DNA of 64,000 nt, from positions 1 to 64,000 of the forward strand of contig JAABTQ010000002.1 of assembly GCA_011389745.1 (NCBI GenBank), given 5' to 3'. The notes below the pieces were generated by a model. It saw only the letters and a list, made by a program, of their open reading frames with translations. It searched no databases and was not told where the DNA came from. Source of the DNA: Desulfobacteraceae bacterium. Lineage in GTDB: Bacteria > Desulfobacterota > Desulfobacteria > Desulfobacterales > SKZT01. Of this stretch, positions 1 to 64,000 are shown piece by piece. Numbering within the stretch: position 1 is the stretch's first letter; the number at the start of each line of letters is the position of its first letter. Position numbers and translations under genes: made by a program.

Positions 1-161
1 CGCGTCAGGATGTTTCCCTTGCCGGGTATAGGGTTGGGCAGCACGTGATCGAAAGCTGAAATGCGGTCACTGGCGACAATCAGGAGGTAGCGATCGTCGC
101 TGGGTGCATACACGTCCCGGACTTTTCCCTGACGCAATAATGAATACCTGCTTGTCTTCAC
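1..161 (-). CDS. purC: Phosphoribosylaminoimidazole-succinocarboxamide synthase, N-terminal part
   Basis: Only the first ~53 codons are in the window; the gene continues past the left edge. Translation from a GTG at 161 gives the SAICAR synthetase N-terminus, with [11 protein letters not shown] (glycine-rich nucleotide-binding strand), [20 protein letters not shown] and GNILT. The enzyme joins aspartate to CAIR in purine synthesis. The GTG start is supported by AAAGGAG seven bases upstream. An intrinsic terminator-like hairpin lies just upstream of this ribosome site, so expression probably depends on readthrough of a leader. Confidence 0.9.
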
Positions 162-180
162 AAAAAATCTCCTTTTTGGC

Positions 181-225
181 ATAAAAAAAGGCCGCTGCTC
201 GTTTAAAAAAACAAGCAGCGGCCTT
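181..225 (-). terminator. Intrinsic terminator or attenuator in front of purC
   Basis: A 12-bp perfect stem (AAGGCCGCTGCT at 188-199 with AGCAGCGGCCTT at 214-225) is followed on the minus strand by a run of seven T. It lies between a promoter and the purC ribosome site, which starts about 11 bases after the T run. It can therefore either end a separate small RNA or attenuate purC. Confidence 0.8.
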
Positions 226-354
226 ATATTTATCACGCACCCTTCTAAAAGGTCGAAGGGGGTCGGTCCAACTCTAAGGTCTTATTGTTCTATCTTCCCT
301 ATCCCCCGAAAAAAACTGTGAATTTTCATACACCTTTTGTTTCGGCAGATCGTC
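188..354 (-). ncRNA. Structured purC leader, candidate riboswitch, attenuator or 6S-like RNA
   Basis: About 165 nt are predicted to be transcribed from the promoter at 360-388 and to end at the hairpin at 188-225. Inside, AAAAGGT can pair with ACCTTTT and GGGGG with CCCCC as a nested, interrupted long helix. It does not match ZTP, TPP, guanine or PRPP riboswitch consensus by eye. A long imperfect hairpin with a terminator in front of a purine gene also fits a 6S-type RNA. Its nature is inference; the promoter-hairpin layout is directly visible. Confidence 0.5.
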
Positions 355-359
355 AGCCT

Positions 360-388
360 TTATAAATTATCGTTGCCATGTTTGTCAA
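360..388 (-). promoter_or_regulatory. Sigma-70-type promoter for the purC leader
   Basis: On the minus strand TTGACA (383-388) is followed after 17 bases by TTATAA (360-365); an 18-base spacing gives TATAAA. The start point would be near 353. Confidence 0.7.
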
Positions 389-407
389 GCACGATTTTTC
401 CATTCTA

Positions 408-450
408 GTAACTTCTCAAAAAATGGTGGCATTAGGTTTAAAGAAGTTAC
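408..450. repeat. Short inverted repeat
   Basis: GTAACTTCT (408-416) and AGAAGTTAC (442-450) are exact inverted copies 25 bases apart. No T run follows. Apart from this and the purC promoter, I see nothing in 389-546. Confidence 0.4.
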
Positions 451-546
451 CCATTCTCTTGACATTCAATTGGCGTTATTGGGAAAACGGAATAGGAGAG
501 AATACGTTGTTAAAAGAAGAATAGGATTATAGCGAAATTTCATATC

Positions 547-927
547 TTACTGCTTTGAAAGGTTTGCCGGAATTGACATTAAGGAAAAAATAATCACCCT
601 TTCGCCCGTAACTGTACTTATGTCCGTATGCAGGCTCTTCACCTTAACCTCCAATATTTTCTCCACCGCTTCTTCAAGCAATGGCCGGCCCTGCTCCAAC
701 AGCGCGATGCGAATGCGTTTGACTAACTCCCGTCCGTCCTTGCCCTCGGGCACACCCGCCAGCTTCAATTCGGCCTGCGTAAGAACGTTTCGGAGCCTTA
801 CCAACACCATATCCTCAATGATGTAGGCCTTTGTTTCCAAAGGACCCCGGCCCATAAACTCTTTTTCAAACCTTATAACGGCTTCACAGATTTCGGCCTC
901 CAATTGGCCCTTGGTCCTATTCTTCAT
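547..927 (-). CDS. DUF2294 / MpsC-domain protein
   Basis: This 126-aa soluble protein matches DUF2294 (Pfam PF10057, now called MpsC) along its whole length: TKGQLEAEI at the start, FMGRGP, DMVLVRL, LLEQGRPLLEE and the C-terminal LHTDISTVTGERVIIFSL. The molecular role of the family is poorly known; the MpsC name comes from a proposed sodium-linked membrane potential system. No membrane segment is visible. It sits just downstream of a frameshifted HTH gene on the same strand, so the two may once have been cotranscribed. Confidence 0.8.
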   Translation of the reverse strand: MKNRTKGQLEAEICEAVIRFEKEFMGRGPLETKAYIIEDMVLVRLRNVLTQAELKLAGVPEGKDGRELVKRIRIALLEQGRPLLEEAVEKILEVKVKSLHTDISTVTGERVIIFSLMSIPANLSKQ

Positions 928-945
928 TTTGACTCCGAACGCCTA

Positions 946-1108
946 CTATCTACCAACAATGAGTTCTCTGTGAAACTGCAGATGGCGCCCTATCTTTTGG
1001 GAGGGATTCCCCCTCCCCCCGATGGAGTTTGTAAGACGTCGACTTCGAAATTTTCAGATAGACGGATAACTCCTCTATAGTCAGGACGTTGTATGGTTTG
1101 TTTTCCAT
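946..1108 (-). pseudogene. Frameshifted excisionase-type HTH (HTH_17) gene
   Basis: From ATG 1108 (GAGGTG ribosome site six bases upstream) the minus strand reads ENKPYNVLTIEELSVYLKIS then KSTSYKLH, the start of a MerR/excisionase-family HTH_17 domain. The reading then leaves the family inside a G run near 1014. In the next frame the usual continuation appears: QKIGRHLQFHRE, ending at TAG 946. One extra base, or two missing, in the G run explains this. Intact members of the family are DNA-binding adaptors of about 55-70 aa. A sequencing error in the homopolymer is the main alternative. Confidence 0.7.
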
Positions 1109-1334
1109 CTGGAGCACCTCTGCTATGTTCGGGCAGAATTATCCGAACTACATCTCATCACAGATATGTAATTTACAGTTCGTGTCAGTTCGTGTCAATT
1201 GCTTTTTTGAAATAATCAGTTCGGATTCAATCGAAGGTTTGCTCAGCACTAAGTGCTGTCCGGCAACGATTTGAAACGGCCTTTTAGATTGCTTCCCGCA
1301 ATATAGATCCAGGTAGTCAGCCTATTTCCACGGT

Positions 1335-1586
1335 TCATAGCAAAATAGGACGGGCGCTGTCAAATGCCAGGGACCGCTGATATATCAAATCCAAATAATG
1401 GTGCGCATTGAGCGACCATTTGTTGTTGCCATAGAGCCGATAATGGGTTGCCAGCTTCTTCGTTCCGAAAAATAACGCAATCTCATCCCTACCAAGCAGC
1501 ACTTTTACCTTGAATTCCACATAACCTGTCGACACCGAATACCGGTTTTTATCCACACTCAAAACGCTTCGAAACGAGTGTCCCAC
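1335..1586 (-). pseudogene. IS21-family transposase (IstA) C-terminal remnant
   Basis: The 83-aa reading frame contains VEFKVKVLLGRDEIALFFG, ATHYRLYGNNKWS and HHYLDLIYQ...AFDSARPI, which resemble the end of IstA-type transposases of the IS21 family (beta-barrel domain plus tail). The RNase H catalytic core and the IstB partner are absent, and no terminal repeats are visible nearby, so this is a relic. Nothing else is recognised in 1587-1775. Confidence 0.6.
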
Positions 1587-1775
1587 TGAGGGGAGCCCGA
1601 TTAAAAAGGAAGTAGACGATGCTCACGTTGATATGCGTTCTAAATATGAAGAAGCTCTAATATTTATCGGAAAAGCGTCACCTGTATCTATTCCGGGTTA
1701 ATGCTTTGATTTTTCCTGAGTAAGGTTAAATACAACCTGCAGAAATCTATATGAACCAGTTCGTCAAACAAGAAC

Positions 1776-1820
1776 AAAAAGGCTGTTTAAAAAATGTTTA
1801 TTTTTCAAACAGCCTTTTAT
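1776..1820 (-). terminator. Intrinsic terminator of the birA-pyc unit
   Basis: AAAAAGGCTGTTT (from 1776) pairs with AAACAGCCTTTT (from 1808), with an AT-rich loop. It lies a few bases after the pyc stop codon and has a T run on the minus strand; it may work in both directions. Confidence 0.8.
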
Positions 1821-1825
1821 ATTTC

Positions 1826-4800
1826 TTATGACTGATCGTTTCCGCAAACCGGGCAAAACCTATACGATTCATCTTTGATCGGGCTTTTGCATTTTTCGCA
1901 TTTTTTGGGAACAGGCCCCAGGACCACAAGAAGTTCTCCTTCCAGCACCGGTGTCATCTGTTTGTCGTGTTTATAATCCGCTGTTTTAAGAATCCGTTCC
2001 ACGATTCCATCCATCGGTGAAAGCACGGCTTTTTCCTGTTTCATGATGGTGATGTTGAACAATTCCTCACCTTTGGTTACCGTATCCCCGGGCTTTACGT
2101 ACATCACCCAGAGATCTCCTGTGCTAGGGGATCCGACATGGCAGGGGTTTTTCTTGTCGGCCATTTCCATAGCCCCTGGTCCTGTGGTTGTGGGTTCAGC
2201 CGCCTGCACAGGATGCTTGAACGTTTCGTCATCCAAATGGTATCTTACCAACCGAATACCCAGGATATCAACCGGGCTGATATCGATGATGGACATCCGG
2301 TGAGGCTTTCCGTCGGTATCACAGAAATCAATCTCCCTGCCCACCGTGAGACCTTCAAACCACACATCAAGAGGCAGACGGTTGGGGTTTCCAAAATTGT
2401 GCCTGAAAATGATAGTCTTGAGAGCATCTCCCGGATGGTTAAGGTATAAGACCAGCTCTTCATCCGTAGGTGTACGTTCGATCTGGGTGGTCAAAGCTTC
2501 TTTTTCTGCCTCAATGTCGATCAGTTCGAGCGTTTTGAGGGGAGAATCCTCGGTTCTATCATTTATATATTTCTGATAATCCTGCCCAAAAGCACTTTCA
2601 TAAACCCAGTCCGGTGGAAATCCCAGGGGCATTTTGCCAAAACGGCCCAGCAGAAGATTTCGAAACGCATCATTACTTTCTTTGTAAAGCATTAAACGCT
2701 CTTTCTTCAGATTATCACTCAAACGGTTTTCCGGGACCCCGGCAACCGATTCCATCACCCAGAGGAGGTGGCCGACTTCGTCTTCACCTCCCCGTTTAAA
2801 TGCACCGGTTACGGCAAGAAACGCGATGTTCCATGTGATCTGGGAACCGGGGGTAACATCATGGTAGCGAACGATCTTTCGTGTACCGGCAAGAAACCTC
2901 AGCATGTAAGGAAGAAGACGAATATAGCCCTGCTTCATGGCCCCTTCCTGAGAAGAGGAGGTTGCGCCTCCGGGCATTCCATGATGAATGACATCATGGT
3001 CAATACCCTGAAAGTATGGAGCGGTATAGCGGTCGTAATATGGCATGATTTGTTTGAGAACGAAATTGCACGTGCGGATCATGTCCTTGTTCAGAGCCGT
3101 CTTAATGCCCATTTCTTCCTCAATATAAGCAGCGGTGGATAAAACTTCTCCCTGGCCGTACCATCGGACAGAAGCACCAAGGGCGGTGTCCACAATATGG
3201 GCTCCGGCTTTTGCCGCTGACCCCACCGTCGGGGTGAACAAACCATCCGTAAAATGTCGGTGATAATGTATCACCAGTTCGGGGTATTTTTCTTTAATTG
3301 CGGAAACCAACGCACTGATGAATCTGGGGGGACAGACTCCGGCCATATCCTTGAGCCCGATAATGAATTCCCTTTGGGCCTTGTTCACAGGCCAGCCTGT
3401 GATCCTGGCCACCATGGCCATTATCTCATCAACAACGTTCAGGTAATGAGAAACATCAAAACCATCCGCCCAGGACAGTGACAGAGCCGGTTCAAAGACA
3501 TTTCTTTTTTCATTCAAAACGACTTCAGCAAGAGGGGCCATGTTTTCCACATGATTCAGGAAATCAAAACAGCGAATGATGTCATGGTGTTCACAGATCA
3601 TTTCACCGGTGATTTGCATGAGATTTCGGGGCTGGGGTTTGTAACCCAGCAGGTTGGTTGAACGCACCAAAATCTGCTTCAAGGTGACAGGCGCAAACTG
3701 ATTCCATGCCCGTGCTTCATTGAACGGATAGGTCATGTTGGCCATGAGGGCTACGTGAAAATGGGCACCCCCTCCATTTTCAATGGAAAAAAAACCACAG
3801 CGGTCAAGGTAAGGGCCAATAATTTTGTCTTCGGCAAGGCGAAAGCGGTTTCCGCTGTTGGATTGGGTAATATCCCTGCAGGTTGTGTCGGTAAAGTGTA
3901 TACATTCCGAATCCCTGATGTAATCAAGCAGTGCTTTCCGGTCTCCACGTGGATAATTGGATTCGGGACCACTCTGATCAAGGATCGGAAGAACCGGTGA
4001 AAACACCGGCATGCGTTTGTCTTCCATACCACGGTATTCTCCAAGCTGAACAAAGGGATTATAGCCTCTGGCAGATATTTCAGCAACAAGACGGCTTAAG
4101 CGTAACGCTTCCGGATCCAAATCCCTGTAATACATGAGTTCTGGTGTGGTGCTTACAAACCGGGTGTTGTAATCGCCGGAACAGAACCGGGGATGATTGA
4201 TTATACGCTGATGGAATGGGATTGTGGTTTTCAGGCCGCCGATGATGTACTCATTGAGAGCCCTGTTCATTATGGCCAGTGTTTTTTCCCAGTCTTTGCC
4301 GTAAGCAATTAAAAGAGCCGCAGCCGAATCATAGTGGGGTGGAAAGTCATATCCTCCTGATATACAGGAGTCCAGACGAATGCCCGGTCCTCCCGGTGAA
4401 AGGTAGCGGGTTATCAATCCCGAGTTCGGGGTAAATTCGTGGCGCGGGTCTTCACAGTTGATTCTCACCTGAATCGCATGGCAGACCGGCCAGGTATTCT
4501 CTTCGTTAAAGCGAAGCCTTGCTCCAAATGCTACTGCGATTTGTTCTTCCACCAGATCAACACCGTAACGGGATTCAGTGATACCATGTTCCACCTGCAG
4601 ACGGGTATTGACCTCAATGAGATATACATTTGTGTCATCATCGACCAAAAACTCTACTGTTGCCAGAGAATAATAACCTACGGCTTTTACAAGTTTTTTG
4701 GCATAATTTTTCAGGCGCGACCTTAGATTTTCCGTCATTTTCGGCCAGGGAGACGGAGTAATTTCCACAAGTTTCTGGTGGTTGCGCTGAACCGTGCAAT

Positions 4801-5515
4801 CGCGTTCATCAAAGGCAAAAACATTACCGTAGCGATCGGCGATCACCTGAATTTCAATATGACGTACCGAAGTCAGAAGTTTTTCAACAAAAAGGCGGGG
4901 ATTGCCAAACGATGCATGGGCCAGGGCCGACGCTTTTGAAAACGCACTTTCCAGCTGATCCAGGTCGTAAATTTCATAGATACCTCTTCCACCCCCGCCC
5001 CCTTCCGCCTTGAGCATCACCGGCAGGCCCATATCAAGGGCTACCTGACGGGCAGTTTCCACATCCACTGCCCCAAGAGATCCGGGTACTATCGGAATAT
5101 CAAGACTTCTGGCCAGTTCCCTAACCTTGACCTTGTTTCCCAAGAAGTCCATACCTTCAGTGGACGGGCCGATAAAAAGAAGACCTGCCTGCTCACATTT
5201 AGCCGGAAAAGACGAATCCTCCGAAGCAAAACCCCATCCGGGATGAACGGCGGTGACACCCTGCTTTTTTGCAAGGCTGATAATTCGGTCAAGCTCCAGA
5301 TATGCCCTGGGATTTTGTCCCAAAAGAACAAGTTCTCTGGCCCCTGCGGTAAATGGTGCGGTTTTATCCACATCGGTCACGGTTATCACAGGGATTGCAC
5401 TTAAAAGTTCACGGATGGTGCGGCTGATTCTGCGTGCGGCTATTCCGCGGTTAGCCACCAGAATTTTTTTTCCGTTTATTTCTTTGCATACATTTTCAAA
5501 CGTTTTCATGTTCAC
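1826..5515 (-). CDS. pyc: Single-chain biotin carboxylase of pyruvate carboxylase type, with C-terminal zinc ribbon
   Basis: 1229 aa. Residues ~15-460 are a biotin carboxylase (KILVANRGIAARR, GGGGGRGI, ERDCTVQRNHQKLVEI, EVNTRLQVEHGITE). Residues ~560-1020 are a carboxyltransferase: DTTCRD supplies the metal-binding Asp, LKDMAG the Lys that is carboxylated in pyruvate carboxylases, and HYH the metal-binding His pair. Residues ~1110-1190 are the biotinyl domain with biotin Lys in IMKQEK, instead of the common AMKM. The protein ends in a CxxC-x(10)-CxxC zinc ribbon, unusual for this family. The expected reaction is pyruvate + bicarbonate to oxaloacetate. The carboxyltransferase is divergent, so a different 2-oxoacid is possible. 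It follows birA by 8 bp. Confidence 0.75.
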   Translation of the reverse strand: MNMKTFENVCKEINGKKILVANRGIAARRISRTIRELLSAIPVITVTDVDKTAPFTAGARELVLLGQNPRAYLELDRIISLAKKQGVTAVHPGWGFASEDSSFPAKCEQAGLLFIGPSTEGMDFLGNKVKVRELARSLDIPIVPGSLGAVDVETARQVALDMGLPVMLKAEGGGGGRGIYEIYDLDQLESAFSKASALAHASFGNPRLFVEKLLTSVRHIEIQVIADRYGNVFAFDERDCTVQRNHQKLVEITPSPWPKMTENLRSRLKNYAKKLVKAVGYYSLATVEFLVDDDTNVYLIEVNTRLQVEHGITESRYGVDLVEEQIAVAFGARLRFNEENTWPVCHAIQVRINCEDPRHEFTPNSGLITRYLSPGGPGIRLDSCISGGYDFPPHYDSAAALLIAYGKDWEKTLAIMNRALNEYIIGGLKTTIPFHQRIINHPRFCSGDYNTRFVSTTPELMYYRDLDPEALRLSRLVAEISARGYNPFVQLGEYRGMEDKRMPVFSPVLPILDQSGPESNYPRGDRKALLDYIRDSECIHFTDTTCRDITQSNSGNRFRLAEDKIIGPYLDRCGFFSIENGGGAHFHVALMANMTYPFNEARAWNQFAPVTLKQILVRSTNLLGYKPQPRNLMQITGEMICEHHDIIRCFDFLNHVENMAPLAEVVLNEKRNVFEPALSLSWADGFDVSHYLNVVDEIMAMVARITGWPVNKAQREFIIGLKDMAGVCPPRFISALVSAIKEKYPELVIHYHRHFTDGLFTPTVGSAAKAGAHIVDTALGASVRWYGQGEVLSTAAYIEEEMGIKTALNKDMIRTCNFVLKQIMPYYDRYTAPYFQGIDHDVIHHGMPGGATSSSQEGAMKQGYIRLLPYMLRFLAGTRKIVRYHDVTPGSQITWNIAFLAVTGAFKRGGEDEVGHLLWVMESVAGVPENRLSDNLKKERLMLYKESNDAFRNLLLGRFGKMPLGFPPDWVYESAFGQDYQKYINDRTEDSPLKTLELIDIEAEKEALTTQIERTPTDEELVLYLNHPGDALKTIIFRHNFGNPNRLPLDVWFEGLTVGREIDFCDTDGKPHRMSIIDISPVDILGIRLVRYHLDDETFKHPVQAAEPTTTGPGAMEMADKKNPCHVGSPSTGDLWVMYVKPGDTVTKGEELFNITIMKQEKAVLSPMDGIVERILKTADYKHDKQMTPVLEGELLVVLGPVPKKCEKCKSPIKDESYRFCPVCGNDQS

Positions 5516-5523
5516 TCCAAAAA

Positions 5524-6252
5524 TTAATAAATGACAGGAAAAAGACTGCCCGAGTACAGAATTTTTTCTCCGTCTGCTGTTTTCAAACGGATTCCCCCGT
5601 TTCTGGAAAGACCCGCAACCACGGCCGGAAACTGCCTTGCGTCATGGGTTTTAAACACCACCTTTTCTCCTAGAAAGGCCATTCTACCTTCAAGCGCTCT
5701 CAACAACTTATCACTACTCGTGTTTGAGGAAAAAATACGGATATGATCCATAACCTCCTGAATTATTAATGACCAGAGTTCAAGAGGGGTTACCAATACA
5801 CCGAATGCCTTAAGATGTGTGGCCGGAACAGCCTCTGAACACCTTAACGAGGTCATGACCGGAGCTTCCGACACATTAATGCCGATACCTGCAATAAGGA
5901 CATCGGCTTTTTCTTCTATAAGAACTCCTCCTACTTTTTTTCTGCAGACGAGAATATCGTTTGGCCACTTGAATTCGGAGCCGAGTTTCAAATCACTTAA
6001 AATCTTGTGAATAGCACCGGCAATGAGAAAAGGGGTTAATGGAAATGATCGCTGCGGTTCTGAAGGCAGACGAAGAGATGCGTAAAGATTTCCTGAAGGA
6101 GAGAGCCAGGTTCGGCCGAACTGGCCTCGTCCATTTTGTTGTTTTTCGACAACAACGGACGACCACACCGGAAAGGACCCTGCCTCATGAAGATCCCAGG
6201 CAAGGTCCATACTTGATGAGCACAATGTGGCTTTATAAAAGGGATACTCCAA
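5524..6252 (-). CDS. birA: Biotin--protein ligase without DNA-binding domain
   Basis: 242 aa, the size of a catalytic-only (group I) biotin ligase. Motifs are GRGQFGRTW (biotinyl-AMP loop), KWPNDILV, KKVGGVLIE and IAGIGINVSE. It forms biotinyl-5'-AMP and attaches biotin to the acceptor Lys of carrier domains. There is no N-terminal HTH, so it should not repress biotin synthesis. Its position directly upstream of pyc makes that carboxylase its likely main substrate. Confidence 0.9.
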   Translation of the reverse strand: MEYPFYKATLCSSSMDLAWDLHEAGSFPVWSSVVVEKQQNGRGQFGRTWLSPSGNLYASLRLPSEPQRSFPLTPFLIAGAIHKILSDLKLGSEFKWPNDILVCRKKVGGVLIEEKADVLIAGIGINVSEAPVMTSLRCSEAVPATHLKAFGVLVTPLELWSLIIQEVMDHIRIFSSNTSSDKLLRALEGRMAFLGEKVVFKTHDARQFPAVVAGLSRNGGIRLKTADGEKILYSGSLFPVIY

Positions 6253-6346
6253 AGAAGAGTTTTCCTTCCTACTTTAGAACAATCTATGGATGTAAAAAAC
6301 CGAAATCCACATGATTAATGAGAATTCCGGTTTAAAGATCTTTTAA

Positions 6347-6362
6347 TGTTTCACGTGAAACA
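6347..6362. promoter_or_regulatory. parS: parS site (ParB/Spo0J binding), copy 1
   Basis: TGTTTCACGTGAAACA is the exact 16-bp palindromic parS consensus recognised by chromosomal ParB. It lies in the 195-bp gap between birA and the next leftward gene. parA and parB themselves are not in the window. Confidence 0.93.
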
Positions 6363-6447
6363 TTAGTTTCCATTCAAACAGGCTAAAGTAAAGTTTGCGG
6401 TGATACGGCAAAACTGCCGTATCATTTTATAAGCGAGACAATAAGCC

Positions 6448-6792
6448 TCATTTCCTGTTTTCAGATTTTAATAAATCTTGGTGCCAGACAACAAATTCAT
6501 ACATACCCAAAAACCGATCATCATTGTTAATAAAACCGATAACCATTTCAAGTACGCCTCTTCCATATGCATTGCTGTAACCCTCGAGACTTCTGGACTG
6601 GAGAAATTCCCTTACAAGCATTTGGCTTGTCCTGTTACTTTGATCTTTTCGAATATCGATGGGATCTTTGGGTTCCATGAATGGATCCCATTTTTCATAT
6701 CCTTTTTTTTGAATAAATGCCTTTCGCCTTGGAGACATAGATTCAAAAATCGCTTTCTTTCTTATCTCTTCTTCATTGTCCTGATTCGTCAT
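6448..6792 (-). CDS. Conserved hypothetical protein beside YkgJ-type gene
   Basis: I do not recognise the family. The frame is open to 6864, but the start at ATG 6792 (MTNQDNEEE) is preferred because GAGGAGGG sits about eight bases before it, giving 114 aa and a 20-bp overlap with the upstream cysteine-cluster gene. The overlap indicates translational coupling. The protein is charged and soluble, with SPRRKAFIQKKGYEKWDPF in the first half and a hydrophobic patch (VLEMVIGFI) in the second. Confidence 0.7.
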   Translation of the reverse strand: MTNQDNEEEIRKKAIFESMSPRRKAFIQKKGYEKWDPFMEPKDPIDIRKDQSNRTSQMLVREFLQSRSLEGYSNAYGRGVLEMVIGFINNDDRFLGMYEFVVWHQDLLKSENRK

Positions 6793-7477
6793 CTTTTTTG
6801 CCCTCCTCATCTGAAGCATCTTTTTTCTTTTCATCACTATCAATGCCGAGGAATTCTTCATCATAAACCGTCAACAATGCCATGGATAAGGGCACAACCA
6901 TTTCCGGCAGCCCTGAATATTTCGATCCGATATGTTTTACAATTTCCGAAGAAATGTTAAAAAGGGCCTGATGAATGGCATCCAGATTGACTGTGGGATA
7001 ACTTTCTCCTTTAGTAAACCCGGACAGCCCGCAAGTATGGCCTTTTCCTCCTATAGCCGTCGGAACACCATACAATCTGCATGTAATTGGACGAAATTCA
7101 TATATGTCGCATTGGTTCGACTCGTTTAACATTGGGCACCGGATCCGCTCTTCCGCCATTTTTTCAAAAATTGCTGTTTCGTCTTTTCCCTCCTTGAAAT
7201 CCCTGTATGCCTCTTTCTTGAGTTTATAAATTTGTCGATCCGCCTTATTGGCCTTTTCCAACAATTTGTCCAGCTCAGGACCATTAAAGGTTTCTCTGAA
7301 CTTTAGACTGATATATAAAGCCTCCACAAAGCTGATATCAAACAGGGCATGACAGCAGTCCGAGCATTCAATTTTACACTTTACACAATTGGAGTGTTCT
7401 TTTCTGATCTGCTCGAAAACTTTATCCGCCGCCTCAACGATTTTTTTATATTTTTCGAAAAATGTTGAAAATTCCAT
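6773..7477 (-). CDS. YkgJ-family cysteine-cluster protein
   Basis: 234 aa. CVKC...CSDCCHALFDIS near residue 35 and RCPML...CDIYEFRPITCRLYG near residue 115 form the cysteine pattern of the YkgJ/CxxCxxCC family (Pfam PF03692), thought to bind zinc or an iron-sulfur cluster. The function is unknown. The C-terminus is a highly charged tail (SDEEGKKDDESG). The start has AAAGGAG upstream. Confidence 0.8.
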   Translation of the reverse strand: MEFSTFFEKYKKIVEAADKVFEQIRKEHSNCVKCKIECSDCCHALFDISFVEALYISLKFRETFNGPELDKLLEKANKADRQIYKLKKEAYRDFKEGKDETAIFEKMAEERIRCPMLNESNQCDIYEFRPITCRLYGVPTAIGGKGHTCGLSGFTKGESYPTVNLDAIHQALFNISSEIVKHIGSKYSGLPEMVVPLSMALLTVYDEEFLGIDSDEKKKDASDEEGKKDDESGQ

Positions 7478-7533
7478 AATGTAAAAAATCTCCTTTAGCC
7501 CATATTCATCGAGTATGGACAGAATATAAACAA

Positions 7534-7549
7534 TGTTTCACGTGAAACA
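7534..7549. promoter_or_regulatory. parS: parS site, copy 2
   Basis: A second exact TGTTTCACGTGAAACA abuts the stop codon of mnmE (7550). Two perfect sites 1.2 kb apart are typical of the ParB loading zone near a replication origin. Confidence 0.93.
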
Positions 7550-8992
7550 TTACTTTCCGATACAAAAGTTATTAAATATCTGGTCGAGAATATCATCTGA
7601 TATTTCAACACCAAGTGCGTTGTTTATTTGCTGAGCCGCTTCTTTAAATTCAATCGCAACAATTTCTAACGGTGCCTTGTTTTCATGACACTCAATAGCA
7701 TTTTTAATGGCCCTTGAAGCTTCTTGAATATTTCTTTTTTGTCTGAGATTTGAAATAAGGATGTTTTCCTGCCCAAACCGCTTATTTTCCAAGACCTGCT
7801 TCACAACCACTTTTTTTAATTCGTGTATCCCATCATTTTGCAATGCGGAAATTTTAATTTTGGTTTCCTTTTCCCAATTCAGGGGAATCGGCTGAATATG
7901 ATTTTCATCCACAAGATCCTTCTTATTGAATACGATAATTTTCATTTTATCGTGAATAATTTTAAAGATATCTTCATCTTCCTTGGATATTTGATTAGAC
8001 ATATCGCACATAAATAGAACCAGGGTTGCCTTTTGAATAATTTCTTTTGTCTTTTGTATCCCCAATATTTCAATGGGATTTTGGCTTTTGTGTATGCCGG
8101 CGGTATCGATCAGTCTAACCCTGATTCCTTCAATTTCAAATCCTTCTTCAATGTGATCTCTGGTTGTTCCCGGAAAGGGGGTGACGATGGCTCTGTCCTG
8201 ATTGAGAAGTCGGTTCATAAGACTGCTTTTGCCCACATTGGGTTTTCCGACCAAAACGAGCAGAATCCCGTCTTTGTATATTTGTCCTAACGCAGCACTT
8301 TCTTCCAATTTGTTTAAAGAAGACAAAATATCCCTTTGCCAAGCATCTGCTTTAATGAAAGATGCTTCCTGCTCTTCAGAAAAATCGATTTCAGCCTCGA
8401 TTTCTGAAAGCGACTCCATCATTTTTGATTTAATTTGAACCAGTTGGTCTTTTAAACCCCCTGATAATTGTCGTGTTGCAATTTTTCTGGCGATTTCATT
8501 TTCGGCATTGATAATATCAATGACGGCCTCGGCTTGTGTCAGATCAATTCTACCGTTTAAAAAGGCTCGTTTTGTAAATTCTCCGGGATCAGCGATCCTT
8601 ACCCCTTGTTTTAATATAATGTTCAGAATTTTTCCAAGTACGGCGCTTCCTGAATGTGACTGAATCTCAACAACATCCTCCCGGGTATATGACTTGGGTC
8701 CAATCATGGGGCACAGCATCACTTCGTCAATCTCTTCTTCATTTTCCGGATCAACAATTTTTCCATAATACAGATGATGACTTTGAATCTGAGATGATGC
8801 TATCTTTGAACGGGTGTTTTTCCTGAAAATACTTTTGCTTAATGCAAGGGCACTATTTCCGGATATTCTGATAATTCCGATCCCCCCTTTTCCTGGAGGC
8901 GTTGCTATTGCTGCGATTGTATCCCTGGAATACCAGTTTCTTTTTGAACATGGAAAAGAATATATTTCTTCTGATTTATTTAGCGGATTCAA
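7550..8992 (-). CDS. mnmE: tRNA uridine-5-carboxymethylaminomethyl modification GTPase
   Basis: 480 aa. DTIAAIATPPGKGGIGIIRISG is the folate-binding N-terminal domain. GKPNVGKSS (G1) near residue 250 and DTAGIH (G3) mark the inserted GTPase domain, and the chain ends with the family's CIGK motif. With MnmG it modifies the wobble uridine of several tRNAs. The start is a TTG at 8992 preceded by AAGGGA; nearby ATGs are out of frame. It lies downstream of jag, as in many origin-proximal clusters. Confidence 0.92.
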   Translation of the reverse strand: MNPLNKSEEIYSFPCSKRNWYSRDTIAAIATPPGKGGIGIIRISGNSALALSKSIFRKNTRSKIASSQIQSHHLYYGKIVDPENEEEIDEVMLCPMIGPKSYTREDVVEIQSHSGSAVLGKILNIILKQGVRIADPGEFTKRAFLNGRIDLTQAEAVIDIINAENEIARKIATRQLSGGLKDQLVQIKSKMMESLSEIEAEIDFSEEQEASFIKADAWQRDILSSLNKLEESAALGQIYKDGILLVLVGKPNVGKSSLMNRLLNQDRAIVTPFPGTTRDHIEEGFEIEGIRVRLIDTAGIHKSQNPIEILGIQKTKEIIQKATLVLFMCDMSNQISKEDEDIFKIIHDKMKIIVFNKKDLVDENHIQPIPLNWEKETKIKISALQNDGIHELKKVVVKQVLENKRFGQENILISNLRQKRNIQEASRAIKNAIECHENKAPLEIVAIEFKEAAQQINNALGVEISDDILDQIFNNFCIGK

Positions 8993-9046
8993 CCATCATC
9001 CCTTTGTACAGCCCATCAAAGCGGATTACCCTGTTTTGGTAAAATG

Positions 9047-9931
9047 CTATTTTCTGATTTTTTTTGGAAAAATAACCAGTTTCCGATAAAAACCATCCCC
9101 GATACTCTGTGTTCTTACACCTGAATCGTTTTTTAAAACCAGGTGCACGACTCTTCTGTCGTATGAATTCAATTGACCAATGGTGACTGGCTTGCCGATC
9201 CTTTTTGATTTTTCCGCAAGCCTTGTGGAAAGTCTCTCCAAATTGATTCTTCTGTTTTCCAGATACCCTTCTATATCGACGTGAATCCTTATTTTTTCAT
9301 AACTTTTTTTATTGACAATTTTTTCTACAATATATTGGATGGCTTCGAGGGTTTGGCCTTTTTTTCCAATCAATACCGCGGTATTCCCGCCTTTAACATT
9401 GTATTTGATTTTCTTATTTTCTTGCCGGACAGTTATTTCTGCATCCGTTGTAATCAGATCGACAATTTTTTTTAGGGCTTCTTCGCCTGCAAGGATTGCT
9501 GGGCCATCATCTTTTTTATCCGTATCCTCATCACTATTTTTGTCATCAATGGGAGCATCAGAAACATCATTATTAGGAGTATGAGAATTAGGGGTATGAG
9601 AGTCCTCCGTTTGGGTATCCTCAACACGATTAACATCATTTTCTTTGAAAGTTTCTTCAACAATGGACGCTATTTCATCGTTATCATTATCGTTTAACAT
9701 GCTTTGGGATTCAACAGAATTTGCATTTTCTTCATGTCTTTTGGTTTTCAGGTGTTTTGGTAACGTCACCCTGATTTTAGCCTTTTTTGTACCCACTAAA
9801 CCAAAGATTCCTGTTGAACCATATGAAATTACATCATACCTGAGTTTTTCCTCCTTGATTTTCAGGGTATCGCATGCTTTTTTAATGGCGGTTTCAATGT
9901 TTTTTCCTTCGAATTCCAAACCTGATGTCAT
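9047..9931 (-). CDS. jag: Jag/KhpB RNA-binding protein
   Basis: 294 aa in three parts: a Jag_N domain (residues 1-50, EGKNIETAIKKACDTL), an acidic low-complexity linker rich in Asp, Asn and Thr-Pro repeats (about 70-150), then a KH domain with the GKKGQTLEAIQYI loop and an R3H domain (NLERLSTRLAEKSKR...SYDRRVVHLVL). It is a single-strand RNA-binding partner of the YidC insertase locus. It starts 14 bp after yidC with a strong GGAGG site. Confidence 0.92.
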   Translation of the reverse strand: MTSGLEFEGKNIETAIKKACDTLKIKEEKLRYDVISYGSTGIFGLVGTKKAKIRVTLPKHLKTKRHEENANSVESQSMLNDNDNDEIASIVEETFKENDVNRVEDTQTEDSHTPNSHTPNNDVSDAPIDDKNSDEDTDKKDDGPAILAGEEALKKIVDLITTDAEITVRQENKKIKYNVKGGNTAVLIGKKGQTLEAIQYIVEKIVNKKSYEKIRIHVDIEGYLENRRINLERLSTRLAEKSKRIGKPVTIGQLNSYDRRVVHLVLKNDSGVRTQSIGDGFYRKLVIFPKKIRK

Positions 9932-9945
9932 AAAAACCTCCGTCT

Positions 9946-11601
9946 TTATCCTTTCTTTTTTGAAACATAGTATTGTTGACCCATGGATAGAAGGTTGTTA
10001 ACAAGCCAATAGAGAACAAGCCCTGATGAAAAGTTTATAAAGATAAATGTAAAAAGAATCGGCATAAAAGTCATTAATTTTGCCTGAGTGGGGTCAGCAG
10101 GAGCAGGTGCCATTTTTTGTTGAAGAAACATGCTTGCGCCCATAATCAGCGTTAAGACAGGTATGCCGTATGGAGGCTGCATAAACGGAATATAAATATC
10201 AAAATTAAATAGCCTGTCAGGCGCTGAAAGGTCGTTGATCCACAAAAAAAATGGGGCATGTCTCAATTCGATTGCTTCATATAACATTCTGTATAGAGCA
10301 AAAAATACCGGAATCTGCAAAATCATAGGAAGGCAACCGCCCATTGGATTTATTTTGTATGTTTTGTAAAGCGCCATTGTTTCCTGGTTCATTTTCTTTT
10401 TATCATCTTTGTATTTGTCTTTGATTTCTTTCATCAGTGGGGCTAGTTTTTTCATATCATTCATTGACTTATAGCTCTTATTTCCCAATGGCCAGAGTAT
10501 CATCTTCACAATGATCGTTAAGATGATAATAGCGATTCCATAATTGGGAATATAATCATGAATGAAATTCATCAGCCATAAACAAGGCTTTGCAATAAAA
10601 TCAAACATTCCGAAATTGATCGACTTATCAAGTCCGTTATTCATTTGATTTAAAAGTTTAAGGCTTTTCGGACCGAAATAAATATCATACGTATAGGCTG
10701 TCTGCGTTCCTTTTTCAATTTTTACTTCCGGATCAAGATAACTATTGTAAACTATGTTGTTATTCTCTTCGCTGAGAATCATTGCGGCATGTTTTATTTC
10801 TTTGGGTACGATACTATTGATGAAATATATGGTCTCAAGGCCTATCCATTTGATTGTTCCTTCGCTAAAAGGTTCCTTCTTGATATCGCCGACTTTAACC
10901 TCTTTCATTTTGTTATCAATTAAGCCGCTCGGACCTACAAAACCATAATAAGCATCTTTTTGTTCAAGCTGATTTGCCAATGTAATTTTCAATTGGTCTT
11001 CGAGATTTTTGTCGGATCCATTTTTTATCCGAATGGTCATAGAGATAATATAATTAGTTGGTGAAAAAGCATATTCTTTTATAAAAACAATTCCCTCGGG
11101 TGATTTCCATGAAAATGCAATTGTTTCAGGATTACTGTATACATCAATGGATTTGCCGGCAGCAGCACTTTCATAGATGACGTTGTTAAGATCGGAAATA
11201 CTCTTTTCCTGAAAAAAACACTGTAATGTTCCTTCTTTTAATTCATCAGAGATTAACTCCTTGAGCGGAGATTGCTCGTTGGGACTTTCTTTGTAGTTTT
11301 TCAGTACATAACTGTTAAAAGTTGCTCCCCTTTCTGAAATCGTCACTGTATATAATGGTGTATTGATCTTGGTTTCCCGGATTTGATAATCCTGGGATAT
11401 ATCCGAAGAATCACTCGATATTTCATCTCTGATTTGAGGAATATATGCCTGAGGTTGTTTCTTGCTTTGATCAACTTCAGATATTGATTTTGGTTCCTGA
11501 GGCACTGTTTCGAATTCTTTTCTGTCAACAAAAAAAACTTCCCAGAGTATGAATATTAAAAATGACAGTGCGATAGCAATAAATATACGAGCTTGCTCCA
11601 T
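9946..11601 (-). CDS. yidC: Membrane protein insertase YidC
   Basis: 551 aa. An N-terminal membrane anchor (IFIAIALSFLIFILWEVFFV) is followed by a long periplasmic domain (about 60-340) of the Gram-negative type. The conserved insertase core follows, with four to five membrane segments (NYGIAIIILTIIVKMILWPLGNK, GGCLPMILQIPVFFALYRML, FTFIFINFSSGLVLYWLVNN). It inserts proteins into the inner membrane alone or with SecYEG. An AGGAG site precedes the ATG. Confidence 0.95.
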   Translation of the reverse strand: MEQARIFIAIALSFLIFILWEVFFVDRKEFETVPQEPKSISEVDQSKKQPQAYIPQIRDEISSDSSDISQDYQIRETKINTPLYTVTISERGATFNSYVLKNYKESPNEQSPLKELISDELKEGTLQCFFQEKSISDLNNVIYESAAAGKSIDVYSNPETIAFSWKSPEGIVFIKEYAFSPTNYIISMTIRIKNGSDKNLEDQLKITLANQLEQKDAYYGFVGPSGLIDNKMKEVKVGDIKKEPFSEGTIKWIGLETIYFINSIVPKEIKHAAMILSEENNNIVYNSYLDPEVKIEKGTQTAYTYDIYFGPKSLKLLNQMNNGLDKSINFGMFDFIAKPCLWLMNFIHDYIPNYGIAIIILTIIVKMILWPLGNKSYKSMNDMKKLAPLMKEIKDKYKDDKKKMNQETMALYKTYKINPMGGCLPMILQIPVFFALYRMLYEAIELRHAPFFLWINDLSAPDRLFNFDIYIPFMQPPYGIPVLTLIMGASMFLQQKMAPAPADPTQAKLMTFMPILFTFIFINFSSGLVLYWLVNNLLSMGQQYYVSKKKG

Positions 11602-11770
11602 TTCACTCTCCTGATTTTGTGGAATTCCTTTTTTACTAGTTTACAGTATATAGAAGATATAAATTTTGTTAGCCGTTTTTTTTAAGCATAACAGGCGGGT
11701 TTAGGTGAAAAGTTTTGACCGGCTCATGGTGTTCTTTTTTCATTAGATTCGGATTTTTTTGTGTCTGCCT

Positions 11771-12010
11771 TTAGATTTTTTCAGGCACAGGGTCATAACC
11801 ACCCGGATGAAACGGATGACATTTGAGAAGTCTTTTTGCCGTCAGAACAAAACCCTTGGCAGGTCCGTGCAAATCTATGGCCTGGTAAGCATATTTGGAG
11901 CAGCTCGGATAAAATCTGCAATTCGAACCTATTACAGGTGAGACCATTGACTGGTATAGACTGATCAACGCAAGAAATATCATTTTGACCAGTTGGCTAA
12001 ACAGATTCAT
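11771..12010 (-). CDS. yidD: Membrane protein insertion efficiency factor YidD
   Basis: 79 aa from ATG 12010 ([10 protein letters not shown]), the usual size. The frame is open further upstream, but that part overlaps rnpA. Family residues are [20 protein letters not shown] and HPGGYDPVP, after one amphipathic or membrane helix. The start is one base past the rnpA stop, suggesting coupled translation. A 169-bp spacer without clear features separates it from yidC. Confidence 0.9.
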
Positions 12011-12011
12011 G

Positions 12012-12383
12012 TTAATTAATTTTTTTGAAAATATTTTCAAGAGTTTGAGACATCTGTTTTGAATCCAGTGCCAACACATTTTTTTTAGCAATGATGTTAA
12101 TATCTTTTTTCCCGGGTATAATACACCTGTTCAACCTGAAAAATTCTCTGCAATAGCGTTTAATTCTATTTCTTACGACCGATTTTCCAACCCTTTTGGT
12201 AACGGTGATTCCCATCCGGTTATCTCTTTTTTCATTATCCGAATAAATTAAAACAAAATGCTTATTTTGTACTTTTGTTCCGACTGAAGATAACTTTAAA
12301 AAGTCCCTTCGCTTTAAGAGCCTGTCCCTTTTGGTAAATCGTTTTAAAACCAATTTCTTACCTGCTAAAAATATTCTCCGCAC
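12012..12383 (-). CDS. rnpA: Ribonuclease P protein component
   Basis: The frame encodes 123 aa with the RNase P protein signature [18 protein letters not shown] and [15 protein letters not shown] near the start. It binds RNase P RNA and helps 5' maturation of tRNA. The start is uncertain: GTG 12383 lacks a clear ribosome site, while TTG ten codons later follows AGCAGG and gives a length closer to the family's. Confidence 0.92.
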
Positions 12384-12466
12384 TCAAATAGGCGCGTGCC
12401 TGCCGAATATATTACTTTTTTCACCTAATCAGAAATGATCCTAGTCAAATTTATATCCAATACTAA

Positions 12467-12601
12467 CTAAACGGAAAGACGTTTTCTCCCCTTAGCCCTT
12501 CTTCTTTTAATGATTTTTTGCCCCTGTTTGGTCGACATTCTTTTTAAAAATCCGTGTGTTCTGGCTCTTTTTATTCTGCTTGGTTGAAATGTGCGTTTCA
12601 T
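12467..12601 (-). CDS. rpmH: 50S ribosomal protein L34
   Basis: 44 aa starting [19 protein letters not shown] and ending [12 protein letters not shown], an almost consensus L34. It is the first gene of the rpmH-rnpA-yidD-yidC-jag-mnmE run. In many bacteria this cluster is next to dnaA; here the upstream neighbour is rng. Confidence 0.97.
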
Positions 12602-12679
12602 TATTGAGTCCTTTTTTATCTTTTATTTTTTCTTTTAAAATTGACCTGTGTCATTTACATTCTTAAGACGAATCTTGTA

Positions 12680-12708
12680 AATTAATCATATATCTACTTA
12701 ACTGTCAA
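12680..12708 (-). promoter_or_regulatory. Candidate promoter of the rpmH operon
   Basis: TTGACA (12703-12708, minus strand) is followed after 17-18 bases by TTAATT/TAATTT, a weak -10 box. It lies in the gap between rng and rpmH. Confidence 0.4.
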
Positions 12709-12720
12709 TATTGATTTTAT

Positions 12721-14274
12721 TCATTCTGATAATACTTCGAAAAAATCAAATTGTTCCATATGAAACTGTTTGTTTGGAAATATAACAATTTGTTTTTTTA
12801 TTTTTTTTTCAAGGGTTGCAATAATTCTGTTTTCTTCACCCAATAAAAGTTCTGCGATTTCAGGGTTGACTCTCAATGTACACGTTGTACCTGCCATATC
12901 TTGTGCGTCTCTTAATATTTCTCTGTAAATATTATAACAGATTGTTTTTTTGGAAATGAGATATCCTTCTCCATCACAATAAAAACATGGTTCACACAGA
13001 AACCGGTTAAGGGGTTTTTTAATACGTTTCCGGGTCATCTGAATGAGTCCAAGCTCTGACATGGGTAAAATATGAGTTTTACTTCTGTCTTTTTTTAATG
13101 AATCTAAAAGCGCCTTATAAATTTTTTCCTGGTTTATTTTTTTTTCCATATCGATAAAATCGATAATGATTATACCACCCAGGTCCCTTAATCTGATTTG
13201 ATAGGCGATTTCTTTAACCGCTTCTAAATTTGTTTTGAGAATGGTTTCCTCCAGATTATGTTTCCCCACAAACCTTCCGGTATTAACATCTACCGCTGAT
13301 AGTGCCTCTGTCTGCTCAATCACAATATAACCGCCGGATTTAAGCCAGACTTTCCGTTTTAGTGCTCGGCTAATGTCTCCTTCCAAGTTGTAAGCATCAA
13401 AAATAGGTTCAAAACCATCGTAGAATTCCACAGAACTTTTCATGCCCGGCATAAAATTATCTAAAAATGAAATGATGGTATCGTACCCGGATCTTGAATC
13501 GATAATCAGTTTTTCAACCTCATGAGTCAAGAGATCTCTGACAGCTCTTAGGCTTACAGTCAATTCCCGGTGAATAAGACGGGATGGAGATGCTTTTTGA
13601 TATTTTTTCAAAATATTTTGCCAAATATTGTTTAAAAAAGCCATTTCAGATAAAAGCTTTTCTTTTTGAACACCTTCCGCTGCGGTACGCACGATATATC
13701 CGAAATCATCGGATTTAATTTCCTGAATGAGTTTTCTCAATCTTTTACGTTCCGTCTCATCCTCAATTCTTCTTGAAACGCCGATATGTTCGACGTTGGG
13801 CATCAGAACCAGAAATCTTCCGGGAATAGAAATATAACCGGTAGCCCTTGACCCTTTTGTGCCAATGGGTGCTTTGGCCACCTGAACCATAATTTCTTGT
13901 CCTTCAACAATGAGATCTTCTATTTGCAATTCATTTTTAACCAGTATAACATCTCGAATTTTATGGTTATTTGTTTCATTCTCGTTATCCTGAATTTGAT
14001 CATTTTCATCCTCATCGATAAATAATTTTTCATATTCTTTTAATCTGCTAAAAACCAGATCGTTCACATATATAAAAGCGGCCTGCTCTAAACCGATATC
14101 CACAAAAGCCGCATGCATTCCCGGAAGAACCCTTTTAACCCTTCCTTTATAAATATTGCTTGCGATATCAGATTCATCTTTTCTTTCAATAAACAACTCC
14201 GCAATGGTCCCGTCCTCTAAAAGAGCAACCCTTGTTTCATGTTCTAAATCGTTAATAATCAGTTGTTTGAACAT
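12721..14274 (-). CDS. rng: Ribonuclease G/E family endoribonuclease
   Basis: 517 aa from ATG 14274 (MFKQLIINDL), preceded by AAGGGG; the longer frame overlaps the upstream gene. An S1 RNA-binding domain (NIYKGRVKRVLPGMHAAFVDIG) is followed by the catalytic region with AVDVNTGRFVG and GGIIIIDFIDM, which hold the metal-binding Asp residues. The Zn-link is CEPCFYCDG. It cleaves AU-rich single-stranded RNA in rRNA processing and mRNA decay. The long degradosome tail of RNase E is absent, hence RNase G. It overlaps the radical SAM gene by 23 bp. Confidence 0.9.
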   Translation of the reverse strand: MFKQLIINDLEHETRVALLEDGTIAELFIERKDESDIASNIYKGRVKRVLPGMHAAFVDIGLEQAAFIYVNDLVFSRLKEYEKLFIDEDENDQIQDNENETNNHKIRDVILVKNELQIEDLIVEGQEIMVQVAKAPIGTKGSRATGYISIPGRFLVLMPNVEHIGVSRRIEDETERKRLRKLIQEIKSDDFGYIVRTAAEGVQKEKLLSEMAFLNNIWQNILKKYQKASPSRLIHRELTVSLRAVRDLLTHEVEKLIIDSRSGYDTIISFLDNFMPGMKSSVEFYDGFEPIFDAYNLEGDISRALKRKVWLKSGGYIVIEQTEALSAVDVNTGRFVGKHNLEETILKTNLEAVKEIAYQIRLRDLGGIIIIDFIDMEKKINQEKIYKALLDSLKKDRSKTHILPMSELGLIQMTRKRIKKPLNRFLCEPCFYCDGEGYLISKKTICYNIYREILRDAQDMAGTTCTLRVNPEIAELLLGEENRIIATLEKKIKKQIVIFPNKQFHMEQFDFFEVLSE

Positions 14275-16798
14275 TTTCCCCTTTCCTGACCGATAGTTTG
14301 ATAATTCTTGCCTGATGAATACTTGTTTCAGAAAGGCCAAAAATATTTTTTAGAATTTCCGCCGGCCTTAATTTTTTTCCAGGCTCACCTGAAGTTGTCA
14401 GCAAAAGTCTTTTCTGATCCAAAATTTTAATATCTTCAATAATGTTTTTCAGGTTTAGAGTTCTTGTTTTTCCTTTTTTACTGGTTTTGATCATATCGAA
14501 TTTTTCGCATTTTAAATAGTCTTCCACTATTTTTTCAGAAAAATTGCCATCCACCAATTCTATGGAATAAGACACGCAATTGATTTGCTTATCCTTAAAA
14601 GATTGATCAACAAGCCGGCATTCCTTAACCGTTATTCCTTCAGGAAGAATCAATGACAATTGTCGGGCCATATTTTGATGGTCAAAATCTTTGTCGATGG
14701 AAATCATAAATTTTTCTTCCTCACTTTCCATCCCAAGGGGAAGAGGATCTTCAAAGGAAATTTTCGGCATGGGATGAAATCCTTTTGAAAATTGGATCGG
14801 GATGCCAAGTCTTCTGATAGCCCTTAAAAAAATATTAACCAATTCAAGATGGCCAAAATATTTTCCCTGATCTATTTTTGAATATACCACTACAATTTTT
14901 TGGGTCTGCTTTTCTTCACCATCTTCAATGTTATGGTTCTGTTCCGGTCGGATTTCAGTTTTATTGAGAATGGGTTGTAAATTTTTAAAATCGCACACGC
15001 CGCATTGATGACAAGATCCATCTCTACAGTCCTGGGTTGATTCTTCTTCAATGGATTTGCACCATTCTTCCATAAAAAATTTCTTATGGATTCTGCTGTC
15101 CATATGATCCCATGCCAATGGTTCATCCGTGCATTTTTGCCGTATGGTATAAAAATCAATGTCTATATCCATATTTTCAGCACTTTTAATCCACTTTTCA
15201 TAATCAAAATGGTCGCTCCACCCGTCCAGGCGACATCCGTTATCATAGGCATCCATCAGCAAATTTGTAAGTTTACGATCTCCCCGAGCAAATAAGCCTT
15301 CTATCCTGCTTGTTTCAGGGTGCTGCCATTTCACCTGGATACTTTTGCTTTGTAATTCTTTTTTAATCCGCAAGATAACTTCTTTAGAGTATTCCAATGG
15401 GACCTGCCTTGCCCATTGAAAGGGTGTATGCGGTTTTGGAATAAAGGTTGTAAAACTGGCGTTGATATTGAAATGGCTTTTTTCCAACCCCTTAATTTTA
15501 TTAATATTTTTTATAAAATTGATGGTTTCAATTAAATCACCTTCTGTTTCCGTTGGAAGTCCGATCATAAAATAGAGTTTTATGGCTTTCCATCCCGATT
15601 TTATGGCATCGTAAATAGTTTCTAAGATTTGTTCTTCAGTAATATTTTTATTAATGACATTTCTCAGCCTCTGGCTTCCTGCTTCCGGCGCTATGGTAAA
15701 TCCTGTTTTTCGTACTCTTTTGATTTGTTCCATCAGTGATGAAGTCAAAGTACCTGCTCTCAAAGACGGAAAAGATACCGCGATATTCTTTTTCTGATAG
15801 GTGCTCATCAGGTTTTCAAGAAGATTTTGGATACCACTGTAATCACCTGTACTCAGTGACATTAAGGAGATATCCTCATAGCCGGTCGAACAGATACATT
15901 TTTGCAGTAAATCAAAAATCGTGTCACTATATCTTTCCCTTACCGGCCGATAGATCATTCCTGCCTGACAGAATCTGCATCCTCGGGTGCAACCTCTTCC
16001 AATTTCCATTCTAAGCCTGTCATGAACCGGTTTTCCAAAAGGAACAACCGGATTTTCAGGAAAATGAGCTTTGTTTAAATCCCTGACAACCGCCTTGGTT
16101 ATTATTTTGTGGTTTTCATGGAGCGGCGCAGGAACAATAATTTCTGAATTGTCAATTTTTATAATATTATCCGAAAAAAACGAAGGTATGTATACGCCTT
16201 CAATAAAAGACCATTGCTTAAGAATTTCAGATTTTTCAGGGGTACCCTCTTTTTTACATTCCATAAATTTTTGTGTCATTTGAAGACAGACTTCTTCGCC
16301 ATCGCCAAATACAACGGCATCAAAAATTCCGGCTACGGGTTCAGGGTTACAAGCGCATGGCCCACCTGCAATGATTAACGGAAAGGATTCGTCTCTTTCT
16401 TCAGCAAGAAATGGAATTTGCGAGAGTTCCAAAATCGTTAGAATATTCGTATAATTGAGTTCATACAAGAGACTAAAGCCTATGATATCGAAGGATTTTA
16501 AAGGAGAGGCAGATTCCAGCGACAGTAATGGGATTTTTTTTGCTCTGAGTTGTTGCTCCATATCGATTGGGGGGCAAAATACTCTTTCCGCCGCAATATT
16601 CATTTGTCCGTTCAGTATGGAGTATAGAATTTGAATGCCAAAATGTGACGTTCCGATTTCGTAGAGATCAGGAAAAGCAAGAGCAATCCGTAATTTAACT
16701 TTATCCGGATTTTTTTTGACGGTGTTGATTTCTGTCCCTAAATATTGGCTTGGCATGGTGATATGGTTTAAGATGTCTTGATAAGTATAATGTGTCAT
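14252..16798 (-). CDS. TIGR03960 radical SAM protein fused to DUF2344 (TIGR03936)
   Basis: 848 aa. Residues 1-200 resemble a B12-binding-like fold (PDLYEIGTSHFGIQILY, IIGFSLLYELNY). The radical SAM core has the cluster motif in GRGCTRGCRFCQAGM near residue 270. A CxxCGVC group (CHQCGVCDF) follows near residue 600. The last ~200 residues are DUF2344 (VVYSKIDQGKYFGHLELVNI, FSKGFHPMPKISF). The reaction is unknown; the family commonly sits beside rng, as here, suggesting a link to RNA or ribosome maturation. The 3' end overlaps rng. Confidence 0.88.
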   Translation of the reverse strand: MTHYTYQDILNHITMPSQYLGTEINTVKKNPDKVKLRIALAFPDLYEIGTSHFGIQILYSILNGQMNIAAERVFCPPIDMEQQLRAKKIPLLSLESASPLKSFDIIGFSLLYELNYTNILTILELSQIPFLAEERDESFPLIIAGGPCACNPEPVAGIFDAVVFGDGEEVCLQMTQKFMECKKEGTPEKSEILKQWSFIEGVYIPSFFSDNIIKIDNSEIIVPAPLHENHKIITKAVVRDLNKAHFPENPVVPFGKPVHDRLRMEIGRGCTRGCRFCQAGMIYRPVRERYSDTIFDLLQKCICSTGYEDISLMSLSTGDYSGIQNLLENLMSTYQKKNIAVSFPSLRAGTLTSSLMEQIKRVRKTGFTIAPEAGSQRLRNVINKNITEEQILETIYDAIKSGWKAIKLYFMIGLPTETEGDLIETINFIKNINKIKGLEKSHFNINASFTTFIPKPHTPFQWARQVPLEYSKEVILRIKKELQSKSIQVKWQHPETSRIEGLFARGDRKLTNLLMDAYDNGCRLDGWSDHFDYEKWIKSAENMDIDIDFYTIRQKCTDEPLAWDHMDSRIHKKFFMEEWCKSIEEESTQDCRDGSCHQCGVCDFKNLQPILNKTEIRPEQNHNIEDGEEKQTQKIVVVYSKIDQGKYFGHLELVNIFLRAIRRLGIPIQFSKGFHPMPKISFEDPLPLGMESEEEKFMISIDKDFDHQNMARQLSLILPEGITVKECRLVDQSFKDKQINCVSYSIELVDGNFSEKIVEDYLKCEKFDMIKTSKKGKTRTLNLKNIIEDIKILDQKRLLLTTSGEPGKKLRPAEILKNIFGLSETSIHQARIIKLSVRKGENVQTTDY

Positions 16799-16923
16799 GT
16801 TATGTTTTTTTATGGTTTTTGGTTTGGTTTTTTATACCTTTATGGCTTGAATATTTATCCGAACAGTATCTAATATATTAATTTTTTTTCTCTTACAATT
16901 TTTTAGTAAAAAAAGTTTCGATT

Positions 16924-18345
16924 GTGATTCTTATGATGGGTTTATTATTCAAATATTTCAATTCCAAGTTTAAAGATTTTTTGTTTTTTTTCATTGTCTG
17001 GATTTTTCTTTTTCCCTGTATTGTCTTTTCTGAACCTTATCAAAGAGAAACACCTGTTGTCAGGGCTGTTCGCAACATCAGCCCTGCTGTTGTAAATATC
17101 AGCAGCGAATATGAAGTTCACAGAAGAGCGGTCCCGTTTTCAGGGCAACATCCGGAATCGTTTTTTGACTTTTTTTTTAAAGATTTTTTTGATCCCGGAT
17201 TCGACCGTAAATATAAACGCACCAGTTTAGGATCTGGTGTAATTATCGATGGTGAAAAGGGATTTATTTTAACAAATGCTCATGTCATCAAATCTACGGG
17301 AACAATTACCGTACTTTTGAATGATGAAAGGGATTTTAAGGCTCAGATAAAAGGATCAGACACGGATTCAGATCTGGCTGTACTTCAAATTGACACACAA
17401 CAGCCCATTCCATCGGTTTCTATGGGTAATTCCGAAGATTTAATGATTGGTGAAACCGTCATCGCCATTGGAAATCCATTTGGTTTTTCACATACGGTGA
17501 CAACCGGTGTGATCAGCGCTGTTAATCGAAGCATTAGAACTGATGACGCCGTATATCACAATTTTATTCAAACGGATGCTTCCATCAATCCGGGAAACAG
17601 CGGCGGTCCTCTTTTAAATATCAACGGGGAACTTATCGGCATCAATACGGCTATTTATTCAAAGGCTCAAGGAATCGGGTTTGCTATTCCAATTAATACC
17701 GCCAAAAGAATTGTTTCCGACCTGATTCAATATGGAGAGGTATTTCCTGTCTGGACAGGTATTATTGTCCAGGAACTTGATCCACGCCTGGCAGCTTATA
17801 TGGAACTTCCCGAAAACACCCTTGGGGTATTGGTCAAGGACATTGAAAAGTCAAGTCCGGCTCAGAAAACAAACATTTTACCGGGAGATGTCATCCTGTC
17901 CATAGGTGGCAGGCCTGTTTCATCCTTGCAATCGTACAGATCATCTCTAAGGGAATTTGCATCGGGAGATAAAATCAACATCGTTTTGTTAAGAAACGGT
18001 AAGCGGCATCAGGCGCCTCTGGTTGCCTCCCTATTTCCTGAAGACAGGGCAATGGATTTATCTGAAAACCTGATTGGTATCCGGGTTGAAGAGATTTCCT
18101 CCCAAAACAGATCCCGCTATAATACCAAGGTGGACAAGGGGGTTGTAATCAGCAAGGTTTTGGAGAATTCATATCTTTTTGAAATCGGAGTCCGCCCGGG
18201 AGATACCATTTTAAAACTCGATGAACATGTGGTTGAAAATGTTGATGCCTATGAAAAGATGATCATAAAGTACCGTTTAAAATCTTCGGTGGTTCTCCTG
18301 TTGCAAAGAGGAGACAAGGGCTATTACATCACCGTAAAATTATGA
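16924..18345 (+). CDS. Periplasmic serine protease of the Do/DegQ (HtrA) family
   Basis: 473 aa. An N-terminal export segment (DFLFFFIVWIFLFPCIVFS) leads into a trypsin-like domain with catalytic His in LTNAHVI, Asp in DSDLAVLQI and Ser in NPGNSGGPL. Two PDZ domains follow (about 275-365 and 380-470). It degrades or chaperones misfolded envelope proteins. The start is GTG 16924 or ATG 16933; neither has a good ribosome site. It diverges from the TIGR03960 gene across a 125-bp AT-rich gap that should hold both promoters. Confidence 0.9.
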   Translation: MILMMGLLFKYFNSKFKDFLFFFIVWIFLFPCIVFSEPYQRETPVVRAVRNISPAVVNISSEYEVHRRAVPFSGQHPESFFDFFFKDFFDPGFDRKYKRTSLGSGVIIDGEKGFILTNAHVIKSTGTITVLLNDERDFKAQIKGSDTDSDLAVLQIDTQQPIPSVSMGNSEDLMIGETVIAIGNPFGFSHTVTTGVISAVNRSIRTDDAVYHNFIQTDASINPGNSGGPLLNINGELIGINTAIYSKAQGIGFAIPINTAKRIVSDLIQYGEVFPVWTGIIVQELDPRLAAYMELPENTLGVLVKDIEKSSPAQKTNILPGDVILSIGGRPVSSLQSYRSSLREFASGDKINIVLLRNGKRHQAPLVASLFPEDRAMDLSENLIGIRVEEISSQNRSRYNTKVDKGVVISKVLENSYLFEIGVRPGDTILKLDEHVVENVDAYEKMIIKYRLKSSVVLLLQRGDKGYYITVKL

Positions 18346-18399
18346 CCCAAAAACAGTTTGTTTTATTTTTCATTCCTGAAAAATTTCGGAGATCACATT

Positions 18400-19782
18400 A
18401 TGATTCGATCCAAAATCAATGAATTATTGAGTTTAGAATCTTCTTTGGACAAAGCACTTGTCAAAGGATGGGTCCGTACCCGGAGGGATTCCAAATCATT
18501 TTCTTTCATTGAATTAAATGACGGTTCATGCTTGAAAAACCTTCAGATTATCGCAGCCGATACGATTGAAAATTATGAACAGATAAAAACCCTTTCAACA
18601 GGATCTTCCATTTCAGTGATCGGCAGAATGCTTGAATCTCCGGGAAAAAGCCAGAAATGGGAACTTCATGCAACAAGCATTGATATTATTGGATTGGCAA
18701 CTGAAATTTATCCTTTACAAAAAAAACGTCATACGGATGAATTTTTAAGAACCATGGCACATTTACGTCCACGCACAAATAAATATGGAGCCACTTTTCG
18801 AATTCGATCCGAACTTTCCTTTGCCATTCATCAGTTTTTCAGAGAAAAAGGTTTCAGATACGTTCATACCCCGATTATCACAGGATCTGATTGTGAAGGT
18901 GCAGGAGAGCTTTTTCACGTAACAGCATTTGACCTGGGTGATATTCCTAAAAATGCTGGGTCAATCGATTTTTCCATGGATTTTTTTGGAAAAGAAGCCA
19001 ACCTGACCGTATCGGGCCAATTATCTGCCGAGATGTTTGCTTTGGCATTAGGAGACGTTTATACGTTTGGTCCGACATTCAGAGCGGAAAATTCAAACAC
19101 CCGCCGGCATGCTGCAGAATTTTGGATGGTTGAGCCTGAAATGGCTTTTTGTGATCTTGATGAAAATATGAATCTTGCCGAGGATTTCATTAAAAGTCTT
19201 ACATCTCATATTCTTAACCAGTGTTCCGAAGACATGGAACTTTTTGCACAATTTGTTGATAAAGGCCTGATGTCACGCCTTGAAAATACCTTGTCCGGAG
19301 AATTTATCAGAATTAGTTACGAAGATGCAGTTGCGATCATCAATCAATCCGGCCATGAGTTTGAATACGAACTTTCTTTTGGAAAAGCGCTTCAGGCTGA
19401 ACATGAAAGATTTTTGACGGAAAAACATTTTGATAAACCAGTGATTGTATACAATTATCCCAAAGAAATTAGTCCGTTTTACATGCGATTGAACGATAAC
19501 GATCGCACGGTGGCAGGCATGGATGTTTTATTACCGACAATCGGTGAGATCATTGGTGGAAGCCAGCGAGAGGAGCGGATGGATATTTTGATTTCCCGTA
19601 TGGAAGAACTCGGACTGAATAAGCAAGACTATTGGTGGTATATCGATTCAAGAAGGTTCGGTTCGGTTCCCCACAGCGGATTTGGTCTTGGTTTTGAAAG
19701 AATGATGATGTTTCTTACAGGTATATCCAATATCCGGGATGTGATTCCCTTTCCGAGGACACCAAAGAGCATTGATTTTTAA
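18400..19782 (+). CDS. asnS: Asparaginyl-tRNA synthetase
   Basis: 460 aa from ATG 18400, preceded by CGGAG; an in-frame ATG 14 codons earlier has no such site. The N-terminal OB fold (ALVKGWVRTRRDSKSFSFIEL) binds the anticodon. Class II motif 2 is FGPTFRAENSNTRRHAAEFW and motif 3 is GFGLGFERMMMFLTG. It charges tRNA-Asn and follows the HtrA gene closely. Confidence 0.95.
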   Translation: MIRSKINELLSLESSLDKALVKGWVRTRRDSKSFSFIELNDGSCLKNLQIIAADTIENYEQIKTLSTGSSISVIGRMLESPGKSQKWELHATSIDIIGLATEIYPLQKKRHTDEFLRTMAHLRPRTNKYGATFRIRSELSFAIHQFFREKGFRYVHTPIITGSDCEGAGELFHVTAFDLGDIPKNAGSIDFSMDFFGKEANLTVSGQLSAEMFALALGDVYTFGPTFRAENSNTRRHAAEFWMVEPEMAFCDLDENMNLAEDFIKSLTSHILNQCSEDMELFAQFVDKGLMSRLENTLSGEFIRISYEDAVAIINQSGHEFEYELSFGKALQAEHERFLTEKHFDKPVIVYNYPKEISPFYMRLNDNDRTVAGMDVLLPTIGEIIGGSQREERMDILISRMEELGLNKQDYWWYIDSRRFGSVPHSGFGLGFERMMMFLTGISNIRDVIPFPRTPKSIDF

Positions 19783-19802
19783 ATTGTCCTATACATCGGA
19801 AG

Positions 19803-20465
19803 TTATTTAGAAGATCTCATCGTTCGCAGTTTAGCCAGTTCCCAGATATAATCGTATAAATGAAGTCCTTTACTTGAAGCGATTATTTCTCCATCTTCAA
19901 CACCGATTTCCTCAGCCATATATTCTTTCAGCAATTGAATGGCACCGAGATTGGCGGGAAATCCATTCCATAAATCCCATGACCTGAAATAGACCATGAA
20001 GTGCAGCTTTCCATATCTGATCCGTGTATCGATTCCTCTTAAGCAAGGAGGATCATTTAGAAATAAGGCCGCAGGATCTCCGACGGTCATATATGCCTGG
20101 TTGGTTCCATGACCATCTTCTTTGTACATCCGGATCACTTCGGAAATCTGAGGCTCTAAATATTGCCCATAAGTATAATCTTCATTGGGTTGTTTTTCAG
20201 CTGTCATCAGATATGGGAGGTATTCTTCGATATATCCCTCCGCTACCGGATTCGGAATGCCTAAAGCCGGGGGAATATCAGGAATCAAAGGACGTACGCC
20301 GGGATATTTTATCTGGATAGTAACGTAATCAAACTCAAGTCGCTTTTGTCCTTCAAAACTTCCTCGATCGATTACATATTCGTGCCCGTGATCTAAAATT
20401 TCATAAACTGCCTGAAACCATGCATCCGGTATGTCTCTTGCGGTAATACAAAGCACGTTAAGCAT
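19803..20465 (-). CDS. thyA: Thymidylate synthase, archaeal-type short form
   Basis: 220 aa, shorter than standard ThyA (~264 aa). DPPCLRGIDTRIRYGKLHF carries the catalytic Cys, and FRSWDLWNGFPANLGAIQLL the dUMP-binding region of the ThyA fold. The N-terminus (MLNVLCITARDIPDAWFQAVYEIL) resembles archaeal COG0207 members. It is expected to methylate dUMP to dTMP with methylene-folate. GGAG eight bases upstream supports the start. It could instead be a hydroxymethylase-type relative. Confidence 0.7.
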   Translation of the reverse strand: MLNVLCITARDIPDAWFQAVYEILDHGHEYVIDRGSFEGQKRLEFDYVTIQIKYPGVRPLIPDIPPALGIPNPVAEGYIEEYLPYLMTAEKQPNEDYTYGQYLEPQISEVIRMYKEDGHGTNQAYMTVGDPAALFLNDPPCLRGIDTRIRYGKLHFMVYFRSWDLWNGFPANLGAIQLLKEYMAEEIGVEDGEIIASSKGLHLYDYIWELAKLRTMRSSK

Positions 20466-20514
20466 AATTTAGGTCTCCGTTGGTAACGCCACAGAAGTTG
20501 CTAAGTAAAACCCT

Positions 20515-24059
<3,545 letters not shown>

Positions 24060-24095
24060 GTCATGTTCCCCAATCAGTTACAGTTATCCGTTTTA

Positions 24096-24620
24096 TTACG
24101 CATATATCCATTTTCTAATTTCAGGCACTGTTTTTTCTTTCCATTCACTGGAAATTCTTAACTTAATAAAACTTTTGTATAAAATATTGATCAACTCGAT
24201 AACCTTTTCGAAAAGATAGGCTTTTTCCAACACGGCTCCCTCCAGTTCCTCTCCCGATTCAACATTACCCGTTTTAGGAACCTTCAAGTTGGAAACGTTT
24301 AAACTTTCCCCTTTTAAAATAAACTGCCATTGCTGGTCTCCAGCCGTAAAGGACAAATGAAATTCCGTCACAACGGCCCCTTTCCGAAGAGATAGCATAC
24401 CTTCTTCAAGCCCTGCATCATCACCTTTTATGGTGATAATTTCAACTCCTTCATTAAATCTATTTTCCAAAACAATTCGATTGCCGACCTCCAACGATGT
24501 CAGCTCCGGTACTTCTGTTTGCAGAAAAGATCGCTCTTTTTCCATTAAAAACCACAACCAGGTGAGAAATTCATGTCCTAAAAATTTATAGCGATTATAC
24601 GAAACTGACACATCCAACAT
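24096..24620 (-). CDS. RdgC-associated protein (probable C-terminal partner)
   Basis: 174 aa. FLGHEFLTWLWFLMEKE near the start resembles a motif I associate with C-terminal parts of RdgC-like proteins in related bacteria. It begins 3 bp after the RdgC-like gene, so the two are coupled. The rest has no recognisable catalytic motif. I infer that it forms one functional unit with the upstream protein; the role is not proven by sequence. Confidence 0.5.
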   Translation of the reverse strand: MLDVSVSYNRYKFLGHEFLTWLWFLMEKERSFLQTEVPELTSLEVGNRIVLENRFNEGVEIITIKGDDAGLEEGMLSLRKGAVVTEFHLSFTAGDQQWQFILKGESLNVSNLKVPKTGNVESGEELEGAVLEKAYLFEKVIELINILYKSFIKLRISSEWKEKTVPEIRKWIYA

Positions 24621-24623
24621 ATG

Positions 24624-25238
24624 TTACTCCGAAAATTGTGTGGGTGAGAGTTTATTCAATTGTTCTCTCTGCGAATCAGATAACCCTGCATTCAAGTCAG
24701 CTATGGTATAGGGAAAAAGACGGATCAGACTGAGCTGAAATGTTTTGGAAAAAAGTGTTTCAAACTCTTCATTGGCGGATTTCTGATTACTGAAAAACCA
24801 GAGGAAACTACCCTCATAATTCCAAATTAAATCATAAATCTTGGGAGTCGCGGGATATCGCCTTAAAAGCGTGGAATAAATCCGGTCCTTGACCATTCGC
24901 TTTTCAGTATTGTTCAGATATTTTCTTCCGGTTTCAGAGAGCATTTTAAGCATTTCAAGCACATAAAATTTTTTTAATACCTTAGCAGGAATACTTTTTT
25001 GGTCTATTCTGAGCGCAAAGACCAGGTAAGTTCCAATGCAAAAGGAAGACCCTTCAAATTTTGGCTGATACGGATTTTCCATAGATGTCCACCCAATGGC
25101 TTTTTCCGAAACATCGTCATCAATTTCCATGATCATGTTTTGCTTTAATTTTTTTTCCACGGTATCCATGAAAGGATCTTCGAGTGTGCCGTCAACTTTA
25201 TAGCAAGTTATAGATACCGAAGAAGACAAAAGTCCCAT
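24624..25238 (-). CDS. rdgC: RdgC-family recombination-associated protein (N-terminal type)
   Basis: 204 aa against about 300 in E. coli. GLLSSSVSITCYKVDG, EKAIGWTS, FCIGTYLVFALRID and PYTIADLNAG agree with RdgC-like proteins of deltaproteobacteria. RdgC binds double-stranded DNA as a ring and restrains RecA. The chain ends early and the next gene may supply the remainder, so this looks like a split RdgC. It heads the leftward rdgC-dnaN-gyrB unit. Confidence 0.6.
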   Translation of the reverse strand: MGLLSSSVSITCYKVDGTLEDPFMDTVEKKLKQNMIMEIDDDVSEKAIGWTSMENPYQPKFEGSSFCIGTYLVFALRIDQKSIPAKVLKKFYVLEMLKMLSETGRKYLNNTEKRMVKDRIYSTLLRRYPATPKIYDLIWNYEGSFLWFFSNQKSANEEFETLFSKTFQLSLIRLFPYTIADLNAGLSDSQREQLNKLSPTQFSE

Positions 25239-25299
25239 ATCAATCCTATGCTTTCTTGAAACGAATATTGTTAAAACCGGTGGTTATCTGAATTCTTCA

Positions 25300-25443
25300 A
25301 AGTAACTCCTCACAAGTCCCCCTTTAAAGGGGGATTTAGGGGGATTTTTAACCGGCATCAGTTTGTCACCCCCCCCGGCCCCCCTTTCAAAGGGGGAAGC
25401 AGTTACTTATGGGTTTGGGCTCGGCATGCCGAGTGGGATGCTT
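25300..25443. repeat. Dispersed element with AAGTAACT ends, copy 1
   Basis: AAGTAACT (25300-25307) and AGTTACTT (25401-25408) are inverted terminal repeats enclosing C-rich and G-rich tracts that can fold back. A tail like GGGTTTGGGCTCGGC follows. The same layout recurs at 54430-54517, so this is a small non-coding mobile or palindromic element. Confidence 0.7.
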
Positions 25444-25449
25444 ATAATG

Positions 25450-26084
25450 AGGTAATTCAGTATAACCATACAAATATATAATGTTTGTTGAAATGAAACA
25501 AGGATTTTTTCAAAGGGATTCCCACCCTGTTCTTTTTATTATTAATTTTATTATATAATTGTTTAATTTAATTATAGGTTGTTAATATTGATAACAAGTC
25601 TATAACTGGTTTAAATTTAAAAATAATTAATTTCTATCGTCGTTCACAAAAAGTCGAAAAACCTGTTTATTAAAATCAAGTTTTAAACCATAAAACGTTA
25701 AATGTTAAAAAAAGAAGATTTCCCTGACAATTTTCAGTTACATTTTTTTCAAAAGATTTAATTTTTCAATGGCTGTTTTTGATCTTGGATTTTTTGAAAT
25801 GGTAAGGTGAATTTGATGGGTGGTATTAAACAATTATTTAAATAGTTTCATATATTATAATTAATAATATAGCATTGTTTATATCGATAATAACTTTGTA
25901 ACATACTAAATTAAATAATCAAAACGACTTTTTAGTTATACGGTAAAAAGATTGAATCATGTTAAATACCATCGAGTTTTAGGATAAAAAAAAATTATGT
26001 TAAAAATCATCCCGATGTTTGGCAGGTTTTGAAAAACATTATGTTAAAATTGTTTAATGCACTAAAAATTGAAAGATATTCTAT
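25450..26084. other. AT-rich gene-free region, candidate replication origin
   Basis: No gene is visible. Long A/T runs contain two related blocks, TTGTTAATATTGATAACAA at 25579-25597 and TTGTTTATATCGATAATAA at 25875-25893, 296 bp apart, and ATGTTAAA four times (25702, 25959, 25997, 26041). The leftward run of dnaN, gyrB and the rpmH cluster ends here. Canonical DnaA boxes (TTATCCACA) are absent, so the origin call is inference. Confidence 0.4.
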
Positions 26085-27359
26085 ATGACTTTTATTTCCG
26101 ACTTTCATGTCCATTCTCATTTTTCTAGAGCAACAGCTAAAAACCTGAACCTTGAAAATCTTCATATAGCCGCTCAACTAAAAGGTATTTCAGTTGTTGG
26201 TACCGGAGATTTCACCCATCCTGAATGGTTTGAGGAATTAAAGGAAAAACTGGTTTACGATGAAAACGGTCTATTCAAATTAAAACCTGATATTGCAAAA
26301 CAATGTGATAAGCAGGTACCTTCCTCCTGTCGTTCAAGGGTTGCATTTATGTTGGTGACTGAGATCAGCAACATCTATAAAAAAAATGGTAGAACCAGAA
26401 AAAATCATAACCTTATATTTGTTCCGGACTTAGATGCGGCCGCACGTTTAGGGTCAAAACTTTCATCCATTGGTAATATTAAGTCCGATGGAAGACCTAT
26501 TCTTGGACTGGATGCCAAAAATTTGCTTGAGATTCTTCTTGAGACAACGGATCGGGGATTTTTCGTACCGGCTCACATTTGGACTCCATGGTTTTCACTT
26601 TTGGGTTCAAAATCGGGATTTGATTCGGTTCGGGAGTGTTTTGAAGATTTAACGTCCTTCATTTATGCAGTGGAAACCGGACTTTCATCAGACCCTGCAA
26701 TGAACTGGAGAGTATCGGATTTGGAAGATATGACCTTAATTTCAAATTCAGATGCTCATTCTCCGGCAAATTTGGGAAGAGAAGCTAATATTTTTGACAC
26801 GGATTTAAATTACGACGCTATAATCGGAGCCATGAAATCCGGGAATCCGGATCATTTTCTCGGAACTTTGGAATTTTATCCGGAAGAAGGAAAATATTAT
26901 TACGACGGGCATCGAAAATGTGAAATAAGTTTTCACCCCGAACAGACCCTTTCCCATAACAATATTTGTCCGGTATGTGAAAAGCCTTTGACCCTGGGGG
27001 TATTGTACCGTGTTAATGCGCTTTCGGATCGTCCTGAAGGGATAAAACCAGCAAAAAGTCACCCTTATGATTATATTATTCCTTTGGTTGATATTCTTTC
27101 AGAGATGCTCAGAGTCGGTCCTCGAACCAAAAAGGTTCTTCAACAATATCACTCAATACTCGAAAAACTCGGTCCGGAATTAAATGTTCTCAATAAGCTT
27201 TCCCTTGAAAAAATCGAAGAAGCAGGCATCCCGCTTTTAAAGGAATCCATCGATAGAATGAGAAAAAATAAGGTAGATATTGCACCGGGTTATGACGGAG
27301 AATTTGGACGGGTAAAAATTTTTGAAGAAGGTGAAAGAGAATCGTTGATCAACATTTAG
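26085..27359 (+). CDS. PHP-domain endonuclease Q-like protein (UvrD-fusion N-terminal half)
   Basis: 424 aa. PHP metal ligands are seen in DFHVHSHFS, GTGDFTHPEWF and SNSDAHSPANLG, with a zinc finger (CEISFHPEQ...CPVCEKPLTLG) near residues 285-305, as in EndoQ, which nicks 5' of deaminated bases in DNA. In many bacteria this module is fused in front of a UvrD helicase. Here a stop follows ESLINI, and a helicase scrap in another frame begins at once. The nuclease half may still work alone. Confidence 0.75.
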   Translation: MTFISDFHVHSHFSRATAKNLNLENLHIAAQLKGISVVGTGDFTHPEWFEELKEKLVYDENGLFKLKPDIAKQCDKQVPSSCRSRVAFMLVTEISNIYKKNGRTRKNHNLIFVPDLDAAARLGSKLSSIGNIKSDGRPILGLDAKNLLEILLETTDRGFFVPAHIWTPWFSLLGSKSGFDSVRECFEDLTSFIYAVETGLSSDPAMNWRVSDLEDMTLISNSDAHSPANLGREANIFDTDLNYDAIIGAMKSGNPDHFLGTLEFYPEEGKYYYDGHRKCEISFHPEQTLSHNNICPVCEKPLTLGVLYRVNALSDRPEGIKPAKSHPYDYIIPLVDILSEMLRVGPRTKKVLQQYHSILEKLGPELNVLNKLSLEKIEEAGIPLLKESIDRMRKNKVDIAPGYDGEFGRVKIFEEGERESLINI

Positions 27360-27360
27360 T

Positions 27361-27549
27361 GCAGATGCCTTTAATAAACTACTTGATTTTTCCGGACAAT
27401 TCGACAAAAATATACATGAGTTTATGGTAACAACGGCATTGCAGACCGACGTGGATTTATATTCCATTCAAGCCGAAAAAGTTTCCTTAATGACCATGCA
27501 TGCGTCAAAGGGGCTTGAATTTCCAATTCAAATGTTCCAATGGAAATAA
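27361..27549 (+). pseudogene. UvrD-type helicase remnant after EndoQ
   Basis: Read from 27361 to the TAA at 27547, this stretch gives TALQTDVDLYSIQAEKVSLM followed by TMHASKGLEFP, which is the conserved helicase motif of UvrD/Rep proteins. It is out of frame with the upstream gene and lacks Walker A, Walker B and motif VI. This is what remains after deletion of most of a fused helicase domain. Confidence 0.75.
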
Positions 27550-27555
27550 TCAACG

Positions 27556-28161
27556 ATGAATTTTTTCAAGTTTGGAGGTGTGATCATCGGCTTGTTTGCC
27601 GTTTTTATCTTTGCTGAACCCTTGCCTGTATCCGCAGACATCTATATGCATATAGACAAAGATGGGGCGATGCATTTTACAAACATGCCTGTGGAATCGG
27701 AAGGCGCATCCGTTAAGTTTCTCTTTTATCAAAAAGAAGCGGATCGGGCAAAGAAACAGCATAATTCGTATGACAATATTGATACATATATCATCGAGGC
27801 CGCCAATCATCACGATGTATCATTTCCTCTGATTAAGGCGATGATAAAAGTCGAGTCCGATTTCAATCCAACAGCCATATCCGAAAAAGGTGCCATGGGT
27901 CTTATGCAAATCATGCCGTTTAATTTTAAGCAATTATCTATAACAGACCCATTTGATCCCTGGGAGAATATCATGGGAGGCGTCAGGTACTTTAAAAACA
28001 TGATGATCAAATTCAACGGAGATTTATCCCTATCGCTTGCGGCCTATAACGCAGGGCCCAATGCAGTAGATAAGTACGGGTGTGTTCCACCGTATGCTGA
28101 AACCATCAATTATGTCGAGAAAGTTTTAAAGTACTATGCTTTTTATAAAAAAAACGGATAA
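27556..28161 (+). CDS. Lytic transglycosylase with DUF4124-like N-terminus
   Basis: 201 aa. A signal peptide (FGGVIIGLFAVFIFAEPLPVSA) is followed by a short DUF4124-like segment (IYMHIDKDGAMHFTNMP). The SLT domain has catalytic Glu in MIKVESDFNP, then GAMGLMQIMP and SLAAYNAGPNAV. It cleaves murein glycan strands in the periplasm. It converges with the PAS gene, leaving 1 bp between stops. Confidence 0.88.
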   Translation: MNFFKFGGVIIGLFAVFIFAEPLPVSADIYMHIDKDGAMHFTNMPVESEGASVKFLFYQKEADRAKKQHNSYDNIDTYIIEAANHHDVSFPLIKAMIKVESDFNPTAISEKGAMGLMQIMPFNFKQLSITDPFDPWENIMGGVRYFKNMMIKFNGDLSLSLAAYNAGPNAVDKYGCVPPYAETINYVEKVLKYYAFYKKNG

Positions 28162-28162
28162 G

Positions 28163-29698
28163 TTAATTGTTTTTGCTAGCCCTTTCATAAATGATTCCTC
28201 CGGAGCCATCGGAAACCTTTTTTAAATTCCAATATTGATCTCTGATTTCTTTTAAGCGGTCTTTAATATCATTAACAGCAATCATGACCTCATTAATAAA
28301 GTAATTTATATCTGAAACATTGTAGCGTATTTCATAGATAAGTTCTTCCAAATCATTTATTTTATCCGGATTGGCCAGTTTTTCCGTTAACTTTTCAATA
28401 TCGGATAAAAAAGTTTTGATGGTTTCAATACCTATAAGGATCACACTCAGCGGAGATGCCAGGTCATCCGCAAAACATCCTGCCAGCTGGCTTATCGCCT
28501 CTAGTTCCTTTTGTCTTATTGCTTCTGTGATATTATGGACTATTCCCTGGTAGGATACGACCTTTCCATTTTCATCTCTCTGGGCGATAATATTAAGACC
28601 AACTTCAAACTTTTCTCCTTTTGCGTTTTTGAACATTATCCTGGGCCTGGTGACTTCTCCTTTATCCATAATTTCTTTGACCAGCGCATCCCGTACATCC
28701 GAATCACCATGAAACTCTTTCATATTTTTTAAAGCGGCTTCATCTTTACTGCCAAGTCCAAGGAGTTTAATACCAGCCTGGTTGATATCAATAATTTTTC
28801 CCTCAGGGGTGAGAACATAAATCATGTCTTTGGAGAGTTCGAATATCCTTCGGTATTTGTTTTCACTGGCCTTGATTTCATCTAAAGCTTTCTTTTTTTC
28901 CGTAATATCCTCTATAATATGGTTGACTCGTCTTACCTTTCCTGTTTTCATATATTCGACTCTTCCGTAATCCAGGACCCATTTGTTATCACCTTTTGGT
29001 GTAGTTATTCTGTATGAGATTTCGCCGATTCCTTTCTCGAAAAGACTTATGTAATGGTTAAGAACTTTTTCTTTATCGTCATCGTGGATAAAATCAAATA
29101 TGCTAGCTTTTTTATTGAGAAAATAGGATGCAGGGATATCATAAAAAGCCAGTGCCGAGGAATTGATCTCAACAATATGATCATCAAAGAATGAAAAATC
29201 GCTCATGTCTTCTATATCAATTTCCTCAAGATATGAGAAGGATATCACCAGCTCGCGCATATGATCGAGGATACTCCTCAATCTGGTATGAAGTCTTTTG
29301 ATCTTGAGCCGCTCTTTTCTTCCTTTGGTAATATCGCTGATATACCCGAGGGTTCCCGGCGCACCATGGCATTGAATAGTACTGACCTTCATAAAAACAT
29401 ATCGCTCAGGATCTGTTTCAAACTGAAATTCTATCCCTTCCTGTTGACAAGATTGACCAACTGATGTTTTCAGGTAGTCCATCACATTTTCTTTTTCTTT
29501 CCCGGAAATAAGGTCGGCAAAGGAAGTCCCCAATAGATCGGAAAAATCTTGTCCGACCATGGCTGAAAAAGCGTGATTGGCGTAGACGATATGTTCTTCC
29601 TTAAGGATAACAATACCTTCATTGATGGCGGAGATTATAGCCATAGGATCGATGTCATCATCAGGCCAAATATTATTTATTCTCTTATTTTTATCCAT
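28163..29698 (-). CDS. PAS-domain protein with degenerate histidine-kinase dimerisation segment
   Basis: 511 aa with three PAS domains (about 15-130, 150-275, 285-395) showing NHAFSAMVG, GYISDITKGRKER and IVHNITEAIRQKE. After the third comes AISQLAGCFADDLASPLSVI, which aligns with the HisKA box LAGGIAHDFNNPLTVI but has Asp where the phosphorylated His should be. A long helical tail follows and there is no ATPase domain. It is thus a sensor without kinase activity, perhaps a scaffold or regulator. No membrane segment or signal peptide is seen. Confidence 0.75.
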   Translation of the reverse strand: MDKNKRINNIWPDDDIDPMAIISAINEGIVILKEEHIVYANHAFSAMVGQDFSDLLGTSFADLISGKEKENVMDYLKTSVGQSCQQEGIEFQFETDPERYVFMKVSTIQCHGAPGTLGYISDITKGRKERLKIKRLHTRLRSILDHMRELVISFSYLEEIDIEDMSDFSFFDDHIVEINSSALAFYDIPASYFLNKKASIFDFIHDDDKEKVLNHYISLFEKGIGEISYRITTPKGDNKWVLDYGRVEYMKTGKVRRVNHIIEDITEKKKALDEIKASENKYRRIFELSKDMIYVLTPEGKIIDINQAGIKLLGLGSKDEAALKNMKEFHGDSDVRDALVKEIMDKGEVTRPRIMFKNAKGEKFEVGLNIIAQRDENGKVVSYQGIVHNITEAIRQKELEAISQLAGCFADDLASPLSVILIGIETIKTFLSDIEKLTEKLANPDKINDLEELIYEIRYNVSDINYFINEVMIAVNDIKDRLKEIRDQYWNLKKVSDGSGGIIYERASKNN

Positions 29699-29701
29699 TT
29701 G

Positions 29702-30748
29702 TTAAGGGAGAGGGGTTCCGAAAACAGCCCCAATTGGAATTTCCTGTTTTGCCTGACTGACCAGCACCGTTGAGGTGGTTTGTTCGGTACGAAGAACAAT
29801 AATAGAGCCCAACACAATGGGTGTGAGTTGAATTGTTTCATTGGTTAAGGGATTGATTTCAACTATATCCTGCTTGAAAACAGGATACAGCTGACCAGGT
29901 TTGATTCCGTCGATATCTCCTTTGTCGATAAAAACAATTGTGTCGTCGCCGAAAAGACGCATTTGTTTTTCCGAGGCAACGATATTGCCGAATAATCCGT
30001 ATTGGCTCTCCGTAACCGGTATTTCAGAAGATCGCGGCTCATAGGGCATCAGGTAATCGCCGACACGTATGCTTCGATATGATTTGACCACCTCGGCCTC
30101 TGAAAATTTGGGTTCACAGCGCGTAATTTCAATAACACCTGTTAGAAGATATTGTGCCCCTATTTTTTTTCCGGTGTCCGGGTGAATGACCGGTGAAATG
30201 ACTTGATGGGTGACATATTGCTCACCAGGGAGAAATAAATTTTTTTCCAGATGTTTAATAAAAACAGTGTCACCGATACTAATCATCTCCTTATCATCTT
30301 TGACTTTGATAATGGAAGCATCCGGAGCCTTGGGATCGTTGCGTATAAAGCCGATACTTTCTATGGGGCTGTAATGATAATAAACCGGTTGGTGAAACAT
30401 GGATTTATCCACGGAAGTCTGTTTAAGCATGTCATCCAAGGGTCTTTTCTGAGCAAATCTTTCCCAATCTTTACGAAGGTAAATGCGGATTTTTTGGCCG
30501 GGATAAATTAAATGGGGATTGGGAATTTGCTGGTTTTTACTCCACAGGTCCGGCCAGAGCCAGGGAGAATTGTTAAAACGTTCAGAAAGATCCCATAAGG
30601 TATCTCCTTTATGGACTGTGTAGTAAAAACCGGTTTCGGTTTCAATTAAATGTCGGCTATCCTGGGCTAAAAGGCATAAAGGTGACATCATGAAAAAAAA
30701 GAAAAAAACGCTAATTCTGTTTAAACGAAAAAAACATTTCATATTCAT
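29702..30748 (-). CDS. Exported LysM-domain protein
   Basis: 348 aa from ATG 30748, chosen over ATG 30775 because AGGAG lies seven bases upstream. The signal segment (NRISVFFFFFMMSPLCLLA) is followed by LysM (YYTVHKGDTLWDLSERFNNSPWLWPDLW...PHLIYPGQKIRIYL), a peptidoglycan-binding fold. The remaining ~240 residues are beta-rich and of unknown function (SIGDTVFIKHL, VGDYLMPYEPRS). It is 3 bp upstream of the PAS gene, so probably in one transcript. Confidence 0.85.
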   Translation of the reverse strand: MNMKCFFRLNRISVFFFFFMMSPLCLLAQDSRHLIETETGFYYTVHKGDTLWDLSERFNNSPWLWPDLWSKNQQIPNPHLIYPGQKIRIYLRKDWERFAQKRPLDDMLKQTSVDKSMFHQPVYYHYSPIESIGFIRNDPKAPDASIIKVKDDKEMISIGDTVFIKHLEKNLFLPGEQYVTHQVISPVIHPDTGKKIGAQYLLTGVIEITRCEPKFSEAEVVKSYRSIRVGDYLMPYEPRSSEIPVTESQYGLFGNIVASEKQMRLFGDDTIVFIDKGDIDGIKPGQLYPVFKQDIVEINPLTNETIQLTPIVLGSIIVLRTEQTTSTVLVSQAKQEIPIGAVFGTPLP

Positions 30749-31041
30749 TGAATGCTCCTGTTGGTTTTGGGTCAAAACTTTATTAGCGAAGGGCTTTTTT
30801 CATTTGTTATGAGCGAGATATCCATCAAGCCTATAGTGTTTTTGGTAACTTTCTTTTTAGTCGTTTGTCAAGCTTTTAAGTAATTTATAGTGTTTATAGA
30901 ATAACATAATGCTGTTTGGTTTAAATAAGATGGATCAGAAAAAATCAATTGATTGATAAGATATTTAAAAAACTGTAAACTAAACCCCGATGTTGCATTT
31001 TATAATTTTTAAACGATCAGAAACGACAACAGGAGATAAAG

Positions 31042-31848
31042 ATGCCTAAATTGGCGGAAAAGGCAGCGCAGAATCTTGATTTACTGCGGAAAAAAAAACC
31101 GTTAATACACAACATTACTAATTTAGTAGTCATGAATGTTACAGCAAATGCCTTGCTGGCTATGGGGGCATCACCCGTTATGGCCCATTCGAAAAACGAG
31201 GTTCGGGAAATGGTAACACTGTCCGATGCACTGGTATTAAACATTGGTACTCTATCTGAAGAGTGGCTGGAATCAATGTTGAGGGCCGGCCAAAGAGCAA
31301 TGGAATTAAATATTCCGATCGTCTTAGATCCCGTGGGTTCCGGCGCAACAACCTTTCGGACTTTTTCCGCTCAAAAGCTCGTTGAAAAGATTAAAATTCG
31401 TGTGATTCGCGGAAATCCTTCTGAAATTTTATCTCTCAGGCATAAAGATTCCAGAACCAAAGGTGTGGATTCAATTCATACGGTCGATGATGCAGCCATA
31501 GCCGCAAAGGAACTTTCGCGACAAATAAAAACCACATTGGCAGTTACGGGACCAACGGATCTTATTACTGATGGTGCAAGAATCATCCGGATTTTAAATG
31601 GACATCCTCTTATGGGCTTTATCACCGGCTCCGGATGTATGGCCACTGCAATCATTGCAGCGTTTCTTGCCGTAGATCCGAATGCCGTAAGTGCTTCGGC
31701 TGCGGCTCTTTCTTTTTTTGGTTTGGCAGGGGAAATGGCCGGCAACAGCTCTGCAGGCCCAGGCACATTCATGGTGCGGTTGCTTGATGCTCTTTATAAC
31801 ATCACGCCGGAGGCTCTTGAAAAGGGAGCCAGTATTATTGAAAGTTAA
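31042..31848 (+). CDS. thiM: Hydroxyethylthiazole kinase
   Basis: 268 aa, ribokinase-like fold. PLIHNITNLVVMNVTANALLA and GASPVMAHSKNE line the thiazole pocket, DPVGSGATTFR binds phosphate and GSGCMATAIIAAFLA carries the catalytic Cys/anion hole. It phosphorylates the thiazole alcohol for thiamine salvage. AGGAG precedes the ATG. The 266-bp upstream gap has no TPP riboswitch that I can see. thiL follows 23 bp later. Confidence 0.95.
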   Translation: MPKLAEKAAQNLDLLRKKKPLIHNITNLVVMNVTANALLAMGASPVMAHSKNEVREMVTLSDALVLNIGTLSEEWLESMLRAGQRAMELNIPIVLDPVGSGATTFRTFSAQKLVEKIKIRVIRGNPSEILSLRHKDSRTKGVDSIHTVDDAAIAAKELSRQIKTTLAVTGPTDLITDGARIIRILNGHPLMGFITGSGCMATAIIAAFLAVDPNAVSASAAALSFFGLAGEMAGNSSAGPGTFMVRLLDALYNITPEALEKGASIIES

Positions 31849-31871
31849 ACATTATAGAAAAAGAAAAAGAT

Positions 31872-32879
31872 ATGAATCTGAAAGAAATCGGAGAATTCGG
31901 GCTCATTAATAAGTTGTCTGATGGCTGTCTGGTCAGGAAAGATCATGTGATCAAGGCTATAGGCGATGATGCCGCAGTATTTATACAACCTGTTGATGAG
32001 GTGGTTCTTGTGACTACCGATATGATGGTGGAAAGAGTCCACTTTTTTAGAAATGCCACATCCGGATTTAATATCGGCTATAAGGCCCTGGCAGTTAATT
32101 TGAGTGATATTGCGGCAATGGGTGCCAGTGCCCGGGAAGCGTTTGTCAGTATTGCGATTCCAGAAGACTGTTCTATTGAATTCATCGAAGATATTTATAA
32201 AGGTATGAAACAATTGGCCGCCCGTTTTCAGGTCAATCTTTTGGGAGGAGACACCACAGGCTCACAAAAAGATCTGGTTATTAATGTGGTGGTTGTGGGT
32301 TCCGCTCCCAAAGAGGAAGTATTGTACCGGTGTGGTGCAAAAAAAGGAGATATGATTTTTTGTACCGGCTATTTGGGTGACAGTCGTGCCGGATGTCATT
32401 TGATCGTCAAGGTAATAGCAGATGATGCGGAAGCATTTAAAGCTCTTAAAAATGCTCATCTGATTCCGCGACCTTATCTTAAGGAAGGAAAGTTTTTAGC
32501 CCGTTGCGGCGGAGTCCATGCGGCCATCGATATCAGCGACGGGCTTGGTTCGGATCTGGGCCATATCCTGGAGCAAAGCCGGGTCGGGGCTGTGATATAT
32601 GCCGAAAAAATACCGGTTTCTGAAAACCTCAAAAAATTCTGCCGGCTGTTTCATTTCGACCCTGTCCAATATGCTGTGGCCGGCGGTGAGGATTATGTAT
32701 TGTTATTTACGGCAGCCCCGGATCAGTCAAATAAAATTGTCGAAAAATACCGGAAAACCTTTAATACCCCCTTATTTGAAATAGGTGAAATTACTGATTC
32801 GACTCAGCTTGAAATCGAATTTCCGGGCGGAAAGAAAGAACAAACTACCCCCACCGGATGGAACCATTTCAAAAAATAA
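31872..32879 (+). CDS. thiL: Thiamine-monophosphate kinase
   Basis: 335 aa, PurM-like fold. GDDAAVF, TTDMMVERVHF, NLSDIAAMGA and LLGGDTTGS are the metal- and ATP-binding loops; DISDGLGSDLGHIL and AVAGGEDYVLLF lie in the second half. It makes thiamine diphosphate from the monophosphate. Together with thiM it forms a two-gene thiamine unit. Confidence 0.95.
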   Translation: MNLKEIGEFGLINKLSDGCLVRKDHVIKAIGDDAAVFIQPVDEVVLVTTDMMVERVHFFRNATSGFNIGYKALAVNLSDIAAMGASAREAFVSIAIPEDCSIEFIEDIYKGMKQLAARFQVNLLGGDTTGSQKDLVINVVVVGSAPKEEVLYRCGAKKGDMIFCTGYLGDSRAGCHLIVKVIADDAEAFKALKNAHLIPRPYLKEGKFLARCGGVHAAIDISDGLGSDLGHILEQSRVGAVIYAEKIPVSENLKKFCRLFHFDPVQYAVAGGEDYVLLFTAAPDQSNKIVEKYRKTFNTPLFEIGEITDSTQLEIEFPGGKKEQTTPTGWNHFKK

Positions 32880-32897
32880 AGAATGAAATCCCCCTTT

Positions 32898-33599
32898 TTA
32901 AACCGAGCTTTTCAATAAGGACATCATTTTTTCCTGGATTTTTTTTGTTACGGCGTGTCGATCATGGTTGTTTTTAAGACGCTGACCCAGCAATTTTCCG
33001 GCATCAACGGCCGATTCAATAACCTTAGGTTGTTTCTTAACATCAGGAATATCCTCTGGTGTTATTTTAACACCTTCGCCGTATAGCAAATACGGAAGAC
33101 CCACTTTGCAAGTTTCGCCATATCCGCAGGAAAAACACGATGCCGCTCCCTGTCCTGAAACCTTGGCCACAGTTTCAATAAAATTATAAAGAAAAAATTT
33201 TTCAATTTCATCCGCCGGGGCTTGACCTGCAGAACCACCTACGCCCACTGCAACGCCCAGCTTTCCCCATAAAAGGTTGCCCTCCTGATGTCTGAATTGA
33301 AACCATCGTTCTAAAAAAGCATGGGTAATTGCGTTCAGGGTCGAGTAATAATTTGACGCTCCGATTACAAAGGCATCAGCGTTAACAATTTTTTCCCGAA
33401 TCGGTTCAAGATCATCCTTGACCTTGCACACATTGTCTTTGACACATCCTAAACAAGCGATACAGCCTGATATCTGCTTTTTCCTTAGGGACACAAGTTC
33501 GTAATCACACCCGGAGGCTTCCAAAACCGTGCGGACCAACTGGTGAGTGCCTGATACATCTTCTTTTCGCGGACTTCCCGAAATTCCTAGAATTTTCAT
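32898..33599 (-). CDS. Iron-sulfur flavoprotein / flavodoxin-family NADPH-dependent reductase
   Basis: 233 aa. ILGISGSPRKEDVSGTHQL is the FMN phosphate loop. SGCIACLGCVKDNVC has the compact cysteine motif that holds a 4Fe-4S cluster in iron-sulfur flavoproteins. FVIGASNYYSTLNAITHAF and GVGGSAGQ also contact flavin. A second cysteine set (SCFSCGYGETCKVG) is uncommon. The substrate is unknown; electron transfer or oxidative-stress roles are known in the family. Confidence 0.85.
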   Translation of the reverse strand: MKILGISGSPRKEDVSGTHQLVRTVLEASGCDYELVSLRKKQISGCIACLGCVKDNVCKVKDDLEPIREKIVNADAFVIGASNYYSTLNAITHAFLERWFQFRHQEGNLLWGKLGVAVGVGGSAGQAPADEIEKFFLYNFIETVAKVSGQGAASCFSCGYGETCKVGLPYLLYGEGVKITPEDIPDVKKQPKVIESAVDAGKLLGQRLKNNHDRHAVTKKIQEKMMSLLKSSV

Positions 33600-33728
33600 G
33601 TTTAAATCTCCCTTAAAAGGTTCTTAAAAAATCGTTTAACCTTACTCATTGCTTGACTTTCCGAAAATTAGTTCAATATTCAATGACAAACAATAATCCT
33701 CAACCTGAAAATAACAAGGAGGTATACC

Positions 33729-33953
33729 ATGGCACATACTTGTAAAACTTGCGGAGCAGTTGCGAATGAACCCGGACACTTGTGCAATCCATGCGGAGAT
33801 AAATCCAAATGCAGTTTCTGCGGCTCACCAGAGGTAGACACTAAACATGTCTGCAAGGACAAACTCGGGGCAATGAACTTTTACTGTGAAGGGTGCGGAA
33901 GAGTGGCTACCGAAGAAGGACATCTTTGTAAACCATCGCCAATCGAAGGATAA
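33729..33953 (+). CDS. Small cysteine-rich zinc-ribbon protein
   Basis: 74 aa with eleven Cys and three His in four short knots (CKTCGAVANEPGHLC, CGDKSKCSFCG, HVCKDKLG, CEGCGRVATEEGHLC). The first and last knots are near repeats of each other, suggesting internal duplication. Zinc or iron-sulfur binding is expected; the function is unknown. AAGGAGG sits eight bases before the ATG. TTGACT at 33653-33658 followed by TATTCA may be its promoter. It is divergent from the iron-sulfur flavoprotein gene. Confidence 0.8.
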   Translation: MAHTCKTCGAVANEPGHLCNPCGDKSKCSFCGSPEVDTKHVCKDKLGAMNFYCEGCGRVATEEGHLCKPSPIEG

Positions 33954-34004
33954 TTAACAGGGTTAATGGGAAAGAGGGCCAACCCATTTAATCCAATGTT
34001 AATT

Positions 34005-34110
34005 GCTTGACAGTCCAAGGTTCTCCGTCATGCCGGACTTGATCCGGCATCCGGAAATACTACCATCTTAAATTTCGCTGGATTCCGGCATTTGCCGCTA
34101 TGACGGAACC
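34005..34110. repeat. Dispersed palindromic repeat (GTCATGCCGGACTTG family), copy A
   Basis: It starts GCTTGACAGTCCAAGG and contains two hairpins: GCCGGACTTGATCCGGC, and GGATTCCGGC...GCCGCTATGACGG. The same sequence order recurs at 59728-59872. It lies directly upstream of rlmN. Confidence 0.8.
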
Positions 34111-34168
34111 CTCTTTCAACACCGGTTTCCACTTATACCCTCAGCTATTGATTCAGGTTTGAAAATTT

Positions 34169-35254
34169 TTGGAAACAAAATCCCCTCCGATTAAAATATT
34201 CGAGTTGACCTTTTCCGAGCTTACATCTGAGCTGAAAAATCGCTATGACAAAGGCGCTTATTATGCGGCCGCCATATTCAGGGAAATCTATGTCAATGGA
34301 AATACGCATATTTCAAAAGCGCCTGCATTTTTGCGTTCGGAAACATTCTGTCGGCAACTTTGCCAGGATTTGGAAATTAATCTTAATCCCATTACGGAAA
34401 TTATAGAAGAAGAGGGTTTAACCAAGTTTGTCACAGAATTAAAGGATGGTTTTAAAATCGAATCCGTTATTGTTCCCATGGCCACCCATTATACGCTATG
34501 CATATCTACCCAGGTCGGCTGCAAAATGGGCTGTCGGTTTTGCGAAACCGCCCGTCATGGATTTCTACGAAATCTTTCAGTAGAAGAAATTGTCGGGCAG
34601 TTGTACATGGCTAAATTCAGACTTGGAGTTCGTGTACGAAATGTGGTGTTCATGGGGATGGGTGAACCGCTGGATAATTATGACAATGTGGTACAAGCTG
34701 TTCGCGTCATGGAAGATCAGCGGGGGATGGACATTCCCAAGAGATATGTTTCCATCTCGACATCCGGCCGCGTTGACGGTATCAGAAAGCTTGCGGCGCT
34801 AAACTGGCCCCAATTAAACCTTGCTGTATCTTTAAATGCTCCCAATGATCGTATACGATCAAAAATTATGCCCATCAATAATATTTATCCAATGGGTAAA
34901 CTTCATGAAGCCTTGCTGGATTTTCCAATTAAAAACAATGGAGCGATTTATATTGAATATGTGCTTATTAAACACTTAAATGACCGTCGGGAACATGCAA
35001 GGCAGTTGGCTGATTATCTGAAACCGTTGAAAGTTAAGGTTAATCTGATACCCTATAACCCCCTTGCCGATTTGCCTTTTGAGGCTCCTGATGAGAAAGA
35101 TGTTTCACAGTTTCTTGACTGGCTTGTGGAAGAAAAGATCTTTGTTCGAAAAAGGTCCTCCAAAGGGCACAATATTTTGGCAGGTTGCGGCATGTTGGGA
35201 AAAACCCCTCACCGAACAACCAATCTGAATGATTTAACCATTTTTGACGGATAA
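34169..35254 (+). CDS. rlmN: RlmN-family 23S rRNA (A2503) methyltransferase
   Basis: 361 aa. STQVGCKMGCRFCETARHGF is the radical SAM cluster motif, VVFMGMGEPLDNYDNV and SVSLNAPNDRIRSKIMPIN are family motifs, and ILAGCGMLG holds the methyl-carrying Cys. It methylates A2503 of 23S rRNA and some tRNAs. The start given is TTG 34169; no ATG and no good ribosome site are near, because the repeat ends 60 bp before it. Its last 46 bp overlap the convergent DUF2156 gene. Confidence 0.87.
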   Translation: METKSPPIKIFELTFSELTSELKNRYDKGAYYAAAIFREIYVNGNTHISKAPAFLRSETFCRQLCQDLEINLNPITEIIEEEGLTKFVTELKDGFKIESVIVPMATHYTLCISTQVGCKMGCRFCETARHGFLRNLSVEEIVGQLYMAKFRLGVRVRNVVFMGMGEPLDNYDNVVQAVRVMEDQRGMDIPKRYVSISTSGRVDGIRKLAALNWPQLNLAVSLNAPNDRIRSKIMPINNIYPMGKLHEALLDFPIKNNGAIYIEYVLIKHLNDRREHARQLADYLKPLKVKVNLIPYNPLADLPFEAPDEKDVSQFLDWLVEEKIFVRKRSSKGHNILAGCGMLGKTPHRTTNLNDLTIFDG

Positions 35255-36120
35255 TATGATTTTTTTGCTTTTTCCAGTCCTGGAAGATCCATGTCGCTTT
35301 CTTTGTTTATGTAAGTATATCCTTTGAAAAGTTTTCTGGCGCAGAGATTATCAAAATACTGATAAAGTCCTTTTATTTTGGAAAAGGCCTTTTCAAACTG
35401 AAAGACTCCCGTTTCGGAGGTCAGGCGGGAGGCCATTCCAAAAGCATTTACCTGGCCATCTATACGAAGCAACAGGCCGTTGATACCTAACAGTTCGATA
35501 TTTTCAAGTGTATTTATGGCAGCTTGCTTTTCACAATAAAGTTCTTCCTGGGTTTCCTGGCCACAGTCTCTTTCTTCACACCACTTTTCCAGAAATTCGA
35601 TGCATTCATTAGAGGCGGCTTTTGTAATTTTCTCGGTTTTAACACGTTTACGGGCGACAAAATCCCGTTGGAACTGATTAATGAGATTGCGTTTTTTGGA
35701 ATACTTGTTTCCTTCCAATCCGGCCAGGTCCCTGGTCAGATATATATAATCTTTAAATGCTGACTGTTCAGTTATTTCAAAAAGAGATGTTATTTGATAC
35801 TTTTCATATTTGTTGATATATTCTTCGGTCACAAAAAAATATTGCTCATAACCGGTGTCTTTTGCTAACTGGTAAAGTTTTTCGGGACTGTACTCACCAT
35901 AAACAGATACCGGCAAAATCAGATGCCGTCTGTCTTTATGTTTTGTAAATTCTGCGCCGACAATCAATGTATCGCCATCTACGGCACCATAAGGTTGAAA
36001 AAATTCGGTGCTCCAGACAATTATGGAGGAAAGGGAATAGGCAGAGTGCATATATTTCTGGTTGACAAAAAAACGTTTGAATTCTGAATAATCTTTGGGA
36101 GTGAGTTTTTTAAAATTCAT
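35209..36120 (-). CDS. DUF2156 (LysX/MprF C-terminal-like) protein
   Basis: 303 aa with a tandem GNAT-like fold typical of DUF2156: YAYTREDLAGLEG-like IYLTRDLAGLEGNKYSKKRN, HEAWC-type FLEKWCEERD, LLRIDGQVNAFGMASRL and YINKESDMDLPGLEKAKKSYYP near the end. Relatives of MprF transfer amino acids from tRNA to lipids. This short soluble form may be an aminoacyl-tRNA-dependent transferase, but the substrate is unknown. It overlaps the GNAT gene upstream by 4 bp. Confidence 0.8.
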   Translation of the reverse strand: MNFKKLTPKDYSEFKRFFVNQKYMHSAYSLSSIIVWSTEFFQPYGAVDGDTLIVGAEFTKHKDRRHLILPVSVYGEYSPEKLYQLAKDTGYEQYFFVTEEYINKYEKYQITSLFEITEQSAFKDYIYLTRDLAGLEGNKYSKKRNLINQFQRDFVARKRVKTEKITKAASNECIEFLEKWCEERDCGQETQEELYCEKQAAINTLENIELLGINGLLLRIDGQVNAFGMASRLTSETGVFQFEKAFSKIKGLYQYFDNLCARKLFKGYTYINKESDMDLPGLEKAKKSYYPSKMVKSFRLVVR

Positions 36121-36542
36121 GGTTGCGATAAAATCATCGGGGTGGAATTGATCATCGGTTTAAATCCGATAGGTTCGTAAAACCCATGGGAGCCTTTTTC
36201 CGCAATAAGCCCAACCCAGAATACCCCGTCTAATTGAAGTCTTTTGATAATCATCCGGATAATGTATGTTCCGATACCTTTTCTCCGAAAGCTTTTTTTC
36301 ACTGTGACATCCTGAATGTAGGCGTCGCTTGTTCGGTCGCTGATAGCGCGCCCCATTCCGACAATTTCCCGGCCAAACTGAGCAATCATGAAGCAATGGC
36401 TTCCTTGAATAATACGACGCACCAGGTCGGGGTTGTCCGCTCCGTTCCACCATCCCTGGCTTCGGTAAAGTGCAGTGATTTGTTCCATATATAGATCAGG
36501 AGGGTTGAAATCAGCGTTATCGAAAAAATCATAGTGGAGCAT
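36117..36542 (-). CDS. GNAT-family N-acetyltransferase
   Basis: 141 aa. DVTVKKSFRRKGIGTYIIRMI is the acetyl-CoA pyrophosphate loop (R/QxxGxG/A). The N-terminal region (ALYRSQGWW) and GFYEPIGFKP fit the small GNAT fold. The substrate is unknown. ATGA overlap with the DUF2156 gene points to joint expression. Confidence 0.85.
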   Translation of the reverse strand: MLHYDFFDNADFNPPDLYMEQITALYRSQGWWNGADNPDLVRRIIQGSHCFMIAQFGREIVGMGRAISDRTSDAYIQDVTVKKSFRRKGIGTYIIRMIIKRLQLDGVFWVGLIAEKGSHGFYEPIGFKPMINSTPMILSQP

Positions 36543-36547
36543 GAATT

Positions 36548-37462
36548 TTACTTGCGATCCTGAGGCAGTAGAAAGGATATGCTGTTTCGCCCTTTCTGTT
36601 TTGATATGTACATGGCTTTATCAGACCTTTGCACGAGTGAGGCGGCGTCTTCTTTAGGACAATATTCAGTAATGCCGATGCTGATGGTGATGGTCACGGG
36701 ATCTTTGCCGTCAGGTATGAATTTCTGGTTTTCGATGGTTTTACGAATACGCTGGGCCACGGTGTAGGCATCCTCGGCTTTAGTTTCGGGCAATATGATG
36801 GTAAACTCCTCTCCGCCATAGCGATATGCCGAGTCCATTTGGCGCAGGCACGATTGAATAATATTTCCGATTTTCACCAGAACTTTATCACCTTCAAGGT
36901 GCCCATGTTCATCATTGTATTTTTTAAATAAGTCGATATCCATAAGCAGAAGGGACAGATCGTTTCCATAACGAATACTCCGGGAAATTTCCATTTCCAG
37001 ACGATTGTAGAAATGCCTTGAATTATAAAGCTGAGTCAGACCATCGGTAATTGCAAGTTTTTGAAGTCTGTCAAGCATCTGATCTCGTTCTTTTTTTAAC
37101 TGGCGTTCTCGCAATACCCGTTTTAGCCGCAGGTGCAATTCTTCAAAACGGATGGGTTTAAAAACAAAATCACTGGCTCCCTTGCTGATAGCTTCTTCAT
37201 AGGAAAAATCCCCGCTGTATCCTGTCATGACGATGACATCGATATCGTAATCTTTTTTGATAAAATCAGTCAATTCCAGGCCGTTCATGCCTGACATCAG
37301 AATATCGGTAATTACCACGTGTATCTTGTTTTCTTTGAGCAAATCCAAAGAATCTTCTGCACTGGCGGCACCGAATGTTTTATAGCCCATCATTTCTAAA
37401 TACTTGCACATGAGGTCCCGGATATCGGTATCATCATCGACAATTAAAATGCGGGTTTCCAT
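36548..37462 (-). CDS. Response regulator with GGDEF diguanylate cyclase output
   Basis: 304 aa. The receiver domain (1-120) has acidic pocket VDDDTD, phosphorylated Asp in VVITDILMSGMNG and Lys in FVFKPI. After a coiled linker comes GGDEF (135-300) with active-site RYGGEEF. An RxxD inhibitory site (RQMD) lies five residues before it, so cyclic di-GMP feedback is expected. The partner sensor is not adjacent. Confidence 0.93.
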   Translation of the reverse strand: METRILIVDDDTDIRDLMCKYLEMMGYKTFGAASAEDSLDLLKENKIHVVITDILMSGMNGLELTDFIKKDYDIDVIVMTGYSGDFSYEEAISKGASDFVFKPIRFEELHLRLKRVLRERQLKKERDQMLDRLQKLAITDGLTQLYNSRHFYNRLEMEISRSIRYGNDLSLLLMDIDLFKKYNDEHGHLEGDKVLVKIGNIIQSCLRQMDSAYRYGGEEFTIILPETKAEDAYTVAQRIRKTIENQKFIPDGKDPVTITISIGITEYCPKEDAASLVQRSDKAMYISKQKGRNSISFLLPQDRK

Positions 37463-37535
37463 GTTTTCATTTTTTCCTGTTTTTTTATTTTTAATACTGT
37501 AATATATTAAATTTTTGTCTTAAACAGTCTCAGGC

Positions 37536-37565
37536 TTGACAGTGTTTGTTGCTTTTTGATAATAA
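37536..37565 (+). promoter_or_regulatory. Promoter upstream of the lepA leader
   Basis: TTGACA (37536-37541) and TAATAA (37560-37565) are 18 bases apart. It points toward lepA, 250 bp away. Apart from this and the hairpin at 37678, the 37463-37817 gap shows only a possible stem, GGAAAG...CTTTTCC, around 37610-37650. Confidence 0.55.
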
Positions 37566-37677
37566 TAAAATTGATAATAACCCTAAAGGATTAGCTGCAA
37601 TCTTAACCGGAAAGAAACATGGTGTCAACCGGCTTTTCCTTTTAAGGTTTCATTAATATACAAGGTAGTTATTATAG

Positions 37678-37715
37678 AAAATCCCCATAAGCCTTGAAAA
37701 TCCTTGGGGATTTTT
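37678..37715 (+). terminator. Hairpin with T run in the lepA leader
   Basis: AAATCCCC (from 37678) pairs with GGGGATTT (from 37706), followed by TTTTTC. It could terminate a ~145-nt RNA made from the promoter at 37536, or act as an attenuator of lepA. Confidence 0.65.
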
Positions 37716-37817
37716 CTGTTTTATTAAGAAATGACTATTGGAAAATTTTTACTTATATCAACTATGTCAGTTGATCATCAGGGAGTTTTATTTTTTTAGA
37801 TCGTTCAGAAAATACAT

Positions 37818-39608
37818 ATGAAAAATATTAGGAATTTCAGTATTATCGCTCATATAGACCATGGTAAATCAACGCTTTCGGACCGGCTGATTCAGACTAC
37901 GGACGTTATTTCCGAGCGAGAGTTCAAGGACCAGATTTTAGATAACATGGATATTGAAAGAGAGCGTGGAATAACCATAAAAAGCCAGACGGTTTGTCTT
38001 CCTTACAAAGCGAAAGATAAACAGTTATATGATTTAAACCTTATCGATACCCCCGGACATGTTGATTTTACATATGAAGTCTCAAGGGCTTTGGCGTCCT
38101 GTGAAGGAGCGCTTTTACTTATCGATGCCAGTCAGGGTGTAGAAGCTCAGACTCTGGCCAACATGCTTTTGGCTATGGAACACGATTTGGAGATCATTCC
38201 GGTGATCAACAAAATCGATCTGCCCTCCGCAGATATTGACTGGGTTAAGCAGCAAATAGCCGAAGATTTAGGTCTTGATCCGGAGGCCGCAATTCTAACA
38301 TCTGCAAAAGAGGGCATTGGGATTGATGAGTTATTAGAAACTATTGTAAATAAGCTTCCTCCTCCCAAGGGTGATCCCGAAGCTCCTCTTAAGGCGTTGA
38401 TTTTCGATTCCCACTATGACTCCTTCCGGGGTACCATTATTCACTTTCGGGTATTCGACGGAATAATCAGGGCCGGAGATACCATCAGGTTTATGTCTAA
38501 TAATGCCGAATACCGGGTGGAAGAAGTCGGTATTTTTCAAATTCGAAGGATTCCCCAAAAATCGCTTTCAGCAGGTGAAGTGGGTTATATGGTTGCGGGC
38601 ATTAAGACTGTCAGCGACACACGATGCGGAGATACGATCACCCATAAGAAAAGGCCTTGTGAAACAGCAAAGTCGGGATTTAAGGAAGCCAAACCCGTGG
38701 TGTTTTCATCCATTTATCCCGTGGCGTCCGACGGTTATGAGGATCTGGCCGTAGCATTGGAGAAACTGAAACTAAATGATTCTTCCTTAATTTACGAGAA
38801 GGATTCCTCCGCTGCGCTGGGGTTTGGTTTCAGATGCGGTTTTTTAGGGCTTTTGCACCTGGAAGTGGTACAGGAGCGCTTAGAGCGGGAATATGATCTG
38901 TCACTGATTTTGACTGCACCTTCTGTGAAATACGAACTGGTTTTAAATGATGATTCGGTGGTTACTATAGATAATCCATCCCTCTACCCGGACCCTACCA
39001 ACATACAAGAAGCTCGCGAACCCTTTATCAAAGCGTCTATTATTGTTCCTGACAAATATATGGGCGCAGTGATGAAACTTTGTCTTGATCGCCGGGGGAT
39101 TAACAAAAACTATCAGTATCTGACCAGCAACCGCCTGGAAATGAGTTTTGAACTTCCACTTGCTGAAGTTGTTTATGACTTTTATGATAAATTAAAATCC
39201 GTTACCCAGGGTTATGGTTCATTTGATTACGAAATCATAGATTACAGACCTACGAATCTTGCAAAAGTCGATATTCTTGTAAACGGCGAGCGGGTTGACG
39301 CTTTGAGCCAACTTGTTCATGAGGAACGGTCAGTGGAACGGGCCAGAAATGCCTGTGACAGGCTTAAGGAAGAAATTCCGCGCCAGATGTTTAAAATTGC
39401 AATACAGGGTGCGATCGGAGCCAAAATTATTGCCCGTTCCACAGTCAGCGCCTTTCGTAAAGATGTCACCGCAAAATGCTATGGAGGCGATATTTCACGA
39501 AAAAGGAAGCTTCTGGAAAAGCAAAAAAAAGGCAAGAAACGGATGAAAATGGTTGGGAATGTGATGATACCTCAATCGGCTTTTCTATCAGTTCTGAAAA
39601 CAGATTAA
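37818..39608 (+). CDS. lepA: Elongation factor 4 (LepA)
   Basis: 596 aa. GTPase motifs are [26 protein letters not shown] and NKIDLPSAD; the C-terminal LepA-specific domain has [20 protein letters not shown] and [13 protein letters not shown]. It back-translocates or remodels stalled ribosomes and aids initiation. leuC follows 48 bp downstream. Confidence 0.97.
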
Positions 39609-39656
39609 GGATTGAGATCGAAAAAAAATCGAAAAACCAACAAAGGAGATTTGCAA

Positions 39657-40919
39657 ATGGGGATGACCCTCACGGAAAAAATTCTGGCGGTGCATGCCGG
39701 AGTTGACCATGTCAAACCGGGCGACCTGATCAATGCCTGTGTTGATGTAGCCCTGGGAAACGATATCACCGCTCCCATTGCCATTGACCAGTTTAATCAA
39801 AGCGGAGCGAAAAAAGTATTTGATAAGGATCGGGTGATTCTCGTTCCTGACCATTTCGTACCCAACAAGGATATCAAGTCGGCCATGCAGGCAAAAATTC
39901 TTAGAGATTTTGCCAGGGCACATAATCTGACCTATTTCTATGATGCCGGTGAGATGGGGGTTGAACATGCGCTTTTACCGGAAAAAGGTTTGGTTCTACC
40001 CGGAGATCTGGTCATTGGAGCGGACAGTCACACATGCACCTATGGAGGTCTTGGCGCATTTGCAACAGGTGTGGGAAGCACCGATTTGGCAGCAGCAATG
40101 GTTACCGGGGAGGTGTGGCTCAAGGTGCCGGAAAGTATTAAGTTTATCTTTAAGGGCAAGCTTTCCAAATGGGTGGAAGCAAAAGACCTGATCCTTTACA
40201 CCATCGGAAAAATTGGTGTTGATGGCGCTCTTTATCAGGCAATGGAGTTTACAGGTGAAGCGATCGAACAGATGGGAATGGCCGGTCGTCTGACCATGGC
40301 GAACATGGCCATCGAAGCCGGAGCTAAAAACGGCATTTTTGTCCCGGATGCTGTAACCGAAGCATATGTAAAAAACCGAGCCGTTCGTAAATACACCTTT
40401 TATGAAAGTGATCCGGACGCTGAATATGTGAAGGTGTTTGAGTTTGATTGCAAAAATATCGAGCCTCAGGTGGCTTTTCCGCACCTTCCGGAAAATGTCA
40501 GAGGTATCAGTGATGTTGGAGAGGTGGTTATTGATCAGGTAGTGATCGGTTCCTGCACAAACGGTAGAATCGAGGATATGCGAACTGCCGCGCAAATTAT
40601 CAAAGGCCATAAAGTGGCCGGAGGCATTCGTTTAATTGTCATTCCTGCAACTCCGTATGTATATAGGACAGCACTGAATGAAGGGCTTTTCGAGATATTT
40701 TTAGATGCCGGAGCCGTGATTAGTCCTCCCACATGTGGTCCCTGTCTGGGTGGGCACATGGGAATTCTTGCCAGGGGTGAACGTGCTGTAGCCACTACCA
40801 ATAGAAATTTTGTTGGGCGTATGGGGCATCCTGAAAGCGAAGTATACCTGGCAAGCCCTTCCGTAGCTGCGGCTTCCGCAGTGTTGGGAAAAATCGGTGG
40901 TCCGGACCAGCTTCAGTAA
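39657..40919 (+). CDS. leuC: 3-isopropylmalate dehydratase large subunit
   Basis: 420 aa from ATG 39657, preceded by AAAGGAG; an earlier in-frame ATG has no ribosome site. Cluster-ligating Cys are in [23 protein letters not shown] and [11 protein letters not shown]. The size is that of the archaeal/deltaproteobacterial two-subunit type. With leuD it isomerises isopropylmalate in leucine synthesis; homoaconitase- or methylmalate-type substrates cannot be excluded from sequence alone. Confidence 0.9.
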
Positions 40920-40990
40920 AATCGGCCGACCGGAGAGGTTTTAAAAAATGCCGGGAGTCTTCTGATTCTTTTTAAAAAGGAATATGTGCA

Positions 40991-41494
40991 ATGAAAGTGA
41001 CTGGAAAAGTTTGGAAGTTTGGAAATGATATCGATACGGACCTGATTATTCCTGCCAGATATTTAAACACCAGTGAGCCTGCTGAATTGGCAAAACACTG
41101 TATGGAAGATGCAGACCCGGAATTTGCAGAAAAGGTCTCACCATCGGATATCATCGTTGCCGATAAAAATTTTGGATGTGGATCTTCTCGTGAACATGCC
41201 CCCATCGCCATTAAGGCTGCCGGCGTTTCATGCGTGATCGCTAAAAGTTTTGCGCGGATTTTTTATAGAAATGCTTTCAATATGGGCTTGCCAATTCTTG
41301 AATGTGAAGATGCCGACCGTTTTGAAACCGGTGATTCACTATCTGTTAATTTTGACACCGGTATTATCACCCATATGAAAACCGGCACAACTTATCATAG
41401 CCGCCCCATTCCAAATTTTATGCAGGAATTGGTTCAAAGCGGCGGTCTTATGAAATACATTCAAAAGAAGATTCCAAAGAACCCTCGGCTATGA
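40991..41494 (+). CDS. leuD: 3-isopropylmalate dehydratase small subunit
   Basis: 167 aa, short LeuD type. KVWKFGNDIDTDLIIPARYL, NFGCGSSREHAPIAIKAAG and SFARIFYRNAFNMGLPI are family motifs of the swivelling domain. It lies 71 bp after leuC. A group II intron fragment begins right after its stop. Confidence 0.92.
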   Translation: MKVTGKVWKFGNDIDTDLIIPARYLNTSEPAELAKHCMEDADPEFAEKVSPSDIIVADKNFGCGSSREHAPIAIKAAGVSCVIAKSFARIFYRNAFNMGLPILECEDADRFETGDSLSVNFDTGIITHMKTGTTYHSRPIPNFMQELVQSGGLMKYIQKKIPKNPRL

Positions 41495-41497
41495 ACC

Positions 41498-41644
41498 CAA
41501 ATATTCGAACAGATAAAGCGTAGCTGGCGCAAGTGGTTAAATCGGAGATCCCGCAATAAAGACATGCCCTGGGATCGGTTTAACCGACTTCTGGAACGAT
41601 ATCCATTGCTTAAACCGCGAATAGTTCACAAATTCGCGCAGTGA
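41498..41644 (+). pseudogene. Group II intron reverse transcriptase, C-terminal fragment
   Basis: The stretch translates as QIFEQIKRSWRKWLNRRSRN and ends RLLERYPLLKPRIVHKFAQ, a typical C-terminus of LtrA-type intron proteins (RRS...W...LLxxYPLPxPRIVH). The polymerase (YADD) and maturase domains are missing, so the intron is 5'-truncated; such truncation is common after incomplete retrohoming. Confidence 0.75.
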
Positions 41645-41658
41645 AACCATAATCCTGA

Positions 41659-41730
41659 GGAACCGTATGCGTTAATCGCGCTCGTACGGTTCTGGGGGGG
41701 CTCCGGGAGGGCAACTTCCCGGTTCTACCC
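41659..41730 (+). mobile_element. Group II intron domains V and VI
   Basis: GAACCGTATGCG (41660) with CTCGTACGGTTC forms the domain V hairpin of bacterial group II introns. The catalytic triad reads AAC instead of AGC. A GC-rich hairpin (CCGGGAGG...CTTCCCGG) then resembles domain VI, with the usual ending near TTCTACCC. The rest of the gap to 42225 has only a repeat (42016) and no gene I can name. Confidence 0.75.
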
Positions 41731-42015
41731 GGAATCCTCTAAATACTCCGGTAAGCAGGCATCCAAGTTTAAGCGGTTCGAGGGTTTCAATCAGTTTGTT
41801 GTTTTTTGGGACAAGGGGTTTATTTAAAATTCCCCAGCTGCCCAACATCTCCGACAGCGACAGCGATATCCGCGAAATGATCACATCCGGTTTAATGAGA
41901 CCACAGATGTCACCACCGGAACTGCCGGCGGCACGTTTGCATCGATCAAAGCCACCAGGGGGGGCCGATGGGCATAAGCGCTAACTCAAGGTGTGGATCA
42001 AGGGTATTATAGGTT

Positions 42016-42085
42016 GTCATTCTGAGGAGGCCGACATCATCGTTTATCAGTTGGCACGGACACTTGGCCGACGAAGAATCTTTCG
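42016..42085. repeat. Divergent GTCATTCTGAGG repeat
   Basis: It starts GTCATTCTGAGGAGG and ends CCGACGAAGAATCTTTCG, matching both ends of the better conserved copies at 53718 and 56602. The interior differs. Confidence 0.5.
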
Positions 42086-42225
42086 TTTACGTTAGCACGG
42101 TTTGTCTTTTGTCACACCAAGAGTCAAACTGATCATCAATTCCGGTAACCTGACGCCCATGGCCCTGGGGCCGGAATGACGGTTATTTGTCACCGGAATC
42201 GCTCAACTTGGCAGAGGCCATCAAC

Positions 42226-43413
42226 TTAAATAAAGGACAACCCTTCATTTAAATCATCGATAAGATCATCCACATCTTCAATGCCTACCGAAAGACGGAT
42301 AAGACCATCCGAGATCCCGGCCTTTTTTTTTTCCTCAGCCGAGTATGTGGAGTGGGTCATGGAGGCGGGATGCTGAATCAGTGTATCACAATCGCCAAGG
42401 CTCACCGCAAGGGTGCAAATTTTTAGATTATCCATGAGCTTTTTCCCTGCATCGATACCGCCGAACAAATCAAATGCAAGCATCCCCCCGAACTTTTTCA
42501 TCTGATGTTGTGCCACACGATTTCCAGGATGAGACGTCAGGCCCGGATAATAGACCCTGTCAACTTTAGGATGGCTTTCCAGCCACTGAGCGATCTTCAT
42601 GGCACTGTCACTGTGACGTTTCATCCTCAGTGCCAATGTTTTTAAACCCCTTAAGAACAGCCATGCATTAAAAGGGCTCATGGCAGGACCGAAATGGTTT
42701 GTGTATTCTTCGCGAATAAGGGCCATCATTTTGCAGGAACCGATCACCACGCCTCCCACTATATCACCATGCCCGCCGATATATTTGGTGGCAGAGTGTA
42801 CCACCATATCCGCACCAAGGCTTATTGGATTTTGCAGATACGGGGTGGCAAAAGTGTTGTCCACAATCAAGGCAATATTGTATTTTTTTGCCGCCGTTAC
42901 CCATGTTTTGATATCAAAGATATCCAGTGTCGGGTTGGCCGGTGTTTCAATGAACAGAAAACGGGTGTTTTTATCAATTTTGGCTTCGATGTTTGAAATC
43001 GGACAAGCTTCACTGGGAGTTAGAAAACGCGGTTGTATGTTTAAAAGCGGAAGATGTTTTTTAAAAAGCGCAAAAGTTCCTCCATATAGTGTCGTGCCAG
43101 CGACAAGATTATCACCCGGTCTAGCCAGAGTCATGGCTATGGCGGCTATGGCGGACATCCCGGATGCGGTGGCTATGGCATCCTCGCCGCCTTCCAGAAG
43201 CGCCATTTTTTCCTGAAAAAGTGATACGGTGGGATTTCCCATTCTTGAATAAATAAAGCCTTTTTCAGTGCCTTTGAATATGTTTGAACCAAATTCGGCA
43301 TCCTTGAATTTGAAGGTGGATGTCATATGAATGGGGGGGACCAGATCCATTGTAGAAGTGTAAACCGTCTTAATACCGTGAACAACCAGTGTGTCTTTGG
43401 AAAGTTTTTTCAT
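42226..43413 (-). CDS. PLP-dependent methionine gamma-lyase / cystathionine lyase family enzyme
   Basis: 395 aa of the Cys/Met-metabolism PLP family. YSRMGNPTV, AGTTLYGGTF, VDNTFATPYLQNP, PLP-binding Lys in HSATKYIGGHGD and LGDCDTLIQHPASMTHS are conserved. The last motif and the overall pattern fit methionine gamma-lyase (methionine to methanethiol, ammonia and 2-oxobutyrate), but cystathionine gamma-lyase or gamma-synthase activity cannot be excluded. Confidence 0.85.
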   Translation of the reverse strand: MKKLSKDTLVVHGIKTVYTSTMDLVPPIHMTSTFKFKDAEFGSNIFKGTEKGFIYSRMGNPTVSLFQEKMALLEGGEDAIATASGMSAIAAIAMTLARPGDNLVAGTTLYGGTFALFKKHLPLLNIQPRFLTPSEACPISNIEAKIDKNTRFLFIETPANPTLDIFDIKTWVTAAKKYNIALIVDNTFATPYLQNPISLGADMVVHSATKYIGGHGDIVGGVVIGSCKMMALIREEYTNHFGPAMSPFNAWLFLRGLKTLALRMKRHSDSAMKIAQWLESHPKVDRVYYPGLTSHPGNRVAQHQMKKFGGMLAFDLFGGIDAGKKLMDNLKICTLAVSLGDCDTLIQHPASMTHSTYSAEEKKKAGISDGLIRLSVGIEDVDDLIDDLNEGLSFI

Positions 43414-43425
43414 AAAAATCTCCGC

Positions 43426-43947
43426 TTAAGAACCAAAAGAAATCGCTTTTTCCCATAAATGATGGGTCGGCGTTTGAAAAGTATACCCAAGCCCATCATT
43501 GTATTTTTTCCAATTCGTGCCCGGCAAAGTCCAAAGTTCATGAAGCTTTTTCATAAACTCAGGATTCAATCGGGTTTGCCGCAATACACGGATGATTCCG
43601 TGAGCATCGATCATGACACGGGAAAAATCCGTGCGAACGTCTGAAAAAAAATCTGCAACTTCATTGGGGTTTTCCTGTCTCTCAAACTCAGGATTGCACG
43701 GTGTGGGAAGCAGGAAATTTTTGCCGAATTTCCAGATCACCAGGGGATATTCATCAGCAAAAATACCGTAACCTGTCAGCATTTTAAAATCCTGCAAATC
43801 CAGGGGCCTGGGGAATGGAATCGAGACCAGAAGGTGAAGGCCTTCCGGTACAATATTCAACACAGATGCTTCAAAAGGTTGTTGCCATCCGGGATAAACC
43901 CGGCCCTCCTCTATATCCAGGTCAGAATCGAACATCTTGTTCCTCAA
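43426..43947 (-). CDS. Conserved hypothetical protein
   Basis: I do not recognise this family. The protein is 173 aa (169 if it starts at the second Met), soluble, rich in aromatic and proline residues (FPRPLDLQDFKMLTGYGIF, WKFGKNFLLPTPCNPEF). It lies 12 bp upstream of the methionine gamma-lyase-type gene and 20 bp downstream of dinB, all leftward, so the three may be one transcript. Confidence 0.65.
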   Translation of the reverse strand: MRNKMFDSDLDIEEGRVYPGWQQPFEASVLNIVPEGLHLLVSIPFPRPLDLQDFKMLTGYGIFADEYPLVIWKFGKNFLLPTPCNPEFERQENPNEVADFFSDVRTDFSRVMIDAHGIIRVLRQTRLNPEFMKKLHELWTLPGTNWKKYNDGLGYTFQTPTHHLWEKAISFGS

Positions 43948-43966
43948 AAGATAACTTTGTCACTTT

Positions 43967-45124
43967 TTAAGAGCCTTTAATAATCGCCCGGGTTAACATT
44001 TCTTTTCCAAAACGTTCCTGAATCCTATCCATGGTTTTATCCACTTTTTCCCAATTGTAATCAGTCTGATTCGATAAATCAAAAAGTTTCATCTGGACCG
44101 GGTGATTAACGAGTACTAATCCCGACACCCCCATCCCTATGAGGCGAACTTTTTTCATCAGCACACAGTTGTCCAGCAGCCGACAGGCCTCATGATACAA
44201 TGTATTGGATGAGCAGGTGGGATTTTTTAGTGTGTTGCTTCTCGTAATTTGCTGAAAATCAGCATGCTTCACCTTTATTGAGACTGTTTTTGCTTTCATT
44301 GCTGATTTCCGAAGTTGCCGGCCTACGTCATGGGCCTGCTGAAGCAGATATTTTTTCAAAAGATCTTGATCTGCGGTATCAAAACCAAGTGTTTCTTCGC
44401 TGCTGATTGACTTTGGAGGAGAACAGGGAACAACCACAGAGTTGTCGATGCCCATGGATAGTTCTTTCAGGCGTCGTCCGAATTTACCTGTTTTATCGAT
44501 CAGAAGTTTTTCCGGAAAGTTTAGAACATCTCCAAGTGTGGCAATGCCTAACATTTTGAGTTCCTGAACCATTTTCGGACCAACACCGGGTGTGTTTTTT
44601 ATCGGTAACGAACAAACAAAGTCGGGTACTTGTTCCGTGGAAATCACAGTCAATCCATCGGGTTTATCCATATCCGATGCAATCTTGGCCAGAAATTTCA
44701 CAGGGGCGACACCTACCGAACAGGTTAGATGAACACGTTCTTTTATTTTATTTTTTATTTCCATGGCCATGGTTTCGGCCGAACCGAAGAGTCTGCCGCA
44801 ACCCCCGGCATCCAGATAGGCCTCGTCAATGGAAACTTGCTCCACCAGAGGGGAAAAACATTTTAAAATTTCCATCACATTTTCGGAAACCTGCTTATAG
44901 CGGGTTTTTCTGGGAGAAACTACCTTTGCATCAGGGCATTTTTTCAGAGCCTGAAACATGGGCATGGCCGAATGTACGCCATATTTTCTGGCTTCATAGC
45001 TTGCAGCCGCCACCACCCCTCTGCCTGACAGGCCTCCAACGATCACAGGTTTGCCTTTGAAGTCAGGGTTATCCAGTATTTCCACCGATGCGTAAAAAGC
45101 ATCCATGTCGATATGAAAAATCAT
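43967..45124 (-). CDS. dinB: DNA polymerase IV
   Basis: 385 aa Y-family polymerase. IFHIDMDAFYASVE supplies catalytic Asp and the steric gate, SIDEAYLD the second acidic pair, and PGVGPKMVQELKMLGI the helix-hairpin-helix. It performs translesion synthesis. I see no clear LexA box in the 112-bp upstream gap. Confidence 0.95.
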   Translation of the reverse strand: MIFHIDMDAFYASVEILDNPDFKGKPVIVGGLSGRGVVAAASYEARKYGVHSAMPMFQALKKCPDAKVVSPRKTRYKQVSENVMEILKCFSPLVEQVSIDEAYLDAGGCGRLFGSAETMAMEIKNKIKERVHLTCSVGVAPVKFLAKIASDMDKPDGLTVISTEQVPDFVCSLPIKNTPGVGPKMVQELKMLGIATLGDVLNFPEKLLIDKTGKFGRRLKELSMGIDNSVVVPCSPPKSISSEETLGFDTADQDLLKKYLLQQAHDVGRQLRKSAMKAKTVSIKVKHADFQQITRSNTLKNPTCSSNTLYHEACRLLDNCVLMKKVRLIGMGVSGLVLVNHPVQMKLFDLSNQTDYNWEKVDKTMDRIQERFGKEMLTRAIIKGS

Positions 45125-45236
45125 GGGATCCAGGCCAGTCTTTCAACATTCGGGGTGATCATCAGAATTAAATAATATTTTTTTTAAAATTTTCGGTAAC
45201 GATAGGATATCGTGTTATAATTTGCAATAATTTGTT

Positions 45237-46430
45237 TTACAATCCTGAATTAATGACAAGATCGGTTATCGGCCCCCTGGATTTGTCACCCTTCAAGACG
45301 ATATGGGCGTAAATGCGATGCCCCTTGAATTTGTTAACAATCCAGTTTAGGCCATTATTTTCAATATTGAGATAAGGATTGTCTACCTGCCGTATATCCC
45401 CTAAACAAAAACACTTTACGCCTTCCCCCATACGCGAAAGAAGTGCCCGGCATTCTATCCTTGAAAGGTTTTGCATTTCATCAATAATTACCACTGAATT
45501 TTCGATGTTCATACCCCGGATATAGGCCAATGGAAGTAATTCGAATCTTTTGGGATCAAAACGAACTGTCGGTCCTTCGTCATTTAAAAAGATTTTTTTT
45601 ACCTGCCGCAACCGGTGAAGCTTTAAAACCAGATCCGTAATATACTTGGTATAGGGCTCCATTTTTTCATTAATGCTCCCCGGTAAATAACCCAGTCGTG
45701 TGCCTATCTCGATCATGGGCTTGACCACATAGACTTTTTCGTGGGTCTTTTTTTCATGGGTTAAAAAAAGAGCGGCTGCAAGGGCCAGAAAACTTTTGCC
45801 GTAGCCCGCCTCACTTTGAATGGAAACAATATCGATTTCCGGGCGGGTCATCAGTTCCATGGCCAGATTCTGATAAACATTTCTGGGAACGACATTCCAG
45901 ATCTTATGCTGATAATCGATGGTTTTTTCACCGTCGATACCCCGAAAAACCGGTTTGCCCTGATCGCTCCACGAAAAAGAATTCAGTACCCGTTCCTCAT
46001 GACTTTCAACAAACCCGGTATAATATTCCGCCTCGGATTTAAACGGAACGGATTCCTTGTAAGCCTCGCTGTGAATTCCTTTCAGTCTTGCCTGCAGCTG
46101 GAAAATCTTGTCATTGGTTACCAGGATCGGTTCGGTGATTCCGCTTTGAATAATTTCATCCAATATGTAGTTGTCAATGAGCTTGGTAAAAGGATCGGCA
46201 ACCTCCCTGGATTCCAAAACCGAGTAATGTTCGGGATTGTCGCTTAAAATCTGAATCACCTTGGCGACAATGTATCCTAACTTGGGGTCTTTTTTAAATT
46301 TGGAAAGTTCCATGAGAACGTGATATGGAATGAACACATTGTTTTCACTTCCGTTTCTGAGTCTTAACAGCGAACCGGGATCTTCCAGAAGCACATTTGT
46401 GTCAATGATATAGTTTTTTGTAGTTGTCAT
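45237..46430 (-). CDS. PIN-domain PhoH family ATPase
   Basis: 397 aa. The N-terminal PIN domain (1-130; IIDTNVLLEDPGSL, LVTNDKIFQLQA) is fused to a PhoH ATPase (180-397) with Walker A in EAGYGKSFLALA and Walker B in SVVIIDEMQNLS. Such fusions are thought to couple an RNase to an ATP-driven unwinding domain. The 'Pho' name is historical. It is divergent from phoB. Confidence 0.9.
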   Translation of the reverse strand: MTTTKNYIIDTNVLLEDPGSLLRLRNGSENNVFIPYHVLMELSKFKKDPKLGYIVAKVIQILSDNPEHYSVLESREVADPFTKLIDNYILDEIIQSGITEPILVTNDKIFQLQARLKGIHSEAYKESVPFKSEAEYYTGFVESHEERVLNSFSWSDQGKPVFRGIDGEKTIDYQHKIWNVVPRNVYQNLAMELMTRPEIDIVSIQSEAGYGKSFLALAAALFLTHEKKTHEKVYVVKPMIEIGTRLGYLPGSINEKMEPYTKYITDLVLKLHRLRQVKKIFLNDEGPTVRFDPKRFELLPLAYIRGMNIENSVVIIDEMQNLSRIECRALLSRMGEGVKCFCLGDIRQVDNPYLNIENNGLNWIVNKFKGHRIYAHIVLKGDKSRGPITDLVINSGL

Positions 46431-46621
46431 TGGCTATGACTCTCCTGATTGTGTTGATAAAAATAAATTTCAGTTCCGATGGACTCGCAAAAAATTCACA
46501 CTCTATATTCTATCTTCCATAGTAATACAATTCACGCCCAATGTTAGCATTTAATTAACCCTGGTAATTTTTTAAATCAGTCTACATGACAGGAACCCGG
46601 CCGGCCTGACCAGCAATGCGA

Positions 46622-46642
46622 CTAACCATTATCTAACAATAA
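46622..46642 (+). promoter_or_regulatory. Candidate Pho box upstream of phoB
   Basis: CTAACC-N5-CTAACAATAA is a direct repeat with an 11-bp period, about 120 bp before phoB. The site upstream of pstS matches it at nearly every position, which fits PhoB binding and autoregulation. Nothing else is recognised in the 46431-46759 gap. Confidence 0.55.
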
Positions 46643-46759
46643 ATTAATATTCGGTTAATACCAACACACTAATGGGTTCATAGTCATCTGATTCCGGCTT
46701 TTGACAAAGTGCCGAAAATACCTTTTTACACACCTATCAATCTTCAGAGGAAATTGAAA

Positions 46760-47467
46760 ATGATTACTGAAGCATGGTCGAAAAATAAAGAAAGAATCCT
46801 GATTGTTGATGACGAAGAAGATATCCTGGAACTGGTGCAATACAACGTGGAACGGGAGGGTTATCAGACCCTTTGCGCTGTGACCGGGGAACAGGCCCTG
46901 CAAATAGTGCAGACCGATAAAGTGGATATGGTGATATTGGACCTGATGCTCCCGGGAATAAACGGTCTGGAAGTGGCTAAAAGCATCAAAAGAAATCCGC
47001 AAAAAACCAATATCCCTATTATTATGCTTACTGCCAAGGGTGAAGAAACCGATATCATTACAGGTTTAGAACTGGGTGCTGATGATTACGTCACTAAACC
47101 TTTCAGCCCTAAAATACTTTTGGCTCGTATCAAGGCTGTGATTCGAAAAAATCGTAGCCAGTTGGTTGACACAGATGCGGTGCTTCATCACCATGGAATT
47201 TCCATTCATCCGGGAAGACGCATTATCAAAATCAATGGTAAAAGTGTCGATTTAACCTACACGGAGTTTCAGATTCTTTATTATCTTGCCGGAAGGCCTG
47301 GCTGGGTTTTTACACGAACACAGATTGTGGATGCGGTTCGGGGGGATAATTATTCGGTTACCGATCGAAGTGTGGATGTACAAATGGTGGGTCTGAGGAA
47401 GAAACTGGGGCCTTACGGGAAGTATCTCGAAACGGTGCGGGGTGTTGGATATCGATTCAGGGAATAA
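46760..47467 (+). CDS. phoB: PhoB-type phosphate response regulator
   Basis: 235 aa from ATG 46760 with AGAGGA upstream. Receiver domain: acidic pocket VDDEEDI, phosphorylated Asp in MVILDLMLPGING, Lys in YVTKPFSP. The OmpR-type winged helix (145-235) has LTYTEFQILYYLAGRPGWVFTR and VGYRFRE. It should activate the pst genes that follow under phosphate limitation. No phoR kinase gene is adjacent. Confidence 0.85.
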   Translation: MITEAWSKNKERILIVDDEEDILELVQYNVEREGYQTLCAVTGEQALQIVQTDKVDMVILDLMLPGINGLEVAKSIKRNPQKTNIPIIMLTAKGEETDIITGLELGADDYVTKPFSPKILLARIKAVIRKNRSQLVDTDAVLHHHGISIHPGRRIIKINGKSVDLTYTEFQILYYLAGRPGWVFTRTQIVDAVRGDNYSVTDRSVDVQMVGLRKKLGPYGKYLETVRGVGYRFRE

Positions 47468-47495
47468 ATTTAGCTAATAAAATTATTACATGGCG

Positions 47496-47516
47496 CTAAC
47501 AAAATTCTAACAATAA
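47496..47516 (+). promoter_or_regulatory. Candidate Pho box upstream of pstS
   Basis: CTAACA-N5-CTAACAATAA, 45 bp before pstS, has the same layout as the site at 46622 and the same AATAA flank. Confidence 0.6.
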
Positions 47517-47560
47517 ACGAACATAGTCAAAACAACTTCAACAAAAGGAGAAACAACGAT

Positions 47561-48379
47561 ATGAAGAAAACGAACATGTTTTTTGTATTCGCATTGGTAT
47601 TCAACATGATTTTTTCAGCAAGCGTCTTTGCCGAAACACTTGTCATTAAGGGTTCCACAACCGTGCTTCCCATTACCCAGAAAGTGGCGGAAGCTTACAT
47701 GAAAGATTTTCCCAATGTTAACATTTCCATTTCAGGAGGTGGTTCGGGAAACGGCATTAAGGCTATTATAGACGGTACGACCGATATTGCCAACAGCTCA
47801 AGATTTATCAAAGACAGCGAAGTCAAACAGGCAATAGACAAGGGTGCTTATCCTGTACCGTTCAGTGTCGCCTATGACTGTATCGTACCTGTTGTGCATC
47901 CGGATAACCCTGTCAGTGATCTGACCCTGGATCAACTCCAGGACATCTATATGGGCAAGGTTAAAAACTGGAAAGATGTGGGAGGCAATGATCATCCTGT
48001 GGTGGTTATCTCAAGGGATACTTCATCAGGGACTTATGAGGTTTGGGAAGAAAAAGTTCTGAGAAAGGAAAGAGTCTTTCCGGGCGCCCTTCTTCAGGCT
48101 TCCAGCGGAGCCGTGGTTCAGGGAGTCGCCAACAACAAAAATGCCGTGGGTTATATTGGTTTCGGGTATATTACCGACTCGGTAAGAGCGTTAGCAGTCA
48201 ATGGGGTGGTGGGTTCAGAGGAAACGACTTTAAGCGGTGCATTTCCTGTAAGTCGGCCTTTATTTATTTTTACCAGGGGCTGGCCGGAGGGAACCACGGC
48301 ACATTTTATCAAATACCTGCTCAATCCTGAAAAGGGCCAGAATCTGGTTAAGGAAGCCGGGTTTGTACCTCTTTATTAA
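47561..48379 (+). CDS. pstS: Phosphate ABC transporter substrate-binding protein
   Basis: 272 aa. Signal peptide (FFVFALVFNMIFSASVFA), then phosphate-binding motifs GSTTVLPITQKVAEAYM, SISGGGSGNGIKAIIDGTTD and SRDTSSGTYEVWEEKVL. It captures phosphate in the periplasm. AAAGGAG precedes the ATG. Confidence 0.94.
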   Translation: MKKTNMFFVFALVFNMIFSASVFAETLVIKGSTTVLPITQKVAEAYMKDFPNVNISISGGGSGNGIKAIIDGTTDIANSSRFIKDSEVKQAIDKGAYPVPFSVAYDCIVPVVHPDNPVSDLTLDQLQDIYMGKVKNWKDVGGNDHPVVVISRDTSSGTYEVWEEKVLRKERVFPGALLQASSGAVVQGVANNKNAVGYIGFGYITDSVRALAVNGVVGSEETTLSGAFPVSRPLFIFTRGWPEGTTAHFIKYLLNPEKGQNLVKEAGFVPLY

Positions 48380-48406
48380 TGTCTAAATATTCATGAATTA
48401 CCAAAA

Positions 48407-48448
48407 GACGCGCAGTGCAAAAAGTTTTTGCCTGCGCGTCATTTTGTT
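48407..48448 (+). terminator. Stem-loop between pstS and pstC
   Basis: GACGCGCAG-GCAAAAA pairs with TTTTTGC-TGCGCGTC across a very short loop with one mismatch or bulge, followed by ATTTTGTT. It probably reduces transcription into pstCAB or stabilises the pstS message, giving excess binding protein. Confidence 0.65.
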
Positions 48449-48462
48449 GCTGAGGGAATGCA

Positions 48463-49356
48463 ATGGTTATGAGACGTCAGTTAAAAGAAAAATTTATGCG
48501 AAACCTGTTTACTCTGGTTGCATTCGCGTCAATTGCCATATTGCTGGCAATTACCATTTTTCTATTCAAAGAGGGTCTTCCGGTTTTTAATCTCATATCG
48601 GTCAAGGATTTTTTCTTTGGAATTTACTGGTACCCTACATCCGACCCGCCGGATTTTGGTATATTCCCACTCATTGTCGCTTCAATTTCAGTCACGCTGC
48701 TTTCAGCATCCATTGCCATCCCGTTGGGAGTGATGACCGCGGTTTATCTGGCGGAAGTTGCCAGTCCCCGGGTCAGAGAGCTTATCAAGCCAATCGTGGA
48801 GTTATTGGCAGCGTTGCCGTCGGTGGTGATCGGTTTTTTCGGTATGGTGGTAGTGGCACCCTTTTTACAAAATACATTCAATATTGCCACCGGGTTAAAT
48901 TTGTTTAATGCATCACTTATGCTGGCCTTTATGTCGATCCCGACCATTTGCAGCATTTCCGAAGATGCCGTCTACAGTGTGCCCGATGCGTTGCGGGAAG
49001 CATCCCTGGCTTTGGGAGCAACGCATTTGGAAACCATTTTCCGTGTGGTTCTTCCGGCAGCCGTTTCGGGAATCTGCACGGCTATAATTCTGGGCATGTC
49101 AAGGGCCATCGGTGAGACCATGGTCGTGCTCATGGTGGCGGGAGGCGCGGCCATGGTCCCGTCTTCGATTTTTGATCCGGTGAGGGCCATGCCGGGAAGT
49201 ATCGCAGCTGAGATGGCTGAAGCGCCCTTTCGCGGCGATCATTACCATGCACTTTTTGCAACAGCTATAGTACTGTTTATGTTTACCTTTTTATTTAACC
49301 TGATTGCGGATTATATGTCCCACAAATATCGTCAGGTGGGTGATGCCACATTATAA
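48463..49356 (+). CDS. pstC: Phosphate ABC transporter permease PstC
   Basis: 297 aa with six predicted membrane segments. LPSVVIGFFGMVVVAPF and the EAA loop (EASLALGATHLETIFRVVLPAAVSGI) are permease hallmarks; DHYHALFATAIVLFMFTF is near the end. GAGGG precedes ATG 48463. Confidence 0.92.
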   Translation: MVMRRQLKEKFMRNLFTLVAFASIAILLAITIFLFKEGLPVFNLISVKDFFFGIYWYPTSDPPDFGIFPLIVASISVTLLSASIAIPLGVMTAVYLAEVASPRVRELIKPIVELLAALPSVVIGFFGMVVVAPFLQNTFNIATGLNLFNASLMLAFMSIPTICSISEDAVYSVPDALREASLALGATHLETIFRVVLPAAVSGICTAIILGMSRAIGETMVVLMVAGGAAMVPSSIFDPVRAMPGSIAAEMAEAPFRGDHYHALFATAIVLFMFTFLFNLIADYMSHKYRQVGDATL

Positions 49357-49370
49357 GGAGTGATAATCCC

Positions 49371-50327
49371 ATGAATTCATCCCGAGTCGAAACCATGGAC
49401 GATTTTGTGTCTCTGAAATCGAAAAAGGAAAAAGGCTTCTTTGATAATTCCGGACCTGAGTCATCGAGGTCACGTCTTGCCCGGCGAAAGTTTTTTCAAA
49501 AGCTTTTGTTTATAATGTTTCGTATTGCCGCCGGTCTAAATGGCGTGGTGCTTTTGATTATAGTTTATTATCTGGTTTCCAACGGATGGAGAGCCATCAA
49601 CTGGACATTTTTAACCCAGGCTCCCATGGATTCCATGACCAAAGGAGGAATATTACCCTGCATCGTGGGGACCTTCCTTTTAGGTGTCGGCGCCTTGGTT
49701 GTGGCGTTTCCCATTGGTGTGGCATCGGCCATATATATCAATGAATATGCTCGTCCGGGAAAGGTTCTTAGAATTGTTCGACTGGGGATCAGCAATCTGG
49801 CCGGAGTTCCATCAGTAGTGTTCGGTCTTTTCGGATTGGCCTTTTTTGTGATCTATCTGGAAATGGGGGTGAGTCTTCTGGCCGGGGCACTGACCCTTGG
49901 AGCCATGAGTCTTCCGGTCATCATCGGTTCATCTGAAGAAGCCCTGAAGGCTGTACCAAACACTTATCGGGAAGCTTCTCTGGGCCTGGGCGCCACCAAA
50001 TGGCAGACCATCTGGCGGGTGGTTTTACCAAGCGCGCTTCCGGGTATTTTAACCGGCGGGATACTCGGTCTCAGTCGTGCTGCCGGAGAAACAGCACCGA
50101 TCATGTTTACTGCGGCCGTTTTTTTTACACCCCGGTTGCCCAAATCCGTTTTTGATGAAGTCATGGCGCTGCCTTACCACATATATGTTCTGGCCACCGC
50201 AGGAACTGAAATCGAGGCCACCAGGCATCTGCAGTATGGAACGGCACTGGTGTTAATTGTAATGGTGTTGGGACTCAATCTGGTGGCGATCATCTGGAGG
50301 TCACGGCTTCGCAGGAAAATGAAATAG
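49371..50327 (+). CDS. pstA: Phosphate ABC transporter permease PstA
   Basis: 318 aa. A ~50-residue charged cytoplasmic extension precedes six membrane segments. The EAA loop is EASLGLGATKWQTIWRVVLP, and AAGETAPIMFTAAVFFTPRLP is typical of PstA. AAGGAGTG precedes the start. Confidence 0.92.
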   Translation: MNSSRVETMDDFVSLKSKKEKGFFDNSGPESSRSRLARRKFFQKLLFIMFRIAAGLNGVVLLIIVYYLVSNGWRAINWTFLTQAPMDSMTKGGILPCIVGTFLLGVGALVVAFPIGVASAIYINEYARPGKVLRIVRLGISNLAGVPSVVFGLFGLAFFVIYLEMGVSLLAGALTLGAMSLPVIIGSSEEALKAVPNTYREASLGLGATKWQTIWRVVLPSALPGILTGGILGLSRAAGETAPIMFTAAVFFTPRLPKSVFDEVMALPYHIYVLATAGTEIEATRHLQYGTALVLIVMVLGLNLVAIIWRSRLRRKMK

Positions 50328-50339
50328 AGGAAATGTTAA

Positions 50340-51101
50340 ATGGAAAAAAAACTAAAAATGGCATCTAAAAACCTGAATTTTTATTATGGCGACTTTAAAG
50401 CGCTTCATGATGTCCATTTAGATTTTTATGAAAATGAGGTCACTGCCCTGATCGGACCTTCAGGTTGCGGAAAAAGCACTTTTCTGAGGTGCTTGAATCG
50501 CATGAATGACTTGATTCCCATCAGTCGTGTCGAGGGGGAAATATTGCTGGACGGTGCCAATATTTACGCGCCCTCGGTGGATGTGGTCAACCTGAGAAGC
50601 CGGATCGGTATGGTATTTCAAAAACCCAATCCATTTCCTAAAACCATTTTTGAAAACGTGGCTTATGGTCTTCGGGTAAACGGCAACAGAGACAGGGCAT
50701 ATCTGGCGCACCGGGTGGAAGAAAGCCTCAAGAGGGCGGCACTTTGGGAAGAAGTCAAAGATCGGCTCAATGATTCGGCCCTGGGCCTGTCCGGGGGACA
50801 GCAGCAAAGGCTATGTATTGCCCGCGCATTGGCTGTGGAACCTGAAGTTCTTCTCATGGATGAACCGGCTTCCGCCCTGGATCCCATTGCCACACAGAAA
50901 ATTGAAGAACTGATCCACCAGTTGAAAGAAAACTATACGATCATTATCGTGACTCATAACATGCAGCAGGCCGCCCGAGTTTCGGATATAACGGCATTTT
51001 TCTACATAGGAAAACTCATCGAAATTGGTGAAACAGATGCGCTGTTTACCAGACCTAGACTCAAACAGACCGAGGAATACATTACAGGCCGATTCGGTTG
51101 A
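50340..51101 (+). CDS. pstB: Phosphate ABC transporter ATPase PstB
   Basis: 253 aa. Walker [11 protein letters not shown]-loop [18 protein letters not shown], signature LSGGQQQR, Walker [14 protein letters not shown] and H-loop VTHNMQQA are all intact. It powers phosphate import by PstSCA. Confidence 0.97.
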
Positions 51102-51119
51102 TCTTGAAAGGACAAATCC

Positions 51120-51776
51120 ATGACCAAACATTTTATCAGAGAACTGGAAAAAACAAAAAAAATGATCCTGTCCCTGGGGGCCATGGCTGAAGGACGGGTG
51201 CATCTGGCCATAAAAGCGATCCGGCAAAAGGATGCGTCAATAGCCCAGAAAATTATCACATCCGACTATGAACTGGATGAAATGGAAGTGGATATCGAAG
51301 AGGAGTGCCTCAAAATACTCGCACTCTACCAGCCGGTAGCCATAGACCTTCGATTTTTAATTGCCATGATAAAAATCAATAATGATCTGGAACGTATCGG
51401 TGACGAAGCTGTTAACATTGCCCAGAGGGTAGGAATTATCGCCAAATGGGATCAGCCGCAAACAACTTTTGATTACTCTCTCATGGCTGAAAAAACCGAA
51501 CAGATGCTCAAGATGAGCCTGGATGCCCTGGTGAACATGGATACCGATATTGCTTTTAAGGTCAGTATCTTTGATGACGAAGTGGATTCCATAAAGGATC
51601 AGGTTTATGATCACGTTAAAAACGCCATCGATTCACGTGTCGACAAGGGAGGCTACCTGATCAATCTTTTATTGATTTCAAGACATCTGGAGCGAATTGC
51701 CGATCATGCTACAAACATCGCCGAAGAAGTTATCTATATGATCGAGGGCGAAATTATTCGCCATGGAAATTACTAG
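51120..51776 (+). CDS. phoU: Phosphate signalling protein PhoU
   Basis: 218 aa, all helical, with two PhoU three-helix bundles carrying metal-binding acidic motifs (DLERIGDEAVNIAQ and HLERIADHATNIAEE). It relays Pst status to the PhoR/PhoB system. It is the last gene of the phosphate unit. Confidence 0.95.
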   Translation: MTKHFIRELEKTKKMILSLGAMAEGRVHLAIKAIRQKDASIAQKIITSDYELDEMEVDIEEECLKILALYQPVAIDLRFLIAMIKINNDLERIGDEAVNIAQRVGIIAKWDQPQTTFDYSLMAEKTEQMLKMSLDALVNMDTDIAFKVSIFDDEVDSIKDQVYDHVKNAIDSRVDKGGYLINLLLISRHLERIADHATNIAEEVIYMIEGEIIRHGNY

Positions 51777-51914
51777 CCAAAGGTTCTTTCAAACACAGGG
51801 TTCAAGATTCGGGAGTAACCCTTGGGATGTAAAAAGAATAAAGATTTCCCGACAAGTTATTCAAGAAATTCCTGGGAGTTTAAACGAAGAATTAATTTAA
51901 ACACGAATTTTTTA

Positions 51915-51958
51915 TTGACATGAAGAACTCATTTTAATATATTTCTATTTAACGATAT
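51915..51958 (+). promoter_or_regulatory. arsR promoter with overlapping candidate operator
   Basis: TTGACA (51915-51920), a 17-base spacer and TATATT (51938-51943) form a strong promoter. TAACGATAT (51950-51958) sits at the expected start point, and its exact inverse ATATCGTTA recurs at 52329-52337 just after arsR. The pair may be ArsR operators. Confidence 0.65.
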
Positions 51959-51967
51959 GGAGATATT

Positions 51968-52312
51968 ATGCGAGAATTTATAAAAGTAATGAAGGCACTT
52001 TCCGATCCGAACCGGGTAAAGATGATCAAACTGCTTCAGCGTAAAGTATTATGCGTGTGCGAAATAAAGGAAGCTTTGGGCCTTGCCCAGTCCACCGTCA
52101 GCAAACACCTTAAAATTTTGGAGGAAGCTGGATTGGTCAATTTTACCAAGGATGGGCTGTGGGTTAATTACCATTTGGCTGATGGGGGTGAAAGTCCTTA
52201 TGTGGCCAACCTGCTGGGAAACCTTCGCCACTGGTTGGAAAGTGATGACGATGTGGTGAAACTGGTAGAACGTCTTCCGGAAATCCGGCGGGAAAACGTT
52301 TGTCGTAATTGA
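51968..52312 (+). CDS. ArsR-family transcriptional regulator
   Basis: 114 aa winged helix. FIKVMKALSDPNRVKMIKLL and the recognition helix in LGLAQSTVSKHLKILEEAGLV are typical. VLCVCEIKEAL has the CVC pair (CxC) at the position used for arsenite or metal sensing in ArsR repressors. It likely represses its own promoter and the following genes until metalloid binds. Confidence 0.88.
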   Translation: MREFIKVMKALSDPNRVKMIKLLQRKVLCVCEIKEALGLAQSTVSKHLKILEEAGLVNFTKDGLWVNYHLADGGESPYVANLLGNLRHWLESDDDVVKLVERLPEIRRENVCRN

Positions 52313-52650
52313 ATTTTTTGCTTTTTTTATATCGTTATATGGCCAAGTTTATATAAATGTCGGATGACCAGATCGGAAAAATACTTCTGGAAAGAAGTTC
52401 CTCCTAAAGCAAAAATGAAGGTCTGGATTCAACAGGCTGCCGAGCAAAAATAATCAATGGGATGGTTTTTGGACATCCTCATACTATCAAGAAAAATATC
52501 ACTCTGATGAAATAATTCATCAGAGTGGCGATAAGAGGTGAAAATCGGAAACCGTTTAACTTATTAAATAAATTTGATTTTAATTATGCCGCATCAGGTC
52601 CGGAATGACGGAATACCTTTAATTGATACGAGGCGATAAAGGAGGCAAAA
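52313..52650 (+). other. Gap after arsR: short reading frame, perfect hairpin, repeat scrap
   Basis: Contents: an inverted operator-like ATATCGTTA (52329); a 29-codon frame from ATG 52364 to TAA 52451 without ribosome site, perhaps the tail of a lost gene; a perfect 12-bp stem with 4-base loop (CACTCTGATGAA, 52500-52527) without T run; and a fragment (52584-52612) of the GTCATGCCGGA repeat family. No intact gene is seen. Confidence 0.5.
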
Positions 52651-53014
52651 ATGGCAAAGGAAGAATGCTGTGCAGGCGGGGAAAACATTATGATTCTGGC
52701 GTGTTCCGGTGGTTCCAATGTGGGACAATTATCCAATCAGGCTGCGGTGGAACTGACTCAGGAAGGTTCACAAAACCGGACAATTGCCCGCCGATACCTG
52801 TCAGTCGGCAAAAGATGTATCTGTAATGGTGGCCATTGATGGTTGCCAGGTGGGTTGTGCCAAGGCCATTTTGAAACAGGCTGAAGTACCCTTAAAACAT
52901 TACATTATCTTTACTGATGAAGGTATCGAAAAAAACAAGAATTTCAACCTGGAGCGAAGCGAAATTGATAAGGTCAAGGAAGCAGTCAAACGGGTGGTAG
53001 GCGAAGCAAAATGA
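52651..53014 (+). pseudogene. DGC-domain (putative zinc-binding) protein gene with internal deletion/frameshift
   Basis: The first part reads KEECCAGGENIMILACSGGS and NQAAVELTQEG, then loses the family pattern. From about 52812 another frame gives SAKDVSVMVAIDGCQVGCAK and runs to TGA 53012, the DGC motif and C-terminus of Pfam PF08859. About 28 bases seem missing between. Intact homologues are ~130 aa with conserved Cys for metal binding. A GGAGG site precedes the ATG. Confidence 0.7.
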
Positions 53015-53084
53015 TGCGAAAGCCCCACTTTCGCACTCCATTAGCACAAAATCCAATATCACCATAAAAAAAGGAGGTGCTTTC

Positions 53085-53609
53085 ATGTTGCTTGAAAGCT
53101 ATCGTCTGGAAATTTTTAATTCAGCCTGTCAACCCGGTGCCATGAATGTTCATTGTTTTGCCCATCTGGATCAGGATGTGAGTGGGGCATTACCTTATCT
53201 GAATAGTGTTTTGGGCGGCTTTGAATATATAAAAGAGCCGCCTTCGGTAACTTTTAAGGTTCATGGAAAACTGATCACCGTGCATGGCCGTAAAATCGCC
53301 ATCAATGCCCTGAAAGACGAAGATCAGGCACGAAAAATCGTGGAATGGCTTAAAAGAGAGATCAACAACGCATGGGAGAACCGGGAAAAGATTGTTCCCA
53401 GTTTCAAAGCGGCTCCAAGGCCGCAGATGATTGAAATTCTCAAACTGCTTCCCAAAATCAACTGCCGTGAATGCGGCGAGGCCACATGCATGGTCTTTGC
53501 CGCAATGATGGCCGATGGTGTTAAAGGTGTTGAAGATTGCCCGCCTTTGGATACGGAGCACCGACAAAAACTGGGAGAGTATTTGAGCCGATTTAATCTG
53601 ATGGAGTGA
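53085..53609 (+). CDS. 4Fe-4S-domain protein (CODH/ACS-gamma-like cysteine motif)
   Basis: 174 aa. The C-terminal part has INCRECGEATCMVFAAMMADG followed by EDCPPL, the CxxCG-x4-C...C pattern of Pfam PF04060, found in corrinoid iron-sulfur and electron-transfer proteins. The first ~110 residues (SGALPYLNSVLGGFEY) are an uncharacterised domain. AAGGAGG supports the start. Neighbouring arsR and the broken DGC gene suggest a metalloid- or metal-related cluster. Confidence 0.8.
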   Translation: MLLESYRLEIFNSACQPGAMNVHCFAHLDQDVSGALPYLNSVLGGFEYIKEPPSVTFKVHGKLITVHGRKIAINALKDEDQARKIVEWLKREINNAWENREKIVPSFKAAPRPQMIEILKLLPKINCRECGEATCMVFAAMMADGVKGVEDCPPLDTEHRQKLGEYLSRFNLME

Positions 53610-53717
53610 TATTTCAATCTTTTCAAAAGGATTGATTTGCAATATATTTGTCCATGGGTGTCAACTGAAGGGTCTTTAGAATATGGGGTTTCAGGGTTTG
53701 GAAGTCATCTTCCGATT

Positions 53718-53820
53718 GTCATTCTGAGGGAGCGACTCGCACCAGTTTGACGGTTGAAAAGAAAATGTTTATAGACAGGTAGATTGCAACCACGGCGACC
53801 GAAGAATCTCCGGTCTCAAG
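53718..53820. repeat. ~103-bp dispersed repeat (GTCATTCTGAGG family), copy 1
   Basis: GTCATTCTGAGGGAGCGACT at the left and CCGAAGAATCTCCGGTCTC at the right bracket a conserved core (TTGAAAAGAAAATG, GTAGATTGCAACCACGGCG). Copy 2 at 56602-56705 matches most positions. No gene is seen in 53610-53940 otherwise. Confidence 0.8.
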
Positions 53821-53940
53821 CAGATAATGATCATCATATTGACCTGGAGTGGTAAAATAAATGGACCGTGTCAGTGAATACGAAAGATTTTTCGTCAGCT
53901 AATATCAAGTATAAATTTACCGCGAAAATCAAGGGAAATA

Positions 53941-54435
53941 ATGTTGAACAAACCCAGGATTACTGAAATATTGTTGGCTACGGATTTGTCGGAAAACGCC
54001 AATCAGGCTTTGGAATATGCCGCAAGCCTTGCCGAAGCCTATAGTGCTCGCGTCACGGTGCTGCATGTGGTCGAAAAAGTGCCGCCCAATGCCGAGATGC
54101 TCATGACCGCAACTCTGGGATACGAAAATATCGATGAATACAGGCAAAAAAGCGAAGTGGAGCTTATTGGTCGGATCAAGGGACATCTTGAGCAATTTTG
54201 TGCCGATATAACAGATCAGATGGTGGCAGAGTGTCGTTTACTCTTTAAAAATATCCTTGTGGAACCAGGCAATGCAGCCGAGCGTATAATTTATTACACC
54301 GAAACAGGTGATTATGATGCATTGGTGATGGGAAGCCGTGGTCTGAGCCTTCTTCAGGAGGCATTTATGGGCGGCACATCACGAAAGGTATTAAAGGGGT
54401 GTAGGATACCAATGTTTATTATCCCTTCTAAGTAA
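53941..54435 (+). CDS. Universal stress protein (UspA family)
   Basis: 164 aa alpha/beta Usp fold. EILLATDLSENANQALEYA starts the domain, and the ATP-binding motif GSRGLSLLQEAFMGGTSRKVL is intact (G-x2-G-x9-GS/T type). Probably a nucleotide-binding stress or metabolic regulator. The repeat element at 54430 overlaps its stop codon. Confidence 0.9.
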   Translation: MLNKPRITEILLATDLSENANQALEYAASLAEAYSARVTVLHVVEKVPPNAEMLMTATLGYENIDEYRQKSEVELIGRIKGHLEQFCADITDQMVAECRLLFKNILVEPGNAAERIIYYTETGDYDALVMGSRGLSLLQEAFMGGTSRKVLKGCRIPMFIIPSK

Positions 54436-54517
54436 CTCCTCACAAGTCCCTCTTTTTTAAAGGGGGGAGCAGTTACTTGTCGTTTTGGGCACGGCGTATC
54501 CGGGTGGTGCGCTTAAC
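54430..54517. repeat. Dispersed element with AAGTAACT ends, copy 2
   Basis: AAGTAACTCCTCACAAGTCC and GCAGTTACTT (ending 54478) are shared with copy 1 at 25300, but the interior is shorter. The tail TTTTGGGCACGGCG also matches. A trace of the tail may recur near 55198. It supplies the stop codon region of the Usp gene. Confidence 0.7.
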
Positions 54518-54623
54518 AAATCAAACTCATTATATAATTTGTGAATCGTCTTGAAGCCAAAACATTACAGGGGCTAAAATCGCACCTGGATAATTCTTGA
54601 AAAAAATAAATATGGAATTTTAA

Positions 54624-55133
54624 ATGAAATCTAATGAGAATTCGTTACATCCGCTTCGACTCCTTGTGGCCGTGGACTTTTCCGATTGCTGCAGTCAAGC
54701 CTTAAAGACGGTGGTAGGTCTATTTGAGCCCCGGCAAATGGAATTGGTTCTGCTGCATGTCATTGATGAGCGTTTGATCAACGAATGCATCAAATATTGC
54801 GCCGGCGATGAAGCTGATGTTAAAAAACGTTTGTTCGGCGATGTCAGGGAAAAACTTGATTCCATGGCCGAACAAGAGCAATTGACGGCTTTTGCGCTGC
54901 AAAAGATTGTTTGTCAGGGGGTTCCTTACAGGGAAATAAATCGCTACGCAGAAAAATTCGATGTTGACTTTGTTGTCATTGGTAGTTGTGGTATGGCAGG
55001 CGACCCAGAAGCCATTTTTTTCGGTGGAACCACCGAGCGGGTCATGCGATTTATCACCAGACCTGTATTTTGTATCCCACCCAATGGTGAAAAGAAAAAG
55101 GAAAAAAGGATGCCTTTTCCATGTAATTCTTAA
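54624..55133 (+). CDS. Universal stress protein, second copy
   Basis: 169 aa. LLVAVDFSDCCSQALKTVVG and VVIGSCGMAGDPEAIFFGGTTERVM give the Usp fold and nucleotide loop. It is divergent from the neighbour at 53941, so it is not a recent duplicate. Its C-terminal tail is basic (GEKKKEKRMPF). Confidence 0.88.
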   Translation: MKSNENSLHPLRLLVAVDFSDCCSQALKTVVGLFEPRQMELVLLHVIDERLINECIKYCAGDEADVKKRLFGDVREKLDSMAEQEQLTAFALQKIVCQGVPYREINRYAEKFDVDFVVIGSCGMAGDPEAIFFGGTTERVMRFITRPVFCIPPNGEKKKEKRMPFPCNS

Positions 55134-55312
55134 ATAGCGCTCAATCCGAACGGCAGCGCACCGTACACTTCGAAACCAAGTTCCCAAATTCTTTAATTGT
55201 CGTTTTGGCACGACGTGATTGAATGGAATGTGGGTGCAAGAACGTGACGACCAATTCAGAGAAATGGTGGGCTATAAAACCAACCCCAAACACTTTGAAA
55301 AGGAGAACACAA

Positions 55313-56506
55313 ATGACTGTGCAACCCAAAGAGCAAAAGTGGCAAATAGCAAGAAAAGCGCTGCCATCAAAACACGAGGAGTTAAAACCGGAAAGCCAAA
55401 AAAATCTGATCATAAAATTGCTGGCAGCGGCGGACATTACCGTAGATGGCCCCAAATCCAGGGATATCCTGGTTTATGACGACCGGTTCTATGAAAGAAT
55501 GATGAAAGACCGCAATCTTGGCCTTGGTGAGTCGTACATGGAAGGCTGGTGGGATTGCGAACGCGTGGATGAGATGATTTTCCATCTTTTGCGCTCCGGA
55601 ATAGAGGCGAAAATCACAGAAAACCTGCGATATTTAATTCGTTTTCTTCCGGCAATCCTCTTTAACCTGCAATCCAGATTACGCACCCCACTGATTGCCA
55701 CGCATCATTATGACCTTGACAATGATTTGTTTCTCTCCTTTCTGGACCATTATAACCAGTATAGCTGCGGCTATTTCGAAGCAACCGATGATTTGAACGA
55801 AGCACAGCAAAAAAAACTTGAGCTGATTTGCGCAAAGCTTAATCTTGGCCCGGCCGACCATGTACTCGATATTGGGTGCGGATGGGGCGGATTTGCCAGA
55901 TATGCCGCTGAAAAAATCGGTTGCACCATTACCGCTGTTAATATTTCTAAAGAGCAAATTCATTTTGCCCGAAATTTTTGCGAAGGGCTGCCCGTTCATT
56001 TTGAGGAATGCGATTATCGCGCTCTTAAAGGCCGGTTCGACAAAATCGTATCCGTAGGCATGTTCGAACATGTCGGCTTTAAAAATTATCGTACTTTCAT
56101 GAAAGTCGCCCATGGTTGTCTCAAAGATGATGGTATTTTTCTGCTTCACACTATCGGCGGCAATATATCCCGGATCGGGTGCGATCCATGGATGACGAAA
56201 TATATTTTCCCCAACGGCATGTTGCCGAGCACCGCTCAAATAGGTAAAGCCGCAGAGGGGCTTTTCGTGATTGAAGACTGGCATAATCTGGGGCCTCATT
56301 ACGACAAGACCCTGATGGCCTGGAACCGGAATTTTCAACAGGCCTGGCCGGAATTGAAAAAACGCTACGATGCAAAATTCAAGCGCATGTGGGAATATTA
56401 TTTACTATCGTGTGCCGGAGCTTTTCGGGCCAGGGAAAATCAGATCTGGCAGATTGTCATGACCAAATCCGGTGTCGGAAGGCCCCAACCTCGCTGCCGA
56501 TTTTAA
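55313..56506 (+). CDS. cfa: Cyclopropane-fatty-acyl-phospholipid synthase
   Basis: 397 aa from ATG 55313 (MTVQPKEQKW), preceded by AAAGGAG; upstream in-frame ATGs lack this. VYDDRFYERMMKDRNLGLGE and YMEGWWDCERVDE begin the family core. SAM motif I is VLDIGCGWGGFARYAAE, followed by SKEQIHFAR and VGMFEHVGFKNYR. It adds a methylene bridge to unsaturated membrane lipids, usually under stress, consistent with the Usp neighbours. Confidence 0.93.
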   Translation: MTVQPKEQKWQIARKALPSKHEELKPESQKNLIIKLLAAADITVDGPKSRDILVYDDRFYERMMKDRNLGLGESYMEGWWDCERVDEMIFHLLRSGIEAKITENLRYLIRFLPAILFNLQSRLRTPLIATHHYDLDNDLFLSFLDHYNQYSCGYFEATDDLNEAQQKKLELICAKLNLGPADHVLDIGCGWGGFARYAAEKIGCTITAVNISKEQIHFARNFCEGLPVHFEECDYRALKGRFDKIVSVGMFEHVGFKNYRTFMKVAHGCLKDDGIFLLHTIGGNISRIGCDPWMTKYIFPNGMLPSTAQIGKAAEGLFVIEDWHNLGPHYDKTLMAWNRNFQQAWPELKKRYDAKFKRMWEYYLLSCAGAFRARENQIWQIVMTKSGVGRPQPRCRF

Positions 56507-56601
56507 AGGCTCTTTAATGTAATCTCCGACCTCAGCCCATATGCGTCAACAGAAGAATCTTTCGAATAAGGGCTTTAAGATTTGCCGGTAACTCTTTGCC
56601 C

Positions 56602-56705
56602 GTCTTTCTGAGTGAGCGACTCGCACTGGGTTGAAGGTTAAAAAGAAAATATTTTCCACCATGTAGATTGAAACCACGGCGACCAAAGAATCTCCGGTGT
56701 CAAGC
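56602..56705. repeat. ~103-bp dispersed repeat, copy 2
   Basis: GTCTTTCTGAGTGAGCGACT...ACCAAAGAATCTCCGGTGTC matches copy 1 at 53718 over its length with scattered changes. The wider gap 56507-56954 also has a GAAGAATCTTTCG end-like scrap near 56550 and is otherwise AT-rich without genes. Confidence 0.8.
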
Positions 56706-56954
56706 CGGCACTGAAAATTAGTTCTGACGTAAAGGGGAAAAAATATTCCTTTAACATTGTTACCTAAAACATTTTTTACGGTTAAATGGGTGACAACTGA
56801 TATATCTGCTCTATTTTAGTACAGTAGTAATTTTTTTTTATTAAATTGGATTTGCATGAGCCATCCTTAAGTAAAAAAAAATTAAAAAGCACAGCTTTAC
56901 CATGGCGTTGGCTGAAATACCATCAGGAATAATTTAAAAGGAAAGGAAGATCGC

Positions 56955-57311
56955 ATGAGTGAATTGAACGCTTGTCGGCAATGGCTGAATGATATCAACT
57001 GGGACATGATCCACGAAGATGCCGTGACCATGTTTCTTGAATGGGGTAACAACAACTGGCATGATGCTATGCGACTACCGGTCAGAGGAACGGATGATTT
57101 TTCCATTTATTTCGTGATTGATACCTGGGAAGAACCCAAGGTTGTGCTGATGAAGATGACCAAATACGGTTCAACAACACTGTGCGAAAAACGCATTCCT
57201 GAAGATATGGCAAAGCGCTATATAGAATCCATTGGCGGAATCAAAGGGATCCATGAACTGAGCCCGGAAATAAAACAGTGGATAGAAAAAGAATTGGAAA
57301 AAAATGAATGA
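56955..57311 (+). CDS. DVU0772-family protein
   Basis: 118 aa. The pattern INWDMIHEDAVTMFLEWGNN, FVIDTWEEPKVVLM and YIESIGGIKGIHELSPEIKQ agrees with DVU0772-like proteins found in sulfate reducers. The function is unknown and no cofactor motif is seen. AAAGGAAAG precedes the ATG. Confidence 0.75.
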   Translation: MSELNACRQWLNDINWDMIHEDAVTMFLEWGNNNWHDAMRLPVRGTDDFSIYFVIDTWEEPKVVLMKMTKYGSTTLCEKRIPEDMAKRYIESIGGIKGIHELSPEIKQWIEKELEKNE

Positions 57312-57371
57312 AACTGTTTTTACGTTCGGATCTGATTCAAGCATGTATTTTGTTTTCTTTAGGTGAAAAAG

Positions 57372-59042
57372 TTATTTCCCAAAAGGGCATTTGGGAAATG
57401 AACATGTTTGACATTCCAGACAAAGCCCCCCGTGCGCCAGTTCCGCCAAATCATGTCGGTTAATGGGAATATCGGTCAACAGTCGCGGAAACAGCAAGTC
57501 AAAACTGGTGGTCTTATGAAAAAGTGCACAGGCCGGAACACCAATCAGAGAAACGTTTCCGATTCGTCCTAGAACAGTCATGGCACCCGGAAGAACCGCA
57601 GCTCCATATAACAGATCGGTCGCACCGGCATCCAGCAATCCCTTCAGGGTCAGATCTTCGGGGTCCACTGAAAGTCCCGCCGTGGTAATGATGATTTCAC
57701 TGCCTGCGTCGATTAGTTTGCCAACTGCATCAGTAATGGCCTTTCGATCATCAGGGACAATAATCGTTTTTACCACGCTGCATTCGTACTGAAGCACCTT
57801 GCCGGTTAAAATGCCTTCGAATTTATCCTTCACCAGTCCCTGAAAGATCTCGGTACCGGTCACCAATATTCCGATTTTTGCCGATTTAAACGGTTGGACT
57901 TTAAACAGCGGCTTTTCGCCCAATACCGCTATGGCTGCGTTGAAATTCTCCCTGGAAAGATAAAGCGGAATGGCCCTGGTACCGGCGATGCGTTTGCCTT
58001 CTTTTATTTTTGTATAATTTTTTCTCGCGGCAGCCATCACATCGGGTATGAGATTGAATTTGTAGAGTCTTTCGGTATCGATCATCAAAAGGCCGCTTTG
58101 GTCGGCAACAATATTGACTTTTCCCTCTCTCGGTTTTCCTTCCGGACGGGTACCTTCACCAGCCATTGCCGATGCAAAAGCCTCGGCAGCCTCGTCTTCA
58201 TGTATCCATTTGTGGGAGTCAATGGGTGCGTCATCTACATATAAGTTGTAACGTCCCATTTGCTGCAATCGGCATATGTCACCGCCCGTGATGGTTTGTC
58301 CCCGCCGAAAATCAGCCCCCTTATGTTCACCGGGGACTATCCGGGTCATATCGTGAAGAATTTTCTGTCCGATGGCTTCCTCGACCCTGACACTTTTGAG
58401 CGCAGGGGTTTCGAATCCTTTAGAATCCCGGGTCTTGCGATTCAGATAGGGCGAGTCGCCCTGGCATTGGCGACAAATTTCACCATGCGTTGATGGGTAA
58501 GCTTCGCGGCATAACGGACAAATGGCGATCGGGCCTTGGCTTCTTTTGATCAGATATTCAGGGCCGACTTTGATGGTTTCCCTTGAACAAATAAGATGGT
58601 GGCTGTTTCGAATCTGCTGTCTCAAACGCTCCGAATTTTGTTCGGCCTTGGGCTTGAGTTTTAGCAACCAGTTGGCAATTTCATCAACTGCACCGATTTT
58701 TCGCCCATCTATAAAAACCCTCACACCTTCTCCAGTGAACTTGTCATATAGAGAAACCGCGTATAATCCAAAGTTGAAAATTCTCATCCATCCGTTGCCG
58801 ATGGTACATGGGGTTCTCAATTGAACCGCATCCGGGAGACACCAGGAGGTTTCAGATATCGCCTCGAACAAAATGTCATCAGGAATGCAGGCTTTTGCCA
58901 TTTCCACCATGTAGCAGCCTAAAATGACACCTGGCGCCGGATATCCGTGAAAATGTTGAGCTGCTTCGAAAAATTCATCAAATATTTCTTCACCTGAAAG
59001 GGGTGAAAGCAAATTAGTGTTTACGGCATCAGGGTTGTTCAT
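57372..59042 (-). CDS. FmdE / zinc-ribbon / molybdopterin-binding fusion protein
   Basis: 556 aa. Residues ~20-170 are FmdE-like (QHFHGYPAPGVILG). A zinc ribbon (ICPLCREAYPSTHGEICRQC) lies near 175-195. Residues ~375-520 are a MoCF/MoeA-type molybdopterin-binding fold (IGILVTGTEIFQG, IIITTAGLSVDPEDLT, VSLIGVPACALF). A terminal cysteine patch is CLECQTCSFPKCPF. A role in molybdenum or tungsten cofactor insertion, possibly for formate or formylmethanofuran-type dehydrogenases, is inferred; no such enzyme is adjacent. Confidence 0.8.
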   Translation of the reverse strand: MNNPDAVNTNLLSPLSGEEIFDEFFEAAQHFHGYPAPGVILGCYMVEMAKACIPDDILFEAISETSWCLPDAVQLRTPCTIGNGWMRIFNFGLYAVSLYDKFTGEGVRVFIDGRKIGAVDEIANWLLKLKPKAEQNSERLRQQIRNSHHLICSRETIKVGPEYLIKRSQGPIAICPLCREAYPSTHGEICRQCQGDSPYLNRKTRDSKGFETPALKSVRVEEAIGQKILHDMTRIVPGEHKGADFRRGQTITGGDICRLQQMGRYNLYVDDAPIDSHKWIHEDEAAEAFASAMAGEGTRPEGKPREGKVNIVADQSGLLMIDTERLYKFNLIPDVMAAARKNYTKIKEGKRIAGTRAIPLYLSRENFNAAIAVLGEKPLFKVQPFKSAKIGILVTGTEIFQGLVKDKFEGILTGKVLQYECSVVKTIIVPDDRKAITDAVGKLIDAGSEIIITTAGLSVDPEDLTLKGLLDAGATDLLYGAAVLPGAMTVLGRIGNVSLIGVPACALFHKTTSFDLLFPRLLTDIPINRHDLAELAHGGLCLECQTCSFPKCPFGK

Positions 59043-59273
59043 AGTTCTGTTTCCTCAGATCCCAAATGGTTTATCCAGCGTCTGATTTTTTAAAATAATA
59101 TAATTCAGAAATGTCATTATATTACGATAAACATATCGTCACCATTGAATAGAAAAATAATAATTTTGTGTCAACGAAAAAAAATGCAGAGGATCCGGAA
59201 GTAAACTCAACCCCGGTTTTTGTTGTAACTGTATAATTTATTAATTCCTAAATGAAGCGATTTTGTCAGGTTA

Positions 59274-59334
59274 TCCGTCATTCCAGCGGAGCTGGAATCC
59301 AGGAGGTAAATCACCGGCCTTCGCCGGTATGACG
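59274..59334. repeat. Palindromic repeat, GTCATTCCAGCGG variant
   Basis: CCGTCATTCCAGCGGAGCTGG at the left and CACCGGCCTTCGCCGGTATGACG at the right each contain a hairpin, and CGTCA/TGACG form the ends. It is related in plan to the copies at 34005 and 59728. Confidence 0.65.
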
Positions 59335-59357
59335 TTAAACTCTTCCTCGAAATTGAA

Positions 59358-59578
59358 TGAGTGTAACCTCTTTGTGTGAAATTCGATTTTTCTGTAGGTG
59401 CGAATTCATTCGCACTTAAAATCCGGCACGGATTTACAGAAAATTCCTTAGAGGCCCCAGCAACTTTTTTCCTGGGGGCATAGATTCTATATATAATGGA
59501 CAACGGGGTTCACATTGTGCGAATGAATTCGCACCTACAATTGAGCACAAGTCTTTTCACACAAACAGGTTACACTCA
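59358..59578. mobile_element. 221-bp nested palindromic element (MITE-like)
   Basis: Outer ends TGAGTGTAACCT...TGTGTGAAA (59358-59381) and their inverse (59555-59578) match over ~24 bp with one or two changes. Inside, 23-bp perfect inverted repeats lie at 59393-59415 and 59517-59539 (core GTGCGAATTCATTCGCAC). No gene is inside. Such structures fit a non-autonomous element moved by a transposase in trans. Confidence 0.75.
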
Positions 59579-59727
59579 AATTGAATTGCTAATTTAGTTA
59601 CTTGATTTAATGGTGGATCAATTTAAAAAATGAAATGCCATAAAATATCAGTTTAAACCCTTTCATATTTTCGTTGACAAAACGCAAGTTCCTATCAAAA
59701 AGAAAGCAATTTCCCATCTAATATCTC

Positions 59728-59872
59728 GACAGTCCAAAGTTCTCCGTCATGCCGGACTTGATCCGGCATCCAGAAAAACCAGCTTCTTGAATCCATCTGG
59801 ATTCCGGCCTCCGCCGGAATGACGATTCAAAAAGATCGATAATAGTTGATTCCAGGTACTTAGACTGTCAAG
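59728..59872. repeat. Dispersed palindromic repeat (GTCATGCCGGACTTG family), copy C
   Basis: GACAGTCCAAAGTTCTCCG at 59728 repeats copy A (34005). After GGATTCCGG...CCGGAATGACG it ends with GACTGTCAAGC (59863), the inverse of copy A's first bases. The complete element therefore has GCTTGACAGTC-type inverted ends. The remaining 59043-60190 gap shows no intact gene. Confidence 0.75.
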
Positions 59873-60190
59873 CTAATATATAATAATTACCTAATCACTA
59901 AGTTTTGCAAGGGGCATTACGACGTTGAATCCAGGATCCATGCCGAAAGCACTGCCGGGAACCAGAGGAAATGTAGACACAAGAAAAAAACTGCCTGATA
60001 GACGAAAATAAAAACAGTACGTTATAGGCTATTTCGTTGCTTTTCATCCTGGAACATCCGTTGAAAATTCGTTCCGGACGAATCAGGGTGTTCAATTGAT
60101 CAATGGACTGGTCAAAATTGGCTCTTTGTGCTATGATTTTTTTTGCACATTTTGGCCGAGAGTAAGATTTTTTTTAAATTAAAACTGATT

Positions 60191-61234
60191 ATGCCTTTAA
60201 ACCTTGAGCCTACATTGCTGGCGGTTTTGGTAACCGACTTTATTGTGATGCTGCTGATTTTATCGGCATCCTGGACTGCTTACCGTGTACTGCTACACTG
60301 GAAACCGAAATCCTCCGACAGAACACAACTCAACCTCGAAATAGCCTCGGAAACTTCATCCATCAAAGTCAGGGCTGGGGCCGTGGCTTTTTTTTTCTCC
60401 ACAATCGTTTTGATAGTGGCCATTGCTAATGTACTTCCTGAAATCGTGCCCGGGGCCATGTGCGGAACAGGGGTCATACAAGCCACCGACGGTATTGGAA
60501 ATCGGGCGCTGGTGTTTCGCTTTGTTGCTATCTTTATGTTGTTTCTAGGATGGGGCCTTGAAAAAATCGACCAGACTATTCCTGGTTCCACTTTAGTCAA
60601 AACAAACGCCAGACTTCTGCTTATGGCACTTCCGGTGGTTTTTCTGTCAATGACCGCCACTTTTCTAACCATGTTCGGCCTGAATACCCAGCAACCTGTG
60701 GATTGTTGCGCGGCTGTTTATGATATGGTCCGGTCCCCTGGCGACATCTCCGTTTCTGCGAACATACCCCAAGCCTGGTGGGTGATTTCATTTTTGATCG
60801 GAGCTGTTTTTTTAGTGGTTTTGGGTTTAAGAATGTGGGCGGCTTCAGGTGAGCGAAGTATTCATGAAACGGCATTATCGGCAGTGGTTGGCTTTGGATG
60901 GGTGGTTGTGGCCTGGATAACCTTGCTGGAGGTGCTCTCAGCCTATCACTACCAGGTACTGAACCATCATTGCCCCTGGTGCTTATTTCTATCTGAACAT
61001 TGCCTGGTGGGGTATCCTCTGTTTGTCGCTCTGGCGGTAACGGCTTTTGAAGGAAGCATTGCCTTGGCAGTCACGCAGATCGGAAATAAACATCCCCGCT
61101 TGCAATCTGCCACTCTGGCCAGAATCAATAAGGCCGGATTTCGAATTGTATCCGCGGTGATCCTGTTTTTAATGATCTCGGGATTGTCGGCAGTTTTATG
61201 GAGATTGAAATACGGTGTTTGGATCAGCGGGTGA
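60191..61234 (+). CDS. Multi-pass membrane protein with CPWC motif
   Basis: 347 aa from ATG 60191 (MPLNLEPTL); the start is tentative because the ribosome site is weak. About eight hydrophobic segments are seen (ALVTDFIVMLLIL-type LAVLVTDFIVMLLILSASW, VAFFFSTIVLIVAIANV, VVISFLIGAVFLVVLGLRMW). NHHCPWCLFLSEHCLVGYPLF resembles the CPWC/CPYC redox motif of membrane thiol oxidoreductases such as VKOR, and VDCCAA and AMCGTG add further Cys. The function is unknown; a redox or quinone-linked role is inferred. Confidence 0.7.
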   Translation: MPLNLEPTLLAVLVTDFIVMLLILSASWTAYRVLLHWKPKSSDRTQLNLEIASETSSIKVRAGAVAFFFSTIVLIVAIANVLPEIVPGAMCGTGVIQATDGIGNRALVFRFVAIFMLFLGWGLEKIDQTIPGSTLVKTNARLLLMALPVVFLSMTATFLTMFGLNTQQPVDCCAAVYDMVRSPGDISVSANIPQAWWVISFLIGAVFLVVLGLRMWAASGERSIHETALSAVVGFGWVVVAWITLLEVLSAYHYQVLNHHCPWCLFLSEHCLVGYPLFVALAVTAFEGSIALAVTQIGNKHPRLQSATLARINKAGFRIVSAVILFLMISGLSAVLWRLKYGVWISG

Positions 61235-61311
61235 TCCCTTAGCCGTTATTTTTCAACCCATAATTTGAAATTACATGTTTTTAGTTTTGAAAGATGATCC
61301 ATTTAAAGATT

Positions 61312-64000
61312 TCACTGAGAACGAGTGCATGCCCTTATCGTTTTCAGGAGAGCTTCCGAAGGCCCATCCTTGGTAAGATAGCTGACCGCTCCGGCTTTAC
61401 GTACTGCATTGACTATTTCCTTGTCCATATACATTGACAGCCCGATGGTTTTAATGTGTGGATGGTTGCGATGAATAATCCTGATCGTTTCTATGCCGCT
61501 CATGCCCGGCATGTTTATATCCATAATAATCACATCCGGCTGAAGCTGGTCAGCAAGATCAATAGCCTCGATACCGTCGGCCGCTTCCCCCACCACATTG
61601 ATGTCAGGTTCAAACTGCAGGAGCCTCGAAATGCCCTCCCGGATGATTTTGTGGTCATCCACCAGAAGCACCCGGATCACATTTTTCTCACGGAATCGTA
61701 TTTCGCTAGTTTCTATGACCGTACTATCCCCAAACGTCGGCTCTGAGATTGTTTTCGAATCGCCTATGGTCAAAAAAAGAGTAACCAGCGTGCCTTGCCC
61801 CGGGGAGGTGTTTATTTCCATACGGCCCCCGAAATGGGCCAAGCGTTGTTGGATGCTGAACAGACCGAAAGTTAAGTCATTGGGACCACGGTTTTTCAAT
61901 TCTCCCTGGTCAAATCCCCGACCGTTGTCCTGGACCATGATTCTGGCCTGGTTGTCATTCATACGAATCAGGGCCACATGGGCCTTATGAGCCCCGGAAT
62001 GCTTGAATGCGTTGAAAAGAAGTTCCCGTATGCATTCAAAGAGCAGGAACCGGATTTCCTCGGTTTCAGGTTCGGCATTATTGTCGAGCTGCAAATGAAC
62101 TATGAAATGGTTCATTTCTGCCATATGGTCCGCCAGCCATTTCAGTCCCCCGACCAATCCCGCACCCTGCAGGGCAGGAGGGCTTAACTCGACGGTTAGA
62201 GATCGCGATGCCTTGATGATCTCCTGTAATATGGAATCAACTTCCTTTAATTTGGCCTGTTCTTCTTCCACACATAAGTCCCGCGTCACCATATTCAGTT
62301 GTAACCGGGCCGCAACCAGAAGCTGCTGAATATGGTCATGAAGGATATTGGCCAGCCGCTTACGCTCACGTTGTTCCACCTGGCTGAGTTCCACAGCTAA
62401 AGCCCGAAGCTGATCCGCCAGATGCCGCGACTCGGCCATCCGCTCGGAGACTCGCTGTTCCAGGATCTCATTAAGGTTCTTCAACTGGTTCTCGGCTTTT
62501 TTGCGGGCGGTAATATCCAGAGAAAGTACGAAAATCCCCTCGGGTACAGGTGTAACCCGTGTCTCATACCATGCACATGTACCGTCGGCAAAGATAAACT
62601 CACCTTCAACATGATCCGGTGTACGCTCTTCCATGCAACGTTGATAAGCATTAAAAAACGGACTTTTCTCAAAGCCGGGAGTAGCTTCCAGCATGGTGCG
62701 ACCGAGCAAATCCTCACGGTTATGTCCGAAGTAACGGATCGAACTTTGGTTCACGTACAGATATTTCCAATCGAAGCCGATAATGGCGCAACTTTCCAGC
62801 ATATTGTCCAGCGTATTCCGGTAACGCTCTTCGCTTTCCCGAAGGGCCTGTTCAGCAGCCTTCCTCTCGGTGGTGTCAGTGAAAAAGATAGAAATGCCGG
62901 TATCGGAAGGATAGCCGCGGCATTCAAACCAGGCGTTTAAAGGCGGGTAATATATCTCAAAATTCGTGGCAATCCGTCTTTCCATGGCCTTACACAGCTC
63001 ATGATCAAAAACCGTGCCTTTTGCATCAGGCCAGACCTGGAAAAAATGCCGCCCGAGAAGCTCATCCGGCTGCCGATTGAGAAATCTGATACCAGCGTTG
63101 TTAACATAGTTATATTTCCAGTCGAAACCAATCCCCACAAATCCGTCACTAATCGATTCCAGAACCGCGGCAGTTCGTTTGTGGGCCTCCTGCAAAGCCT
63201 TCTGCGCCGAGCGTTCAGCAGTCTGGTTCTGAAAGACCAACACTACACCGATGATTTCTCCTGTCTCGCTGCGGATGGGGGCAGCGCTGTCGGAAATGGG
63301 CCATTCCGTTCCGTCTTTGGCAATAAGAAGGGTGTGGTTGGCCAGCCCAACCGTCATCCCTTTCTGCATAACAAGTTTTACAGGGTTCTCGACATCTAAC
63401 CGGGTCTCCTCATTGATAATGCGGAACACCTCCAAAAGGGGTCTGTCCAGAGCCCCGCTCTCACTCCATCCGGTAAGCTGCTCGGCAACGGTGTTCATCC
63501 GGGTAATTCGGCCCTTCGTATCCACTGATATTACGCCATCCCCAATACCATAAAGGGTGGCCCGTATCTCCTCGCGGACTTCCCGTCGTTCCCGAGCCAC
63601 TGTTTCGAGCCGGCGCGTAGTCAGCCAAATACCGGCGATCCCCATCAGCCAGATCAAACCATGGCCAACACTCAAATTAACCTGCCTGGAATGTAAATGC
63701 TCCAGGTAAGGAGCCATGGGAGTCGAAACACTGATGCCGCCATGGATATCTCCCAATTGATAGCCCTGATGGCCATGGCATTTAAGGCATCCATCTTCGG
63801 TGAAAAAAGGTCTCATAAGCCGCATGTAAGGTTGGCCATCAAGGTCCATAATGACGATCGCCTCCTTTAATTCCGCGGAAAAGAACTTCAAAGCTTGTGT
63901 TTCCCAGGAATCAGGGGTGTTTTCCGGACGTAGGGGATTGAGGCTGGTGATATTACCACGGTCTCCGTATTGCTCTCCACTCAGTTCCTGGACCTGCCGG
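61312..64000 (-). CDS. Hybrid sensor histidine kinase: DUF3365, three PAS, HisKA_3/HATPase, receiver
   Basis: The frame is open to the right edge, so the N-terminus lies outside. Visible order: Tll0287/DUF3365 sensor end (NITSLNPLRPEN, CLKCHGHQGY with a CxxCH heme-type motif), one membrane helix (SVGHGLIWLMGIAGIWL), three PAS domains, HisKA_3 with His in NILHDHIQQLL, HATPase (RELLFNAFKHSG, DNGRGFDQ), and a receiver with Asp in IIMDINMPGMSG. No DNA-binding output is attached. Redox or gas sensing is plausible. Confidence 0.88.
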   Translation of the reverse strand, partial: RQVQELSGEQYGDRGNITSLNPLRPENTPDSWETQALKFFSAELKEAIVIMDLDGQPYMRLMRPFFTEDGCLKCHGHQGYQLGDIHGGISVSTPMAPYLEHLHSRQVNLSVGHGLIWLMGIAGIWLTTRRLETVARERREVREEIRATLYGIGDGVISVDTKGRITRMNTVAEQLTGWSESGALDRPLLEVFRIINEETRLDVENPVKLVMQKGMTVGLANHTLLIAKDGTEWPISDSAAPIRSETGEIIGVVLVFQNQTAERSAQKALQEAHKRTAAVLESISDGFVGIGFDWKYNYVNNAGIRFLNRQPDELLGRHFFQVWPDAKGTVFDHELCKAMERRIATNFEIYYPPLNAWFECRGYPSDTGISIFFTDTTERKAAEQALRESEERYRNTLDNMLESCAIIGFDWKYLYVNQSSIRYFGHNREDLLGRTMLEATPGFEKSPFFNAYQRCMEERTPDHVEGEFIFADGTCAWYETRVTPVPEGIFVLSLDITARKKAENQLKNLNEILEQRVSERMAESRHLADQLRALAVELSQVEQRERKRLANILHDHIQQLLVAARLQLNMVTRDLCVEEEQAKLKEVDSILQEIIKASRSLTVELSPPALQGAGLVGGLKWLADHMAEMNHFIVHLQLDNNAEPETEEIRFLLFECIRELLFNAFKHSGAHKAHVALIRMNDNQARIMVQDNGRGFDQGELKNRGPNDLTFGLFSIQQRLAHFGGRMEINTSPGQGTLVTLFLTIGDSKTISEPTFGDSTVIETSEIRFREKNVIRVLLVDDHKIIREGISRLLQFEPDINVVGEAADGIEAIDLADQLQPDVIIMDINMPGMSGIETIRIIHRNHPHIKTIGLSMYMDKEIVNAVRKAGAVSYLTKDGPSEALLKTIRACTRSQ

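Follow-up and report, generated by a model that had tools for sequence, protein, structure and literature searches.

The system by which bacterial origins are unwound consists of a DnaA-box, a spacer and DnaA-trios, as described for B. subtilis oriC (PMC8287927). The window analysed here, a stretch of 64 kb, contains an intergenic gap that is very probably the place where copying of the chromosome starts, and its layout resembles that of B. subtilis: one or two tandem boxes, a short spacer and an AT-rich flank with a trio-like triplet pattern on one strand, all beside dnaN. However, the box consensus here is TTATNAACA and not TTATCCACA, extra boxes are found at fixed positions of +124 and +141, the unit is duplicated in the genus, and dnaA is not adjacent. 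A divergent box consensus and a trio motif directly by the box are also features of Helicobacter pylori oriC2 (PMC8235120). In H. pylori the origin is bipartite and has a single unwinding module, whereas two units are present here, each with a box and a putative unwinding flank. The DnaA protein is a full-length member of its family (TIGR00362, Bac_DnaA/Bac_DnaA_C) with all domains and scores above the curated cut-offs. It differs from typical members in its recognition loop, which throughout the order is FNRYHATALHSI, with one residue fewer than the canonical form FGGRDHTTVIHA, FGG(R/K)DH(S/T)TV(I/L)HA, and in belonging to a clade separate from the dnaN-linked DnaA (DnaA1). The reading preferred with high confidence is that the gap is the chromosomal origin, that DnaA1 is absent from the order, that a paralogous DnaA2 initiates at the ancestral site, and that the origin unit has been duplicated in the genus.

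The sequence-only reading described an AT-rich gap of about 850 bp at the end of a leftward gene run. From the ORF layout and the gap sequence this region measures 846 bp (25239-26084) with a GC content of 0.29. It is bounded on one side by gyrB (20515-22941), dnaN (22941-24059) and two ORFs of 174 aa (24096-24620) and 204 aa (24624-25238), all on the minus strand, and on the other by a rightward gene for a PHP-type, TIGR00375-like protein (26085-27359, plus strand), which is the other flank of the origin in many relatives. The 174-aa product has no family and the 204-aa product is weakly RdgC-like in its N-terminal part. Both small genes accompany dnaN across the order; in some loci the origin separates them from dnaN, in others it is on their far side. 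Further left, ORF translations identify mnmE, jag, yidC, yidD, rnpA and rpmH (7550-12601, minus strand), the usual company of dnaA, and for this reason the site has the look of an ancestral origin region from which dnaA is missing. The product of 19803-20465, adjoining gyrB, is similar to thymidylate synthases of the methanogen type, with a score under the curated cut-off. No Rfam match was found in the part of the window from 20 to 30 kb.

Two related blocks 296 bp apart had been noted in the gap. They start at 25579 and 25875, the spacing is exact, and both are copies of one 41-bp element that is also found upstream of dnaN in relatives. Comparison of the gap across relatives located the element in 30 of the 41 Desulfobacterales loci examined, on the same strand in all 30. 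On an order-wide matrix copy 1 (25579-25619, minus strand) scores 27.2 and copy 2 (25875-25915, minus strand), which is also seen in the alignment, scores 34.8; the matrix was seeded on seven relatives only and its refinement set included the window, so these two scores are not fully independent. Over 2.4 million background positions no further site scored above 12.1. In the 3.6-Mb genome the core pattern is matched exactly at only two places, copies 1 and 2. They sit in a diverged tandem duplication of ~230 bp, for which the local alignment score is 34 and the top score of 200 shuffled pairs is 26.

The same-genus genome G002 likewise has two origin units. Their spacing is 1280 bp as compared to 296 bp here, widened by an intervening pair of HEPN-like and nucleotidyltransferase-like genes, of toxin-antitoxin type by eye (locus L080, 6008-6758). 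Two identical elements 492 bp apart are present in G050 (locus L111, oriented positions 1232 and 1724), and here the unit appears to have been duplicated recently and independently. Could the gap be mobile-element or decayed DNA, with its 296-bp spacing a product of chance? Chance repeats do arise in AT-rich DNA, and the gap holds a GC-rich inverted repeat (25318-25397) with a single near-copy in the rest of the genome (C8:10252). However, the conservation of the element in the order and its two copies in G002 contradict this explanation, which is barely credible.

It had also been stated that the gap holds no classical DnaA boxes. This is correct for TTATCCACA, which is absent from the gap, has its two exact copies in the window at 1549 and 5364, and has near-matches at chance level (23 vs 18.9 expected). 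It is not correct for the boxes of the lineage, which occupy conserved positions and for which the order consensus is TTATNAACA. On the minus strand the element consists of two abutting box-like words, the second of which is TTATNAACA in the consensus, followed by the AT-rich flank. Across the order TTATNAACA occurs 35 times in the 220 bp beside the element where 1.4 are expected, a 24-fold excess. A further box is found at +122-126 in 25 of the 30 element loci and an opposed box at +139-143 in 20 of them; the other 5-bp bins in these loci have a mean box count of 1.1 and a maximum of 9. These offsets suggest an oriC of fixed geometry. The boxes of the window's genus are degenerate, with ATATNAACA at the unwinding side and TTTTNRACA at +123/124, and were therefore hard for the sequence-only reading to recognise.

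The box of copy 1 is ATATTAACA (25580-25588, minus strand) and that of copy 2 is ATATAAACA (25876-25884, minus strand), with a second box-like word, TTATTATCG, abutting it. Both copies differ from the lineage motif TTATNAACA by one mismatch and from TTATCCACA by three. The window itself has TTATNAACA-type boxes only as one-mismatch variants (10 vs 4.9 expected), and in the whole genome exact TTATNAACA is only slightly more frequent than in the reversed control, and its count does not single out the origin. Four ATGTTAAA words had been reported, and all four are in the gap on the plus strand (25702, 25959, 25997 and 26041); the expected count is 0.18, and none of 500 shuffles reached four. Two of them coincide with the minus-strand box-like words TTTTTAACA at 25703-25711 (+124 of copy 1, an offset conserved in the 25 loci) and at 25998-26006 (+123 of copy 2, likewise a conserved offset). 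A weak box-like word, TAATAAACA, lies at +85 of copy 1 (25664-25672, minus strand); copy 2 has a counterpart at 25960, and the same-genus locus L080 has one at +84. Among the closed relatives, G168 has four boxes beside dnaN, and no TTATNNACA was found in the 5 kb fetched from G012. A simple link between the shift from TTATCCACA to TTATNAACA and a change of initiator was considered and rejected, because TTATNAACA is also present in the origins of genomes with DnaA1 only (31 vs 1.7 expected), where TTATCCACA occurs as well (9).

Nearest-neighbour stability over 60-bp stretches of the window is lowest at the two copies, with the minimum at copy 1 (25533-25592) and the second-lowest value at copy 2 (25824-25883). 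Both stretches are proposed as unwinding flanks. The AT-rich flank of the element, next to the box, is DnaA-trio-like. Across the order one frame adjoining the box is enriched in YTR triplets (1.15 and 0.94 vs ~0.4, sd 0.11), and frames 0, 3 and 6 are depleted. Trios were defined as at least three triplets with a middle A (complement T) no more than 16 bp from the box. Reading from its box, copy 2 has five consecutive middle-T triplets (ATA TTA TTA ATT ATA). No comparable run was found in copy 1 by direct reading, and its trios are weak. Copy 2 looks the more intact of the two units and, because of its better element score and its triplet run, is more likely than copy 1 to be the active unit, whereas copy 1 may have an auxiliary role.

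A mechanism can be proposed from the known DnaA-box/DnaA-trio system (PMC8287927, PMC8235120). The single DnaA of the genome, whose gene is on a different contig, would bind the boxes of the gap. One box abuts the flank, and DnaA bound there would nucleate a filament on the DnaA-trio-like triplets of one strand. The duplex would be opened at these triplets and the helicase would then be loaded. The boxes at +124 and +141 may contribute additional DnaA. The sequence-only reading expected an unusual architecture if this was the origin. The altered boxes and the duplicated unit bear this out in part, but judged by its sequence the architecture is a variant of the DnaA-box/DnaA-trio layout and not wholly new.

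Is the element an initiation site, or is it a regulatory leader of the dnaN operon that is bound by DnaA or another regulator? DnaA acts as a transcription regulator in other bacteria, which is in keeping with a leader, as is a common promoter-like motif nearby. In the window this sigma70-like motif (TTGTTT, 17 bp, TATATT; 25473-25501, minus strand), identified by eye, points toward the 204-aa ORF, the 174-aa ORF, dnaN and gyrB; a promoter scan did not call it. Counterparts were seen by eye in the gap sequences of many relatives, and in several relatives the element lies between the promoter and dnaN. However, in the window and in several other relatives the element lies outside the leader, because it is upstream of the promoter and past the 174-aa and 204-aa ORFs, and a fixed multi-box geometry with an unstable triplet flank is a pattern of the origin type. 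A leader function in place of initiation is thus very unlikely.

The absence of dnaA from its usual place, remarked on previously, extends to the whole window, in which no dnaA was found. The only copy in the 3.6-Mb assembly is at 27583-28923 of contig C66, beside a uvrA-like gene. The same separation is seen across the order, for which 194 genomes were searched, the named members being Desulfobacterales: dnaA and dnaN are apart in every genome where both are readable, 71 dnaN loci covering 429 kb contain no DnaA gene, and in closed chromosomes the distance between the two genes is 0.18 to 2.6 Mb. The sequence-only reading offered either an unusual origin or a dnaA locus that had moved away. 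Each is partly true, as the origin appears to have stayed while dnaA is elsewhere, but the dnaA found there is of another clade.

Has the origin moved with dnaA, leaving at dnaN merely a relic or a promoter region? The position of dnaA on C66 would agree with this, as would some public records that start at dnaA, such as that of G168. The skew of the genome's own contigs is not clear either. The cumulative GC skew of the window's contig, C12, has its minimum at 202.9 kb and not at the gap, and contig skew is not diagnostic; C66 is uninformative, and the local skew sign does change at the gap. Against a moved origin are 20-kb samples of four closed relatives. In G012 the sign goes from minus to plus on the dnaN side, between 4.32 and 0.1 Mb with dnaN at 4.42. 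It does so too in G168, between 4.74 and 4.90 Mb with dnaN at 4.815, and weakly in G150, and in all three dnaA lies mid-replichore, within one replichore. The GC-skew check suggested earlier comes out for the dnaN side in two of these and weakly in the third, but not in C12 or in G171, where the skew is incoherent. The dnaA contig is also without an element match above background (best scores 8.9 and lower). Skew and element coincide only in G150, where the skew is weak; G012 and G168, with clear skew, gave no score on the element matrix. That the origin moved with dnaA is highly improbable. The preferred reading, an origin that stayed at dnaN, agrees with the earlier suggestion of a candidate oriC beside dnaN-gyrB and draws on the order-wide element, the box geometry and the skew in closed relatives. 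G171 (CP070746) is a closed MAG that carries two DnaA2 genes as well as incoherent skew, and it is possibly misassembled or rearranged.

A tree of 49 Desulfobacterota DnaA proteins separates those encoded next to dnaN from those encoded apart, including those of this order, by a branch with 100/99 support. The tree is small and unrooted, so it does not distinguish a duplication inside the phylum from acquisition of the gene from elsewhere. The DnaA of the window's genome is outside the dnaN-linked DnaA1 clade and its locus is apart from dnaN. When the order was searched with a DnaA1 query, identity was at most 38% among the matches listed, which fell nearly always at the DnaA2 gene. An extra DnaA gene in G164 (C146:3408-4670) has the order's best score against this query, with 38% identity; it may reflect contamination, or it may be a second DnaA that was kept. 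By these comparisons the dnaN-linked DnaA1 is missing throughout the order, which accounts for the absence of dnaA beside the gap, and the remaining DnaA forms a separate clade, DnaA2, encoded elsewhere. Both types are present in seven other Desulfobacterota genomes (G226, G245, G280, G208, G294, G267 and G232). From the gene tree and the genomes carrying both types it is inferred that DnaA1 was lost and that DnaA2 took over, so that the paralogous DnaA2 would replace the absent DnaA1 as initiator at the ancestral site. A fuller scenario is favoured by a modest degree: the whole order would have swapped its initiator, losing DnaA1 and using a DnaA2 with an altered recognition helix at the ancestral origin, the genomes with both types would be intermediates, possibly with two initiator activities, and the unit would have been tandem-duplicated in the genus.

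A literature search, with most subscription papers outside its scope, found no paper that treats the oriC of Desulfobacterales or the occurrence of two DnaA genes in such bacteria. Neither the type of origin nor its proposed mechanism is new in kind. In the literature covered, no description was found of the order-wide geometry of the boxes, of the lack of DnaA1 together with use of a second DnaA clade, or of the unit's tandem duplication in the genus. Replacement of an initiator at a fixed origin is rarely visible, and the gene tree, the genomes with two copies and the conserved origin make this case testable. Chromosome records of the order that are rotated to dnaA would on this reading not begin at the origin. 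The Desulfobacterales are a main group of sulfate reducers, and a concrete oriC model for them would help in estimating growth by the peak-to-trough method and in designing origin-based plasmids.
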